Shown in pieces: positions 1 to 64,000 of a stretch of 64,000 nucleotides of DNA (the stretch's first letter is position 1; every line of letters starts with the position of its first letter). Location of the stretch: the NCBI RefSeq assembly GCF_900110755.1, contig NZ_FOFF01000051.1, forward strand, positions 1-64,000, written 5' to 3'. Source of the DNA: Streptomyces sp. yr375 (GTDB taxonomy: Bacteria; Actinomycetota; Actinomycetes; Streptomycetales; Streptomycetaceae). The translations under genes and the position numbers were made by a program. Under the pieces are notes generated by a model. That model ran no database searches. It was not told where the DNA came from and saw nothing but the letters and a program-made list of their open reading frames with translations.

Positions 1-198
1 TTCATCCTGGGCCTCCTGGGCCTGCTCGTCCTCAATCTCTTCCTGGGCCCGATCGCCATCGCCCTGGCCTCGGTCGCCCTCTGGCGGCGCACGGCCCGCC
101 CCGGCCGCGCCTACCTCGGCCTGGCCCTGGGCATCGCCGACCTCCTGGTCCTGGCGGCCTTCATCCAGGCGGACTCGACGATCTCCTGGAGCTTCTGA
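1..198 (+). CDS. Partial DUF4190-like small membrane protein (C-terminal end)
   Basis: The reading frame is open from the first base and ends with TGA at 196-198, so only the last 65 residues are visible. They form two hydrophobic segments, one at the very start and one around residues 37-55, separated by a short basic loop (WRRTARPGR). This layout with glycine-rich helices is typical of the DUF4190 membrane proteins that are common in Streptomyces, but the family call is by resemblance only. The function is unknown. The stop codon abuts a tandem repeat. Confidence 0.6.
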
Positions 199-286
199 CC
201 GACCGCGGGCCGACCGCGGGCCGACCGCGGGCCGACCGCGGGCCGACCGCGGGCCGACCGCGGGCCGACCGCGGGCCGACCGCGGG
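199..286. repeat. Eight perfect tandem copies of an 11-bp unit
   Basis: The unit ccgaccgcggg is repeated eight times without a mismatch, beginning at the base after the upstream stop codon and ending 48 bp before the cysteine desulfurase start. The 11-bp period is about one helical turn. It may vary in copy number by slippage. It probably lies in the 5' region of the downstream gene; no promoter can be picked out in or around it. Confidence 0.95.
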
Positions 287-334
287 CACCTTGAGGCGAG
301 GCCGACTACCCGGCCCCGTAGAATCGTCGCCACC

Positions 335-1498
335 ATGGCATACCTCGACCACGCCGCGACGACCCCGATGCTTCCCGAGGCGGTCGAGGCACTCACCGCG
401 CACCTGGGCATCACCGGCAACGCCTCCTCCCTCCACGCAGCCGGCCGCCGGGCCCGCCGCACGGTCGAGGAAGCCCGTGAGACCCTCGCCGAAGCGCTCG
501 GCGCCCGCCCCAGCGAGGTCGTTCTCACCTCCGGCGGCACCGAGGCCGACAACCTCGCGGTCAAGGGCCTGTACTGGTCCCGCCGCGCCGCCGACCCGGC
601 CCGCACCCGCGTCCTGGCCAGCCCCGTCGAACACCACGCGGTCCTCGACGCCGTGCACTGGCTCGGCGAACACGAGGGCGCCACGGTCGAGTACCTGCCG
701 GTCGACCCCCACGGCCGCGTCCACCCCGACGCCCTGCGCGAGGCGATCGCCCGCAACCCCGACGACGTCGCCCTGGCCACCGTCATGTGGGCCAACAACG
801 AGATCGGCACCCTGATGCCGGTCCGCGAACTGGCGGACGTGGCGGCCGAGTTCGGCGTCCCGCTGCACGCCGACGCGGTCCAGGCCTTCGGCCAGGTCCC
901 CGTCGACTTCGCCGCCTCCGGCCTCGCCGCGATGACCGTCACCGGCCACAAGATCGGCGGCCCGTACGGCATCGGCGCGCTCCTGCTGGGCCGCGAGTAC
1001 ACCCCCGTACCCGTCCTGCACGGCGGCGGTCAGGAACGCGACGTCCGCTCCGGCACCCTCGACGTCCCCGCCATCGCCTCCTTCGCGGTCGCCGGACGCC
1101 TCGCCGCCGAGCAGCGCGAGTGGTTCGCCCGCGAGATCGGCGCCCTGCGCGACACCCTGATCGACGCGGTCCGTACGGCCGTCCCGGACGCGATCCTCGG
1201 CGGCGACCCCGTGGACCGGCTCCCCGCCAACGCCCACTTCACCTTCCCCGGTTGCGAGGGCGACTCGCTCCTGCTGCTCCTGGACGCCCAGGGCATCGAG
1301 TGCTCCACCGGCTCCGCCTGCACCGCCGGGGTCGCCCAGCCCAGCCACGTCCTGCTCGCCACCGGCATCGCCCCCGACCTGGCCCGCGGCACCCTGCGCT
1401 TCTCCCTCGGCCACACCTCCACCGAGGCCGACGTCGAGGCCGTCGCCAAGGCCATCGGCCCGGCGGTGGAACGGGCCCGCGCGGCGGGACTGACGTGA
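335..1498 (+). CDS. Cysteine desulfurase (NifS/IscS class, PLP-dependent)
   Basis: This 387-residue protein is a class-V aminotransferase-fold cysteine desulfurase. It would convert cysteine to alanine and pass the sulfur, as a persulfide, to acceptors. The N-terminal YLDHAATTP, the MWANNEIGT segment, the PLP-lysine region TGHKIGGP (around residue 207), and the loop STGSACTAG carrying the active-site cysteine near residue 327 are all present. The length fits IscS-type enzymes (about 380-400 aa). mnmA lies 2.7 kb downstream on the same strand, with two reverse-strand genes between them. In actinomycetes this desulfurase is the likely sulfur donor for MnmA thiolation of U34 in tRNA. The gene is followed by a strong hairpin. 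Confidence 0.93.
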
Positions 1499-1500
1499 CG

Positions 1501-1535
1501 CCGAGACCCCGCGTCGGGCCGACGCGGGGTCTCGG
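1501..1535. terminator. Bidirectional terminator hairpin between convergent genes
   Basis: Two 17-nt arms (1501-1517 and 1519-1535) are perfect reverse complements around one central base. The hairpin sits 3 bp after the desulfurase stop and 31 bp before the end of the convergent oxidase gene. There is no U tract, as is usual for streptomycete terminators. Confidence 0.85.
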
Positions 1536-1565
1536 AGAGGCGGGGTCGGGGAGCGGCCGAAGGCG

Positions 1566-3143
1566 CTAGCTCTCCGTCACCATCAGCGCCGCCATCATGC
1601 CCTCGTCCTCGTGCTGGAGCAGATGGCAGTGGAGCATGTACATGTACGTGTCGTCGGTGAAGTCGGTGAACTTCATCGCGATCTTGATGGAGCCGCCGCC
1701 GACCACCTCGTAGGTGTCGAACCAGCCGAGGTCGACGCCGGTGGGCGTCGAACCGTTGATCTCGATCAACTGGAACGGCACGTCGTGCAGATGGAACGAA
1801 TGCTCCAACTGCGTACCGTTCTTGATCGTCCAGACCTCCTCGGCGTCCAGCGTGGTGCTGATCATCGCCATGCCGGACATGGTGGTGCCGACCGAGCCGT
1901 TGATCGTCATGTTCTGCCCGCTCTGGCCGAGGGAGATCGTCCGCGCGGTGAAGGCACTCGTGTCGTACCGGGTGATCGTGTTGAGCGCGCTCGGCAGGTC
2001 GGCGGGCGTGTCGGTGGCGTCCGGAGTCACCGTCAGGAAGTCGTACGTGCCGCTGCCGCCACGGATCCAGCCGGTCGTGACGACGGCCTGGAGCGTGACC
2101 GCGTCCGCGAGGTCGAGGACGAACTCGGCGCGCGCGCCGGCCACCAGCCGGATCGACGTCACCTCGGTGGGCGCGGTCAGATAGCCCTGGTCGGTGGCGA
2201 TCTGGGTGAGCGTCCCGCCGTCGCTGCGCTGGACCGTCAGGATGTCGGCCGGCGAGGCGTTCAGCACCCGGAAGCGCGTGCGCGTCTTGGTGGCCGTGAA
2301 CCCGAGGGTCGTCGAGTCGACGTTGGTGCCGTTGCACAGCAGCGGGTAGCTGAGGCTGGAGGCGAGATAGCCGCTGATGTTGTATTTGATGTCGCCGCTG
2401 CTGTCGGCCGCCAGGCACTGAAGGATGATCGGGATGTCGTCGACGCCGTAGTCGTTCGGCAGAGCGGTCGAGACGTCCGAGCCGTCGTCGACGATGACCA
2501 TGCCAGCCAGTCCGTGGACGACCTGCTCGGCCGTGGTGCCCAGGGCGTGCGGGTGGTACCAGAGGGTCTTCGCCTCGTCCTTGACCTCGAAGGTCGGCGA
2601 CCAGGTCACACCGTCCGCGAAGGCGTTCTGCGGGCCGCCGTCCATCTTGGCCGGGATGTGGGCGCCGTGGAAGTGGACCGAGGTGTCGGCGCCCAGGGTG
2701 TTGGTGATGTTCAGCAGGACCGTGTCGCCGGTGGTCCACTTCATGGTCGGGCCGAGGAACGTCCCGTTGTAGCCGGCGGTGGTGCTGCTGACGCCGCTGA
2801 TCACCTCGTTCGTGCCGGTCTTCGCGGTCAGGGTGTAGGTGGTGGTGCCGTCGGCCGTGGTGCCCTCCAGCAGGTCGGGGATGGTGAGGGTGCCGGTCGC
2901 GTCGGCGGCGGCCGCCTTGTTGTTGTTGCCCGTCAGCAGCGAGAACGTCGCCCCGGCGGCCCCGACGGCGGCCAGCCCGGCCGCGCCGGCCATCCCGCCG
3001 AGGAACTTCCGCCGGTGCAGGCCCTTGCCGCGCCCGCCCTTGGACTCCTTCCCGTGCTCGTCCTTGACGCTCCGGCCGCTCCTCGCGTGGGCGCCCTTGG
3101 TCTGCCGTTCCGCGCCGGAGGCGGGATCTGTGGTGTCGGTCAT
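1566..3143 (-). CDS. Tat-exported multicopper oxidase (CueO/CotA-like)
   Basis: The 525-residue protein starts with a long polar, basic stretch and then a twin-arginine signal (HRRKFLGG) followed by a hydrophobic alanine/glycine segment, so it should be exported folded by Tat. Three cupredoxin domains are implied by the copper motifs in order: HFHG, WYHPHALG, HSFHLHDVPF and the C-terminal HCHLLQHEDEGMM. The last closely resembles the type-1/trinuclear copper ligands of CueO, including the axial methionine. Known relatives oxidise phenolics or Cu(I), so a role in copper tolerance or extracellular oxidation is likely; the natural substrate cannot be told. It is transcribed alone, convergent with the desulfurase gene. 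Confidence 0.93.
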   Translation of the reverse strand: MTDTTDPASGAERQTKGAHARSGRSVKDEHGKESKGGRGKGLHRRKFLGGMAGAAGLAAVGAAGATFSLLTGNNNKAAAADATGTLTIPDLLEGTTADGTTTYTLTAKTGTNEVISGVSSTTAGYNGTFLGPTMKWTTGDTVLLNITNTLGADTSVHFHGAHIPAKMDGGPQNAFADGVTWSPTFEVKDEAKTLWYHPHALGTTAEQVVHGLAGMVIVDDGSDVSTALPNDYGVDDIPIILQCLAADSSGDIKYNISGYLASSLSYPLLCNGTNVDSTTLGFTATKTRTRFRVLNASPADILTVQRSDGGTLTQIATDQGYLTAPTEVTSIRLVAGARAEFVLDLADAVTLQAVVTTGWIRGGSGTYDFLTVTPDATDTPADLPSALNTITRYDTSAFTARTISLGQSGQNMTINGSVGTTMSGMAMISTTLDAEEVWTIKNGTQLEHSFHLHDVPFQLIEINGSTPTGVDLGWFDTYEVVGGGSIKIAMKFTDFTDDTYMYMLHCHLLQHEDEGMMAALMVTES

Positions 3144-3348
3144 AGCCGTGGAGCTTCGACCTAAGGCTTATGTAAAGACTGGGCCGAACCTAGGGGCGAG
3201 CCGAGGACGCTGTGCGACCGCCGTGCGCGCCGACCCCGTGTCAACCAGCCTCAAAGGACGCCGAGTTGACGGTTCGCAGGTCATGTTCGGGACAGGGGAC
3301 ACATCGGACGGCCGACGCTCACCGATCCTTCACGATATTCCAGCGGAT

Positions 3349-3362
3349 GTGACCTGCGTCAC
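3349..3362. promoter_or_regulatory. Possible Crp-type palindrome GTGA-N6-TCAC
   Basis: The 285-bp gap between the oxidase start and the amidase end contains one clean GTGA-N6-TCAC palindrome, the core of the Crp family site. It lies about 205 bp upstream of the oxidase start, which is far for direct control. No convincing -10/-35 pair was found in the gap. A 14-bp site can occur by chance. Confidence 0.25.
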
Positions 3363-3428
3363 TCTATGGACGGTTGGTGGGCGGCCGGTGGGTGGCCGGT
3401 GAACGGCCGGTGGATGGCTGGACGGCGC

Positions 3429-4088
3429 TCAGGCGGCAGCCGTCCGCGCCTCCCGCACGAGCCGCAGATACCGGTCCCAGTCCCAGTGCTTCCCGGGATC
3501 GGTGTGGTCCGTGCCCGGCACCTCCACGTGCCCGATGATGTGCTCGCGGTCGACGGGTATGTCGTACCGCCGGCAGATCGCGGCGGCCAGCCGCGCGGAC
3601 GCCGTGTACATCGCGTCGGTGAAGTCCTTCGGCCGGTCCACGAAGCCCTCGTGCTCGATGCCGACACTGCGTTCGTTGTACGCGCGGTTGCCCGCGTGGT
3701 ACCCCACGTCCAGCTCGCGGATCATCTGCGTGACGTGCCCGTCCCGGCCCACGATGTAGTGCGCCGCCGCCCGGTGCCCCGGGTCCTCGAACGCCTTCAC
3801 CGCGCTCGCCAGATCGCCCTGGGTGACATGGACGACGATCATGTCGACCCCGTAGTCGTCCGGCCGGTCCGCCCAGCGGAAGTTGGCCTCCGACGCCGCC
3901 ACCCACCGCGCGCCCCGGAAGTCGACCGCGCCCGCCACCCGCTGTCTGCGCACGCCGGGCAGCCGCCAGTACAACCGCGCCAGCTCGTCCCGCGCCAGTA
4001 CTCCGGTGCCGGCCGCGGCCACCGCCCCGCCGATCAGCAGCGCGCGCCGCCCGATCCGCCGGTCGGAGTCACCCGTCCGCTCCCCCAT
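3429..4088 (-). CDS. Tat-exported N-acetylmuramoyl-L-alanine amidase (Amidase_2/PGRP fold)
   Basis: The chosen ATG at 4088 has a GGGAGGGG ribosome site 7 nt upstream and gives 219 residues. The open frame continues far upstream, but only as antisense of mnmA. The N terminus has a twin-arginine signal ([10 protein letters not shown]) and a hydrophobic stretch. The catalytic domain shows a first zinc histidine in VVHVTQG, the GIEHEG strand, and the closing [19 protein letters not shown] motif with the second histidine and the aspartate of TDPG. This fits type-2 zinc amidases that cut the muramoyl-alanine bond of peptidoglycan. It is likely an envelope or extracellular enzyme with a role in wall turnover. 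It is divergent from mnmA across a 114-bp gap. Confidence 0.9.
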
Positions 4089-4202
4089 ACCCGTGCCCCT
4101 CCCGCCTACCGGTGCTGCCCTGCCCGCCCTTTTGCGCCCCTCGTGATCGTCAACGGATGTGCGCGGGCTGCGGTTCCCGGCGACCCGTACTCTGGAAGGG
4201 TT

Positions 4203-5330
4203 ATGACTGAGACCTCGCAGCCCCGCCCCCTCCGCGTACTCGCCGCCATGTCCGGCGGGGTCGACTCCGCCGTCGCCGCCGCCCGCGCCGCCGAAGCCGG
4301 CCACGACGTGACAGGCGTCCACCTCGCGCTCTCCGCGAACCCGCAGTCCTTCCGCACGGGCGCGCGCGGCTGTTGCACCATCGAGGACTCCCGGGACGCC
4401 CGCCGCGCCGCCGACGTCATCGGCATCCCGTTCTACGTGTGGGACCTCGCCGACCGCTTCCGCGAGGACGTCGTCGACGACTTCGTCGCCGAGTACGAGG
4501 CAGGCCGCACCCCCAACCCGTGCCTGCGCTGCAACGAGAAGATCAAGTTCGCCGCGCTGCTCGACAAGGCGCTCGCGCTCGGCTTCGACGCGGTCTGCAC
4601 CGGGCACTACGCGCAGGTCATCGTGCGCGAGGACGGCACCCGGGAACTGCACCGCGCCTCCGACATGGCCAAGGACCAGTCGTACGTCCTCGGCGTCCTG
4701 GACGACCGGCAGCTCGCCCACGCGCTGTTCCCCCTCGGCGACACGGTGACGACGAAGGACGAGATCCGCGCGGAGGCCGAGCGCCGAGGCCTGGCCGTCG
4801 CCAAGAAGCCCGACTCGCACGACATCTGCTTCATCGCCGACGGCGACACCCAGGGCTTCCTCGCCAAGCGCCTCGGCAAGGCGGAGGGCGCCATCGTCGA
4901 CGAGTCCGGCACGAGGATCGGCTCCCACGAGGGCGCGTACGGCTTCACCATCGGCCAGCGCAAGGGGCTGCGCATCGGCACCCCGGCCGCCGACGGCAAG
5001 CCCCGCTACGTCCTCGACATCTCCCCGGTGAACAACACGGTGACGGTCGGCCCGGCCGCCGCCCTGGACGTGACGGCCCTGACCGCGATCAAGCCCCGCT
5101 GGTGCGGAGCGGCCCCCACCGGCCCCGGCACCTACACGGCCCAACTGCGCGCCCACGGCGGCGAGACCGAGGTGACCGCCGAACTGCTCGACGGCCGCCT
5201 GGAGGTCGCCTTCACCGAGCCCGTCCGGGGCGTCGCCCCCGGCCAGGCGATCGTCCTGTACGACGACACGCGCGTGGTCGGCTCGGCCACGATCGCGTCC
5301 ACGGTACGGGCGACGGCCGGGGTGTCCTGA
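4203..5330 (+). CDS. mnmA: tRNA-specific 2-thiouridylase MnmA
   Basis: The ATG at 4203 gives 375 residues, the usual size for MnmA. The PP-loop ATP-pyrophosphatase signature [16 protein letters not shown] lies near residues 14-29. The catalytic cysteine pair is in [13 protein letters not shown] and in the SHDICFI motif. The TGHYAQ and GQRKGLRIG motifs of the family follow, and a C-terminal beta-barrel domain ends the protein. The enzyme activates U34 of Lys, Glu and Gln tRNAs with ATP and inserts sulfur delivered from a cysteine desulfurase, here probably the one at the left of the window. The frame stays open for 837 nt upstream, but that part is an antisense shadow of the amidase gene. Confidence 0.97.
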
Positions 5331-5376
5331 CGGCACCGGTCCAAGCGCCGGTCTGCCGGCCTCCTGGCCTACTGGC

Positions 5377-6156
5377 CTACTGGCCGAAGAACTCGGCCAG
5401 TACCGGCGCGAGGACGTTCGGATCGACCATGTGGGTCTGCCCTTCGAGCGTCCGGTACGTCCCCTGCGGGACCGCCTCCGCGACCGCGCGCACGGCCTCG
5501 CGCAGCCACGGCGCGCTCGCCCCGCCCGCCACGCCCAGCACGGGCACACCGACCGACGCCAGCCGCTCCCGGGGCACCCGCCCGTCGCCCATGACGGCGT
5601 CGTCGTAGGCGAGGGTCGGCGCGATGGCCTCCATCCCCGCCCACATCGGCGCTCGCCGGGCCCCCTGGATCATCTCCTCGGCCAGCCCCGTCAGCCGCAG
5701 GAACAACTCGACGGCGTCCCCGCGCCGCCCGCGCGCGAGCGCCTCGGTGAGCCGCGCGGTGTACGTGGCGCGTTCCGCCGCCGCCTCCTCGTCGACGGCG
5801 AACGGGGTCTCGTACACGGCCACTCGGCGCACCGGCAGCCCGTCGGCCGCCGCCCGGAGCACCAGCGCGCCGCCCGACGAGACGCCGTACAGCGCCGCCT
5901 CGCCGCCCGCCGCGTCGACGAGGGCCGCCAGGTCCTCGACCTCGCGCTCCACCGCGTAGGGCGCCGTGTCGCCGCTCTCGCCGCGGCCCCGGCGGTCGTA
6001 CCGCAGGACGGTGAAGCGGTCCGCGAGCAGCCCGGCCAGGGGGGCCACGGTGGAGCCCGTGGACATCGCCCCGCTCACCAGGATGACCGCGGGGCCCTGT
6101 CCGGCGCGGGTGTACGCGAGTTCGGTGCCGTCACGGGAAATGGTCTTCTTGTCCAT
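5377..6156 (-). CDS. Alpha/beta-fold hydrolase
   Basis: This 259-residue protein has the alpha/beta hydrolase layout: an oxyanion-hole region near VSGAMSTG, the strand/turn RYDRRGRGES, the nucleophile elbow GVSSGG (serine near residue 93), and a C-terminal GQTHMVDP carrying the catalytic histidine. The acid is probably the aspartate or glutamate before that strand. The substrate cannot be predicted. It is transcribed toward mnmA, leaving 46 bp between the stop codons. Confidence 0.85.
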   Translation of the reverse strand: MDKKTISRDGTELAYTRAGQGPAVILVSGAMSTGSTVAPLAGLLADRFTVLRYDRRGRGESGDTAPYAVEREVEDLAALVDAAGGEAALYGVSSGGALVLRAAADGLPVRRVAVYETPFAVDEEAAAERATYTARLTEALARGRRGDAVELFLRLTGLAEEMIQGARRAPMWAGMEAIAPTLAYDDAVMGDGRVPRERLASVGVPVLGVAGGASAPWLREAVRAVAEAVPQGTYRTLEGQTHMVDPNVLAPVLAEFFGQ

Positions 6157-6194
6157 GCCTGTGCAGACTGCCGCACGGCATGGCGCTCATCGCC

Positions 6195-6518
6195 CTACGA
6201 CACCTCGACTTCGTAGAAGCAGAGATGGTTCTTGATCTCGGCGACGTCCGGCTTGGGGTCGGGATATGCCCAGACGAGATCGGGCGCGTCGGGCAGCGAC
6301 CAGTAGGACGCCGTGCCCTTGAAGGGGCAGTGGGTGTGGGTGTCGGAGGGGGTCAGGAGGTCCAGGCGTACGTCCTCGGGGGGCAGGTAGTACCGCACCG
6401 GACAGCCCGTCTCGCGCAGGACGAGTGCCCGGTCGCTCTCCGCCAGGACGTGCCCGCCGTGGACGACCCTGACGTGCCGGCCGTCCCGCTCGATCGTGAT
6501 CGTGTGTCCCTGGGTCAT
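6195..6518 (-). CDS. DUF427 domain protein
   Basis: This 107-residue protein matches the DUF427 pattern: VLAESDRALVLRE, then RYYLPPEDVR, HCPFKGTASYW and a C-terminal KNHLCFYEVEV. The family is a small beta-rich fold of unknown function, widespread in actinobacteria and fungi. The ATG at 6518 is chosen because homologous sequence begins here; the open frame continuing to 8165 is antisense to other genes. It is divergent from the LOG-family gene with only 51 bp between starts, so the two promoters must overlap. Confidence 0.87.
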   Translation of the reverse strand: MTQGHTITIERDGRHVRVVHGGHVLAESDRALVLRETGCPVRYYLPPEDVRLDLLTPSDTHTHCPFKGTASYWSLPDAPDLVWAYPDPKPDVAEIKNHLCFYEVEVS

Positions 6519-6569
6519 GCCCGGAAAAGCACTCGCAGGCCCCCGGTTGTTCCCACGTACGGTGGCGGC

Positions 6570-7109
6570 ATGCGCATCTGTGTCTTCCTCTCCGCCGCCG
6601 ACCTCGACGACCGGTACACGCGCCCCGCGCGCGAGTTCGCCGAACTGCTGGGCAAGGGCGGCCACACGCTCGTCTGGGGCGGTTCCGACGTCGGCCTGAT
6701 GAAGGTCGTCGCGGACGGCGTGCAGGAGGCGGGCGGCCGGCTGTGCGGGGTGTCGGTGGACTTCCTGAGGGACCGGACGCGCCCCGGGGCCGACGAGATG
6801 GTCATCGCGAAGGACCTGGCCGAGCGCAAGAAGCTGCTGCTGGAGAAGGCCGACGCGGTCGTCGTCATGGTCGGCGGCACGGGCACGCTGGACGAGGCCA
6901 CCGAGATCCTGGAGCTGAAGAAGCACGGCCACACCGACAAGCCGGTCGTGCTGCTGAACACCGCGGGCTTCTACGACGGCCTCAAGGAGCAGTTCCGCCG
7001 CATGGACGACGAGGGCTTCCTGCCCCGCCCCCTCACCGACCTGGTGTTCTTCGTGGAGGAGCCGGTGGGCGCACTGGCCTACCTCGAAGAGAGCCAGGGC
7101 ATCGAGTAG
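6570..7109 (+). CDS. LOG/TIGR00730-family nucleotide-binding Rossmann protein
   Basis: The ATG at 6570 gives 179 residues. The first strand (MRICVFLSAAD), the WGGSDVGLM glycine turn, the RKKLLLEKADAVVVM segment and the GGTGTLDE motif are those of the LOG / lysine-decarboxylase-like family. In plants and some actinobacteria these are cytokinin-activating phosphoribohydrolases that cleave riboside 5'-monophosphates. The usual PGGxGTxxE appears here as VGGTGTLDE, keeping the catalytic glutamate. Activity on nucleotides is likely; the physiological role is unknown. Confidence 0.85.
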   Translation: MRICVFLSAADLDDRYTRPAREFAELLGKGGHTLVWGGSDVGLMKVVADGVQEAGGRLCGVSVDFLRDRTRPGADEMVIAKDLAERKKLLLEKADAVVVMVGGTGTLDEATEILELKKHGHTDKPVVLLNTAGFYDGLKEQFRRMDDEGFLPRPLTDLVFFVEEPVGALAYLEESQGIE

Positions 7110-7136
7110 CGGCTCGTTGATGCGAGCATGGCGGGC

Positions 7137-7826
7137 ATGGCTACTCATGTGATCACCGGAGCGGGCTCCGGCATCGGTGCGGCCGTCGCCCGCCGCCTGC
7201 ACGCGCGCGGGGACGAACTCGTGCTGCACGCGCGCGATGCGGGCCGCGCGAAGGAGCTGGCGGCCGAGTTCCCCGGCGCGCGCACGCTCGTCGGAGACCT
7301 GGCCGACCCCGACAAGCTGAGCTGGGCCTTCTCCCACCAGACGCTCCCGGACCGGGTGGACTCCCTGCTGCACATCGCGGGCGTCGTCGACCTCGGCCCG
7401 GTCGGCGACCTCACCCCCAAGTCCTGGCGCCACCAGCTCAACGTCAACCTGATCGCCCCCGCCGAGCTGACCCGGCACTTCCTGCCCCAACTCCGGGCCG
7501 CCCGGGGCCATGTGGTGTTCGTGAACTCCGGCGCGGGCCTGCGGGCGAGCGCCGACTGGTCCGCGTACGCCGCCTCCAAGCACGGCCTGAAGGCCCTCGC
7601 CGACGCGCTGCGCGCCGAGGAGCACGGCCACGGCGTCCGCGTCACCTCCGTCTACCCCGGGCGCACCGCGAGCCCCATGCAGGCCAAGGTCCACCAGCAG
7701 GAGGGCAAGGAGTACGACCCGGGGGAGTGGATCGACCCCGAGTCCGTCGCGACGACCATCCTGACGGCCGTCGACCTGCCCAGGGACGCGGAGATCAACG
7801 ACCTGACGGTACGACCGGGTCGGTGA
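7137..7826 (+). CDS. Short-chain dehydrogenase/reductase
   Basis: The protein is a classical SDR of about 229 residues. It has the cofactor motif TGAGSGIG at its N terminus, the central NSGAG serine strand and the catalytic YAASK (Tyr-x-x-x-Lys). The substrate is unknown. Two in-frame ATGs lie at 7128 and 7137; the second gives the more typical MATHVITG start, and neither has a strong ribosome site. It follows the LOG-family gene by 27 bp and is probably co-transcribed with it. Confidence 0.9.
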   Translation: MATHVITGAGSGIGAAVARRLHARGDELVLHARDAGRAKELAAEFPGARTLVGDLADPDKLSWAFSHQTLPDRVDSLLHIAGVVDLGPVGDLTPKSWRHQLNVNLIAPAELTRHFLPQLRAARGHVVFVNSGAGLRASADWSAYAASKHGLKALADALRAEEHGHGVRVTSVYPGRTASPMQAKVHQQEGKEYDPGEWIDPESVATTILTAVDLPRDAEINDLTVRPGR

Positions 7827-7872
7827 GGCCGGGGCGGTGAGGCCGGCCTCCGGGCGTACGTAGGCTTCACTC

Positions 7873-8874
7873 GTGAACGCACATTTCAGTTTCGGCCCCG
7901 CCACCGGCATCGGTTCGCTGCCGGGCGGCGACGCCCGTGAGGCCGCCAAGACCGTCACCGGGTCCTTCGACGACTTCCCGTTCCTCGCCGAACTGCCCTC
8001 CCGGGGCCCCGGCGCCGACATGATCGGCCGCACCGCGGGGCTCCTCGTCGAGCTGTACGCGCGCGTGGAGCCCAGCGGGTGGCGGATCGGCGACCGGCCG
8101 GGCCGGGACACCCACCGGGCCCGGTCCTGGCTGAGGGAGGACCTCGACGCGCTGGAGGAGTTCACGCAGGGCTACGAAGGCCAGGTCAAGGTGCAGGCAG
8201 TCGGCCCCTGGACGCTCGCCGCCGCGCTGGAGACGAAGAACGGCGAGGCGGTGCTCCGCGACCCCGGCGCCTGCCGCGACCTCGCCGGCTCCCTCACCGA
8301 GGGCCTGCGCGAGCACCTCGCCGAGGTCCGCCGCCGGGTGCCCGGCGCGCAGGTCGTGCTCCAGCTCGACGAACCCTCCCTCACCGCCGTCCTGCGCGGC
8401 CGGGTCAGGACCGCCAGCGGCTACCGCACCTACCGCGCCGTCGACCGGCAGCTCGTGGAGAGCACCCTCAGGGACGTCGTCGGCGTACAGGGCGAGGACC
8501 CCGTCGTGGTCCACTCGTGCGCGCCGGAAGTCCCCTTCGCGCTGCTGCGCAGGGCCGGCGCGGCGGCCGTCTCCTTCGACTTCTCGCTGCTCACCGAGCG
8601 TGACGACGACGCGCTCGGCGAGGCGGTCGAAGCCGGCACCCGGCTGTTCGCCGGTGTCGTGCCCGGCACGGACGCGGCATTGTCAGACCCTGCCGGTAGC
8701 GTCATGGGTGTCAGGATGCTGTGGCGCAGGTTGGGGCTGCAACCGGGGCTTCTCACGGAGGCGGTCACGCTCACGCCGACGTGCGGCCTCGCGGGGGCTT
8801 CCCCCGCGTACGCCCGCCAGGCCCTCGCCCACTGCGTCCGGGCGGCGAGATCACTCGCGGACAACCCTGAGTAA
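7873..8874 (+). CDS. MetE-like (cobalamin-independent methionine synthase C-terminal fold) protein
   Basis: This 333-residue protein starts at GTG 7873. It carries GIGSLPG at the N terminus, QLDEPSL in the middle, VVHSCAPEVPF with a His and Cys at likely zinc positions, and TPTCGLAGAS near the C terminus with the final zinc cysteine. These are the metal-site landmarks of the UROD/MetE superfamily. It is less than half the length of MetE and lacks the N-terminal folate-binding half, so it may be a methyltransferase that uses another methyl donor. It precedes ligA by 15 bp, as in other streptomycetes. Confidence 0.85.
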   Translation: MNAHFSFGPATGIGSLPGGDAREAAKTVTGSFDDFPFLAELPSRGPGADMIGRTAGLLVELYARVEPSGWRIGDRPGRDTHRARSWLREDLDALEEFTQGYEGQVKVQAVGPWTLAAALETKNGEAVLRDPGACRDLAGSLTEGLREHLAEVRRRVPGAQVVLQLDEPSLTAVLRGRVRTASGYRTYRAVDRQLVESTLRDVVGVQGEDPVVVHSCAPEVPFALLRRAGAAAVSFDFSLLTERDDDALGEAVEAGTRLFAGVVPGTDAALSDPAGSVMGVRMLWRRLGLQPGLLTEAVTLTPTCGLAGASPAYARQALAHCVRAARSLADNPE

Positions 8875-11082
<2,208 letters not shown>

Positions 11083-11160
11083 CCAGGAGCAGCGGGGAGC
11101 GGCGAGCAGCGGCGGGGAGCGGCGAAGAAGGCGCAACAGAGGCGAACAGTGGCGGTTGAA

Positions 11161-11200
11161 GGCCACCCGATCGGCGCATACCAGATGCATAAGGGTGGCC
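11161..11200 (+). terminator. Hairpin downstream of ligA, possible terminator
   Basis: GGCCACCC (11161-11168) and GGGTGGCC (11193-11200) are perfect complements. The 24-nt loop contains a second small stem, GCAT/ATGC. The structure starts 78 bp after the ligA stop. There is no U tract. Between ligA and this hairpin lies an imperfect direct repeat of a gcagcgg(cgg)ggagcggcg unit. The 275-bp gap holds no other gene. Confidence 0.4.
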
Positions 11201-11298
11201 GGGGCGCATTCGGGCAACCGTCGACGACCGCTGCCCGTGGAAGCCTTCTGCGGCCTACTGTTGAGATGTGCGCCCGCCGTGCCCGACTGCGGTCGGGG

Positions 11299-11329
11299 CA
11301 TTCCCGTGCTCCTGGCGAGCAGGGGAATG
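11299..11329 (+). promoter_or_regulatory. Inverted repeat just upstream of the rmdB-like gene
   Basis: Two 13-nt arms, cattcccgtgctc and gagcaggggaatg, match at 12 of 13 positions around a 5-nt centre. The element ends 28 bp before the chosen ATG, so it would form a hairpin in the 5' UTR or serve as an operator. No regulator can be named. Confidence 0.4.
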
Positions 11330-11357
11330 GGCACCGCCGGCTGTGAGAGGGACGGGA

Positions 11358-13667
11358 ATGGAACCGACCGAGAGCGCCGCCCCGGAGTCACGGCTGCGCC
11401 GACGCCGGGCCGTCGGCGTCTGGTGGGGGAGGTGGACGGCGCGATCCGCCCGACACCACCCGGCCACGGAACCGTACGCACCCCACACCGCGCCCCCTAC
11501 GGCGGCGCACTCCGCGCCGCCCCCCGCACCCCCTTCCGCGTGGCCCACCGCCCCGCAGCCCACGCTCAACTACCCCGGAGTCGCCGCGTCACACCCCGGG
11601 CTGCCCGGCGCCGAACCCGACCCCGACCGGCACCCGTCCTGGCTCGCACTGCCCGCCGGGGTCGTCTCGGCGGCCGCTCTCGCCCTAGGCGTCGGCCTCT
11701 ACCACGCCTTCGACGACGACCACGCGCTCTTCCCGTCCGGCACCGCCGGCTGGGCCCTGGCCCTGCTGGCCGGCGTCATCGTCGGCCACCTGGTGCTGCT
11801 CGGCCGCGCCCGCTGGTGGGGCGGCACCGGCTCCGGCGCCGCCCTCACCCTCGGCGTCCTGCTGCTGTACGGCTGGGTGCCGGCCGGCCTGGTCAGCCTC
11901 ACCGTCGTCGTCCTGGTCGGCATAGCCCGGCGCCACCGCTGGCGGCAGGGCGTCCTGCACGGCGCGGTGGACATCCTCGGCATCGGCGCGGGCGCGCTGC
12001 TGCTGGCCGCCTGCGGCCGGGTGCCGTCCGTCGAGCGCCCCTGGACCCCCGACACCTGGACGGTCTACACCGGCCCCCAGGTGGTCGTGGTGGCCGTCGC
12101 CTACCTCGCCGTCACCCGCGTCCTGCTCTGGTACCTGAACGCGCCGCGCTCCGGCGGACTGCCCACCGTCGCCCGTACGGCCCTGGTCAGGCAGGGGTTG
12201 GTCGCGGTCGCCCTGCTCGGCATCGGCCCGCTGATCTGCGTGGTCGCCGTCGCCAAGCCGATCCTGCTGCCGCTGTTCGCGATACCGCTCATCGCCCTCG
12301 ACTCCACCCTGTGGATAGCCCGCGCCCGCGCCGAGGAACAACTGCGCGACCCGCTGACCGGCCTGCCGAACCGTCAGTGGCTCCTGGAACGCATCTGGAC
12401 CGCCCTGGACGACGCCGAGCGCATCGGCGCCCGGGCCGCGCTCATGCTGATCGACCTCGACCGGTTCCGTTCGGTCAACGACACCCTCGGGCACCTCGCC
12501 GGTGACCGGCTCCTCCTCCAGATAGCCGAGCGGCTGCGGCTCGCCCTGCCGCGCGGGGCGGAGGTCGCGCGCCTCGGCGGCGACGAGTTCGCCGTCTTAC
12601 TCCCGGTCGCCGACTCCACGACCTCGGCGTCCCGGATCGCCCGCGCGCTGGTCTCCGACCTCAGCTCGCCGCTCGACCTCGACGGGCTCACCCTCGTCCT
12701 GGAGGCCAGCGCCGGAGTCGCCGTCTTCCCCGACCACGCACTCGACGCGGAGGGCCTGCTGCGCCGGGCCGACGTGGCGATGTACCAGGCCAAGCGGGAC
12801 CGTACGGCGGTCGAGGTGTACGAGTCCAAGCGTGACTCCAACACCCCCGACCGGCTCGGCCTGCTGGGCGACCTGCGGCGCGCGCTCGACGCGCACGAGG
12901 TGCAGTTGCACTACCAGCCGAAGGTCCGCTTCGACGGACAGGTGGCGGGGCTGGAGGCGCTGGTCCGCTGGGTGCACCCGGAGCGCGGGAAGGTGCCGCC
13001 GGACGAGTTCATAGCGATCGCCGAGTCGTCGGGCCTGATGCCGCACCTCACGGAGTACGTGCTGGAGACGGCGCTCGCCCAGGTCGCCCGGTGGCGGGCC
13101 CAGGGGCTGTACGTGCCGGTCGCGGTCAACGTCTCCCCACGCGACGTCCACACGCCGGGCTTCGCCGGATCGGTGGCCGCGCGGCTGGCCCGGCACGGCG
13201 TTCCGGCGGGCTCGCTCCAACTGGAGATAACCGAACACGTCCTCCTGGAGGACCCGCAGCGCGCCGCCGCCACCCTCAACGGGCTGACCGGACACGGCGT
13301 GAAGATGTCCCTGGACGACTTCGGCACCGGCTACTCGTCCCTGGTGCACCTGCGCCGGCTGCCGGTCAGCGAGCTGAAGATCGACCGTTCCTTCGTGGCC
13401 CGGCTGGCCGTCGACAACGAGGACGCGGAGATCGTGCGCTGCACGGTCGACCTCGCGCATTCCCTGGGACTGCTGGTGGTCGCCGAGGGCGTCGAGGACG
13501 ACGAGACGTGGGAACGCCTGCGGGACCTGGGCTGCGACGCGGTCCAGGGCTGGCTGGTGGCCGCGGCGATGCCGCCCGAGGAGACCACGGCGTGGCTGCG
13601 CGCCCGCGGCTCCCGAGGCTGGCAACGCCCCGCGGCGGCCCTCCCGGCAGCCACCACCGACGACTGA
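11358..13667 (+). CDS. rmdB: Membrane GGDEF-EAL c-di-GMP enzyme, RmdB-like phosphodiesterase
   Basis: The ATG at 11358 has a GAGAGGGA site about 6 nt upstream and gives 769 residues. A proline-rich cytoplasmic N terminus (about 100 aa) is followed by around seven hydrophobic segments, then GGDEF and EAL domains. The GGDEF motif (407-411) is intact, and so is the EAL domain: EALVRW (533-538), NVSP, EITE, DDFGTGYSS, KIDRSF and AEGVE. With all metal and catalytic residues present it should hydrolyse c-di-GMP, while cyclase activity remains possible. The S. coelicolor gene in this position (after ligA, SCO5495) is known as rmdB, a phosphodiesterase affecting development. The symbol rests on synteny and architecture. 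Confidence 0.88.
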   Translation: MEPTESAAPESRLRRRRAVGVWWGRWTARSARHHPATEPYAPHTAPPTAAHSAPPPAPPSAWPTAPQPTLNYPGVAASHPGLPGAEPDPDRHPSWLALPAGVVSAAALALGVGLYHAFDDDHALFPSGTAGWALALLAGVIVGHLVLLGRARWWGGTGSGAALTLGVLLLYGWVPAGLVSLTVVVLVGIARRHRWRQGVLHGAVDILGIGAGALLLAACGRVPSVERPWTPDTWTVYTGPQVVVVAVAYLAVTRVLLWYLNAPRSGGLPTVARTALVRQGLVAVALLGIGPLICVVAVAKPILLPLFAIPLIALDSTLWIARARAEEQLRDPLTGLPNRQWLLERIWTALDDAERIGARAALMLIDLDRFRSVNDTLGHLAGDRLLLQIAERLRLALPRGAEVARLGGDEFAVLLPVADSTTSASRIARALVSDLSSPLDLDGLTLVLEASAGVAVFPDHALDAEGLLRRADVAMYQAKRDRTAVEVYESKRDSNTPDRLGLLGDLRRALDAHEVQLHYQPKVRFDGQVAGLEALVRWVHPERGKVPPDEFIAIAESSGLMPHLTEYVLETALAQVARWRAQGLYVPVAVNVSPRDVHTPGFAGSVAARLARHGVPAGSLQLEITEHVLLEDPQRAAATLNGLTGHGVKMSLDDFGTGYSSLVHLRRLPVSELKIDRSFVARLAVDNEDAEIVRCTVDLAHSLGLLVVAEGVEDDETWERLRDLGCDAVQGWLVAAAMPPEETTAWLRARGSRGWQRPAAALPAATTDD

Positions 13668-13695
13668 CCACCACCCCACCCGTTCAGCTCGCCCC

Positions 13696-14280
13696 TCACC
13701 CCACCCCCGCCGCGAAGTGGCCGGTCAGCAGGCGTAGGCGTTGGTCGTGGGCGTGTTCAGGGAGGCGGCCGCTGCGCATCAGGGTCACCAGGCCGTGCAG
13801 GCCCGCCCAGTAGGTCTCCGTGAGGAGGCCCGCCTCGTCGTCCGTCGCCGCGAGCGGCGCGACCGCCGCCACCAGTTCGCCGAAGGCGTCCCACAGGGCG
13901 GCCGGGGCCTGCGCACTGGCGAACGGGAGGTTCACGGTGTGCGTGAACATCGCGTCGTACAGGGCGGGCCGGCGCCGCGCGAAGGCGGTGTACGCCTCGC
14001 CGACCGCCGCCAGCCCCGCGCGCGCGTCCGCCGCCCCGCTCCGCGCCGCCCGCAGCTCCGCCCCCAGCTCCGCGAAGCCCTCCACCGCGACCGCCGCCAT
14101 GATCGCGTCCTTGCCCTTGAAGTGGCTGTACAGGACGGGCTGGCTGTACTCGATCTCCGCCGCGAGGCGGCGGGTGGTGACCGCGTCCCAGCCCTCCGCC
14201 TCCGCCAGTGCACGAGCCGCCGTGACGATCAGTTGCTCGCGCTCCGCTCGTTCGCGCTCTCGGCGCGTCTGAATCGACAT
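13696..14280 (-). CDS. TetR-family transcriptional repressor
   Basis: This 194-residue protein has an N-terminal TetR helix-turn-helix (EGWDAVTTRRLAAEIEYSQPVLYSHFKGKDAIM) and a C-terminal ligand domain resembling the WHG/TetR_C group. The ATG at 14280 is preferred over an ATG at 14307, because the latter would place the first palindrome inside the coding sequence. It is divergent from the DUF4267 gene. The shared 107-bp region carries three copies of one palindrome, so it very probably represses both itself and its neighbour. The ligand is unknown. Confidence 0.9.
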   Translation of the reverse strand: MSIQTRRERERAEREQLIVTAARALAEAEGWDAVTTRRLAAEIEYSQPVLYSHFKGKDAIMAAVAVEGFAELGAELRAARSGAADARAGLAAVGEAYTAFARRRPALYDAMFTHTVNLPFASAQAPAALWDAFGELVAAVAPLAATDDEAGLLTETYWAGLHGLVTLMRSGRLPEHAHDQRLRLLTGHFAAGVG

Positions 14281-14290
14281 GCCTCGGATT

Positions 14291-14353
14291 CTAGCAGCGC
14301 TAGCCATTCTTTCGATGCTCTGTTAGCTTCGCTATTTCTGCTAGCGCCGCTAG
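14291..14353. promoter_or_regulatory. Three TetR-type operators, consensus CTAGC-N3-GCTAG
   Basis: Three 13-bp palindromes are seen: CTAGCAGCGCTAG at 14291-14303, TTAGCTTCGCTAT at 14323-14335 and CTAGCGCCGCTAG at 14341-14353. The first and third have perfect 5-bp arms and the middle one is slightly degenerate. Their centres are 32 and 18 bp apart. They fill the divergent TetR/DUF4267 promoter region, as expected for the operators of the adjacent repressor. Confidence 0.8.
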
Positions 14354-14387
14354 GGGCGCTGGAGAGCCACACCGAGAGGGATCCGTC

Positions 14388-14759
14388 GTGACCGTCACCG
14401 CCTACACCCTGGCCGCCGTGCTCGACCTGTTCATCCTGTTCATCGGGGCCCGCTTCCTGTTCCGGCCCGGCCCCGCCGCCGCCGGCTACGGCGTACCGGC
14501 CGACCCGACCGGCGACGCCGCCGCCTACCTCGCGATCAAGGGCGTCAGGGACGCCGCCCTCGGCGTCCTCGGACTGGCGCTGCTCGCCTTCGCCGGCGCC
14601 ACCGCCGGGGCCTGGTTCATGCTCTGCGCGGCGCTCGTGCCGCTCGGCGACACCGTGATCGTCCTGCGGCACGGCGGAACCAGGGCCGTCGCGTTCGGAA
14701 TCCACTTCGCCACGGCCGTCGTCGTACTCGTCAGCGCCGGACTGCTCTTCGCCGTCTGA
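14388..14759 (+). CDS. DUF4267-like four-helix membrane protein
   Basis: This 123-residue protein starts at GTG 14388. It has about four transmembrane helices and the GxxFLFRPGPAAAGYG and IKGVRDAALG segments seen in DUF4267 proteins, which are often paired with TetR regulators. Its role is unknown; a transport or membrane-stress role controlled by the divergent repressor is plausible. A short stem (CCGACCG/CGGTCGG, 14768-14784) follows the stop. Confidence 0.8.
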   Translation: MTVTAYTLAAVLDLFILFIGARFLFRPGPAAAGYGVPADPTGDAAAYLAIKGVRDAALGVLGLALLAFAGATAGAWFMLCAALVPLGDTVIVLRHGGTRAVAFGIHFATAVVVLVSAGLLFAV

Positions 14760-14767
14760 CCGGTCCG

Positions 14768-14784
14768 CCGACCGAACCGGTCGG
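14768..14784 (+). terminator. Short hairpin after the DUF4267 gene
   Basis: A 7-bp perfect stem with a 3-nt loop begins 9 bp after the stop codon. It is weak and has no U tract, but its position fits a terminator before the gatCAB promoter. Confidence 0.35.
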
Positions 14785-14853
14785 TCGCCCTCTCCGAGGC
14801 CGCGCCGCACCTCCGCCGGGCAAACCGTTTCACGGGCACCCGGCCATGCCCCC

Positions 14854-14859
14854 TAGGAT
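14854..14859 (+). promoter_or_regulatory. Candidate -10 element for gatC
   Basis: TAGGAT is a good match to the Streptomyces vegetative -10 box and lies 47 bp upstream of the gatC ATG. The -35 region is poor (TTCACG at a 19-bp spacing). This is the only good -10 candidate in the gap before gatC. Confidence 0.4.
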
Positions 14860-14906
14860 TGGCCCCACACCACACACTCACTCACTCCACCCCAGAGGAA
14901 CGCTGC

Positions 14907-15203
14907 ATGCCTGGCATCACGCGCGAGGAGGTCGCCCACCTCGCCCGGCTGGCGCGTCTGGAGCTGAAGCCCGAAGAGCTCGAACACTTCGCGGGACAGC
15001 TTGACGACATCATCGGCGCGGTCGCCCGCGTCAGCGAGGTCGCCGACCAAGACGTACCGCCGACCTCGCACCCGCTCCCGCTGACCAACGTCATGCGGGC
15101 GGACGAGGTCCGTCCGTCGCTCACCCCCGAGCAGGCGCTCTCCGGCGCCCCGGCCCAGGAGCAGCAGCGTTTCAAGGTGCCGCAGATCCTGGGGGAGGAC
15201 TAG
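14907..15203 (+). CDS. gatC: Asp-tRNA(Asn)/Glu-tRNA(Gln) amidotransferase subunit C
   Basis: The ATG at 14907 gives 98 residues, the normal GatC length. The N terminus ([17 protein letters not shown]) and the later [12 protein letters not shown] and [10 protein letters not shown] are the GatC signature. It stabilises the GatA-GatB complex that amidates misacylated Glu-tRNA(Gln) or Asp-tRNA(Asn). An AGAGGAA site lies about 6 nt upstream. It is the first gene of the gatC-gatA-small ORF-gatB operon. Confidence 0.96.
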
Positions 15204-15209
15204 AAAGTC

Positions 15210-16708
<1,499 letters not shown>

Positions 16709-16712
<4 letters not shown>

Positions 16713-16948
16713 GTGCACTGAACAAGGCCAAGGGCTTCAAGAAGTCCAGGTCCGGCACGTACCTGTCCATGGCCACCACCGCCTTCAGCGCGCTGAGTGT
16801 CGCCAAGCAGATCAAGAGGGCCCGGGCCGAGCAGGACACCCTGCGGCTGGTCGACGCCACCGTCTCCGCGGTCGCGATCGTCACCGGCCTCGCCATCCTG
16901 TACCGCGAGCTGAAGCGGCTGGGCGACGACGACGTCCTGCTGGGCTGA
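16709..16948 (+). CDS. Small conserved membrane protein between gatA and gatB
   Basis: The GTG at 16709 overlaps the gatA TGA (GTGA) and has a GAGGAGG site 11 nt upstream inside gatA, which decides the start. The 79-residue product has a basic N terminus ([12 protein letters not shown]), one amphipathic and one hydrophobic segment ([19 protein letters not shown]) and an acidic end. The overlap suggests translational coupling to gatA, and it is retained inside the gat operon. The function is unknown; a membrane-anchoring or unrelated role cannot be separated by sequence. Confidence 0.75.
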
Positions 16949-16964
16949 GAGGGAAGTTTTCACC

Positions 16965-18482
16965 GTGACCACCACGACCGACGAGTTGGTGTCGTACGAG
17001 GACGCCCTGGCGACGTACGACCCCGTCATGGGCCTCGAAGTCCACGTCGAACTCGGCACCAAGACCAAGATGTTCTGCGGCTGTTCGACCGAGCTGGGCG
17101 CCGAGCCCAACTCGCAGACCTGCCCCACCTGCCTCGGCATGCCCGGCGCGCTCCCGGTCGTCAACGCGATCGGCATCGAGTCGGCGATCAAGATCGGTCT
17201 CGCGCTGAACTGCGAGATCGCCGAGTGGTGCCGCTTCGCCCGGAAGAACTACTTCTATCCGGACATGCCGAAGAACTTCCAGACCTCCCAGTACGACGAG
17301 CCGATCGCCTTCAACGGCTACCTCGACGTCCAGTTGGAGGACGGCGAGACCTTCCGCGTGGAGATCGAGCGCGCCCACATGGAGGAGGACACCGGCAAGT
17401 CGCTGCACGTCGGCGGCGCGACGGGCCGTATCCACGGCGCGTCCCACTCCCTGCTGGACTACAACCGGGCCGGCATCCCGCTCATCGAGATCGTCACCAA
17501 GCCGATCGAGGGCGCCGGCGAGTGCGCTCCCGAGGTGGCGAAGGCCTACGTCCGTGAGCTGCGCGAGCTCATCAAGGCGCTCGGCGTCTCCGAGGCCCGG
17601 ATGGAGATGGGCCAGATGCGCTGCGACGTGAACCTGTCGCTGCGCCCGCACGGCCGCGAGAAGTTCGGCACCCGCAGCGAGACCAAGAACGTCAACTCGC
17701 TGCGCTCCGTGGAGCGTGCGGCCCGCTTCGAGATCCAGCGGCACGCGGCCGTGCTGAACGCGGGCGGCACGATCATCCAGGAGACCCGCCACTTCCACGA
17801 GGACACCGGGTCGACGACCTCGGGCCGCGTGAAGGAGGAGGCCGAGGACTACCGGTACTTCCCGGAGCCCGACCTCGTGCCGGTCGCCCCGTCCCGCGCG
17901 TGGGTCGAGGAGATCCGCGCCGGGCTGCCGGAGCTGCCGCTGGCCCGCCGCAACCGGCTCCTCGCGGACTGGGGCATCGCCGCCACCGACATGCAGTCGA
18001 TCCTCAACGCCGGCGCGCTGGACCTGATCGTCGCCACGATCGACGCCGGCGCGGACGCGGCCTCCGCCCGCAAGTGGTGGATGGGCGAACTGGCGCGCAG
18101 CGCCAACGAGTCCGCCACCTCGCTGGACGAGCTGGCCATCACGCCCGAGCAGGTCGCCCGGGTCACCGCGCTGGTGAACTCCGGCGACCTGAACGACAAG
18201 CTGGCCCGGCAGGTCATCGAGGGCGTCCTCGCGGGCGAGGGCACCCCGGACGAGGTCGTCGTCAAGCGCGGGCTGAAGGTCGTCTCCGACGAGGGCGCGC
18301 TCACCACCGCCGTCGAGGAGGCCATCGCCGGCAACCCGGGCATCGCCGACAAGATCCGCGGCGGCAAGCTCGCCGCGGCCGGCGCGCTCGTCGGCGCAGT
18401 GATGAAGGCCACGCGCGGGCAGGCCGACGCGGCCCGCGTCAAGGAACTCATCCTGGAGAAACTGGGCGTCAGCGAGGGCTGA
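16965..18482 (+). CDS. gatB: Aspartyl/glutamyl-tRNA amidotransferase subunit B
   Basis: The 505-residue protein starts at GTG 16965. It has the N-terminal [21 protein letters not shown] with the first zinc cysteines, the [10 protein letters not shown] cysteines, the kinase-like [14 protein letters not shown] segment, and a C-terminal YqeY-like tail ending in [10 protein letters not shown]. It phosphorylates the mischarged tRNA and amidates it using ammonia from GatA. This indirect route replaces GlnRS and/or AsnRS. Confidence 0.98.
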
Positions 18483-18500
18483 GGCCCGCGAGATCCCCAC

Positions 18501-18529
18501 AGGGGTGCACCGGACATCGGTGCACCCCT
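18501..18529 (+). terminator. Terminator of the gat operon
   Basis: aggggtgcaccg and cggtgcacccct form a perfect 12-bp stem with a 5-nt loop, 18 bp after the gatB stop. Confidence 0.85.
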
Positions 18530-18566
18530 CTCGCGTTCCGGGCCGGACGCGCTACGCTCGCCCGCC

Positions 18567-18905
18567 ATGAGTGCACGAACCGACTCCGAACCCCACAGCG
18601 GCACAGAAGAAAGCGACATAGCGGACCCGGAAGACGACCCGGACGAGGAGTACGGCACCGAGGACGCCCGGCGGGCCCGCTGGACGGCGACCGGCGCCGG
18701 AGCGCTGCTCACCCTCGCCGGCCTCGCCGCGTCCCTCCTGCGCCTCACCGGCCCCGCCCCGGCCCTGGTCCCGGCGGCCTACGCCCTCGGCGCGGCCGTC
18801 TGCGCCTGCGCCGCCCTGCTGGGCGCGCGCGGCCGCACCCGGCGCGCGCTGTGGCTGCTGATCGTCGGGGTGATGGTGATGGCGTTCGGCGACCAGCTCG
18901 ACTGA
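18567..18905 (+). CDS. Small membrane protein with acidic N terminus
   Basis: This 112-residue protein has a strongly acidic first 40 residues (DPEDDPDEEYGTED) and then two or three hydrophobic helices separated by an arginine-rich loop (GARGRTRRA). I do not recognise a family. The acidic-tail-plus-helices layout is common among uncharacterised streptomycete membrane proteins. It lies just past the gat terminator and probably has its own promoter. Confidence 0.65.
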   Translation: MSARTDSEPHSGTEESDIADPEDDPDEEYGTEDARRARWTATGAGALLTLAGLAASLLRLTGPAPALVPAAYALGAAVCACAALLGARGRTRRALWLLIVGVMVMAFGDQLD

Positions 18906-18987
18906 CCTCGCCCTCCTGCGCGCGGCGTTGACACGTGCCCGACGTGGCCTGACACCGCGGCCGTTATTGTCCTGTGATCTGTCTCCC

Positions 18988-19037
18988 ACTCCTGTGAAAA
19001 GACACACGAACGCATCAAACGATCTTTCACTCCTGTC
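18988..19037. repeat. Imperfect direct repeat upstream of the MMPL gene
   Basis: CACTCCTGT occurs at 18988-18996 and again at 19029-19037, each preceded within a few bases by GATCT. The 233-bp gap from 18906 to 19138 is noticeably less GC-rich than its surroundings, which suits a regulated promoter for the exporter. No clear -35/-10 pair is assigned. Confidence 0.35.
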
Positions 19038-19138
19038 AGAGTGGGCTCGCATCGCTCATACGTTCTTTGCGGGCTTTTCAGTTCACGCACGACTGTTCCC
19101 GGCCAAAGATCCACAATTCAGCCCCCGGGAGCGCGTCC

Positions 19139-21373
19139 GTGGCAGCCCTCGCACGTTGGTGTGTACGCAACCGCCTCGCCACGATCCTGCTCTGGCTCCT
19201 CGCCCTCGGGGGCACCGCCACCGCCGCCGTCGTCACCGGCACCGCCTACTCCAACGACTACGAGGTCCCCGGCACCGAGTCCGGCCACGCCACCCGGCTG
19301 CTGACGGACGGCTTCCCGGACCTCGGCGGCGACAGCGACACCGTCGTCTGGCACACCGCCGCCGGCACCGTCCGCGCCGCCGCCGTCGAACAGACCATGA
19401 CCCACGCACTGGAGAAGATCGCCGACCTGCCCGGCGTCGCCTCCGTCGCCGGCCCCTACGACGACCAGGGCAGCGACCGCATCAGCAAGGACGGGCACAC
19501 GGCGTACGCCACCGTCGTCTTCGAGGACCGCGCCGAGGACATCGACAAGGCCGAGGCACAGGCCGTCGTCGACACCGCCGAGGCCGCCCGGAGCGACGGA
19601 CTCCAGGTCGAGCTGGGCGGCAGCGCGATCGCGCTCACCGAGCCCTCCGGCGGGCATCTCGCCGAGGTCGTCGGAGTGGTCGTCGCCGCGCTCGTCCTGT
19701 TCCTGGCCTTCGGGTCGCTCGCCGCCTCGCTGCTGCCCATCGCCACCGCGCTGGTCGGCGTCGGCACCGCGTACGCCGGGATCGCGCTCCTCGGACACGC
19801 CATGACCGTCGCCGACTTCGCCCCCATGCTCGGCATGCTCATCGGCCTCGGCGTCGGCATCGACTACGCCCTGTTCATCGTCACCCGGCACCGGCGCGGC
19901 CTGAAACGCGGCCTCACGGTCGCCGAGGCCGCCACCAACGCCGTCGCCACCACCGGCCGCGCCGTCGTCTTCGCGGGCGCCACGGTGTGCATCGCGCTGC
20001 TCGGCATGCTGATCCTGCGCCTGAGCTTCCTCAACGGTGTGGCGATCGCCGCCTCCCTCACCGTCGTCCTCACCGTCGCCGCCTCCGTCACGCTGCTGCC
20101 CGCCCTGCTGTCCCGCATCGGCCTGCGCGCCCTCAGCCGCCGCGAACGCCGCAGGCTCGCCGACCACGGGCCGCAGCCGGAGCCGCCGACCGGGCTCGCC
20201 GCCCGCTGGTCGGCGTTCGTCGAGCGCCACCCCAAGCTGCTCGGCACGCTCGCCCTCGTCGTCATCGCCGTCCTCGCCCTGCCCACCTTCTCCCTCCGCC
20301 TCGGCACCTCCGACCAGGGCAACGCCCCTCGGTCGGCCACCACCCGCCAGGCCTACGACCTTCTCGCCGAAGGCTTCGGCGCGGGCGTCAACGGCCCGCT
20401 GACCCTGGTGACCGGCGTCCAGGGCGCCGAGGACCGGCTCGCCCTCGACAACCTCGACACCGCCCTGCGCACCACCGAGGGCGTGGCGTCGGTGACCCCG
20501 GTGACCTTCGACTCCGACGGCCACACCGCGTACCTCACCGTCGTACCGGAGTCCGCCCCGCAGTCGCAGCGCACCAGCGAACTCGTCGACCGGCTGCGCA
20601 CCGAGGTGCTGCCCCGCGCCGAGGCCGGCACCTCCCTCGACGTGCAGGTGGGGGGCGTGACAGCGGGCTACGACGACTTCGCGGACGTCATCGTCGGCAA
20701 GCTGCCGCTGTTCGTCGGCGTCGTCATCGGCCTGGGCTGTCTGCTGCTCCTGCTCGCGTTCCGGTCCGTCGGCATACCGCTGAAGGCCGCCGTGATGAAC
20801 GTCGCCGCCGTCGCCGCCGCGTTCGGCATCGTCGTGGCCGTGTTCCAGTGGGGATGGGGGAGCGAACTGCTCGGCCTCGGCCGCGCGGGGCCCATCGAGC
20901 CCTTCCTCCCCGTGATCATGGTGTCGGTCCTCTTCGGCCTCTCCATGGACTACCAGGTCTTCCTGGTCGGCCGGATGTACGAGGAGTGGCTCGAGACCGG
21001 CGACAACCGGCGCGCCGTCCGCGTCGGCCTCGCCGAGACCAGCCGGGTGATCAACTCCGCCGCCGTCATCATGATCTCCGTCTTCCTCGCCTTCGTCCTC
21101 AGCGGCGACCGGGTGATCGCCATGTTCGGCATCGCGCTCGCCGCCGCCGTCGCCCTCGACGCGTTCGTCCTGCGCACGCTGCTGGTGCCCGCGCTCATGC
21201 ATCTCCTCGGCGGCGCCAACTGGTGGCTGCCCCGCTGGCTCGAGAAGCGGCTGCCGCGCATCAGCATCGAACCGCCCGAGTGCCGCGCCGCCCATGAGAG
21301 GCTCGCCGCAGTGGTGCCGACGCAGGCACTGGAGAAGGAGCCGCGGGCGGATGTACGCGATATCGCTGGGTGA
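19139..21373 (+). CDS. MMPL-family RND transporter
   Basis: With the GTG at 19139 (GGGAG about 7 nt upstream) the protein has 744 residues, the usual size; the frame is open to 19067, but that stretch looks non-coding. It shows the duplicated RND plan: an N-terminal helix, an extracytoplasmic loop, five to six helices, then the same again. Conserved motifs are GVGIDYALFIVTRHR in the first half and SMDYQVFLVGRMYEEW in the second. Relatives export lipids, siderophores or antibiotics using the proton gradient. The substrate is unknown. It overlaps the next gene by 23 bp. Confidence 0.93.
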   Translation: MAALARWCVRNRLATILLWLLALGGTATAAVVTGTAYSNDYEVPGTESGHATRLLTDGFPDLGGDSDTVVWHTAAGTVRAAAVEQTMTHALEKIADLPGVASVAGPYDDQGSDRISKDGHTAYATVVFEDRAEDIDKAEAQAVVDTAEAARSDGLQVELGGSAIALTEPSGGHLAEVVGVVVAALVLFLAFGSLAASLLPIATALVGVGTAYAGIALLGHAMTVADFAPMLGMLIGLGVGIDYALFIVTRHRRGLKRGLTVAEAATNAVATTGRAVVFAGATVCIALLGMLILRLSFLNGVAIAASLTVVLTVAASVTLLPALLSRIGLRALSRRERRRLADHGPQPEPPTGLAARWSAFVERHPKLLGTLALVVIAVLALPTFSLRLGTSDQGNAPRSATTRQAYDLLAEGFGAGVNGPLTLVTGVQGAEDRLALDNLDTALRTTEGVASVTPVTFDSDGHTAYLTVVPESAPQSQRTSELVDRLRTEVLPRAEAGTSLDVQVGGVTAGYDDFADVIVGKLPLFVGVVIGLGCLLLLLAFRSVGIPLKAAVMNVAAVAAAFGIVVAVFQWGWGSELLGLGRAGPIEPFLPVIMVSVLFGLSMDYQVFLVGRMYEEWLETGDNRRAVRVGLAETSRVINSAAVIMISVFLAFVLSGDRVIAMFGIALAAAVALDAFVLRTLLVPALMHLLGGANWWLPRWLEKRLPRISIEPPECRAAHERLAAVVPTQALEKEPRADVRDIAG

Positions 21374-21926
21374 CGACGGAGCCGAACTGCGCCCCCTGGA
21401 GCCCTGGCACGCCGAGGAGTTCCTCGCCCACCTGGAGCGCGGCCGGGAGTTCATCAACCAGTACGTCCCCTTCGGCGCCAAGGCCACCGACGCGACCGGC
21501 GCGCGCGAGGTGCTCCAGCGGTACGCGGATATGCGCGCCGCCGACACCGGCTCCCTGCACGGCCTGTGGCTGGACGGCACGCTGGTGGGCGGGGTGCTCT
21601 TCCTGAACTTCGACGCGGCGGACGGCAACTGCGAGGTCGGCTGCTGGCTGGAACCCGCCGGCACCGGGCGCGGTCTGGTCACCCGGGCGATCCGGGTGCT
21701 GATCGACTTCGCCGTCGACCAGCGCGGGATGCGGCGCGTCGAGTGGTGCGCGTCGGCGGGGAACACGCCCAGCCTGAACGTCGCCCGGCGGCTGGGGATG
21801 ACCCGCGACGGCGTACGCCGGGAGGCCTACCCCTATCGTGGGGTGCGGCACGACCTCGAAGTGTGGTCCGTGCTGGCCCAGGAGTGGCGCGAGGCACGCG
21901 CGCGCGGCGCTCACAACGATCATTAA
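21351..21926 (+). CDS. GNAT N-acetyltransferase (RimJ/RimL-like)
   Basis: The ATG at 21351 gives 191 residues and follows an AAGGAG-like site within the end of the MMPL gene. The sequence has the RimJ/RimL look: ELRPLEPWHAEEFLAHL, CEVGCWLEPAGTGRGLVTRAIRVLIDFA (acetyl-CoA loop), RRVEWCASAGNTPSLNVARRLGM, and an aromatic C-terminal strand. It should acetylate an amine on a protein N terminus or small molecule. Overlap with the exporter gene implies coupled expression, so detoxification of the exported compound is conceivable but unproven. Confidence 0.87.
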   Translation: MYAISLGDDGAELRPLEPWHAEEFLAHLERGREFINQYVPFGAKATDATGAREVLQRYADMRAADTGSLHGLWLDGTLVGGVLFLNFDAADGNCEVGCWLEPAGTGRGLVTRAIRVLIDFAVDQRGMRRVEWCASAGNTPSLNVARRLGMTRDGVRREAYPYRGVRHDLEVWSVLAQEWREARARGAHNDH

Positions 21927-21961
21927 GGGACCTCTCAGAGAGCGTCCGTACGGTGCGAGGT

Positions 21962-22573
21962 ATGGGAACCAAGACTGTTGACGAGGCCGGCGCCGAGCCC
22001 GGCACCGAGGCGAAGACCGACGAGGAGAAGGTGGACGTCACCAAGACCGACGCCAAGACCGCCGCCACGGACGAGGTGACCGAGGAGGCCACGGACTCCG
22101 AGGCCACGGACTCCGACGAGCTTGTCGCCGAGGAGGACGAGGACGCGGTCGAGGACGCCGCCGTCGCCGACTCCACCGGCGTCGGCCAGGGCGCGGGCGC
22201 GGTCGTCGCCGCCGTGCTCGGCTTCGTGTCGCTCACCGGTAGCTGGATCGGCACCGTCGCCGGGGCCCGCCAGGGCATCGTCGGCCAGTTGCAGGTGCAG
22301 AGCTCGCCGACCCAGAGCGTCGCCAAGACGATCGACGCGGTCTATGTCGACGCCTGGCACACCACCGCCATGTGGGCCGGCCTGTTCGCGCTGGCCGCGC
22401 TGGTCACCGGCGTCGTCGTGCTGGCCCGCCCGGCCTTCGGCAGTCCCGCCCGCCCGCAGGCGTCCTGGATCAAGTCGGTCTCCTGGGCGGGCATCGCGCT
22501 CGGCGTCATCGGCCTGCTGCTGGCCGTCCTCAAGTACACCGACGCCATGCTCGACATGTCCTCCGTAGGCTGA
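21962..22573 (+). CDS. Membrane protein with long acidic N-terminal tail
   Basis: The 203-residue protein has an N-terminal segment of about 65 residues made mostly of Glu, Asp, Thr, Ala and Lys, then three hydrophobic helices (about residues 78-95, 138-158 and 178-195). I know no function for it. The low-complexity charged tail is presumably cytoplasmic and disordered. It is followed by a strong hairpin. Confidence 0.7.
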   Translation: MGTKTVDEAGAEPGTEAKTDEEKVDVTKTDAKTAATDEVTEEATDSEATDSDELVAEEDEDAVEDAAVADSTGVGQGAGAVVAAVLGFVSLTGSWIGTVAGARQGIVGQLQVQSSPTQSVAKTIDAVYVDAWHTTAMWAGLFALAALVTGVVVLARPAFGSPARPQASWIKSVSWAGIALGVIGLLLAVLKYTDAMLDMSSVG

Positions 22574-22588
22574 GTCACCGCAGGTCAC

Positions 22589-22640
22589 GAGGGGTCTTAG
22601 AGCCGGCCGTAAGCACCTTACGGCCGACCTGAGGCCCCTC
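22589..22640 (+). terminator. Two-level stem-loop terminator
   Basis: CGGCCGTAAG (22604-22613) and CTTACGGCCG (22617-22626) form a perfect 10-bp stem. They are flanked by GAGGGG (22589-22594) and CCCCTC (22635-22640), which can pair as an outer stem. The structure begins 15 bp after the membrane protein stop. Confidence 0.75.
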
Positions 22641-22778
22641 GGCTGCGTCTAAGGCACCCCCGGTCGCCGAAGATGCGGAACTCTCCCGATGTGGCGGACC
22701 CCGCCGGGACACGAAGGTGGATGCGTCGGTACCGACAGAGGTACCGGCGAGACCCGTCTTCCCCAGGGGGCATCCACC

Positions 22779-22988
22779 ATGAACGCGTACGAGCTCCAGC
22801 AGGCCCGTTCCGCCGAACTGCTCCGCCAAGCCGAACATGAGCGCCTCGCCCGTGAGGCCGTCCGCACCGGTCGCGCCGCCCGCCGCGATGCCGCCGAACG
22901 CGCCACCGCCGAGCGGTCGGACGGCGACGCCGAGAACGAGCCGCATACCCCGCGCCTGCGTCGGCTCCGCTTCGCCCGGCCGTCGTGA
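22779..22988 (+). CDS. Small basic hypothetical protein
   Basis: The ATG at 22779 lies 8 nt after a GGGGG ribosome site and gives 69 residues. The protein is helical and highly charged (ELQQARSAELLRQAEHERLAREAVRTGRAARR) with a basic C terminus (RLRRLRFARP). No membrane segment or cysteine is seen. It precedes the large LuxR regulator on the same strand and may be co-transcribed. The function is unknown. Confidence 0.6.
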   Translation: MNAYELQQARSAELLRQAEHERLAREAVRTGRAARRDAAERATAERSDGDAENEPHTPRLRRLRFARPS

Positions 22989-23071
22989 AGGCCGGGGCGA
23001 GGACGGGCGACCGCATGCCTCCCCTCCCGATCCCGGCGATATCCACTGGGCCGTCCGCACCCCCGCGTGCG

Positions 23072-26000
23072 ATGCTCGCCCCCGTGCAGACCAGGTCCGT
23101 CAGCCCCGTCTTCGTCGGTCGCGCCGACGAGCTGGACACCCTGAACGCCGCGCTCTCCCGGGCCACGGCGGGGGAGCCGCAGGCGCTGCTCATCGGGGGC
23201 GAGGCCGGGGTCGGCAAGAGCAGGCTCGTCGAGGAGTTCGCCGTCACCGCCCGCAGGCAGGGCGCCGTCGTCGCGGTCGGCGGCTGCGTCGAGATCGGCG
23301 CCGACGGACTGCCCTTCGCCGCGTTCTCCACCGCCCTGCGCGCCCTGCGCCGCGCCCTTCCGGACGAACTGTCCGCCGCCGCGACCGGCCAGGAAGAGGA
23401 ACTCGCCCGGCTGCTGCCCGAACTGGGCGAGACCCTCCCCGCCCGAGGCCCCGCCCAAGGCCCCGGCCAAGGCCCAGGTCGCCCCGGCCGCCCCGAAGAG
23501 GAGGGCATCGCCCGCCTCTTCGACCTCACCGCCCGCCTCCTGGAACGCGTCGCCGCCGACCGTACCCTCGTCGTCGCCCTGGAAGACCTGCACTGGGCCG
23601 ACGCCTCCACCCGCCACCTCCTCTCCTACCTCCTGCGCACCCTGCGCACCCTGCGCACCGGCCGCCTCGTCGTCCTCGCCACCTACCGCGCCGACGACAT
23701 CCACCGCCGCCACCCGCTGCGCCCCCTGCTCGCCGAACTCGACCGGCTGCGCACCGTCCGACGCCTCGAACTTGCCCGCTTCACCCGCGCCGAGACCGGC
23801 CGCCAGATCGCCGGCATCCTGGCCCGCGAACCCGACCCCGGCCAGGTCGACGCCATCTTCGAACGCTCCGACGGCAACGCCTTCTTCGTCGAGGAACTCG
23901 CCGTCGCCGCCGACCAGGGCTGCCGCACCGGTCTCACCGACACCCTGCGCGACCTGCTGCTCGTCCGAGTCGAGGCGCTGCCCGAGAGCGCGCAGACCGT
24001 CGCCCGGATCGTCGCCGAGGGCGGCTCCACCGTCGAGTACCGGCTGCTCGCCGCCGTCGCCCGGCTCGCCGAGGACGATCTCCTCGAGGCCCTGCGCGCC
24101 GCCGTGGGCGCCAACCTGCTGCGCGCCACCCCCGACGGCGACGGCTACCGCTTCCGGCACTCCCTGGTCCGCGAGGCCGTCGGCGACGACCTGCTCCCCG
24201 GCGAACGCGCCCGCCTCAACCGCCGCTACGCCGAGGCCCTGGAGGCCGACCCGACACTCGTCCCCGCCGACGAGCACGCCATGCGGCTGGCCAGCTACTG
24301 GTACCACGCCCACGACCCGGCCAAGGCCCTCCCCGCCGTCCTGGACGCCTCCGTCGAAGCCCGCTCCCGACGCGCCCACAGCGAACAACTCCGGCTCCTG
24401 GAACGGGCGATGGAGCTGTGGGAGGCCGCCCCCGAGGAGGTACGGGCCGCCCTGCGCTCCGTCGGCCAGGCCACCACCACCCCGCCGCGCTACCTCGACC
24501 TCATGGCCGAGGCCGCCGTCGCGGGCCGCTACTGCGGGGAACGCGAACGCGCCCTGAAGATCACCAAGCGCGCGCTGCGCCTGCTGGACGACGAGGACGA
24601 CCCGCTGCGCGCCGCCTGGTTCTGGGTGCAGCGCTCCCGGCTGGTGCACTCCCTGGGCCGGGGCAGCGGCCGCGAGGAACTGACCACCGCCCAGGACCTG
24701 GTACGCGGCCTGCCGCCCAGCCATGTGCACGCCGAGGTGCTCACCCACGTCGCCAACTGGTGCATGGTCCACCTGCCCGGCCCCGACACCTACCAGGCCG
24801 CCGAACGGGCCGTGGAGTACGCCCGCATGATCGGCGCCCGCGAGACCGAGCTCGACGCCCGCCAGATCCTCGGCGTCCTCAAGGTCGAGGCCGGCCACAT
24901 CGACGCCGGACTGGCGGAACTGCACCAGGTCAGGGACCAGGCCCTCGCCGAGGACCTGCCCTCCGTGGCGCTGAACGCCTACGCCAACCTCCCCACCGAA
25001 CTGGAGGCGGTCGGCCGCTCCAGCGAGGCCGTCCCGATCCTGGAGAAGGGCGTCGACTTCGCCAAACGGCACGGACCGCCCGACGCCGAGGCCTGGGTGT
25101 GGGGCAACCTCGCCGAGTCCCTCCTCTCCCTGGGCCGCTGGGACGAGGCCGACCGCGCCTGCACCGCCGTCGGACGGTTGGCCCAGGGCGCGGCGGTCCG
25201 AGGCTGGCACGCCACCCTCCGCGCCGAACTCGCCCTCGCCCGCGGCGACCTCACCGAGGCCGACCGCCAACTCGCCGCAGGACAGGCCTCCTTCGGCTCC
25301 CACGCACACGCCCCCCAACACCGTCTCCCGCTCACCCGCCTCGCCATCGGACTCGCCGCCGCCCAGGGCCACCCGCTGGACGCCCGCGCCCACCTCGCCC
25401 CCGTCCTCGACCAGGGCTTCCCGCCCGGCACCCAGCGCTACGCCTGGCCCCTGCTGCTCGCAGCCGCCTCCGCCGAGGGCGACGCCCGCGCCCTGCCCGC
25501 CGCCGAGCCCGGTCGCGCCGACCTCCTCGGCCGCCTCCGCACGGCCGCCCGGCAGCTCGCCACCATCGCCCCCGTCTGGCGGGCCCACGAACGCTGGGTC
25601 CGCGCCGAGCTGCTGCGCGCCGAGGGCCGCACCGACCCCGACGACTGGTCCGAGGTCGTCGCCGCCTTCGAACGCCTGGAACGCCCCTACGACCTCGCCC
25701 GCACCCGCCACCGCCTGGCCGAGGCCCTGCTCGCCACCGGCGGCGCCGACGACGAACGCGACCGGGCCGCCGAGCTGCTGCGCCTCGCCCACGCGGTCGC
25801 CGCCCACCTCGGCGCGGCCCCTCTCACCGACGCCGTCACCCGCCTCGCCCAACGCGCCCGCCTTCCCCTTTCCGGCACCGCCCGGACACCCTCCACCGAC
25901 CCCCTCGACCCCCTCGACTCCCTCGGCCTGACCAGCCGGGAACGCGACGTCCTGCGCCTGGTCTGTGCCGGCCGCACCAACCGCCAGATCGCCGAGGCCC

Positions 26001-26146
26001 TCTTCATCTCCCCGAAGACGGCCAGCGTCCACGTCTCGAACATCCTGTCCAAACTCGACGTCACCGGCCGCGGAGAGGCAGCGGCCCTGGCCCATCGGCT
26101 GCGCCTGTTCCCGCCGGGGGCGGGGGAGCGGGTGGCCGCGCGATAA
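23072..26146 (+). CDS. Large AAA-ATPase LuxR-family regulator (LAL type)
   Basis: This protein of about 1024 residues begins with VFVGRADELD, then a Walker A (GGEAGVGKSR) and Walker B (VVALEDLHWAD) of the STAND/MalT-like ATPase. A long helical repeat region follows, and the C terminus is a LuxR helix-turn-helix (LTSRERDVLRLVCAGRTNRQIAEALFISPKTASVHVSNIL). Such LAL regulators act as large switch activators, often of antibiotic or sugar pathways. The start is uncertain: ATG 23072 is placed just ahead of the conserved domain, but ATG 23015 and GTG 22985 are in frame and none has a good ribosome site. The target genes cannot be deduced. Confidence 0.9.
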   Translation: MLAPVQTRSVSPVFVGRADELDTLNAALSRATAGEPQALLIGGEAGVGKSRLVEEFAVTARRQGAVVAVGGCVEIGADGLPFAAFSTALRALRRALPDELSAAATGQEEELARLLPELGETLPARGPAQGPGQGPGRPGRPEEEGIARLFDLTARLLERVAADRTLVVALEDLHWADASTRHLLSYLLRTLRTLRTGRLVVLATYRADDIHRRHPLRPLLAELDRLRTVRRLELARFTRAETGRQIAGILAREPDPGQVDAIFERSDGNAFFVEELAVAADQGCRTGLTDTLRDLLLVRVEALPESAQTVARIVAEGGSTVEYRLLAAVARLAEDDLLEALRAAVGANLLRATPDGDGYRFRHSLVREAVGDDLLPGERARLNRRYAEALEADPTLVPADEHAMRLASYWYHAHDPAKALPAVLDASVEARSRRAHSEQLRLLERAMELWEAAPEEVRAALRSVGQATTTPPRYLDLMAEAAVAGRYCGERERALKITKRALRLLDDEDDPLRAAWFWVQRSRLVHSLGRGSGREELTTAQDLVRGLPPSHVHAEVLTHVANWCMVHLPGPDTYQAAERAVEYARMIGARETELDARQILGVLKVEAGHIDAGLAELHQVRDQALAEDLPSVALNAYANLPTELEAVGRSSEAVPILEKGVDFAKRHGPPDAEAWVWGNLAESLLSLGRWDEADRACTAVGRLAQGAAVRGWHATLRAELALARGDLTEADRQLAAGQASFGSHAHAPQHRLPLTRLAIGLAAAQGHPLDARAHLAPVLDQGFPPGTQRYAWPLLLAAASAEGDARALPAAEPGRADLLGRLRTAARQLATIAPVWRAHERWVRAELLRAEGRTDPDDWSEVVAAFERLERPYDLARTRHRLAEALLATGGADDERDRAAELLRLAHAVAAHLGAAPLTDAVTRLAQRARLPLSGTARTPSTDPLDPLDSLGLTSRERDVLRLVCAGRTNRQIAEALFISPKTASVHVSNILSKLDVTGRGEAAALAHRLRLFPPGAGERVAAR

Positions 26147-26176
26147 TGGCGGTGCCACCAGCCATGGAGGAGCCGC

Positions 26177-26431
26177 GTGTACCGGATCGAGTTCACCGAG
26201 CGCGCCGCGGCCCAACGCGACGCCCTCCCCGAGACCAGCCGCAAACTGCTCGTCCAGGGCATGGCCAAGCTCGCCGAAGCCCCCTTCACACCGGTGTCAC
26301 AGGCGTTCGGCGGCGAGGACATGCGCGTGGTGTCCGTCGCCCCCGGGCTGACCGTCCGCTACCTGGTGCACCGTGCCTTCCTGATCCCGCTCTCGCTCGC
26401 GTCGCTCGATCAGTCCCTCATCTACGAATAG
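26177..26431 (+). CDS. RelE/ParE-superfamily toxin-like protein
   Basis: The GTG at 26177 has a GGAGGAG site 4-5 nt upstream. The 84-residue product has the RelE/ParE pattern: YRIEFTERAAAQRDALP, a helix, then RVVSVAPGLTVRYLVHRAFLIPLSLASL. Such proteins cut mRNA on the ribosome or poison gyrase. No antitoxin-like gene is adjacent: upstream is the LuxR regulator and downstream is a DUF6191 protein. It may be a solitary or domesticated member. Confidence 0.7.
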   Translation: MYRIEFTERAAAQRDALPETSRKLLVQGMAKLAEAPFTPVSQAFGGEDMRVVSVAPGLTVRYLVHRAFLIPLSLASLDQSLIYE

Positions 26432-26454
26432 ACGAACAGACGAACAGACGAAGG
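26431..26454. repeat. Three tandem 8-bp units
   Basis: gacgaaca, gacgaaca and gacgaagg follow each other directly between the RelE-like stop and the next gene. The last copy merges into the ribosome site (AAGGGAG) of the DUF6191 gene. Confidence 0.8.
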
Positions 26455-26461
26455 GAGAACG

Positions 26462-26662
26462 ATGTTCAACGCCTTCGAGGACCTCTTCGCGCCGGGCCGT
26501 AAGCACACCCGGGACGAGCAGAACCGGCTGGAGCTCACCCGGGAGGACGTCGGGGACGGTGATCCCGGGCGGGGGCCGATAGACCTCACGTCCGGGAAGG
26601 TCGTCGTACGGCCGCCCGAGCCGGAAGCGGAACCGGAGGCGGAGGCACCAGAGGAAGGGTGA
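26462..26662 (+). CDS. DUF6191-like small protein
   Basis: The 66-residue protein starts at ATG 26462 after AAGGGAG. Its N terminus MFNAFEDLFAPGRKHTRDEQNRL and the segment DPGRGPIDLTSGKVVV match, from memory, the short streptomycete family DUF6191. The C terminus is a proline/glutamate tail. The function is unknown. It is convergent with the dehydrogenase lipoprotein gene, with 6 bp between stops. Confidence 0.75.
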   Translation: MFNAFEDLFAPGRKHTRDEQNRLELTREDVGDGDPGRGPIDLTSGKVVVRPPEPEAEPEAEAPEEG

Positions 26663-26668
26663 CGGTGT

Positions 26669-27850
26669 TCAGCTCACCTGTATCTCCAGGATCCGGTCGT
26701 CCCCCTTCTTCGGGTCGCCGCGGCCGTCCGTGTTGCTGGTCGTGACCCACAGCTTGTCGCCGCCCGCCGACACCACCGTACGCAGTCGCCCGTACTCGCC
26801 CTTGAGGAAGGCCTGCGGCGCTGCCGAGGCCGCCGTGCCGTTCAGCGGGACGCGCCACAGGCGCTGCCCCTTCAGCCCCGCCATCCAGATCGACCCCTCG
26901 GCGTAGGCGATACCGCTGGGCGAGGCGTCGTCGGTGTGCCACTGGGCTATCGGGTTCTGGAACTTCGGGTCGCCGGACTTACCCTCCGCCGTGGGCCAGC
27001 CGTAGTCGCCGCCCGGCGCGATCGCGTTCAGCTCGTCCCACGTGTCCTGGCCGAACTCCGAGGCGAACAGGCGCTGTTGGGAGTCCCAGGCCAGCCCCTG
27101 CACATTGCGATGGCCGTACGAGTACACCGGGGAGTCCGGGAACGGGTTGCCGGCGGCGGGCTCGCCCTCCGGGGTCAGCCGCAGGATCTTGCCGCCGAGG
27201 GACTTCTTGTCCTGGGCCAGCCCCCGGTCGCCGCTCTCGCCCGTGCCGGCGTACAGCATCCCGTCCGGACCGAACGCGATCCGGCCACCGTTGTGGATCA
27301 TGCCCTTGGGGATGCCCTTGAACACCGTGTCGGGCGCCCCCAGTTGGTCCCCGGCGGGCCGCTTCGCGTCGTAGAGCATGCGGACGATCCGGTTGTCCGA
27401 GACCGAGGTGAAGTAGGCGTAGACCATGTGGTCCGAGGCGTAGTCGGGGGAGAGCGCGAGGCCCAGCAGACCGCCCTCACCGGCGGCGGAGACGCCCGGC
27501 ACCTCGCCCAGCTCGGTCTTGCCGCCCGTCTTCTCGTCCACCCGCGTGATCGTCCCCTCGTCGCGCGAGGCCACCAGCAGGCCGCCCTCGGGGAGCGGGG
27601 CGAGGCCCCACGGGGTGTCCAGGCCCTCGGCGACCGTACGCACCACCTTGACGGTGCCCTTCGCGGGCGGCGTCTTCTCGGCGGCCGGTGAGGTCTGCGC
27701 GGCCGTACCGCCGCCCGGGGACGCGCTGACGGAGGCACCCGCGCCCGGCGACTCCCCGGCCCCGGAGGAACCGGCGGAGCAACCTGCCGTCACCGCCAGA
27801 CCACTCGCGGCCAGAACGGCCAGGACGGCCGGCACAGTTCGACGTTGCAC
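26669..27850 (-). CDS. PQQ-dependent sugar dehydrogenase-like lipoprotein
   Basis: The 393-residue protein has a lipoprotein signal (lipobox VTAGC near residue 24) and a Ser/Gly/Pro-rich linker before a six-bladed beta-propeller of the GSDH/sorbosone dehydrogenase family. Typical segments are LDTPWGLAPLPEGGLLV, IHNGGRIAFGPDGMLYAGTGE, YGHRNVQGLAWD and NPIAQW. Relatives oxidise aldoses using PQQ and calcium, and actinobacterial members are attached to the outside of the membrane. The exact sugar is unknown. Confidence 0.88.
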   Translation of the reverse strand: MQRRTVPAVLAVLAASGLAVTAGCSAGSSGAGESPGAGASVSASPGGGTAAQTSPAAEKTPPAKGTVKVVRTVAEGLDTPWGLAPLPEGGLLVASRDEGTITRVDEKTGGKTELGEVPGVSAAGEGGLLGLALSPDYASDHMVYAYFTSVSDNRIVRMLYDAKRPAGDQLGAPDTVFKGIPKGMIHNGGRIAFGPDGMLYAGTGESGDRGLAQDKKSLGGKILRLTPEGEPAAGNPFPDSPVYSYGHRNVQGLAWDSQQRLFASEFGQDTWDELNAIAPGGDYGWPTAEGKSGDPKFQNPIAQWHTDDASPSGIAYAEGSIWMAGLKGQRLWRVPLNGTAASAAPQAFLKGEYGRLRTVVSAGGDKLWVTTSNTDGRGDPKKGDDRILEIQVS

Positions 27851-28036
27851 GATCTTGGTCCCTTCGAAGCGGCGGTCACGGTGGTCATGGCGGTCACGGC
27901 GGACAAGACGATCCCGGTGGCACCTGCGGCAGGCAGGCGGGCAGGTCGGCCCGTTCCCCCTGTCCTACGCCCCGCACGCCTCACGGGTTCCCGATCCGGC
28001 CCGATCCGACCCGAAAGCGGGACGCGGAGGCCGCGG

Positions 28037-29035
28037 CTACTCCCACGATCCCCGCGCCCCCGGCAGTTCCGCCACCTCCGCCAGGTCCTGCGGCGTCAGC
28101 CGCAGAGCGGGCGCGGCCACGTTCTCCGCCACCCAGCGCTCCTGCTTGGCCCCCGGGACCGGGACCACGTGCGGGCCCTGCGCCAGCACCCAGGCCAGGG
28201 CCACCTGCGCGGCCGTCACGGACTCGCCGTGCCGGGCGGCGACCCGGCGCAGTCCGGCCACGATCGGCTGGTTCGCGGCCATCATCTCGGCGGTGAAACG
28301 GGGGTGCCTGGCCCGCATGTCGTCCGGCTCGAAACCCTCGCCCGGGGTCAGCGTGCCGGTGAGGAAACCGTTGCCGAGCGGCATCGCCGCCACGAAACCG
28401 ACCCCGCGCGCCTCGCACCACGGCAGCAGCGCGTCCAGCGCCTCCGGCGACCACACCGACAGCTCCGCCTCCACCGCGCTCACCGGGAAGACCTGCTGGA
28501 CCCGCCGCAACTGCCGAATCGTTCCGTCGTGCAGCCGCCCCCCGGCCCGGCGACCACCCCGCGCCCCCACCGCGCACAGCCCCAACGCCCGCACCTTGCC
28601 CGCCCGGACGAGCTCGGCCATCGCACCCCAGGTCTCCTCGACCGGGACCTCGGGGTCCGCGCGGTGCAACTGGTAGAGGTCGATGACATCCGTCTGCAGG
28701 CGTCGCAGGGAGGCGTCACAGGCCCGCTTCACGTACCCGGGGCGGCCGTTGGCCACGATGTGCTGCTCGCCGACCAGCAGCCCGACCTTCGTCGACACGA
28801 AGACGTCCGCGCGCCGCTCCTTCAACACCCGCCCGAGCAGCAGCTCGTTGGTGAACGGGCCGTACATGTCGGCGGTGTCCAGCAGCGACGAACCCGCGTC
28901 CAGCGCCCGGTGCACCGCCCTGAGCGACTCGTCGCCCCGCTGCCGCGACCCGCTGTAGGCCCAGCTCATCGGCATGCACCCGAGACCGACGGCCCCCACC
29001 TCGAGCGCCCCCGCGCCGATCGTCCTGCGCTCCAC
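28037..29035 (-). CDS. Aldo/keto reductase
   Basis: The 332-residue protein starts at a GTG and has the AKR barrel signatures: GLGCMPMSWAY, LLDTADMYGP with catalytic Asp and Tyr, VSTKVG with the lysine, LYQLHRADP with the histidine, and the NADPH-binding PVPGAKQERWVAENV at the C terminus. It reduces carbonyls with NADPH; the substrate is not evident. A stretch around residues 155-170 (GARGGRRAGGRLHDG) is unusually Gly/Arg-rich where homologs have a short loop. It is divergent from the hydroxyacid dehydrogenase gene. Confidence 0.9.
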   Translation of the reverse strand: MERRTIGAGALEVGAVGLGCMPMSWAYSGSRQRGDESLRAVHRALDAGSSLLDTADMYGPFTNELLLGRVLKERRADVFVSTKVGLLVGEQHIVANGRPGYVKRACDASLRRLQTDVIDLYQLHRADPEVPVEETWGAMAELVRAGKVRALGLCAVGARGGRRAGGRLHDGTIRQLRRVQQVFPVSAVEAELSVWSPEALDALLPWCEARGVGFVAAMPLGNGFLTGTLTPGEGFEPDDMRARHPRFTAEMMAANQPIVAGLRRVAARHGESVTAAQVALAWVLAQGPHVVPVPGAKQERWVAENVAAPALRLTPQDLAEVAELPGARGSWE

Positions 29036-29069
29036 CTGGCCGTGACCCTCCCTTTCCGACCCCCCAACC

Positions 29070-29089
29070 TAACCTCTGCGTAACCTCTG
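29070..29089. promoter_or_regulatory. 11-bp direct repeat TAACCTCTG in a divergent promoter
   Basis: TAACCTCTG occurs at 29070-29078 and 29081-29089, one helical turn apart, in the 86-bp gap between the divergent reductase and dehydrogenase genes. An 11-bp spacing is what OmpR-type regulators such as PhoP or GlnR recognise. Read on the other strand it gives GTTAC-N6-GTTAG, a partial GlnR-box look. Confidence 0.35.
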
Positions 29090-29121
29090 TCTCGACGCGC
29101 ACCTGACATAGCCTCCCGACC

Positions 29122-30078
29122 ATGAACGCTGCTGACGTATGGCTCCCCCTCCCTCCGGAGGAGATCGAGGGCCTCCCAGAGGGGCCGCACTACCGCTTCT
29201 GGGACGGTGCGCGGGACTTCCCGGCGGATCCGGCCGACTGCGTCTTCTACGTCGTCCCCTACATGAAGCCGGCCGACGTCGTCCTGCGGCCGCTGCCCCA
29301 CCTGAGCGCCGTCCAGGTCGTGCAGACGCTGACGGCCGGCACCGACAGCGTGGAGCCGGGCCTGCACCACCTGCGTCCCGGCGTACGGCTGTGCAACGCG
29401 CGCGGGGTGCACGAGGCCAGCACCGCCGAGCTGACGCTCACCCTGGTCCTCGCGTCGCTGCGCGGGATCCCCGACTTCGTGCGGGCCCAGGACCGGGGGG
29501 AGTGGCTCGGCGGGTTCCGGCCCGCGCTCGCCGACAAGAACGTGCTCATCGTCGGGTACGGATCGATCGGCGCGGCCATCGAGGACCGGCTCGCGCCGTT
29601 CGAGGTGGCGCGGGTGGCGCGCGTCGCGCGCTCCTGGCGCACGACGGCGCGCGGTCCCGTGCATCCGCTCACCGAACTACCCGCCCTGCTCCCCGAGGCG
29701 GACGTCGTCATCGTGTCCACGCCCCTGAACGAGCACACGCTCGGCCTGGTGGACGCCGAGTTCCTGGCCCGCATGAAGGACGGCGCGCTGCTGGTCAACG
29801 TGGCCCGCGGCCCGGTCGTCGACACCAGGGCGCTGCTCGCCGAACTGGAGGGCGGCCGCCTCACCGCCGCCCTGGACGTCACCGACCCCGAACCGCTGCC
29901 CCCGGGGCACCCGTTGTGGACCGCGCCGGGCGTCCTCGTCAGCCCGCACGTCGGCGGCCCCACCTCCGCCTTCCGGCCCCGCGCCGAACGCCTGCTGGTG
30001 GACCAGTTGGGCCGATTCGTGAACCGGCGGCCCCTGCGCAACGTGATCCTTACGACGGGCACGGCGAGCGGAACATGA
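29122..30078 (+). CDS. D-2-hydroxyacid dehydrogenase
   Basis: The 318-residue protein has the NAD-binding motif VLIVGYGSIGAAIEDRL (around residue 140), the catalytic arginine in VNVARGPVVD, the glutamate in DPEPLPPGHPLW, and the histidine in VSPHVGGP. It belongs to the NAD(P)-dependent D-2-hydroxyacid dehydrogenase family (glyoxylate/hydroxypyruvate reductase-like). The substrate is unknown. No clear ribosome site precedes the ATG. Confidence 0.9.
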   Translation: MNAADVWLPLPPEEIEGLPEGPHYRFWDGARDFPADPADCVFYVVPYMKPADVVLRPLPHLSAVQVVQTLTAGTDSVEPGLHHLRPGVRLCNARGVHEASTAELTLTLVLASLRGIPDFVRAQDRGEWLGGFRPALADKNVLIVGYGSIGAAIEDRLAPFEVARVARVARSWRTTARGPVHPLTELPALLPEADVVIVSTPLNEHTLGLVDAEFLARMKDGALLVNVARGPVVDTRALLAELEGGRLTAALDVTDPEPLPPGHPLWTAPGVLVSPHVGGPTSAFRPRAERLLVDQLGRFVNRRPLRNVILTTGTASGT

Positions 30079-30173
30079 CGGCGGCCATGGCAGTCCTGTA
30101 GTCCGGTTCGGGCACCCTCCGCAGTCCCCCGGAAGCGCTCCGTACCTCGTCCGGGCGCATATGCCGATGATCG

Positions 30174-30186
30174 TCACGCAGCGTAG
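30174..30186 (+). promoter_or_regulatory. Candidate BldD box upstream of the cdgF-like gene
   Basis: TCACGCAGCGTAG fits the published BldD consensus TNACNC(A/T)GNGTNA at every defined position except the last A. BldD, the c-di-GMP-bound master repressor of Streptomyces development, is known to control several c-di-GMP enzyme genes. The site is 124 bp upstream of the chosen start. The 231-bp gap holds no other clear element. Confidence 0.5.
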
Positions 30187-30309
30187 AGGAACTATGTCCC
30201 TGAGTGACGAGACTGGTGTATCGTCCCGACAGGGGCTGCGCCGTGCACGTTCGGCGTCAGGGATGGACATTGCAGACTTGTGAGGGGGGCGACGGGCGAT
30301 GCACGGCCT

Positions 30310-33300
30310 ATGGACGAACGATCCGACGCGGCGGAGCCGCCGACGGCGACCCTGGCACCCGAGGAATCCGGGAGTGACGCGGACCGGGAGGAAGCGGTGA
30401 GCCCGCCGTCGACCTCCACGACCCTCCTCGACGGAGCGCCGCGCACGCAGCCTCCCGCGGGGACACCGCGCTCCGCGCCGCCCTCCACCGGCGGCCTCGG
30501 ACCGAACCTGGTCCACCAACTGGTGCTCGCCCTCGTGTGCGCCGGATACGCCATCGGCTCCGCGCTCGGCTGGGGCTCCGACCAACTAGCGCTGATCATG
30601 GGAGACTTCGGGCTCGCCGGCGCGGCAGGCACCGCCGCCGTGTCGTGCTTCCTCTACGCGCGCACCCGCCGCGTCCGCTTTCGACCCGCCTGGCTGCTGT
30701 TCTCGCTGTCCTCGGCGATGGCGGCCCTCGGCAACCTGATCTGGGGCTGGTACGAAGTGGTCCTGGGGCGGCCCGTGCCCAGCCCCAGCTTCGCCGACCT
30801 GTTCTTCCTGTGCTTCGCGCCCCCCGCCATCGTGGGGCTGCTGGTGCTCGCCGCCCGGCCCATGACGAAGGCCGGCTGGGTCTGCCTGGCGCTGGACGCC
30901 TGGCTGATCGCCGGCTCGCTGCTCACCCTCTCCTGGAGCCTCGCGCTCGCCCAGGCCGCCAAGTTCGACGGGCCGAGCGTGGCGCACGCGGCGCTGTCAC
31001 TGGCGTACCCGCTGCTCGACATCGCCCTGGTGAGCATGGTGCTCGTCCTGCACTTCAGGCGCTCGCCCATGAACCGCACGGCGGTCAACACGGCCGTCGG
31101 CGCGCTCGCCCTGACCGTCATGTGCGACGCCCTGTTCACCTCACCGCTGCTGCACAACAACTACCGCTCGGGCCAGCTCCTCGACGCCGGCTGGTTCGCC
31201 GGCTCGCTGCTCCTGGCGTACGCGCCCTGGGCCGCCTCCCGCCAGCACCGCGCGGCGGCCGACGACGGGCACACGCGCGTGGTGCACGAGCACGTACCCG
31301 GCCAGCAGCGCACCGCGGGCCGCCCGCACGGACCGTCCCAGGCCCCTGCCCACCCGTCCGCCCACCCGTCCGCACAGACGGCAGGGCAGAGCGCGGGGCA
31401 GGCGGGCGCCCAGGCCCCTCCCCAGGGAGGCGATCTCAGCCGCTATCCGGTCACCCGGCCCATCACCGGCTCGCTGGCCGCGCTCACGCCCTATCTCGCC
31501 GCCGCCGTCTGCACCCTGGGGATCCTCTACAACGTCCTCAACGGCCGCAGCGTCGACCGCGTGGTGCTGCTGACCGGCGGCGCGGTCGTGCTCGCCCTCG
31601 TGGTGCGGCAGGGGATCATGCTGCTCGACAACATCACCCTCACCCAGGAACTGGCGCAGAAGGAGAACCACTTCCGCTCCCTGGTGCAGGGCTCGAGCGA
31701 CGTCATCATGATCGCCGCCCCCAGCGGCATCCTGCGCTACGTCTCCCCGGCCGCCGCCGGGGTCTACGGGCGGCCCGCCGAGGAACTGGTGGGCACCGAG
31801 CTGGCCCACCTCATCCACCCGGAGGACCTGGGCTGCGTGGTGCACGAGGTGCGCCGCTTCCTCGCCGCCAGCCCGCAGGACGAACCCACCACGCGCATCG
31901 AGTGCCGCTTCCGCTCCGGCGACGGCGGCTGGCTCAACGTCGAGTCGACCGTCAACCGCCACCACGGCGGCCTGATCTTCAACAGCCGCGACGTGACGGA
32001 ACGGGTGCGCCTTCAGGCCCAGCTCCAGCACAACGCCGAGCACGACCCGCTCACCGACCTGCCCAACCGCGCCCTGTTCACCCGGCGCGTCCAGCAGGCC
32101 CTGTCCGGCCGCCGCAGCTCCGACCGGGGCCCCGCCCTGCGCAACACGGCGGTCCTCTTCATCGACCTGGACGGCTTCAAGGCCGTCAACGACACCATCG
32201 GCCACGCCGCGGGTGACGAACTGCTGGTCCAGGCCGCCCGCCGGCTCCAGGACGCGGTCCGCCAGGGCGACACCGCCTCCCGGCTCGGCGGCGACGAGTT
32301 CGCGGCCCTGATCGTCGGCGACGCCACCCGCGACCGGGCCGCCCGGGAACGCCACATACTGGACCTCGCCGACCGGCTGAGGCTCACTCTCTCCCAGCCC
32401 TACCTGATCGACGGCAACGAGGTCCGAGTCGCCGCGTCCATCGGCGTCGCCTTCGCCGAACCGGGCCTGGGCGCAGGTGAACTGCTGCGCAACGCCGACC
32501 TCGCCATGTACCGCGCCAAGGCGGGCGGCAAGGGCCGGGTCGAGCTGTACAAGCCGCAGATGCAGCAGGACGTCGTACGCAAGGCGGAGCTGGCCACGCG
32601 GCTGCGTGCCGCGCTGCACGACGGCGAGTTCGCGCTGCTGCACCAGCCGGTGGTGCGCCTGGAGGACGGCCGGATCTCGTCGGTCGCCGCGCAGGCCCGC
32701 TGGCGCTCCTCCCAAGGGGTGCTCTTCACGCCCGCCGAGTTCCTGCGGGTCGCCGAGGACAGCGACAAGACGGCCGAGCTGGGCCGCTGGGTGCTGGAGG
32801 AGGCCGTCGAACAGGCCGCAGACCGGACCGCGAGCGGACTGACCGTGCCGGTCGTCGTCCGGGTGAGCGCCCGGCGGCTGCTGGACCGGTCGATGCCGCT
32901 GGGCTCCGTCGAGGCGCTGCTGACGCGCCACGGGCTGCCGTCAGGGGCGCTGGTGATCGAGCTGTCGGACACCGACCCCAGGGTGCCGCTGGACGAGCTG
33001 GAACGCCGTCTGGGGGCCTTGAAGCGCCTCGGCGTCCGGATCGTGCTCGACGGCTTCGGCAGCGGCTACGGGACGCTCACAGCGCTGCGCCGGCTCCCCG
33101 TCGACGTACTCAAACTGGACCGCTCGCTGGTCGAGGGGGTCGTCGAGTCCGCGCGGCTGCACAAGATCACCAGTGGGCTGCTGCGGATCGCCTGCGACCT
33201 CGGGCTCCCGTCCGTCGCCGAGGGGGTCGATCTGCCCGAGCAGGTCGTGGCGCTGCGCGCGATGGGCTGTACGCACGGGCAGGGCATGGCGTTCTCCGGG

Positions 33301-33483
33301 CCGCTCGACGAGTACCGGCTGCGCCGCGCCCTCGCGACCGGCCGCTACCCGGTGCCGCACGGGCCCGCCGAGCCCGCGTTCGCGGGCGGCGGCGCGGGGG
33401 TGTACACCAGTGGTGTCACCGCCGTCCTCGGGAGCGGAAGTGCCCTTCGCTCACATAATGAGACGCCCGTCCCACCCACTTGA
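30310..33483 (+). CDS. cdgF: Membrane PAS-GGDEF-(degenerate EAL) protein, CdgF-like diguanylate cyclase
   Basis: With the ATG at 30310 the protein has 1057 residues (GTG 30280 is an alternative). It has a disordered N terminus, about eight membrane helices, a Pro/Ala/Gln-rich loop, two more helices, then PAS (FRSLVQGSSDVIMIAAPSG to DVTERV), GGDEF (motif intact at 660-664) and an EAL-like domain. The EAL signature is replaced by AAQ (793-795), the DDFGTGYS motif reads LDGFGSGYG and ELTE reads ELSD. It is therefore predicted to make, not break, c-di-GMP. The neighbour of ilvB in S. coelicolor (SCO5511) is, to my recollection, named cdgF; the symbol rests on that synteny. Confidence 0.85.
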   Translation: MDERSDAAEPPTATLAPEESGSDADREEAVSPPSTSTTLLDGAPRTQPPAGTPRSAPPSTGGLGPNLVHQLVLALVCAGYAIGSALGWGSDQLALIMGDFGLAGAAGTAAVSCFLYARTRRVRFRPAWLLFSLSSAMAALGNLIWGWYEVVLGRPVPSPSFADLFFLCFAPPAIVGLLVLAARPMTKAGWVCLALDAWLIAGSLLTLSWSLALAQAAKFDGPSVAHAALSLAYPLLDIALVSMVLVLHFRRSPMNRTAVNTAVGALALTVMCDALFTSPLLHNNYRSGQLLDAGWFAGSLLLAYAPWAASRQHRAAADDGHTRVVHEHVPGQQRTAGRPHGPSQAPAHPSAHPSAQTAGQSAGQAGAQAPPQGGDLSRYPVTRPITGSLAALTPYLAAAVCTLGILYNVLNGRSVDRVVLLTGGAVVLALVVRQGIMLLDNITLTQELAQKENHFRSLVQGSSDVIMIAAPSGILRYVSPAAAGVYGRPAEELVGTELAHLIHPEDLGCVVHEVRRFLAASPQDEPTTRIECRFRSGDGGWLNVESTVNRHHGGLIFNSRDVTERVRLQAQLQHNAEHDPLTDLPNRALFTRRVQQALSGRRSSDRGPALRNTAVLFIDLDGFKAVNDTIGHAAGDELLVQAARRLQDAVRQGDTASRLGGDEFAALIVGDATRDRAARERHILDLADRLRLTLSQPYLIDGNEVRVAASIGVAFAEPGLGAGELLRNADLAMYRAKAGGKGRVELYKPQMQQDVVRKAELATRLRAALHDGEFALLHQPVVRLEDGRISSVAAQARWRSSQGVLFTPAEFLRVAEDSDKTAELGRWVLEEAVEQAADRTASGLTVPVVVRVSARRLLDRSMPLGSVEALLTRHGLPSGALVIELSDTDPRVPLDELERRLGALKRLGVRIVLDGFGSGYGTLTALRRLPVDVLKLDRSLVEGVVESARLHKITSGLLRIACDLGLPSVAEGVDLPEQVVALRAMGCTHGQGMAFSGPLDEYRLRRALATGRYPVPHGPAEPAFAGGGAGVYTSGVTAVLGSGSALRSHNETPVPPT

Positions 33484-33509
33484 CAGTCGGTGCGCGCCAG
33501 GGGGAGGGT
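33480..33509 (+). promoter_or_regulatory. Candidate ilvBNC promoter
   Basis: A perfect TTGACA lies at 33480-33485, overlapping the stop codon of the cdgF-like gene. After an 18-bp gap, GAGGGT (33504-33509) is a fair -10. Transcription would then begin close to the ATG of the leader peptide, giving a leaderless leader ORF; the GGGGAGGG could instead act as its ribosome site. Confidence 0.5.
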
Positions 33510-33516
33510 CAATGCC

Positions 33517-33558
33517 ATGCGCACCCGAATTCTCGTACTTGGAAAGCGCGTCGGCTGA
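33517..33558 (+). CDS. ilvL: ilvBNC leader peptide (13 aa)
   Basis: The short frame reads MRTRILVLGKRVG then stop. It holds Ile-Leu-Val-Leu in a row plus a second Val, all three end products of the pathway it precedes. It is followed by an intrinsic terminator 55 bp later and then ilvB. That arrangement is the classical transcription-attenuation design. The ATT, CTC, GTA and CTT codons used include ones that are rare in high-GC Streptomyces (ATT, GTA, CTT). It is too short for standard gene finding. Confidence 0.8.
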   Translation: MRTRILVLGKRVG

Positions 33559-33612
33559 AGCTGGTGACGTCCGGACGGACCCGGAACGCACAGCGACCCA
33601 CCCCGGCGCGCT

Positions 33613-33646
33613 CCCCTCGCTTGCCTTTTGGCACGAGGGGTTTTTT
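33613..33646 (+). terminator. ilvB attenuator (intrinsic terminator)
   Basis: CCCCTCG (33613-33619) pairs with CGAGGGG (33634-33640), and TGCC pairs with GGCA inside, around a TTTT loop. Six T residues follow directly. A true U tract is unusual in this genome and marks a real intrinsic terminator, placed between the leader peptide and ilvB. Confidence 0.85.
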
Positions 33647-33674
33647 GTTGCACAAAACCCGCAGTACGACGTCC

Positions 33675-33722
33675 GCAAGACCCCTGCAAGACCCCCAGTA
33701 AGACCCTCAGTAAAACCCTCAG
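33675..33722. repeat. Degenerate 11-14-bp repeats between attenuator and ilvB
   Basis: Four units related to AAGACCCTCAGT follow one another, ending 13 bp before the ilvB ATG. They give an unstructured, purine/C-alternating leader without a strong ribosome site (GAGAAGAG only). Confidence 0.6.
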
Positions 33723-33735
33723 CATCGAGAAGAGA

Positions 33736-35592
33736 ATGACGATGACCGAGCAGGCCACCGGGGCCCATCCGCAGCCGCGGCCCCGATCCGGAGGACAGCA
33801 CTCCGCGTCCGTCGAGCACGTGACGGGTGCGCAGTCCCTCATCCGTTCTCTCGAGGAGGTCGGCGCCGACACGGTATTCGGCATTCCCGGCGGTGCGATC
33901 CTCCCCGCCTACGACCCGCTGATGGACTCGACGCGGGTCCGGCACGTGCTGGTCCGCCACGAGCAGGGCGCGGGCCACGCGGCCACCGGCTACGCGCAGG
34001 CCACCGGCAAGGTCGGCGTCTGCATGGCGACGAGCGGTCCCGGCGCCACCAACCTGGTGACCCCGATCGCCGACGCCCACATGGACTCGGTGCCGCTCGT
34101 GGCGATCACCGGGCAGGTGGCGTCGAAGGCGATCGGCACGGACGCCTTCCAGGAGGCGGACATCGTCGGCATCACGATGCCGATCACCAAGCACAACTTC
34201 CTGGTCACCAAGGCCGAGGACATCCCGCGGATCATCGCGCAGGCCTTCCACATCGCCTCCACCGGCCGCCCCGGCCCGGTCCTGGTCGACATCGCCAAGG
34301 ACGCCCTCCAGGCGAAGACCACGTTCTCCTGGCCGCCCACCATGGACCTGCCCGGCTACCGCCCGGTGACCAAGCCGCACGCCAAGCAGATCCGCGAGGC
34401 GGCCAAGCTGATCACCGCCGCCAAGCGGCCGATCCTGTACGTCGGCGGCGGTGTGATCAAGGCCGGCGCGACCGCCGAGCTGAAGGTGCTCGCCGAGCTG
34501 ACCGGCGCGCCCGTCACCACCACGCTGATGGCGCTCGGCGCGTTCCCCGACAGCCACCCGCAGCACCTGGGCATGCCCGGCATGCACGGCTCGGTCGCCG
34601 CCGTCACCGGACTGCAGAAGGCCGACCTGATCATCGCCCTCGGCGCCCGCTTCGACGACCGAGTCACCGGCAGGCTCGACAGCTTCGCCCCGTACGCCAA
34701 GATCGTCCACGCGGACATCGACCCGGCGGAGATCGGCAAGAACCGCGCCGCCGACGTCCCGATCGTGGGGGACGCCCGCGAGGTCATCGCCGACCTGGTG
34801 CAGGCGGTCCAGAAGGAGCACAGCGAGGGCCAGCAGGGCGACTACAGCGCCTGGTGGAAGGACCTCTCCCGGTGGCGCGAGACCTACCCGCTCGGCTACG
34901 ACCAGCCCGCCGACGGCTCGCTCGCCCCCCAGCAGGTCATCGAGCGCATCGGACAGCTCGCCCCCGAGGGCACGATCTTCGCGGCGGGCGTCGGCCAGCA
35001 CCAGATGTGGGCCGCCCACTTCGTCCGGTACGAGAAGCCCGCCACCTGGCTGAACTCCGGCGGCGCGGGCACCATGGGCTACGCGGTCCCGGCCGCGATG
35101 GGTGCCAAGGCCGGCCGCCCGGAGCGCACGGTCTGGGCGATCGACGGCGACGGCTGCTTCCAGATGACCAACCAGGAGCTCACCACCTGCTCCCTGAACA
35201 ACATCCCGATCAAGGTCGCCATCATCAACAACGGCGCGCTCGGGATGGTCCGCCAGTGGCAGACCCTGTTCTACAACCAGCGCTACTCCAACACCGTGCT
35301 GCACAGCGGCCCCGAGGCCGACGGCAAGCAGCCGAGCGCCGGCACCCGCGTCCCCGACTTCGTGAAGCTGTCGGAGGCCATGGGCTGCCACGCGATCCGC
35401 TGCGAGTCCCCGGACGACCTCGACAAGGCCATCGAAGAGGCGAACTCGATCAACGACCGCCCGGTCGTCATCGACTTCATCGTCCACGAGGACGCCATGG
35501 TGTGGCCGATGGTCGCCGCCGGCACCTCCAACGACGAGATCCTGGCCGCCCGGGACGTCCGCCCCGACTTCGGCGACAACGAAGACGACTGA
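33736..35592 (+). CDS. ilvB: Acetolactate synthase large (catalytic) subunit
   Basis: The ATG at 33736 gives 618 residues (a second ATG is 6 nt on). ThDP/FAD enzyme hallmarks are present: the catalytic glutamate in [23 protein letters not shown], the FAD-binding middle domain, and the ThDP-magnesium motif from DGDGCFQM to [14 protein letters not shown]. It condenses pyruvate to acetolactate, or pyruvate plus 2-oxobutyrate to acetohydroxybutyrate. It leads the ilvBN pair behind the attenuator. The open frame upstream to 33628 runs through the attenuator and is not coding. Confidence 0.98.
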
Positions 35593-35607
35593 GCGAGAGA
35601 GACGTAA

Positions 35608-37269
<1,662 letters not shown>

Positions 37270-37275
37270 GCCTTA

Positions 37276-37320
37276 CGGCCAGGGGGCCGGAGCGCACTGC
37301 TCCGGCCCCCTGGCCGTTTT
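37276..37320 (+). terminator. Strong terminator of ilvBNC
   Basis: Two perfect 18-nt arms (37276-37293 and 37299-37316) with a 5-nt loop are followed by TTTT, 6 bp after the ilvC stop. Confidence 0.95.
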
Positions 37321-37370
37321 GCCCGGCCACGTCCGGGTGATCCTTCCGCAGAGGCGTAAGGCGACCTCCG

Positions 37371-37396
37371 GTGCAGCACTACACTGCTGCACTACA
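37371..37396 (+). promoter_or_regulatory. Inverted and direct repeat upstream of serA
   Basis: GTGCAGCA (37371-37378) and TGCTGCAC (37385-37392) are perfect complements separated by 6 bp. GCACTACA also occurs twice here, at 37376-37383 and 37389-37396, 13 bp apart. TACACT in the centre is a fair -10 hexamer. The element is 111 bp upstream of the serA start and is a good operator candidate. Confidence 0.45.
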
Positions 37397-37503
37397 AACG
37401 CGTTCAGGCCCACAGCGTCGTGCGTCTTCCACGCGGCTAGCCCCTCCACCGCCTGCGGCCGTCGGGACGGCCGTCCGCACGCAATGGACTTGTGAGGACT
37501 CAC

Positions 37504-39093
37504 GTGAGCTCGAAACCTGTCGTACTCATCGCTGAAGAGCTGTCGCCCGCGACGGTGGACGCGCTCGGCCCGGACTTCGAGATCCGGCACTGCAACGGAG
37601 CGGACCGAGCCGAACTGCTCCCGGCCATCGCCGACGTCGACGCGATCCTGATCCGCTCGGCCACCAAGGTCGACGCCGAGGCGATCGCCGCCGCGAAGAA
37701 GCTGAAGGTCGTCGCACGAGCCGGCGTCGGCCTGGACAACGTCGACGTCTCCGCCGCCACCAAGGCCGGCGTGATGGTCGTCAACGCCCCCACCTCCAAC
37801 ATCGTGACCGCCGCCGAGCTGGCCTGCGGTCTGCTGCTCGCCACCGCCCGCCACATCCCGCAGGCCAACGCCGCGCTGAAGAACGGCGAGTGGAAGCGCA
37901 GCAAGTACACGGGCGTGGAGCTGGCCGAGAAGACCCTCGGCGTCGTCGGTCTGGGCCGCATCGGCGCGCTCGTCGCGCAGCGCATGTCCGGCTTCGGCAT
38001 GAAGGTCGTCGCCTACGACCCCTATGTGCAGCCCGCGCGCGCCGCGCAGATGGGCGTCAAGGTGCTGTCGCTGGACGAGCTGCTCGAGGTCGCCGACTTC
38101 ATCACCGTCCACCTCCCGAAGACCCCCGAGACGGTCGGTCTGATCGGTGACGAGGCGCTGCGCAAGGTCAAGCCGAGCGTGCGGATCGTCAACGCGGCGC
38201 GTGGCGGGATCGTCGACGAGGAGGCGCTGTACTCGGCGCTGAAGGAGGGCCGGGTCGCCGGCGCCGGTCTCGACGTGTACACGAAGGAGCCCTGCACGGA
38301 CTCCCCGCTGTTCGAGTTCGACCAGGTCGTCGCCACCCCGCACCTCGGCGCCTCGACCGACGAGGCGCAGGAGAAGGCCGGTATCGCGGTCGCCCGCTCG
38401 GTACGCCTCGCCCTCGCCGGCGAGCTCGTACCGGACGCGGTGAACGTCCAGGGCGGTGTCATCGCCGAGGACGTCAAGCCCGGGCTGCCGCTCGCCGAGC
38501 GCCTCGGCCGGATCTTCACCGCGCTCGCCGGCGAGGTCGCGGTCCGCCTCGACGTCGAGGTGTACGGCGAGATCACCCAGCACGACGTGAAGGTGCTCGA
38601 GCTGTCCGCCCTCAAGGGCGTCTTCGAGGACGTCGTAGACGAGACCGTGTCCTACGTCAACGCGCCGCTGTTCGCGCAGGAGCGCGGGGTGGAGGTGCGG
38701 CTGACGACCAGCTCCGAGTCGGCCGACCACCGCAACGTCGTCACCGTGCGCGGCACGCTCTCCGACGGCGAGGAGGTGTCGGTCTCCGGCACCCTGGCCG
38801 GTCCGAAGAACCTTCAGAAGATCGTCGCGGTCGGCGAGTACGACGTCGACCTCGCGCTCGCCGATCACATGGTCGTCCTCAGGTACGAGGACCGTCCCGG
38901 TGTCGTCGGCACCGTGGGGCGGGTTCTCGGCGAGGCCGGGATCAACATCGCCGGTATGCAGGTCGCCCGCGCGGTCGCCGGTGGCGAGGCGCTGGCCGTG
39001 CTGACCGTCGACGACGCGGTGCCGGTGGGTGTGCTGGCGGAGGTGGCCGAGGAGATCGGCGCGACGTCTGCTCGTGCGGTTAACCTCGTCTGA
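37504..39093 (+). CDS. serA: D-3-phosphoglycerate dehydrogenase
   Basis: The GTG at 37504 with GAGG 6 nt upstream gives 529 residues, the long actinobacterial/mycobacterial form. The substrate and NAD domains show VVARAGVGLDNVD, VGLGRIGALVAQRM, NAARGGIVDE and TPHLGASTDEAQ. An intervening regulatory domain and a C-terminal ACT domain (RPGVVGTVGRVLGEAGINIAGMQV) follow, so serine feedback inhibition is expected. It catalyses the first step of serine synthesis. Confidence 0.97.
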   Translation: MSSKPVVLIAEELSPATVDALGPDFEIRHCNGADRAELLPAIADVDAILIRSATKVDAEAIAAAKKLKVVARAGVGLDNVDVSAATKAGVMVVNAPTSNIVTAAELACGLLLATARHIPQANAALKNGEWKRSKYTGVELAEKTLGVVGLGRIGALVAQRMSGFGMKVVAYDPYVQPARAAQMGVKVLSLDELLEVADFITVHLPKTPETVGLIGDEALRKVKPSVRIVNAARGGIVDEEALYSALKEGRVAGAGLDVYTKEPCTDSPLFEFDQVVATPHLGASTDEAQEKAGIAVARSVRLALAGELVPDAVNVQGGVIAEDVKPGLPLAERLGRIFTALAGEVAVRLDVEVYGEITQHDVKVLELSALKGVFEDVVDETVSYVNAPLFAQERGVEVRLTTSSESADHRNVVTVRGTLSDGEEVSVSGTLAGPKNLQKIVAVGEYDVDLALADHMVVLRYEDRPGVVGTVGRVLGEAGINIAGMQVARAVAGGEALAVLTVDDAVPVGVLAEVAEEIGATSARAVNLV

Positions 39094-39107
39094 GGTTGCC
39101 CGCCGTT

Positions 39108-39180
39108 CTGGGGGCTGCCGCCCCCAGGCCCCCGCTTCGGCCCTTAAGGGGCCTCGTCCTCAATCGCCGGACGGGCTGGG
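39108..39180 (+). repeat. Dispersed streptomycete intergenic repeat (REP-like)
   Basis: After serA lies a segment with a perfect 8-bp hairpin (ctgggggc/gcccccag, 39108-39127) followed by cttcggcccttaaggggcc and ending ccggacgggctg. I recognise this as a sequence found many times in 3' intergenic regions of Streptomyces chromosomes. The ccggacgggctg core recurs at 39211 inside the following terminator. Confidence 0.6.
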
Positions 39181-39210
39181 TGGCACTGAACGTGGCTTTG
39201 TAGCAAGACA

Positions 39211-39249
39211 CCGGACGGGCTGAGTTTCTCAGCTCGTCCGGCGTTTTTT
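39211..39249. terminator. Terminator with U tract between serA and the PucR gene
   Basis: ccggacgggctgag and ctcagctcgtccgg form a 14-bp stem (one G-T mismatch) with a ttt loop. The + strand then reads gc-g-TTTTTT. It can serve serA and possibly also the convergent regulator gene. Confidence 0.85.
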
Positions 39250-39283
39250 CAGGGTGTCAGCACCGTGAAGGCCGCTGTCCGGG

Positions 39284-40531
39284 CTACTGCGGGGGCTGGT
39301 GTCCGGGTTGCTGTCGGGGCTGTCGCCGGGGGAGTCGGGCCGCCTTCAGGGTCATGTGCAGGAGCAGGCGGTCCTCGCCGTCGGCCAGGTCCAGCCCGGT
39401 CAGTTGCTCGACGCGGGAGAGGCGGTAGTACAGCGTCTGCCGGTGGATGCCCAACTCCGCCGCCGTACGGCCCGCTTGGCCCGCGCAGTCGAGGTACACC
39501 TCGGCCGTGCGGGCGAGTTCGCGGTGGGCGGGGGACAACAGGGTTGCCGCGGCGGGGTCTTGAGCGGTCTCCGGGGGCAGGGCGGTCAGCAGCCGGTACG
39601 GGCCGATGGCCGCCCACCGGGCGACCGGGCCGAGCCGGGGCTCCGCCAGCGCCGCCCGCGCCGACGCCGACGCCTCCTCCCAGGCCGCGCCCAGCTCCGC
39701 GAGACCGACCCGGCCGGCCGCCACTCCCGCGGCGACCCCTCCCGTCGTCTCGCCCGCCCGCTCCAGCAGCCGGGTCGCCGCCGACATCGCCGGGGTGAGG
39801 GTGTCCGCCGCGCGCAGCCGGACCAGCAGGGCCAGGGAGTGGGACGGGGGCGTCGTGTCCCACGGCACCGTGCACAGCGCCGTCGCGCCGGGCAGCGTAC
39901 GGAGCGACGGGGCGTCGTCCGGGTCCGCGGACGGCCAGGGCGTCACGCACACCACCGTGTGCGGGCCGTCCGCGCGGGCGCCGAGCGCGGTGCGCAGCTC
40001 GGCCACCGCCATGTCCCGCTGCCACCCGGGCCGCGCGGTCAGCACCGCCCGCAGCTCCCGGGTGAGGTCGGCGCCGTGCTGGGCCTCGTCGGCGAGCAGC
40101 GCGCCGATCCGGCCGGTCACCTCCATCGCCGCAGCCAGCCGGGCGTCCGACGGCCCGGGATCGTCGACCAGCAGCCAGACATAGCCGAGGACGACCCCCC
40201 GATGGCGTACCGGCAGGCAGACGCGCCCCCGGTACACCCCGGCCTCCGGCGTCGGCGGGATCCGGACCGGGCCGCTCGCACGTGTGATGCCGAAGCTTTC
40301 GAACCAGGTGCGGACGGCGGCCGTGGAACGCCGGGTCAGGATCGAGCGGGTGCGCACCGGGTCCAGCGCCGACGCGTCCAGCTCGCCCTCGCTGTCGTAC
40401 ACGGCGAAGGCGATCAGCTCGAAGTCCCGGTTCTCCAGGGTCGCGGGAGCGCCGAGCAGCTCGGACAGCTCGTCGACCAGCTCCTGATAGTCACCCCGGT
40501 GTTCGGACGTCACCGGGGCATTCTCTCCCAT
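39284..40531 (-). CDS. PucR-family transcriptional regulator, likely of proline catabolism
   Basis: The ATG at 40531 has AAGGG 9 nt upstream; an in-frame ATG 7 codons earlier is an alternative. The protein of about 415 residues ends with the PucR helix-turn-helix ([36 protein letters not shown]), preceded by a GGDEF-like CdaR middle region and an N-terminal sensing domain. It is divergent from the proline dehydrogenase gene, so it probably senses proline and activates that gene together with the P5C dehydrogenase gene. This assignment is from neighbourhood only. Confidence 0.87.
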
Positions 40532-40659
40532 CTCCGCCGACCCTTCATACATCTGTCTGAGATCTGCGGCACGGATGCGTGACAGGTGTCGATGGCCGAC
40601 GATCGGAGGGATCCTTAGGTTTCACGGTGGTTCTATCTGCTGGTTTGTGGAGGTGCCCC

Positions 40660-41586
40660 GTGCTGGGTCCCGTGATTCTCGCCGCGTCGCGCAGCGACCG
40701 GATGCGACGCCTGATCTCGGCGGCCCCGGTGACGAAGCAGGTCGTGGACCGCTTCATCCCCGGTGAGTCGGTGGACGACGTCGTCCCGATCATCGAGCAG
40801 CTCACCGCCCAGGGGCTGGACCTGACGATGGACGTCGTCGGCGAGGACATCACCACCCCCGGCCAGGCCGCCGCCGCCCGCGACGCCTACCTCGCGCTGA
40901 TCGCCCGGCTCAAGGGGCTGGAGCTGGGCGAGCGGGTCGAGATGTCCGTCAAGCTGTCGATGTTCGGCCAGGCGCTGGACGGCGGCCACGAGCTGGCCCT
41001 CGCCAACGTCCGCCCGGTCGTCGAGGCCGCCGCCGCCATCGGGACGACCGTCACGCTCGACGCCGAGGACCACACCACCCTGGACTCGATGTTCGCCATC
41101 CACGAGGAACTGCGCCGGGACTTCCCGCAGACCGGCTGCGTCATCCAGGCCTACCTGTTCCGCACCGAGGCCGACGCCCGCCGCCTCGCCGCGTCCGGCA
41201 GCCGGGTACGGCTCGTGAAGGGCGCGTACAAGGAGCCAGCCGAGGTCGCCTACCAGCAGAAACACGAGATCGACAAGGCGTACGTCCGGGTCCTGCGGAC
41301 CCTGATGGAGGGCCTCGGGTACCCGATGATCGGGTCCCACGACCCGCGCCTCATCTCCATCGCCCAGGAACTCGCCCGGCGCGCCGCCCGCAAGCCAGAC
41401 GAGTACGAGTTCCAGATGCTGTACGGCATCCGCAGCGCCGAGCACCTCCGCCTCGCCGCCGAAGGCCACCGCATGCGCGTCTACACCGCCTACGGCACCG
41501 ACTGGTACGGCTACTTCATGCGGCGGCTGGCGGAAAAGCCGGCGAACCTCCGCTTTTTCGCCCGCAGCACGCTCACCCGAGGTTGA
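40660..41586 (+). CDS. Proline dehydrogenase (monofunctional PRODH)
   Basis: The GTG at 40660 has TGGAGGT 5-8 nt upstream and gives 308 residues, the normal monofunctional size. The FAD barrel motifs are present: MSVKLSMFG, VTLDAEDHTTLD, QAYLFRTEADARRL, RLVKGAYKEP, GSHDPRLI, EFQMLYGIRS and YGTDWYGYFMRRLAEKPAN. It oxidises proline to pyrroline-5-carboxylate. The last 23 codons (from 41518) are nearly repeated 132 bp downstream, so its present 3' end may have been replaced by recombination. Confidence 0.95.
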   Translation: MLGPVILAASRSDRMRRLISAAPVTKQVVDRFIPGESVDDVVPIIEQLTAQGLDLTMDVVGEDITTPGQAAAARDAYLALIARLKGLELGERVEMSVKLSMFGQALDGGHELALANVRPVVEAAAAIGTTVTLDAEDHTTLDSMFAIHEELRRDFPQTGCVIQAYLFRTEADARRLAASGSRVRLVKGAYKEPAEVAYQQKHEIDKAYVRVLRTLMEGLGYPMIGSHDPRLISIAQELARRAARKPDEYEFQMLYGIRSAEHLRLAAEGHRMRVYTAYGTDWYGYFMRRLAEKPANLRFFARSTLTRG

Positions 41587-41610
41587 AAGATGGCGCACGC
41601 ACGGAGTCTC

Positions 41611-41640
41611 GGCCGGGGGTCCGGGGGTTGTCCCCCGGGA
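41611..41640 (+). repeat. REP-like hairpin between the two PRODH tails
   Basis: ccggggg (41621-41627) pairs with cccccgg (41632-41638) in a block of the form ggccgggggtccgggggttg, which resembles common streptomycete intergenic repeats. It separates the proline dehydrogenase stop from the duplicated 3' fragment. Confidence 0.5.
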
Positions 41641-41649
41641 AGGCACAGC

Positions 41650-41718
41650 ATGCGCCGCTTGGCGGAAAAGCCGGCGAACCTGCGCTTCTTCGCTCGCTCG
41701 ACCCTTACCAAGCGCTGA
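41650..41718 (+). pseudogene. Duplicated 3'-end fragment of the proline dehydrogenase gene
   Basis: This stretch reads MRRLAEKPANLRFFARSTL-TKR-stop. The functional gene ends MRRLAEKPANLRFFARSTL-TRG-stop at 41518-41586. Both are exactly 69 nt, 20 residues are identical, and about 53 of 69 bases match, with differences concentrated at silent positions. The pattern indicates two diverged alleles of the same gene end, not a recent copy. The fragment has no start region or ribosome site and is presumably a non-coding relic in the intergenic leader of pruA. Confidence 0.8.
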
Positions 41719-41756
41719 CCCGAACACCCGCTCAAGCACAAGGAGTTACGGAACCC

Positions 41757-43388
41757 ATGGACGCTGTGACCCAGGTCCCCACCCCCGTCAACGAGCCGGT
41801 GCACGGCTACGCGCCCGGCTCGCCCGAGCGGGCCCGGCTGGAGGTCAAGCTCAAGGAGCTGGCCGAGAACCCGGTCGACCTGCCGATGACCATCGGCGGC
41901 GAGCGGCGGATGGGCGGCGGCGAGCGCGTCGACGTCGTACAGCCGCACAACCACAAGGCGCGGCTGGGTACTTACGCCAACGCCACCCGGTCCGACGCCC
42001 AGGACGCGATCGACGCGGCCCTCGCCGCCGCGCCCGCCTGGCGCGCCATGTCCTTCGACGACCGCGCCGCGATCATCCTGCGCGCCGCCGAACTCCTCGC
42101 CGGCCCCTGGCGCGAGACCCTCGCCGCGTCCACCATGCTCGGCCAGTCGAAGACCGCCCAGCAGGCCGAGATCGACTGCCCCTGCGAACTGGTCGACTTC
42201 TGGCGCTTCAACGTCGCCTACGCCCGCCAGATCCTGGCCGAGCAGCCCCCGGCCAACTCCCCGGGCGTCTGGAACCGCCTCGACCACCGCCCGCTGGAAG
42301 GCTTCGTCTACGCGATCACGCCGTTCAACTTCACGGCGATCGCGGGCAACCTGCCGACCGCGCCCGCGCTGATGGGCAACGTGGTGGTCTGGAAGCCGTC
42401 CCCGACGCAGACCCACGCCGCCGTGCTGCTCATGCGGCTGCTGGAGGAGGCGGGGCTGCCGAAGGGCGTCATCAACCTGGTCACCGGTGACGGCGTCGAG
42501 GTGTCGAAGGTCGCCCTCGAACACCGCGACCTGGCCGGCATCCACTTCACCGGCTCGACGAAGACCTTCCAGTACCTGTGGAAGACGGTCGGCGCCAACA
42601 TCGAGAAGTACCGCTCCTACCCGCGCCTGGTCGGCGAGACCGGCGGCAAGGACTTCGTCGTCGCCCACCCGAGCGCCGACCGGGCCGTCCTGAAGACGGC
42701 GCTCACCCGGGGCGCGTTCGAGTACCAGGGCCAGAAGTGCAGCGCGACCTCCCGCGCCTACCTTCCGGCGTCGATCTGGAACTCCGGCTTCAAGGAGGAG
42801 TTCGCGGCCGAGGTCGACCGCCTGACCATGGGCGACGTCACCAACCTGTCGCACTTCATCGGCGCGGTCATCGACGAGCGCGCGTTCGCCAAGAACAAGG
42901 CGGCCATCGACCGCGCGAAGTCGGACCCGACCTGCACGATCGTCGCGGGCGGCTCCTACGACGACTCGGTCGGCTACTTCGTCCGCCCGACCGTCGTCGA
43001 GTGCACCGACCCGGACAACGAGGTCTTCACGACCGAGTACTTCGGCCCGTTCCTCGCCGTGCACGTCTACGAGGACGAGCGCTACGACGACATGCTGACG
43101 CAGATGGAGGCGGTGTCGGACTACGCGCTCACCGGCTCGGTCATCGCGGGCGACCGGGCCGCCGCCGCGTACACGATGGAGAAGCTGCGCTACGCGGCCG
43201 GCAACTTCTACATCAACGACAAGTCGACCGGCGCCGTCGTCGGCCAGCAGCCCTTCGGCGGCGGCCGCGCCTCCGGCACCGACGACAAGGCCGGCGCCCC
43301 GCAGAACCTGATGCGCTGGACCCTGACCCGCGCCATCAAGGAGACGCTGGTCCCGCCGACCGACTACACCTACCCGCACATGGGCTGA
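41757..43388 (+). CDS. pruA: L-glutamate gamma-semialdehyde (P5C) dehydrogenase
   Basis: The ATG at 41757 has AAGGAG 11 nt upstream and gives 543 residues, as for type-1 P5C dehydrogenases. Aldehyde dehydrogenase motifs are clear: YAITPFNFTAIAGNLP, WKPSPTQTHAA, HFTGSTKTFQYLW, the glutamate in VGETGGKDF and the catalytic cysteine in YQGQKCSATSR. It oxidises glutamate semialdehyde to glutamate with NAD+, completing proline degradation begun by the upstream gene. Confidence 0.96.
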   Translation: MDAVTQVPTPVNEPVHGYAPGSPERARLEVKLKELAENPVDLPMTIGGERRMGGGERVDVVQPHNHKARLGTYANATRSDAQDAIDAALAAAPAWRAMSFDDRAAIILRAAELLAGPWRETLAASTMLGQSKTAQQAEIDCPCELVDFWRFNVAYARQILAEQPPANSPGVWNRLDHRPLEGFVYAITPFNFTAIAGNLPTAPALMGNVVVWKPSPTQTHAAVLLMRLLEEAGLPKGVINLVTGDGVEVSKVALEHRDLAGIHFTGSTKTFQYLWKTVGANIEKYRSYPRLVGETGGKDFVVAHPSADRAVLKTALTRGAFEYQGQKCSATSRAYLPASIWNSGFKEEFAAEVDRLTMGDVTNLSHFIGAVIDERAFAKNKAAIDRAKSDPTCTIVAGGSYDDSVGYFVRPTVVECTDPDNEVFTTEYFGPFLAVHVYEDERYDDMLTQMEAVSDYALTGSVIAGDRAAAAYTMEKLRYAAGNFYINDKSTGAVVGQQPFGGGRASGTDDKAGAPQNLMRWTLTRAIKETLVPPTDYTYPHMG

Positions 43389-43443
43389 CCGCCGCCTCAC
43401 CAACCCCGTCGCCCGGGGGCGTGCGTCCGGGCACACTCGCACC

Positions 43444-44322
43444 ATGGAGACGACGGTGCGCGCGAGCGACGGGGTCCGGCTGTGGGCGTCCCGGTCCGGG
43501 TCCGGCGGCGCACCCCTGGTGCTGTGCCACGGCGGACCCGGGCTGTGGGACACCCTCGGGGACGTGGCCGCTCTGCTGGCCGACCGGGCCACCGTCGTGC
43601 GCTGGGACCAGCGCGGCTGCGGACGCTCGCAACGCTGCGAAGGGCCCTGGACGAGCGCCCGGTTCGTCGCCGACCTGGACGCCGTCCGCGCGCACTTCGG
43701 GTTCGCGCGGACGGCGCTGCTCGGCCACTCCTGGGGCGCCCAACTGGCCCTGAGCTACGCGCTCGCGCACCCCGAGCGGGTCAGCGCGCTGGTGTACGTC
43801 TCCGGGACCGGCATCGGACCGGACGCCGACTGGTACCCCGACTTCGCCGCGAATTTCCTCGCCCGCCTCGGCGACCCGCCCGAACGCCTCGCCCGCTGGC
43901 GGGAGTTGCCACCCGGCGACCGCGAACGGGCCGTCCTGCAATGGTCGATCGAGTTCCAGGACCGCGAACACGCCCTGGAACACGCCGAGCGCATGGCCGA
44001 CCCCTGGCTCGGGATCAACACGGAGTGCAACAAGGCCCTCAACGCGGAACGCGAGCGCGCCTGGGGCACCCCGGAGCTGTACGACGCCTGCCGCGCCCTC
44101 GACCTGCCCGTGCTGATCGTCGACGGCGCCCACGACATCCGGCCGCGCCCGGCCGTCGACTCACTGGAGCGGGCCCTGCCGGACGTACGCCGGGTGACCC
44201 TCCCCGAGGCAGGTCACCTGCCGTGGGCGGAGGACCCGGAGGGCTTCCGGGAAGCGGTGCTCACGGCCCTCGGCGGGCCCGGCGGGACGGCCGCCGTCTC
44301 AGATAGTAGGAAGTCCGACTAA
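43444..44322 (+). CDS. Alpha/beta hydrolase, proline iminopeptidase-like
   Basis: The 292-residue protein has the HGGPG oxyanion loop, RWDQRGCGRS, the nucleophile elbow LGHSWGAQLAL, the acid in VDGAHDIRP and the histidine in PEAGHLPWAED. HGGPG with DQRGxGxS is the signature of the prolyl (imino)peptidase S33 group, so cleavage of N-terminal proline is possible and would fit its place after the proline-degrading genes. The last six codons coincide with a near-perfect DNA palindrome. Confidence 0.85.
   Translation: METTVRASDGVRLWASRSGSGGAPLVLCHGGPGLWDTLGDVAALLADRATVVRWDQRGCGRSQRCEGPWTSARFVADLDAVRAHFGFARTALLGHSWGAQLALSYALAHPERVSALVYVSGTGIGPDADWYPDFAANFLARLGDPPERLARWRELPPGDRERAVLQWSIEFQDREHALEHAERMADPWLGINTECNKALNAERERAWGTPELYDACRALDLPVLIVDGAHDIRPRPAVDSLERALPDVRRVTLPEAGHLPWAEDPEGFREAVLTALGGPGGTAAVSDSRKSD
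44305..44322. promoter_or_regulatory. Near-perfect 18-bp palindrome TAGTAGGA-AG-TCCGACTA
   Basis: The two 8-bp arms match at 7 of 8 positions. It lies over the end of the hydrolase gene and about 190 bp upstream of the small-protein ATG. A related half, gtaggagccgaac, recurs at 44358-44370. The surrounding 60 bp are AT-richer than average, as in a regulated promoter. The 192-bp gap to 44514 contains no other gene. Confidence 0.45.
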
Positions 44323-44514
44323 CTGTAGAGACAGGCGCGCGCTCCTCGCTTACTTTTGTAGGAGCCGAACGTCTTCGCTCGACCCAGCGAACGGCGGTCG
44401 TGAGCCGGACCCCGTGCAGGCAACCCCTGCGGCCCGCTCCCCGCCCCATCCGGCGTCTCGCACCCCCCGCCGCATTTCCGCCGCGCTCCCTGACTTCGAA
44501 GGAGTCGATTTCCC

Positions 44515-44646
44515 ATGGCCGAGACGACCGCCCGCCGCCGAGTCCGTCACATCTCCCGCACCAGCGAGTCCGACCGCAAGAACGCCGCCGCCGCCCTCCA
44601 GCGGGCCCTGGACCGCCGCGACAACGGCGGCGAGACCGGCCACTGA
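44515..44646 (+). CDS. 43-residue basic small protein
   Basis: The ATG at 44515 is preceded by GAAGGAG 8-9 nt upstream. The product begins MAETTARRRVRHISRTSESDR and continues KNAAAALQRALDRRDNG. It is arginine-rich and probably helical, with no membrane segment. The clean ribosome site and coding-type third-position GC support a real gene. The function is unknown; a nucleic-acid-associated role is conceivable from its charge. leuB starts 82 bp downstream. Confidence 0.65.
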   Translation: MAETTARRRVRHISRTSESDRKNAAAALQRALDRRDNGGETGH

Positions 44647-44728
44647 CCGGCCTGCATCCGACACTTGCCTCCCGTCCGTATGGCGGACAGTCCGTGTCAT
44701 CCCATGGGACGAGGAGTAGGGTTCCCGC

Positions 44729-45772
44729 ATGTCTCGCAGCCTCAATCTCGCAGTGATCCCCGGTGACGGCATCGGCCAGGAGGTCGTGGTGGAAGGTCTC
44801 AAGGTCCTCTCCGCCGTCCTCCCGCAGGACGTGAAGCTGGAGACCAAGGAGTACGACTTCGGCGCCCGGCGCTACCACGCCACCGGTGAGACCCTCACCG
44901 ACGCCGACGCCGAGGCGCTCAGGCAGCACGACGCGATCCTGCTCGGCGCGATCGGCGACCCGAGCGTGCCGTCCGGTGTCCTGGAGCGGGGCTTCCTGCT
45001 CAAGCTGCGGTTCCTCTTCGACCACCACGTCAACCTGCGTCCGTCGAAGCTCCTCCCGGGTGTCGCCACCCCGCTGGCCGGCCAGCCCGAGATCGACTTT
45101 ATCGTCGTCCGCGAGGGCACCGAAGGCCCGTACACCGGCAACGGCGGCACGATCCGCAAGGGCACCCCGCACGAGGTCGCCACCGAGGTCTCCGTGAACA
45201 CGGCCTTCGGCGTCGAGCGCGTGGTCCGGGACGCCTTCGCCCGCGCCCAGGCCCGCCCCCGCAAGAAGCTCACGCTGGTCCACAAGAACAACGTGCTGGC
45301 CTTCGCCGGCCACCTGTGGACGAACGTCTTCAACACGGTGGCCGCCGAGTTCCCCGACGTCACCACGGACTACATCCACGTCGACGCCGCGACGATCTAC
45401 CTGGTCACGGACCCGGCCCGGTTCGACGTCATCGTCACCGACAACCTCTTCGGCGACATCATCACCGACCTCGCCGCGGCCGTCTCCGGCGGCATCGGCG
45501 TCGCCGCGAGCGGGAACATCAACCCGTCCGGCGAGTTCCCGTCCATGTTCGAGCCCGTGCACGGCTCGGCCCCGGACATCGCGGGCCAGGGCAAGGCCGA
45601 CCCCACCGCCACGGTCCTGTCCGTCGCCCTGCTCCTGCGCCACCTCGGCCACGAGGCCGAGGCCGTCCGCATCGAGGACGCCGTCTCGGCCGACCTCGCG
45701 GAGCGCGCCGCGCTGCCGGCCCGCACCACCTCCGAGATCGGCGACGCGCTCTCCGTACGAGTAGCCCGCTGA
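44729..45772 (+). CDS. leuB: 3-isopropylmalate dehydrogenase
   Basis: The 347-residue protein has [13 protein letters not shown] at the start, [13 protein letters not shown], the substrate-binding [24 protein letters not shown], the lysine in VHKNNVL, the metal-binding aspartates in [15 protein letters not shown], and [20 protein letters not shown]. It is the short actinobacterial LeuB type. It oxidatively decarboxylates 3-isopropylmalate in leucine synthesis. Confidence 0.97.
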
Positions 45773-45784
45773 CCCGAGCTGCCA

Positions 45785-45819
45785 GAAGCCGTCGGGTCGC
45801 CTCCGCGCCCGGCGGCTTC
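45785..45819 (+). terminator. Terminator after leuB
   Basis: gaagccgtcggg and cccggcggcttc form a 12-bp stem (one G-U) with an 11-nt loop, 12 bp after the stop. Confidence 0.7.
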
Positions 45820-45895
45820 CGCATGTCCGCCGCCGGGTGACACCATCATCCCCGGGTCGCATTCACGCCGTTTTCCTTCCCCCTGCCCCGCTTGC

Positions 45896-45901
45896 GATAA
45901 T
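45896..45901 (+). promoter_or_regulatory. Candidate -10 element for ilvE
   Basis: GATAAT, preceded by TTGC, lies 119 bp upstream of the ilvE ATG in the only AT-rich spot of the 248-bp gap. No good -35 is seen. Confidence 0.3.
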
Positions 45902-46020
45902 CGAACGCGGAGCCGCGGTATGAGGGAATGCTCGGACGTCCCAAGGCATCGGCCATCGGCCACCGGCCGCAGGGACGTGAGCGCGGCCCGTCACTACACA
46001 ACGGTGAAGGACAACCACTC

Positions 46021-47109
46021 ATGACGACGCCCACGATCGAGCTCAAGCCCTCCGCCAGCCCGCTCGCCGCCGCCGAGCGCGACGCGATCCTGGCGCACCC
46101 CGGCTTCGGCCGCCACTTCACCGACCACATGGTGACCATCAAGTGGACCGAGGGCCGCGGCTGGCACGACGGCCAGCTCGTCCCGTACGCGGCGATCCCG
46201 CTCGACCCGGCCACCAACGTCCTGCACTACGCGCAGGAGATCTTCGAGGGCCTGAAGGCCTACCGCCGTCCCGACGGCTCGGTCGCCACCTTCCGCCCCG
46301 ACAAGAACGCCCTGCGCTTCCAGGCCTCCGCCCGCCGCCTCGCCATGCCCGAGCTGCCGGTCGAGACGTTCATCGCGGCCTGTGACGCGCTCGTCGCCCA
46401 GGACCAGGACTGGGTGCCCGCGCACGGCGGCGAGGAATCCCTCTACCTGCGGCCCTTCATGATCGCGACCGAGGTCGGGCTGGGCGTGAAGCCGGCCAAC
46501 GAGTACCTCTTCATCGTGATCGCCTCCCCGGCCGGCGCCTACTTCCCGGGCGGCGTGCAGCCCGTCTCCATCTGGGTCTCCGAGGACCACGTCCGCGCCG
46601 TCCCCGGCGGCATGGGCGACGCCAAGACGGGCGGCAACTATGCCGCGTCCCTGCTCGCCCAGGCCGAGGCCGCCGCCCAGGGCTGCGCCCAGGTCTGCTA
46701 CCTCGACGCGGTCGAGCGCACCTGGGTCGAGGAACTCGGCGGCATGAACCTGTACTTCGTGTACGGCGACCGGATCGTCACGCCGTCGCTGTCGGGCTCC
46801 ATCCTGGAGGGCGTCACCCGAGACAGCCTCCTCACCGTCGCCCGCGACCTCGGCTACGAGGCCGAGGAGGGCCGTATCTCCGTCGACCAGTGGCAGCGCG
46901 ACTCCGAGAACGGCACGCTGACGGAGGTCTTCGCCTGCGGCACCGCCGCCGTCATCACCCCCGTCGGCACGGTCAAGCGCACCGGCGTCGAGTGGCGGCA
47001 GTCGGGCGGCGAGCCCGGCGAGGTCACCCTCCGGCTCCGCCAGGCCCTGCTGGACATCCAGCGCGGCACGGCCGAGGACAAGCACGGCTGGATGCACAAG
47101 CTGGGCTGA
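46021..47109 (+). CDS. ilvE: Branched-chain amino acid aminotransferase
   Basis: The ATG at 46021 follows GAAGGA and gives 362 residues, a class IV PLP aminotransferase. [18 protein letters not shown], the [10 protein letters not shown] segment, the Schiff-base lysine in [26 protein letters not shown] and the phosphate-binding [13 protein letters not shown] are seen. It makes Leu, Ile and Val from their 2-oxoacids and also starts their degradation to branched fatty-acid and polyketide starters. Confidence 0.97.
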
Positions 47110-47122
47110 GCACTCAGGCACC

Positions 47123-47171
47123 GGCGGTAGCCGCTGTCGTGGACACCGTGTCCACGACAGCGGCTACCGCC
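47123..47171 (+). terminator. Long perfect palindrome terminator after ilvE
   Basis: Two 24-nt arms (47123-47146 and 47148-47171) are exact reverse complements around one base, starting 13 bp after the ilvE stop. This is the longest perfect hairpin in the window and isolates cimA from ilvE. Confidence 0.92.
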
Positions 47172-47242
47172 GCCCGTATCCTGAGACACCCGGTTCGCTT
47201 CGTGGTGGCTTGTGCCAGACTGCCTGCGTGCTCTCGTTCGCC

Positions 47243-47278
47243 ATGATTATTGGCAGCAGGCGCGCCGGTCCGCAGTGA
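47243..47278 (+). CDS. Candidate cimA leader peptide MIIGSRRAGPQ
   Basis: The frame ATG-ATT-ATT-GGC... encodes 11 residues with two consecutive isoleucines read from ATT, a very rare codon in Streptomyces. It is followed 54 bp later by an intrinsic terminator and then by the isoleucine-pathway gene cimA. This is the layout of an isoleucine-responsive attenuator. There is no clear ribosome site; a leaderless start is possible, and an in-frame GTG at 47228 would extend it to 16 residues. Confidence 0.55.
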   Translation: MIIGSRRAGPQ

Positions 47279-47332
47279 CCGCTCCGTACGACCAGGTACG
47301 AGCGGCCATCGTCGTCCTCGACCCGCGCGCAG

Positions 47333-47358
47333 ACCTCTCGCACCCGCGAGAGGTTTTT
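47333..47358 (+). terminator. Candidate cimA attenuator
   Basis: acctctcg (47333-47340) pairs with cgagaggt (47347-47354) around a 6-nt loop, and the T run from 47354 to 47358 follows. It lies 111 bp before cimA and after the candidate leader peptide. It resembles the ilvB attenuator in having a CTCG/CGAG stem and a real U tract. Confidence 0.7.
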
Positions 47359-47468
47359 CGCATTTCTGGCCCACCCGCAGCCGGGAGCGAGAGCGCGAGG
47401 GACATGGGGGGATGGTGGAGCCGGTCATTCCGGTAACGACCGAGATCCGACACAGGAGCCTTCAGACC

Positions 47469-49073
47469 ATGACCGCAACCAGCGAACCCGACGACTCGTT
47501 CCACGTCTTCGACACCACCCTGCGCGACGGTGCGCAGCGCGAGGGCATCAACCTCACCGTCGCCGACAAGCTGGCCATCGCCCGGCACCTGGACGACTTC
47601 GGCGTGGGCTTCATCGAGGGCGGCTGGCCCGGCGCCAACCCGCGCGACACCGAGTTCTTCGCCCGCGCCCGGCAGGAGATCGACTTCCGGCACGCCAAGC
47701 TGGTCGCCTTCGGCGCGACCCGCCGCGCGGGCGCGAATGCCGCGCAGGACCCGCAGGTCAAGGCACTGCTCGACTCCGGCGCGGACGTGATCACCCTGGT
47801 CGCGAAGTCCCACGACCGCCATGTCGAGCTCGCCCTGCGCACCACGCTGGACGAGAACCTGGCGATGGTCGCCGACACCGTGTCCTTCCTCAAGGGACAG
47901 GGCCGCCGGGTCTTCGTCGACTGCGAGCACTTCTTCGACGGCTACCGCGCGAACCCCGAGTACGCGAAGGCGGTCGTCCGGGCGGCGTCCGAGGCCGGCG
48001 CGGACGTGGTCATCCTGTGCGACACCAACGGCGGCATGCTCCCGGCGCAGATCCAGGCGGTCGTCGCCACGGTCCTCGCCGACACCGGCGCCCGCCTCGG
48101 CATCCACGCCCAGGACGACACCGGCTGCGCGGTGGCCAACACCCTGGCCGCGGTGGACGCGGGCGCGACGCACGTCCAGTGCACGGCCAACGGCTACGGC
48201 GAGCGGGTCGGCAACGCCAACCTGTTCCCGGTGGTCGCGGCCCTGGAGCTGAAGTACGGCATGAAGGTGCTGCCCGAGGGCCGGCTGCGCGAGATGACCC
48301 GGATCTCGCACGCGATCGCCGAGGTCGTCAACCTCACGCCGTCCACGCATCAGCCGTACGTGGGAGTCTCGGCCTTCGCCCACAAGGCCGGTCTGCACGC
48401 CTCCGCGATCAAGGTCGACCCCGACCTCTACCAGCACATCGACCCCGAGCAGGTCGGCAACACCATGCGGATGCTGGTCTCCGACATGGCCGGCCGCGCG
48501 TCCATCGAGCTCAAGGGCAAGGAGCTGGGCGTCGATCTGGGCGACGACCGCGAGGTGGTCGGCCGGGTCGTGGCGCGGGTCAAGGAGCGTGAGCTGAAGG
48601 GCTACACGTACGAGGCGGCCGACGCCTCCTTCGAGCTGCTGCTGCGCGCCGAGGTCGAGGGCCGGCCGCTGAAGTACTTCGAGGTCGAGTCCTGGCGGGC
48701 CATCGTCGAGGACCGCCCCGACGGCACCCACGCCAACGAGGCCACGGTCAAACTGTGGGCCAAGGGCGAGCGCATCGTGGCGACGGCGGAGGGCAACGGA
48801 CCGGTCAACGCCCTGGACCGGTCCCTGCGGGTGGCCCTGGAGAAGATCTACCCGCAGCTCGCCAAGCTCGACCTGGTCGACTACAAGGTCCGCATCCTGG
48901 AGGGCGTCCACGGAACCCAGTCCACCACCCGCGTCCTGATCTCCACGACGGACGGCACGGGCGAGTGGTCCACGGTGGGCGTCGCCGAGAACGTCATCGC
49001 CGCGTCATGGCAGGCCCTGGAGGACGCGTACACGTACGGTCTGCTGCGGGCGGGCGTGGACCCGGCGGAGTAG
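47469..49073 (+). CDS. cimA: Citramalate synthase
   Basis: The ATG at 47469 gives 534 residues. The HMGL-like TIM barrel begins FDTTLRDGAQREGINLTVADKLAIA, then FIEGGWPGANPRD, the HAQDDTGCAVANTLAAV and TANGYGERVGNANL motifs, and ends with a LeuA-type allosteric dimer domain. GWPGANPRD and the overall plan are those of the CimA family (TIGR00977), not LeuA. It makes (R)-citramalate from pyruvate and acetyl-CoA, a threonine-independent entry to isoleucine. It lies downstream of a candidate leader peptide and attenuator. Confidence 0.92.
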   Translation: MTATSEPDDSFHVFDTTLRDGAQREGINLTVADKLAIARHLDDFGVGFIEGGWPGANPRDTEFFARARQEIDFRHAKLVAFGATRRAGANAAQDPQVKALLDSGADVITLVAKSHDRHVELALRTTLDENLAMVADTVSFLKGQGRRVFVDCEHFFDGYRANPEYAKAVVRAASEAGADVVILCDTNGGMLPAQIQAVVATVLADTGARLGIHAQDDTGCAVANTLAAVDAGATHVQCTANGYGERVGNANLFPVVAALELKYGMKVLPEGRLREMTRISHAIAEVVNLTPSTHQPYVGVSAFAHKAGLHASAIKVDPDLYQHIDPEQVGNTMRMLVSDMAGRASIELKGKELGVDLGDDREVVGRVVARVKERELKGYTYEAADASFELLLRAEVEGRPLKYFEVESWRAIVEDRPDGTHANEATVKLWAKGERIVATAEGNGPVNALDRSLRVALEKIYPQLAKLDLVDYKVRILEGVHGTQSTTRVLISTTDGTGEWSTVGVAENVIAASWQALEDAYTYGLLRAGVDPAE

Positions 49074-49141
49074 GGGAGTCGGGGGGCCACTGAATGCCCA
49101 CCCGATGTCCCCTTTGGGGATGGTTCGGGTAGCTTCGAGGT

Positions 49142-50590
49142 ATGAAGGTCGTACCGCCGACCCGTCGCCCCCGAGGCCGTACGGTCCGTACCGGCCGCAC
49201 CGGACCGCTGCTCGCGCTGGGACTCGCGCTGGCGCTCGCCGTCCTGACGGTCCTCACCGTCCTGACGTCGGCGGGCGCCCCCCGCGCCACCGCGGCCACC
49301 ACTGCGGCCACGACCACGGCCGCCACCGAGCTGACCAGCGTCTCGACGATCGCCGAGGCGCTGCGCAAGAGCCCGGTCTACGTCGATCCGCAGGCGAGCG
49401 GCCAACTGTCGCAGGCGGACGCGCACGCGCTCCAGCGGCAGATCGAGGGCGCCGACAAACCCCTGTTCATCGCCGTCCTGCCGGCCGGGTACCCGACCGC
49501 GAACCTGTTCCCGGACCTGCGTACGGCCACCGGCGTCACCGGCCTGTACGCGATCCGCCTCGGCGACCGCTTCGACGCCCGCGCCGACTCGTCCGTCATG
49601 TCACGCACCGCTGTCCGGAATCTGGTCACCAGCGTCCAGGACGAGAGCACCGCCAAGGCCCAACTGGGCGACTTCACCGACCGCGCCCTGGCCAACATGG
49701 GCGGCTCGGCCCCCGGGAGCTGGAGTTCCTCGGGCGGCGGCGACCGGATCTCGTCCGGCGCGCTGATCGCCGTCGGCGCGGTCCTGGTGGCCGGCGGGGC
49801 GGGCGCGTACACCCTGGTGCGGCGCAACCGCCGGCGGCACGCGGAGGAGCAGCGGGCCGCCCTCGAACGGCTGCGGGTCGTCGTAGACGAGGACATCACG
49901 GCCTTCGGCGAGGAACTCGACCGCCTGGACTTCCACCCGGCCGAACCGGGTGCCGACGACACCATGCGCGCCGACTATGAACGCGCCCTGGACGCCTACG
50001 AACAGGCCAAGTCGTCGATGGCGGCGGCGACGCGACCGGAGGACGTCCGCGCCGTCACCCAGGCGCTGGAGGACGGCCGTTTCTCCCTGGCCCAGCTCGC
50101 CGCCCGCCGCGCGGGAACGCCGCTGCCCGAGCGCCGTCCGCCCTGCTTCTTCGACCCCCGCCACGGCCCCTCGGTCGCCGACGCCACCTGGACGCCGTCC
50201 GGCGGGGCCACGCGCGAGGTCCCGGTCTGCGCGGCGGACGCGACCCGGCTCGCCGACGGCCGCGACCCCGTCATCCGCGAGGTCGACAGCGACTACGGCC
50301 GCCGCCCGTACTGGGAGGCGGGCCCGGCCTACGGCCCCTGGGCGGGCGGCTACTTCGGCGGCGGCATCCTGCCCGGCCTCCTCGTCGGCACCATGCTCGG
50401 CTCCCTGATGGCCACCCCGTCCTACGCCTCCGACTACGGCACCGGCTACGGCGAGTTCGGCGGCGCCGGCTACCAGGGCGGCGACGTCTCCGGCGCCGAC
50501 TTCGACCCCGGCGACTACGGCGGCGGCTTCGGCGGGGGAGGGGACTTCGGCGGGGGTGGCGGGGGCGGCGACTTCGGCGGAGGGTTCTGA
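49142..50590 (+). CDS. Exported single-pass membrane protein with Gly-rich tail (TPM-like)
   Basis: The 482-residue protein has a signal/anchor at residues 20-45, an extracytoplasmic domain of about 140 residues (ALRKSPVYVDPQASGQLS, KPLFIAVLPAGY) that resembles TPM/YgcG-type domains, a second membrane helix near residues 205-222 (ALIAVGAVLVAGGAGAYTLV), a charged helical region, and a Tyr/Gly-rich C terminus ending in repeated GGGGDFGGG. The PCFFDPRHGPS-to-VCAADATRL stretch has two cysteines that might bind metal. The function is unknown; TPM proteins act in envelope maintenance. Confidence 0.75.
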   Translation: MKVVPPTRRPRGRTVRTGRTGPLLALGLALALAVLTVLTVLTSAGAPRATAATTAATTTAATELTSVSTIAEALRKSPVYVDPQASGQLSQADAHALQRQIEGADKPLFIAVLPAGYPTANLFPDLRTATGVTGLYAIRLGDRFDARADSSVMSRTAVRNLVTSVQDESTAKAQLGDFTDRALANMGGSAPGSWSSSGGGDRISSGALIAVGAVLVAGGAGAYTLVRRNRRRHAEEQRAALERLRVVVDEDITAFGEELDRLDFHPAEPGADDTMRADYERALDAYEQAKSSMAAATRPEDVRAVTQALEDGRFSLAQLAARRAGTPLPERRPPCFFDPRHGPSVADATWTPSGGATREVPVCAADATRLADGRDPVIREVDSDYGRRPYWEAGPAYGPWAGGYFGGGILPGLLVGTMLGSLMATPSYASDYGTGYGEFGGAGYQGGDVSGADFDPGDYGGGFGGGGDFGGGGGGGDFGGGF

Positions 50591-50608
50591 GGACGCGAGG
50601 GTACGAGT

Positions 50609-50639
50609 ACGGGCCCGGCGCTGGTGGCGCCGGGCCCGT
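50609..50639. terminator. Bidirectional terminator between convergent genes
   Basis: Perfect 13-bp stem (acgggcccggcgc/gcgccgggcccgt) with a 5-nt loop, between the TPM-like gene and the convergent protease gene. Confidence 0.88.
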
Positions 50640-50665
50640 GGCTTAAGCGGTGATCGGGGCAGGCG

Positions 50666-51565
<900 letters not shown>

Positions 51566-52213
51566 TTATGAGAACGCGACAGCCGCGCACACAAGGGTGC
51601 TGATTCGGCCAACCGAAGAAGGCCACAGCGCCCAGGGGGAGTCTGCGGCCCGGCAGTCCGACGTCACCGGCACGCGATGGCGCGTGCTGCCGGGTAGCAG
51701 TGGCACCACCTGTGCGGCTTCCGAAACGTTGTCCAGGAAGATCAGCATCGACGCACGTGAGTCCAGCAGCGACCGGTACAGCGAGTACCGGTCCTCCGGT
51801 GCGATGGGAGCGTCCTCGCCCCGGACCCCGAAGGCGCGGAGAAACGACAGCACCGCTTCCTCGGGGGCCACCGGAGCTCTGTCGTAGCCGCGCATGTTGA
51901 TGAAGAGGGCTCCGCCCGGGAAGCGGGCTCGCGTCGCGTGAGCCGCCTGAAGGGCCAGCGCCGTCTTGCCGACCCCGCCGAGCCCACCTACGGCGGTGAT
52001 CAGGATCGCGTCAGGGCTCCCATGGGTGCTGGGGTCGAGCGCCTCCGACAATGCGCCGAGTTCTCCGTCGCGACCGGTGAAAGCCGCAGGGGGTGAGGGA
52101 AGCGTCGACGTGACGGTGACGATGGGCACGGGATGGTGATGGTGCTCGACGCTGCCTGTCACAGGCCCGTGAAACGTGCCGCCCCGGAACTCGACGTGGT
52201 CCTGACCGCCCAC
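51566..52213 (-). pseudogene. 3'-truncated NB-ARC (NLR-like) gene
   Basis: The 215-residue frame starts like the full-length gene at 53899-56085: an N-terminal DHVEFRGGTFHGPVTG motif, a His/Pro linker, FTGRDGELGALSEALD, the P-loop GGLGGVGKTALAL (residues 76-88) and the Walker B MLIFLDNVSEAAQVVPLLPGS. After HRVPVTS the similarity stops and about 30 unrelated residues lead to a stop. The remaining NB-ARC, winged-helix and TPR parts (about 500 residues) are absent. It is most likely the relic of a deleted gene; a short NTPase cannot be excluded. Confidence 0.75.
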
Positions 52214-52286
52214 CGGAATCCCCCCGCGTGGGCATCACCATCCCCATCCTGTCGCAGGAGTGACCGGAGAACCCGCGCCTCGTTAA

Positions 52287-52316
52287 GGGAAACGTACTTC
52301 CGGGAAACGTACTTCC
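52287..52316 (+). repeat. Perfect 15-bp tandem repeat in a promoter region
   Basis: GGGAAACGTACTTCC occurs twice head-to-tail (52287-52301 and 52302-52316). Each unit is itself partly palindromic (GGAA-N6-TTCC), and the block is flanked by TTAA and TAA. It ends 42 bp before the ATPase start and looks like a pair of operator sites. Confidence 0.85.
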
Positions 52317-52358
52317 CTAAACCGGCCGTCCAGTCCTGCTCTGCACAGGAGCCGCCCC

Positions 52359-53849
52359 GTGTCTGATCGCCCCCGCCATCCCCACCTCCCCAAACCCTCC
52401 GACATGTTCGCCCGCGACTGGGAATGGAGCGAGCTCACCGCGTTCGCCGCCGATGACGGCGGTGAGGCGACCATGGCTGTGGTCTCCGGGCGGCGCAGGC
52501 AGGGGAAGTCCTTTCTGCTCGACTCCCTCGCCCGGGCCGCCGGAGGCTTCTACTTCTGTGCGTACGAGGCGACGGAGGCCGAGTCTCTGCGCCGCTTCGG
52601 CGAAGAGCTGGGCCAGTACACCGGGACCGTCGCCCCCATGCGGTTCGACCGCTGGGAGCAGGCCGTCGACGCGCTGCTCGCCCTGGGCAAGGAGCGGCCT
52701 CTCCCGGTCGTCATCGACGAGTTCCCCTACCTGGCCAGGGCGACTCCGTCGCTGCCTTCCATCGTCCAGGTCGCCTACGGCCCCCGTCGCCCCGAACGGC
52801 TCGAGTCGCGTACCCGACTGCTCCTGTGCGGCAGCTCCCTCTCCTTCATGGGCAGGCTGCTCAGTGGCACTTCACCCCTCAGAGGCCGGGCCGGCCTCGA
52901 ACTCGTCGTCCATCCACTGGACTTCCGGCAGACTGCGACCTTCTGGGGCATCGAAGACGCTCGCCTCGCCCTGCTCGTCCACAGCGTTGTGGGTGGAACT
53001 CCCGCCTACCGCCGGGAGTTCGTCCGGGACGACACCCCGGCCGACCTGGCCGACTTCGACGCCTGGGTCTGTCGTACGGCGCTGTCACCCCGCTCCCCGC
53101 TCTACCGCGAGGCCCGTTACCTCCTCGCCGACGAGTCGGACCTCCGGGACCGGGCGCTGTACCACTCCGTGCTGGCGGCCCTCGCTTCCGGAAACGGCAC
53201 GGCAGGGCGTATCGCCGCATTCCTGGAGCGGCCCGTCAGCGACATCACTCACCCCCTCACGGTGCTCCAGGACTGCGGCCTGGTCCGCAAGGAGGCGGAC
53301 GCCTTCCGCAAGAACCGCAGCGTCTACCGTGTGGGTGAGCCGCTCATCGCCTTCGACCACGCCATTTCGCGGCCTCGACTCCCTCTGCTCGACCGGGGGA
53401 TGGCGGAGCAGGTCTGGCGGAGTTCCCGTTACCGGTTCCTGTCCGCCGTCGTGGGGCCGCACTTCGAGCAGATCTGCCGGGAGTGGGTGGCGCATTTCGC
53501 TGCTCCGGAGACCTTCGGGGGTATGCCGATCGACGTGACGTACGGGACTGTTCCTGATCAGGCAGGGCGGACCAGCCATGAGATCGACGTGGTGGTGCGC
53601 GGGGCCGTCGGACAGGACAACGGGGTCCTGCTGTCCCTGGGGGAGGCCAAGTGGGACCAGGCCATGGGCATGGGGCACCTGGAAAGGCTGCGTCACGCGG
53701 CGGCGTTGCTCGCGGCACGCGGCATCGACACCTCGGCTGTCCGGCTCGCCTGCTACAGCGGAGGGGGATTCAGCGACGAACTGCGTGCGGCAGGCGACCG
53801 AGGAGAGGTGGTACTGGTGGATCTGGCGCGTCTTTACGCGGGGGAGTAG
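52359..53849 (+). CDS. ATPase with DUF234-type nuclease-like C terminus
   Basis: The GTG at 52359 follows AGGAG and gives 496 residues. It has a Walker A (SGRRRQGKS, 43-51) and Walker B (VVIDEFPYL, around 117-125) of the archaeal-type ATPase_2 family, a winged-helix middle (GRIAAFLERPVSDITHPLTVLQDCGLVRKE) and a C-terminal DUF234 domain with HEIDVVV (Asp410) and LGEAKW (Glu429, Lys431), the D-ExK arrangement of PD-(D/E)XK nucleases. The family is enriched on mobile and defence-related loci. Its target is unknown. Confidence 0.85.
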   Translation: MSDRPRHPHLPKPSDMFARDWEWSELTAFAADDGGEATMAVVSGRRRQGKSFLLDSLARAAGGFYFCAYEATEAESLRRFGEELGQYTGTVAPMRFDRWEQAVDALLALGKERPLPVVIDEFPYLARATPSLPSIVQVAYGPRRPERLESRTRLLLCGSSLSFMGRLLSGTSPLRGRAGLELVVHPLDFRQTATFWGIEDARLALLVHSVVGGTPAYRREFVRDDTPADLADFDAWVCRTALSPRSPLYREARYLLADESDLRDRALYHSVLAALASGNGTAGRIAAFLERPVSDITHPLTVLQDCGLVRKEADAFRKNRSVYRVGEPLIAFDHAISRPRLPLLDRGMAEQVWRSSRYRFLSAVVGPHFEQICREWVAHFAAPETFGGMPIDVTYGTVPDQAGRTSHEIDVVVRGAVGQDNGVLLSLGEAKWDQAMGMGHLERLRHAAALLAARGIDTSAVRLACYSGGGFSDELRAAGDRGEVVLVDLARLYAGE

Positions 53850-53898
53850 CGCGTGTTCCTGTCGGCGCCCGGCTCTCACGCACCGCCCCGCAGGCCGG

Positions 53899-56085
53899 CT
53901 ACTGCCCCTCGGCGAGCCGTCTCGCCTTCGCCGCTTCCTCCTGCGAGCCGGCGTATTCGAAGCAGGCGGCGGCGATTCTCAGGATTTCCTCGGCCTGGGC
54001 GGGGTGGCCGAGGGTGTGTAGGGCGCGGGCCATGTGGAGGCAGGCTGTCGCCGTCTCGTGCGGGTTGTCGAGTGCGGTGTAGAGGCGGGCGGAGCGCAGG
54101 TATTCATCGGCGGCCTCGGCGGTGCGGCCGGCTGTCGTCCAGAGGTGGCCGAGGAAGCTTCGGGCGGCTGCCTCGCCGGACTTGTCGCCCAGTTCGAGGT
54201 GGATGCGCAGCGCTTTTCTCGTGGCGGCGAGCGAGTCGTCGTAGCGGCCCAGCGCGTAGAGCGTGGCGCCGTAGTTGCCGAGGGCGAGTCCCTTGGAGCG
54301 CCGGTCGCCGAGCGCTTCGTAGAGGCGCAGGCTTCCGCGGTGGGCCCGGACGGCCTCGGCGGGTCTGCCCAGACCGCGCAGGACGGTCCCGAGGTTCGTC
54401 CACGCGGCGGCCTCGGCGCGCTGGTTCCTGGTCTCGGCGCAGAGTTCCGTCGCGCGGTACAGGAGGGGGACCGCCTCCTCGCCCCGGCCGAGGGCGTTGA
54501 GGCACATGCCCAGTGAACCGCACGCGGCGGCCGTGGCCGCGGTGTCGCCCAGGCGCTGCGCGGTGCGGTGCGCGGCCGTCGCCACCTCCAGCCAGTCGTG
54601 GTGGGCCCGGCGCAGATGCAGGTACGCGTCGAGGTTGAGGCCCAGGGCCATGGCTTGAGCGGTTCGGGGCGGGGGCGGGGGCTGGGCAGCGGTCGTGTGC
54701 GGGTCCGTGTGCGGGGTCGTGGGCTCTGTTGTGTCCATTCGGCGGGCCAGGCCCAGCAGGGTCTGGCGTTCCGCGTCGAGCCAGTTCAGGGCGCGCTGGT
54801 AGTCGCCGGTGAAGGAGTCGGGGGTGTCGGGGTGTGCGCCGGGCCAGAGGCAGTTGTTGGCGGCTCGGAGGCCGGTCTCGCAGATGTCGAGGAGGCGGCC
54901 CCGGGCGGTCTCCGCCTCCTGCGCGGTCCTCGGGTCCGCGTCCGCAACGCCGCGGACGTACACCTGGACCAGGTCGTGCATCCGCCACAGTTCGCCGCCG
55001 GGGTCCGCGGTCAGGAGGGACGCGGCGACCAAGTCGTCCAGCAGCGGCCGCAGTTCGTCGAGCGACAGGTCCGCGAGGACGACCGCCGAGCCCATCCACA
55101 CCTCGGGCGTCGGCGCTTGGCCCAACGCCCGTAGTACGCGGGCCACTTCCGGCTCCAGCCGCCCGTACATGACGTCGAAGACCGGCCGCAGCGCAAGCTC
55201 CCGGCGGTACTGGTCCACCCCCTTGAAGCGCAGCGCCCGCACCCGGTCGGCGGCGGTGCGCAGTTCGGCGGTGAGGGTGCTGACCGGGCGCGGTCCACGG
55301 CGTCGTAACAGCGCGGCGGCGATCAGCAGGGCGAGGGGCAAGTGGCCGCACAGGGAGGCCAGTTCGCGGACGGCGTCGGGGTCCTCGGTGGCGCGCAGGT
55401 CATCGGGGTCGTGCTCCCGCAGGCAGCGGTCCACGAGCAGGCAGGCGTCCTCGGTCGCCAGCGCGCCGATCGTGAACTGCCGTACGGGGAGGGAGTCCTG
55501 GACGTCCCGGGAGGTGATCAGCACACGGTGGCCAGCGCCCTCCCCGGGGAGGAGCGGGGTGATCTGCGCCGGGTCGGAGACGTTGTCCAGGACGATCAAC
55601 ACCGGTGCGCGGCGGGCGAGTTCGATGCGGTAGCGGCCGTAGAGGTCCTCGCCGCCGGGCTCGTCGCCGCCGAGCGCCCGCAGCAGGGACAGTACGGCGT
55701 GTTCGGAGGTCGCCGGGACGTCGTCGTATCCGCGCAGGTCCACGAAGAGCGCACCGCCGGGGAACCAGCCGCGCTGCCGCGCCGTGTGCGCCACGTGCAG
55801 GGCGAGGGCGGTCTTGCCCACTCCGCCCAGGCCCGCGACGGCGACGACGCCGACGCCGACGCCGACAGCAGTGTGTTCGGTGGCCGGATCCAGTGCGTCC
55901 AGGAGCCGTCCGGCCTCGGTGTCACGGCCCGTGAAGACGGCGGGCGCGCGCAGCAGGTTGGACACGGCACCGGATGGCGGCGGCGGGGGAGCGGCTCCGG
56001 CCACAGCCCCCGGTACGACTCCCAACCCGGTGACCGGTCCGAGGAACACGTTCCCCCGGAACTCGACGTGATCTCCGCCGCCCAC
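53899..56085 (-). CDS. NB-ARC/TPR (NLR-like) STAND ATPase with short N-terminal motif
   Basis: The 728-residue protein starts with DHVEFRGNVFLGPVTG (residues 5-20), then a Pro/Ala linker, FTGRDTEAGRLLDALD, P-loop AGLGGVGKT (84-92), Walker B PVLIVLDNVSD, HRVLITSRD, the GLPL-type CGHLPLALLIAAALL, a winged helix and, over the last 300 residues, TPRs (GRGEEAVPLLYRATEL, GRPAEAVRAHRGSLRLYEALGD, GRYDDSLAATRKALRIHLELGD). STAND proteins of this plan are ligand-triggered switches. With no enzymatic N-terminal effector, the short motif may recruit a partner. It has a truncated paralog 1.7 kb away on the same strand. Confidence 0.88.
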   Translation of the reverse strand: MGGGDHVEFRGNVFLGPVTGLGVVPGAVAGAAPPPPPSGAVSNLLRAPAVFTGRDTEAGRLLDALDPATEHTAVGVGVGVVAVAGLGGVGKTALALHVAHTARQRGWFPGGALFVDLRGYDDVPATSEHAVLSLLRALGGDEPGGEDLYGRYRIELARRAPVLIVLDNVSDPAQITPLLPGEGAGHRVLITSRDVQDSLPVRQFTIGALATEDACLLVDRCLREHDPDDLRATEDPDAVRELASLCGHLPLALLIAAALLRRRGPRPVSTLTAELRTAADRVRALRFKGVDQYRRELALRPVFDVMYGRLEPEVARVLRALGQAPTPEVWMGSAVVLADLSLDELRPLLDDLVAASLLTADPGGELWRMHDLVQVYVRGVADADPRTAQEAETARGRLLDICETGLRAANNCLWPGAHPDTPDSFTGDYQRALNWLDAERQTLLGLARRMDTTEPTTPHTDPHTTAAQPPPPPRTAQAMALGLNLDAYLHLRRAHHDWLEVATAAHRTAQRLGDTAATAAACGSLGMCLNALGRGEEAVPLLYRATELCAETRNQRAEAAAWTNLGTVLRGLGRPAEAVRAHRGSLRLYEALGDRRSKGLALGNYGATLYALGRYDDSLAATRKALRIHLELGDKSGEAAARSFLGHLWTTAGRTAEAADEYLRSARLYTALDNPHETATACLHMARALHTLGHPAQAEEILRIAAACFEYAGSQEEAAKARRLAEGQ

Positions 56086-56174
56086 CAGTCACCCACCGCC
56101 GTTCCGCTCCCCGACCGAGACGCCCGCTCCCCTTTCCTTCCCCTCCGCGCCCGCCGGTACGTCGTGAACCGGTC

Positions 56175-56813
56175 TCAGTCCTGGACCGCTGCCTTCGCGA
56201 AGTCGAGCAGGGACTCGAAGTCGAGCGCGCCGGGGTCGCCGTGCGCGTTCTCGGGGACGTGCATGTGTCCGCACACTCCCTTGAACGCGTTCCAGCGCTC
56301 CCCGCTCATCCGCTGCCCGCCGCCGTTCCCCGCCGACTTCGGGTACGCGGGCCACAGCGTCGGCCCGCGCAGCGGTACGTCGTGGTGGAGGTGCATCCAC
56401 GCCAGGTACTGGGCGACGGCGCGCAGCGCCCACTCGGGGGCCTTCGGCCAGTAGATGTGGTCCAGGTCGCGGGCCTTCCACTTGGCGTGGATGTCGGGGT
56501 CGCAGGTGCCGACGAGTTCCGCCTGGCAGACGTTCAGGGTGTTCGTCTCGACGCCGCCGCGCAGGTTGGCCAGCGCGCGGGAGGAGACGTCGATGTCGAA
56601 GTGCTGGTACCACTTCAGCCGCCGGGCGGCGAAGTCCGGCACCGCCGTCAGGTTGGGTGCGACGGAGCCGCCCTGGTAGTCGGGCAGCGAGCGGCCCTCC
56701 GTCGTGTGCAGGACGACGACGTTGACCTCCATGCGGTCGCCGCCGAAGTCGTCCTGGTACCAGTGGTCGCGGTTCGCGCCCGGGTATGCCTGGGGTCCGG
56801 TCCTGATGCTCAT
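56175..56813 (-). CDS. Amidase_2/PGRP-like peptidoglycan amidase
   Basis: The ATG at 56813 (GAGG 5 nt upstream) gives 212 residues. MEVNVVVLHTTEG carries the first zinc histidine, the segment ending in LNVCQAELVGTC replaces the usual central strand, and GHMHVPENAHGDPGALDF carries the second histidine and the DPG aspartate. It lacks a signal peptide, unlike the amidase at 3429, so it resembles an endolysin-type enzyme and would need another route out. Two cysteines around residue 110 may form a disulfide. Confidence 0.8.
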   Translation of the reverse strand: MSIRTGPQAYPGANRDHWYQDDFGGDRMEVNVVVLHTTEGRSLPDYQGGSVAPNLTAVPDFAARRLKWYQHFDIDVSSRALANLRGGVETNTLNVCQAELVGTCDPDIHAKWKARDLDHIYWPKAPEWALRAVAQYLAWMHLHHDVPLRGPTLWPAYPKSAGNGGGQRMSGERWNAFKGVCGHMHVPENAHGDPGALDFESLLDFAKAAVQD

Positions 56814-56917
56814 GCCTCGTGACTGTGACACAGGACACAGCGAAGGGCCGGGAGCTGTTCGCTTCCGGCCCCTATCCGCCGATTTCTTACGTATGCGGCG
56901 ACGAATCGACGACGCGC

Positions 56918-57565
56918 TTACGCGTTCTTGATCGCCGAGATGTCGAAGTTCAGCTTGATCTTGTCGGAGACCAGGACGCCGCCCGTCTCCAGTGCCGCGT
57001 TCCAGGTCAGGCCCCACGCCGAACGCAGGATCTCCGCCTTGCCCTCGAAGCCGACGCGCTCGTTGCCGAACGGGTCCTTGGCGCTGCCGTGGAACTCCAG
57101 GTCGATGGTGAGGGGCTTGGTGACGCCGAGGATGGTGAGGTCGCCGGTGATGCGGTAGTCGTCGTCGCCGAGCGCCTGCGCCGAGGTGGAGCGGAAGGTC
57201 ATCGCCGGGAACTCGTCGGTCTTGAAGAAGTCCGCGCTCTTCAGGTGGCCGTCGCGGTCGGCGGACCCGGTGTCGATGCTGTCCATCGTGACGTCGATGG
57301 AGGCGGTGGAGCGTGTCGGGTCGGTGCCGTCCAGGTGCAGCGAGCCGGTGAAGTCGGTGAACTTGCCCTTGACGTTCGTGACCATCGCGTGGCGCGCGAC
57401 GAAGCCGATCGACGAGTGCGCCGGGTCGATCGAGTAGTCGCCGGTCAGGGCGGCGAGGCCGGGGTTCGTCGCGCCGGCGGCGACGTCGGTCGCGGTGCTG
57501 GTCGTGGTGCCGGTCGTGGTGGTCGCGGCGGTCTCGTTGGTGCTCTTGCGGCCGAAGATGCCCAT
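56918..57565 (-). CDS. YceI-family lipid-binding protein
   Basis: The 215-residue protein starts after an AGGAG site and has a Thr/Ala-rich N terminus before the YceI lipocalin-like barrel: GDYSIDPAHSSIGFVARHAMVTNVKGKF, HLKSADFFKTDEFPAMTFRST, LTILGVTKPLTIDLEF and FDISAI. There is no signal peptide. YceI proteins bind isoprenoid-type lipids such as quinone precursors. The promoter contains a clear inverted repeat, so it is probably repressor-controlled. Confidence 0.92.
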   Translation of the reverse strand: MGIFGRKSTNETAATTTTGTTTSTATDVAAGATNPGLAALTGDYSIDPAHSSIGFVARHAMVTNVKGKFTDFTGSLHLDGTDPTRSTASIDVTMDSIDTGSADRDGHLKSADFFKTDEFPAMTFRSTSAQALGDDDYRITGDLTILGVTKPLTIDLEFHGSAKDPFGNERVGFEGKAEILRSAWGLTWNAALETGGVLVSDKIKLNFDISAIKNA

Positions 57566-57592
57566 GGTGTGCTCCTTGGGGAGGGCGAAGAT

Positions 57593-57614
57593 CGTTGATG
57601 TTTAATATTCAACG
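57593..57614. promoter_or_regulatory. Operator-like inverted repeat upstream of the YceI gene
   Basis: CGTTGA (57593-57598) and TCAACG (57609-57614) flank an AT-only-type centre (tgtttaatat). A second related element, GTTCAATGTTCAAC, lies at 57646-57659. The TTGA/TCAA-type arms and AT centre resemble MarR-family operators, which often sit before YceI genes. Both elements are in the 156-bp divergent region. Confidence 0.6.
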
Positions 57615-57721
57615 ACGTCAACGTGAGTGACCGTAGACCCATTCCGTTCAATGTTCAACTTTATCCGGAGTGTGTTCACCCCATTGCTCCATGCGATCAC
57701 CGTCCCGCATGCTGTCGAACT

Positions 57722-59857
57722 GTGGGGGCAGCGACAGAACGCACACCGACGGTCTTCCATCTCTTCACCGTGCCGGTCCGCAAGGAGACCGAGGCCGCGC
57801 AGGAAGTGCTGCGCGCCGCGGGCGTGGACCACACCGCTCTGCATCCCTCGGGCGGCACGTCCCGGGCCGAGGTCGTGCTGACGGGGACCGCCACGACCGA
57901 CACCCTCGCGCAGGTCGTCGCGACCCTGCGACACCGGCTGCGCCACGGCGTGGTCGTGCGCCGGGCGGGACCGCACGACCTCGTCGTCCGCTCCGACCCG
58001 GCCGTCGCCCACGGGCTGATCCTGATCCGGGGGCCGCACCGGGACGTGGAGATACGGGACGCGGCGGGGCTGCACGGCGCACTGAACAACGCCCTTGCGG
58101 AGGGGCTGGAACAGCGGGGCGCCGCGAGGCTTGACGCGGGCCCTGATGCTGGCGCTGGCGCAGGCGCAGGCGCAGGCGCAGGCGCAGGCGCACGCTCCGG
58201 TCCTGGCCTTGGCCCTGGCCCTGGCCCTGGCCCTGGCCCCGGCCTCGGCCCTGGCTCTGGTCCCGGTCCCGGCCCCGGCCCTGGCTCTGGTCCCGGTCCC
58301 GGCCCCGGCCCTGGCTCTGGTCCCGGCCCCGGCCCTGGCCCTGGCCCCGGCCCCGGCCCCGGCCCTAACCCCGGCCCCGGCCCCGGCCCCGGCCCCGGCC
58401 CCGGCCACGGCCCCGGCCCCGGCCCCGGCCCCGGCCCCGGCCCCGGCCCTGGCCCCGGCCCCGGCCTTGGCCCCGGCCCCGGTTCCAACCCAGGCCCCGG
58501 CCCGGATCCCACCCCCAACCCCACCCCCAACCCCACCCCCGATTCCGATCCCGAATCCGATCCCGGTCCCTTCGCGGTGAGCGTTCTCTTTCGGGCAGCG
58601 CAGAATGCGGCGTTGGCCGCCGAGGCGATTCGGTTGTCGCGGGTTTTTGCCGAGCCGGACTTTGTTCGTGGCGCGGACCCCGGCCGTGCCCGTGACCTGC
58701 TCGACGACCCGTCCGCGTTGGTGGAGATCGCCTCCCGGCCGCGTGTCCTGCTCGATCTGCTCCTGCTCGCCCACGCCTTCGCCCGGACCGACGACGGCGA
58801 CCCCCGCGCGAGCGAACTGCGGGTGCCGGGTCTCGGCGAGGCCGAGCGGCTCGCCGCGGCGGTGGAGGTCTTCGTCCAGCCGTCGACCGATCCGGAGACC
58901 AGGACGCTGGTCCGGCCGCTGCCGGGCGGCGGCCGGGGATTCCTCATCGGCGTGCCGCCCCAGACCGCCGAACTGATGGCCAACCTGTCCTGGGTCCTGC
59001 CCGCCCTCTTCCTCGTCGGCGAGGGTGAGGGCGAGGGCGGGGGCGGGGGCGAGGACGGCATCGGGTCCGTCGCGCTGGATCGCGAACGGATCTGGACCGA
59101 CGTGGACGGCTCGATCGCCTCGTACCTGAGATCCTGGCGGCCCGCACGCGGGGCCACCCTGCTGCCGCCTCGGCCGCTCATCCCGATGGCCATGCCGGAG
59201 GGCGAGGTCCGCCACGGACCCGGCGACCCCTTCATGGCCTTCGACGCCTGCACCCTCTTCCTGATGGCCCGCGAATTCGTCCCCGTCTGCTACCGCAAGC
59301 TGGACGACGAGGCCGGTACCGGCTTCCCGTTGCCGCCCTTCACCGCCGGACTCCCGCGCGAGGTCCGCCGCGAACTGGCGGCGGACTGCGGGGCGTACAT
59401 CCTCACGATGAACGCGCTCGTCATCGGCGCGAGCGAGAACGAGGACGGGCCCGGCGTGCTGGACATCGGCAACGTCAAACGCCACTTCCACACCGGACGC
59501 CTCAGCCGCTTCGGACGCACCCGGCGACTGGAGGAACAGGCGCGCCGCGACGGCAGCCTGCTGCTGCGCTGCGTGCACCGCACCACGGAGGCGGTGCTCT
59601 GCTACTACGCCGTCGTGGACATGTTCGCCGCGCTCGCCCGAGCCCGCGGCGACGGCCCGCTCGCCCGCCACCTGGAAGGGATCGCCGACCGGCGCGAGGC
59701 GGTCTGCGCGTACATGCTCTGGGTCAAGCGGCACGCCCTCCCGCCGGACTGGGGTCTGCGCACCTGGCGCGACGGCGAGGAGGAGGGCTGGGAGCGCCTC
59801 CAGGAGTACGTACGTCACGTCCAGCGGTACGTGATCCCCCGGCTCGTCGAGGAGTGA
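57722..59857 (+). CDS. Two-domain protein with a ~144-residue Gly/Pro linker, function unknown
   Basis: With the GTG at 57722 the protein has 711 residues; GTG 57623 is in frame but overlaps the YceI operator region. Residues 1-139 form an alpha/beta-looking domain (VFHLFTVPVRKETEAAQEVLRAAGV, RHRLRHGVVVRRAGPHDLVVRS, GLILIRGPHRDVEIRDAAG). Residues 140-283 are almost only Gly, Pro and Ala. Residues 284-711 form a largely helical domain (LFRAAQNAALAAEAIRLSRVF, GDPFMAFDACTLFLMAREFVPVCYRKLDDE, LLLRCVHRTTEAVLCYYAVVDMFAAL) interrupted by a GEGEG/GGGGG stretch. I do not recognise either domain. It lies 78 bp before the trypco2 gene on the same strand and may belong to that system. Confidence 0.65.
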   Translation: MGAATERTPTVFHLFTVPVRKETEAAQEVLRAAGVDHTALHPSGGTSRAEVVLTGTATTDTLAQVVATLRHRLRHGVVVRRAGPHDLVVRSDPAVAHGLILIRGPHRDVEIRDAAGLHGALNNALAEGLEQRGAARLDAGPDAGAGAGAGAGAGAGARSGPGLGPGPGPGPGPGLGPGSGPGPGPGPGSGPGPGPGPGSGPGPGPGPGPGPGPGPNPGPGPGPGPGPGHGPGPGPGPGPGPGPGPGPGLGPGPGSNPGPGPDPTPNPTPNPTPDSDPESDPGPFAVSVLFRAAQNAALAAEAIRLSRVFAEPDFVRGADPGRARDLLDDPSALVEIASRPRVLLDLLLLAHAFARTDDGDPRASELRVPGLGEAERLAAAVEVFVQPSTDPETRTLVRPLPGGGRGFLIGVPPQTAELMANLSWVLPALFLVGEGEGEGGGGGEDGIGSVALDRERIWTDVDGSIASYLRSWRPARGATLLPPRPLIPMAMPEGEVRHGPGDPFMAFDACTLFLMAREFVPVCYRKLDDEAGTGFPLPPFTAGLPREVRRELAADCGAYILTMNALVIGASENEDGPGVLDIGNVKRHFHTGRLSRFGRTRRLEEQARRDGSLLLRCVHRTTEAVLCYYAVVDMFAALARARGDGPLARHLEGIADRREAVCAYMLWVKRHALPPDWGLRTWRDGEEEGWERLQEYVRHVQRYVIPRLVEE
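58139..58570. repeat. Low-complexity ggccccggccct-type repeat tract encoding a Gly-Pro linker
   Basis: The tract begins with about six ggcgca hexamers (58151-58190) and continues as irregular ggccct/ggcccc/ggctct hexamers to about 58500, ending in repeats of accccaac and gatcccga type. Nearly every hexamer encodes Gly-Pro. All six frames stay open through most of it, so frame is judged from the flanking domains. Copy number is likely to vary between strains. Confidence 0.9.
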
Positions 59858-59935
59858 GCCGCTCCACGAGCCGCGGCGGCCGCCGATCCCGTCGGCCCCT
59901 GTGCCTCACGGGAGTTGAGCCGTTACCGTGGGTGC

Positions 59936-60268
59936 ATGGACGACATCACGGTCGGGGACGCGATCGACCACCTGCGTGCGGAGCTCACCGCCGCCAGAGA
60001 CCGTGCGGCAGCGGACGGGATGCGGTTCGAACTCGGCGAGATCTCACTGGAGTTCACCGTCGAGCTGCGCCGCGAGAACTCCGGGAAGGGGTCCATCAAG
60101 GCCTGGGTGGTGTCGGCCGAGGCGGGCGTCACCCGGTCCACGACGGCGACCCACCGGCTCGCGTTCACCCTGCGCGCGGTGGACCCGGACGGCCAGGGCG
60201 TCAGGATCGCCAACTCGGCCGCCGCCACAGGGGGTTTGACCGGTGGCGGGGGCGCGCTGACACGCTGA
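59936..60268 (+). CDS. Trypco2 (trypsin-co-occurring domain 2) protein
   Basis: The ATG at 59936 gives 110 residues. ITVGDAIDHLRAELTAARDRAAADGMRFELGEISLEFTVELRRE, then IKAWVVSAEAGVTRSTTATHRLAFTLRAV, is the trypco2 pattern: a helix followed by a beta sandwich edge. Such small proteins are found beside trypsin-fused NTPases in actinobacterial conflict systems. It is followed 21 bp later by exactly such a gene. It is presumed to be a sensor or inhibitor partner of the protease. Confidence 0.85.
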   Translation: MDDITVGDAIDHLRAELTAARDRAAADGMRFELGEISLEFTVELRRENSGKGSIKAWVVSAEAGVTRSTTATHRLAFTLRAVDPDGQGVRIANSAAATGGLTGGGGALTR

Positions 60269-60289
60269 CATTCTGACGGGGGTTCGCGC

Positions 60290-63200
60290 ATGGAACTGGG
60301 CCGGATCGTTGCGGTTCTGCTGCCCGGCACTTCGAGAAACGCAGACAACGCTTCGGGGTACGTCGGCAACGGCAGCGGCTATCTCCTGGGCCGGCGACTG
60401 GTGTTGACGGCCCGTCATGTGCTGGACGGCCGTGACTCCTGCGAGGTCCAGGTGCCGGGCGGCGGCGCCGGGCCCGTCCGGTGCGCGGTGGTCTGGCGGG
60501 GCGGGACGATCGGCGGCGCCGACGTCGACGCCGCCCTGCTGCTCGCCGAGACGGACGTGCGCGAGCCGGTGGCCCCGGTCCGCTGGGGCCGCCTCGTCAC
60601 CGCCAGGCACCAGCCCTGCGACGTGGCCGGCTACCCCGAGGTGGGCCGGCGCGCCGACGGCAGCCTCGAACTCCAGCAGCCGCGCGCCACACTCGCCCCC
60701 GGCACCGGCGCGCTCTCGCACCGCTACACCGTGGAGCTGGCCAGCAGCCCGCCCCCCGACCCGGGCAGACGTACGCCGTCCCCCTGGAGCGGCCAGTCGG
60801 GCGCCGCCCTCTTCTGCGGCGCCCCGGCGCACGGGCTGCCGCTGCTGACCGGCGTGGTCGTGACCGACGTGACCGGCTGGGGACTGCCGCGCTGGGAGGC
60901 CGTACCGGTGTACGCCCTGCTCGCCGACCCGGCGTTCACCGACCTGGTGACCCGGCACACGGCGGCCGCCCCCGTGTGGGAGCCGGTCGACCTCCAGGGC
61001 CTGGTCACTCCCGCCACCGGCTGGCAGGTCCGCTCCCCGGCGACACTGCTGGACCAGCGCGCCGAAGTGGTCCGCTTCCACGGCCGCGAGGAACTCCTGC
61101 GGGAACTCGCCGACGAGTGGTGCGCCGCCGCCGACGGCAGCCCCCCTGAGGGCGGAGTACGGCTCGCCGTGGTCACCGGGCCGGGCGGTGCGGGCAAGTC
61201 CCGGCTGGCCCGGGAACTGTCCGCCCGGATGCGCGACCGGCACGGCTGGGTCTGCGGCTGGCTCGACGACCGGGGGCCGGACGGCGACCACGGAGTACTC
61301 GCCGAGGTCGACCGCCCCCTGATCCTGGTGGCCGACTACGCCGAGCTGCGGATCCCCCAACTGACCGCCCTGCTCACGGCCTTGGACCGGCGCCCCGAGG
61401 GACGCCCGCCGGTACGCCTACTGCTGACCGCCCGTGGCCTCGGCGACGACACGGGCGGCTGGTGGGACCAGCTCAGGACCCGCACCCGCGAGACCCGCGC
61501 CCTCACCTACGACGCCGTCCACCGCGAACTGCCGCCGCTCACCGGGTTACCGGACCGCGCCGCCCACTACCAGGACGCGCTGACCGACCTCGCCGTACGG
61601 CTCCCGCAGGCCCTGCCCCGGGCGCTGCGCGAGGCGACCGGCGACTGGTCGGCCCGCGTCGGACTCGTCGCCCCGAGGGACGTGAGCGCGCCCGGCTACG
61701 GCTCCGCCCTCACCCTGCACATGACGGCCCTCACCGACCTCCTGGCGACGCACCCGGCGACCCGCCCGCCCGACCCGGACCTGCGCGTGGAAGAGCAACT
61801 CCTGCTGCACGAACGCGCCTACTGGGAGGACAGCGCGGCGGGCCGCCCCGCACTGGCGGCCACGGGACCCGTGGCACTGGCCGACGCGGTCGGCACCGCC
61901 ACCCTCACCGCCGGGGCCGAACCCGCCCTGGCCCGCCCGCTGTTGCGCACCTCCCCGGGATTCCGCACGGCGGACGACACCACGGTCGGGGAGGGCACCG
62001 CCTGGCTGGCCGAGATGTACCCGACCCCCACAGGCAGTTGCTGGGGCGCCCTCCAACCGGACCGACTCGGCGAGTACCACATCGGCGAACGCACCAAGGC
62101 CGACCCCGACCTCATCGCCGCACCCTTGACCACACTCGCCACCACCCACACCGCCCCAAGTACACCCACCGGGCAGTCACCCCGCACCGCACCAGCACCC
62201 CCCACCCGTACCGACACCCTCCTCGCCGCCCTGGTCACCGTCTCCCGTACGGGCGAACTGCCCCGCCACTGGGAGCCGGTGGCTCGTGCCCTCGATGCCG
62301 CGCTCACGCGCGTGCCGTCGCTCGCCGCGCGGGTCATGCAGGCCGCGACCCTCACGGACTGCCCGGACCCCCTCGTAGAGGCCCTGCACCGGCTCACCGA
62401 CGCCCCGTCCACCGACCCCGCGCTCCTGCTGGAGCTGCTCGACCGGCTCGGCGCGGGCCGGAGCCGGGTGCTCGCCGAGTGGGCCACCCGAACCGCCGCC
62501 ACCGCCGTGCGGGCGCTGCAGCCGGAGCGCCGGGTCGGCGCGCTCGTGCACGAGGCGGTGTGGCGGCAGGCGGCCGGGGACCATCTGGCGGCCGTCCGCC
62601 GCTGCGAGGAGGCCCTGCGGCTGCTGGACTCCGGGCAGGCCGCCGCCCCGCCCGCGACCCGCGTCGAGGTGCTGACCCTGAAGGCCCGTTCGCAGCGCTG
62701 GGCGGGCGACTTCGACCCGGCCCTCGTCACCCTGAGCGCGGCCGAGGACCTGGTGGAGCGGCTGCCGGCCGGGCCCGACCGGGACCGCGCGAGCGCGGAA
62801 CTCCTCGGCGAGCGTGCCCGGGCCCTCACCGGACGCGGCGAACCCGACACCGCGCGCCCCCTCCAGGAACGCCGGGTCGCGCTCCTCGGCACCCTCGCCG
62901 CCGCCACCGGCGACCCGGCCCTCCTCGAACGCCTCGCGGACGCGGAGGCGGACCTCGCCCTCACCCTCAACCACCTCGGCAGGTTCCGGGAAGCCGCCGA
63001 CGTCCTCTCGGAGACGACGGCCCAGTCCCTGGACCGGCTCACCGAGGAGAGCCCCGACGCGGTGGACCTCGACGCCCTGGGCAGCCTCGTCGGCCGCGCC
63101 AACCGGCTCAGGGCCATGGACCGTATGGAGGAATCCCTCAAGGTCGCCCGCGCCGCCCTCGCCGTGGCCGACCGCCCGGAGAGCCTCGGCACCCCCATCG

Positions 63201-64000
63201 GCGCGGCGGCCCTGGCGGTCATCCTGAACAACCTCGGCGCGACGCTGCTCGCCCTGGACCGCCCGCAGGAGGCCCTGGAACCGCTCCGCCGCGGCCTCGC
63301 CATCCGCCGTGAACAGGCCGTGGACGCCGGCGAACCCACCGAGTCGCTGTGGAGTTCGCTGTTCCAGTACTCCGGCGTGCTCCAGGAGTTGGGCCGCTAC
63401 GACGAGGCGCTCGAAGTCATCGAGGAGTGTCTCGCCGTCAGCACGGACCTGGTCCGCCGGAAACTGGTCGACCCGCGGCTGGAGGCGCGGACCCAGATCG
63501 TCCTCGCCGAGATGCTGTACGCGCCCACCGCCGGGGGACGGATCGCCGACCACCGCGAGGACCTGCGCCGGGCGCTGAAGCTCGTGAGCCGCGCCCTCTC
63601 GCACTACCGCCGCCCGCTGAAGAACCTGCCCGGAGACCATCTGACCGAGTACGCCATGGCGTTGACGGCCGCAGTGGACCTGTACGGCATGCTCGGCCGG
63701 CACCGGTCCCGGCGGCACCTGTCCCGCATCCTGGTCTCCGTACGACGGATCCTGACCCACCACGACCCCGAGCAGCACGGCCACGACCTGGCGGACGTCC
63801 TGACCGACATCGCCCGCCAGGACCAGCGGGACGGCCGCACCGCCCACGCGGAGCGCGGCTACGCCGAGGCCGTCGCCGTCCGGCGCCTGCTGCTGTCCCT
63901 GCGCGGTACGGCCACCGACCGGCTCGCCCTCGCCGCCGCCCTCGCCGCGTACGGCGGTCTGCTCTCCGCCGACGGCCGCCAGCACGAGGCCCTGACCGAC
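60290..64000 (+). CDS. Trypsin-like protease / P-loop STAND / TPR protein, partial at window end
   Basis: The frame from ATG 60290 is open to the last base, so at least 1237 residues are encoded. Residues 1-215 are a chymotrypsin-fold protease: LTARHVL (His43), ADVDAALL (Asp80), GQSGAALF (Ser170). A STAND-like NTPase follows with Walker A TGPGGAGKS (296-304) and Walker B RPLILVADYAEL. From about residue 720 there are TPR-like repeats (GDHLAAVRRCEEALRLLDSG, LGRFREAADVLSETTAQS, LDRPQEALEPLRRGLAIRREQAVDAGE, LGRYDEALEVIEECLAV). There is no signal peptide, so the protease should act inside the cell. The GACGGGGG site precedes the ATG. Confidence 0.88.
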   Translation, partial: MELGRIVAVLLPGTSRNADNASGYVGNGSGYLLGRRLVLTARHVLDGRDSCEVQVPGGGAGPVRCAVVWRGGTIGGADVDAALLLAETDVREPVAPVRWGRLVTARHQPCDVAGYPEVGRRADGSLELQQPRATLAPGTGALSHRYTVELASSPPPDPGRRTPSPWSGQSGAALFCGAPAHGLPLLTGVVVTDVTGWGLPRWEAVPVYALLADPAFTDLVTRHTAAAPVWEPVDLQGLVTPATGWQVRSPATLLDQRAEVVRFHGREELLRELADEWCAAADGSPPEGGVRLAVVTGPGGAGKSRLARELSARMRDRHGWVCGWLDDRGPDGDHGVLAEVDRPLILVADYAELRIPQLTALLTALDRRPEGRPPVRLLLTARGLGDDTGGWWDQLRTRTRETRALTYDAVHRELPPLTGLPDRAAHYQDALTDLAVRLPQALPRALREATGDWSARVGLVAPRDVSAPGYGSALTLHMTALTDLLATHPATRPPDPDLRVEEQLLLHERAYWEDSAAGRPALAATGPVALADAVGTATLTAGAEPALARPLLRTSPGFRTADDTTVGEGTAWLAEMYPTPTGSCWGALQPDRLGEYHIGERTKADPDLIAAPLTTLATTHTAPSTPTGQSPRTAPAPPTRTDTLLAALVTVSRTGELPRHWEPVARALDAALTRVPSLAARVMQAATLTDCPDPLVEALHRLTDAPSTDPALLLELLDRLGAGRSRVLAEWATRTAATAVRALQPERRVGALVHEAVWRQAAGDHLAAVRRCEEALRLLDSGQAAAPPATRVEVLTLKARSQRWAGDFDPALVTLSAAEDLVERLPAGPDRDRASAELLGERARALTGRGEPDTARPLQERRVALLGTLAAATGDPALLERLADAEADLALTLNHLGRFREAADVLSETTAQSLDRLTEESPDAVDLDALGSLVGRANRLRAMDRMEESLKVARAALAVADRPESLGTPIGAAALAVILNNLGATLLALDRPQEALEPLRRGLAIRREQAVDAGEPTESLWSSLFQYSGVLQELGRYDEALEVIEECLAVSTDLVRRKLVDPRLEARTQIVLAEMLYAPTAGGRIADHREDLRRALKLVSRALSHYRRPLKNLPGDHLTEYAMALTAAVDLYGMLGRHRSRRHLSRILVSVRRILTHHDPEQHGHDLADVLTDIARQDQRDGRTAHAERGYAEAVAVRRLLLSLRGTATDRLALAAALAAYGGLLSADGRQHEALTD

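Follow-up and report, generated by a model that had tools for sequence, protein, structure and literature searches.

The region between a TetR-family repressor gene and a divergently transcribed DUF4267 gene of Streptomyces sp. yr375, located within the 64,000-nucleotide stretch of DNA analysed here (the window), raises the question of how many of its palindromes are operators, which protein would recognise them and whether the same word leads to further target genes. A preliminary description of the region identified three palindromes of the form CTAGC-N3-GCTAG and regarded them as a three-site operator array. Two of these are indeed perfect, while the third is two mismatches away from that form and has 4-bp arms. 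The locus displays two conserved operator-like sites, most likely within an ordinary autoregulated divergent promoter, and there is no good case for a third site. The features of the region are listed below, where A loci are the orthologs (38 different loci, comprising the window and 37 others whose TetR is 66–82% identical to that of the window) and B loci are a second TetR group of 15 loci, 53–58% identical to the window TetR.

13696..14280, minus strand: TetR-family repressor gene, 194 aa, with TetR_N and TetR_C_33 domains; ATG at 14280 and not at the upstream 14307
14288..14293, minus strand: probable TetR-gene -10 TAGAAT, overlapping the proximal operator and preceded by TG; 9 of 12 in the promoter scan; present in 35/37 A loci with 50-bp spacing
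14291..14303, no strand: putative TetR-proximal operator CTAGCAGCGCTAG; exact, with a single other exact copy in the genome; perfect in 38/38 A loci
14301..14306, plus strand: possible DUF4267 -35 TAGCCA, overlapping the proximal operator, 17-nt spacer; weak match to consensus
14310..14315, minus strand: probable TetR-gene -35 TCGAAA from the promoter scan, 16-nt spacer
14323..14335, no strand: middle element TTAGCTTCGCTAT, holding the probable DUF4267 -10 TAGCTT (14324-14329); TANNNT in 53/53 loci, right arm GCTAG in 0/53
14341..14353, no strand: putative distal operator CTAGCGCCGCTAG; exact; perfect in 36/38 A loci, with a spacing of 50 bp to the proximal one in 37/38
14388..14759, plus strand: DUF4267 gene, 123 aa, GTG start (PF14087, 93.3 bits, gathering cut-off 27.8)

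The proximal and distal palindromes are the only exact CTAGC-N3-GCTAG matches in the whole 9.07-Mb genome of Streptomyces sp. yr375. The centres of the two lie 32 and 18 bp from that of the middle element, as described before, and the reported rarity of CTAG is evident in the 64-kb window, with 11 copies observed against 78.4 expected; the 63 bp from 14291 to 14353 contain four copies of this tetranucleotide rather than the five originally counted. Dinucleotide shuffles of the window reached two matches at no more than one mismatch in 14 of 100 cases and thus the raw number of palindromes constitutes, on its own, weak evidence. A chance origin of the two perfect palindromes is untenable because they are the sole exact copies in 9.07 Mb, lie 50 bp apart and are conserved throughout the genus.

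The TetR protein contains a TetR_N (PF00440) helix-turn-helix domain, scoring 48.7 bits against a cut-off of 24. The listed open reading frame starts at 14307, whereas the ortholog alignments begin with the ATG at 14280, thus placing the proximal site upstream of the gene and not inside it. The distance between this site and the TetR start is nearly constant, close to 9–10 nt (7–11 nt in those A loci that match from residue 1 onwards), whereas its distance to the partner gene varies among loci. Identification of the protein as a tetracycline repressor (NF010319) was rejected, as the match reaches 38.8 bits against a curated cut-off of 265 and comprises residues 13–67 only. On the opposite side of the region, GAGAGGG (14374-14380) is positioned ahead of the GTG start of the DUF4267 gene. 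The DUF4267 protein is hydrophobic by eye and its structure model is all-helical (pLDDT 94), with NACHO/TMEM35A as the best fold match (Z 12.0 against 9.4 for the next row, with 114 residues aligned at rmsd 2.5). This likeness, which Foldseek reports with an E of 0.07, provides no more than a hint of the fold in the case of a helical bundle and is not decisive.

Searches for relatives covered 199 genomes of the genus and 119 genomes of the order, partly the same genomes, and all locus counts refer to the loci retained by the search, a subset of all listed matches. The proximal site is perfect throughout the A loci and the distal site carries one mismatch in two of them, L006 and L027. The spacing of the pair, 50 bp in 37 of the 38, is 51 bp in L007. 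A DUF4267-type partner was read by sequence in 37/38 A loci, Pfam having been run on the partner in the window, and none was called in L204. In the B loci the best-fit spacing is 51 bp in 15/15, with two perfect copies in 13, one mismatch in L215 and two in L030. B loci such as L028 and L032 present the same operator pair next to a small protein of anthrone-oxygenase type, not DUF4267; the B partner belongs to the anthrone-oxygenase family in the two cases tested and looks alike in 13/15 loci, the exceptions being L034, where no partner was found, and L216, where the partner is DUF4267. L213, a B-type relative outside the family, showed no site in the sequence examined and is therefore not included among the B loci. 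The three central bases of the exact sites read R-N-Y in 74/74 A sites and 25/27 B sites, and the motif can thus be written as CTAGCRNYGCTAG.

The presence of the sites follows that of the repressor gene. With an A or B TetR counted as present at E < 1e-40, which applies to 107/199 genus genomes, at least two exact copies are found in 98/107 genomes with the TetR (nine have fewer) and in 9/92 without it. The corresponding Fisher value of 1e-34 overstates independence because the genomes are related, and the conservation in related species partly reflects common descent. The proposed tie between the palindromes and the adjacent TetR is borne out beside its orthologs, the 38 A loci having kept them. 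These comparisons strongly support the interpretation of the two palindromes as a putative operator pair for the adjacent TetR within the divergent promoter.

The TetR helix-turn-helix TTRRLAAEIEYSQPVLYSHFKGK aligns with that of the class D tetracycline repressor, retaining TTR...QPxLYxH. It is nearly invariant in 22 aligned A and B proteins, with the exception of L029, which looks frameshifted at this point. The TetR orthologs of L026, L029 and L206 look damaged, with apparent frameshifts and an internal TAG that may be sequencing errors, next to an unbroken operator pair. The excerpted text of PMC11686294 gives tetO2 as TCCCTATCAGTGATAGAGA, with the core CTATC-AGT-GATAG. The window operator core differs from this by one base per half, and the tetO2 centre AGT is also R-N-Y. 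The palindromes were not classified as tetO as such, since the core found is CTAGC-N3-GCTAG and not the CTATC-N3-GATAG of that excerpt, and are therefore termed tetO-like. The arrangement resembles Tn10 tetR/tetA, as far as the excerpts describe it, in that divergent genes for a repressor and a membrane protein enclose two palindromic operators (tetO1 and tetO2 in Tn10), and in the similar recognition helix and an operator core one base per half from that of tetO2. In contrast to Tn10, the operator base in CTA[G/T]C is G and not T, the spacing here is 50 bp, the repressor possesses TetR_C_33 instead of the tetracycline-repressor C-terminal domain, and the partner is DUF4267 rather than the TetA efflux pump. 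Similarly, divergent pairs of streptomycete TetR-family genes and their targets, as presented in parts of PMC3511530, have intergenic palindromes with one to three operators. Unlike the present locus, the portion of Table 2 considered contains no CTAGC-N3-GCTAG, and the text of that paper, as far as it was covered, gave 0 matches for CTAG at the start of a word. Literature searches, in which few subscription papers were covered, found no paper on DUF4267 by name, alone or with TetR. For CTAGC/GCTAG with TetR and Streptomyces none of the matches listed appeared related by title and the start of the abstract, and no paper on this TetR/DUF4267 pair was found in these searches.

Promoter elements can be proposed on both strands. 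The promoter scan identified TCGAAA-16-TAGAAT on the minus strand at 9 of 12, compared with a mean of 0.0 in shuffles. The -10 ends 7 nt before the ATG and the TetR message is thus probably leaderless. The candidate DUF4267 promoter (-35 TAGCCA, -10 TAGCTT) was missed by the same scan, its match to the consensus being poor, 7 of 12 by eye. TAGCCA occurs in 14/37 A loci with 50-bp spacing, and TAGACA, with an 18-bp spacer, in 12/15 B loci. A spacer of 17 bp in A and 18 bp in B would explain why the proximal site and the middle element are separated by 32 bp in the former and 33 bp in the latter. The region is, with good confidence, a small divergent promoter of the tetR/tetA type under autoregulation; operator binding, repression, promoter elements and the ligand step are what we infer from the sequence. 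A dimer of the TetR-family protein would bind the two 13-bp operators, CTAGCRNYGCTAG, which are spaced by 50 bp. Of these, the proximal one would cover the -10 of the repressor's own gene together with the probable -35 of DUF4267, and the distal operator would be located just after the DUF4267 -10, at or just downstream of the predicted transcription start. Binding of the dimer would thus shut off both divergent genes, and a ligand would release it from the operators. If so, the locus offers a precisely defined and testable putative operator that would govern a repressor gene together with DUF4267.

The palindromes might instead serve another DNA-binding protein or form an RNA stem. A 5-bp stem followed by T's is conceivable, and the scan reports a terminator-like signal at the proximal site (shuffles: mean 0.0). 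This is highly improbable, however, given the 98/107 against 9/92 co-occurrence with the TetR gene and the occurrence of the sites beside TetRs of two groups that differ in their partner genes. A three-site array, with a third dimer on the middle element 18 bp from the distal site forming a cooperative complex, is unlikely, although less so. The operator-like TAGC-N3-GCTA in the window suggests such a site, as does the left arm CTAGC, which is intact in 27/38 A and 14/15 B loci and keeps a constant distance of 18 bp to the distal site; PMC3511530, in the part considered, provides a precedent in the divergent promoter of SCO7222, where three repeats give three complexes. Against this, the right arm GCTAG is intact in none of the 53 loci (38 A and 15 B), and at least two mismatches separate the element from the operator form in 52/53, L016 having one. 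The centre is R-N-Y in 4/38 A loci, compared with 74/74 exact A sites, and the one-base difference between A and B falls between the proximal site and the middle element, in agreement with a promoter spacer of 17 or 18 bp. TANNNT, in contrast, is present in 38/38 A and 15/15 B loci. The third site of the preliminary description has thus not been kept in the operator form of the other two, and we read the middle element mainly as the probable -10 of the DUF4267 promoter. The element may retain half an operator, particularly in B, and weak binding to it is conceivable, since the left arm is kept in most loci of both groups and all 15 B centres are R-N-Y.

The palindrome word itself extends beyond this promoter. 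Many genomes possess a third exact copy ahead of an acyl-CoA dehydrogenase gene. In yr375, copies with one mismatch and an R-N-Y centre are found a short distance upstream of the genes for an acyl-CoA dehydrogenase (C42) and a thiolase (C54), with others just upstream of a TetR/acyl-CoA dehydrogenase gene pair and of an aldehyde dehydrogenase gene (C29). These copies would fit a wider regulon of the window TetR marked by the 13-mer, a reading that is nevertheless quite improbable, more so than the three-site array. Among 117 acyl-CoA dehydrogenase promoters (110 from the matches listed, comprising the 30 best and 80 hand-picked by TetR status, and seven preselected for an exact site), a site at no more than one mismatch is present in 60/70 with an A/B TetR and in 38/47 without it, or 57/67 and 34/43 when the seven loci fetched for the exact site are removed. 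Exact copies are found in 42/70 with and 20/47 without. The presence of an A/B TetR does not clearly predict the acyl-CoA dehydrogenase site. In a control with 60 permuted arms on the same 117 promoters CTAGC ranked best, with 98/117 at no more than one mismatch and a median of 1; TCGAC reached 61/117 and TGCAC 26, so that other conserved sequence can score high. Eight genomes that lack A/B TetRs, chosen solely because their acyl-CoA dehydrogenase site is exact, all contain three further conserved-looking sites of this kind (8/8).

One of these further sites adjoins, by coordinates, a second TetR in 8/8 of those genomes, and among the 12 of 30 kept loci whose genes were read, aldehyde dehydrogenase was found in five and thiolase in three of the eight genomes. 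The second TetR is present in 171/199 genus genomes (E up to 1e-70), together with an A/B TetR in 96/199, and its own promoter contains the site in 30/30 kept loci, with one mismatch in 29 and two in one. The acyl-CoA dehydrogenase, aldehyde dehydrogenase and thiolase sites thus most likely belong to this second TetR, being frequent in genomes without A/B TetRs and present throughout the promoters of the second TetR gene. In yr375 its gene lies at L071:2569-3219 and encodes a TetR_C_1 protein. Four sites like AACTAGCRNYGCTAGTT (L071:2535-2547, L071:5849-5861, L072:8233-8245 and L073:6206-6218) lie near acyl-CoA dehydrogenase, aldehyde dehydrogenase and thiolase genes, are conserved in the relatives checked and form a probable second TetR regulon. 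A genome search with the 13-mer, suggested earlier as a way to find the regulon, would therefore mislead, the conserved near matches being most likely those of another TetR; a word search for a regulon can gather the targets of another repressor.

The second TetR resembles the window repressor in having nearly the same core and an R-N-Y centre at its sites, and differs in its C-terminal domain, its targets, its TetR group and its flanking base. Reading outward from the core, the first flanking base is T in 177/182 half-sites at the 91 acyl-CoA dehydrogenase sites (163/168 without the seven preselected loci), compared with 4/202 half-sites of the A and B exact sites, a difference that also opposes a wider regulon of the window TetR. 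A promoter hexamer does not account for this T, since it is found at 86/91 sites on the gene-distal side alone. The difference in outward base between the two types of TetR site is a strong correlation and falls short of proof of specificity because the loci share ancestry and a single target underlies all the acyl-CoA dehydrogenase sites. A tentative proposal, perhaps somewhat short of an even chance, is that each of the 96/199 genomes holding both TetR kinds contains two tetO-like regulons that use nearly the same word CTAGCRNYGCTAG and are insulated mainly by this single outward base, T directing the acyl-CoA dehydrogenase-linked TetR and A, C or G the TetRs linked to DUF4267 or anthrone oxygenase. 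If true, the regulon pair would offer a naturally occurring case in which to examine how cross-talk between related repressors is prevented.

None of seven additional yr375 sites with one mismatch and an R-N-Y centre revealed a convincing extra target. According to a rough gene caller four are in called genes, of which L279 is beside a tRNA-like end, and three are outside; one of the latter has an apparently HxlR-like gene, judged by eye, as its neighbour, and another is inside a longer, different palindrome. A longer palindrome of yr375, GGTGCTAGCGTCACTAGCACC at L282:1001-1021, is apparently intergenic and probably a site of another regulator. In the acyl-CoA dehydrogenase promoters, such as those of L065 and L094, a TAACGTC-like block recurs about 15–20 bp upstream of the site.
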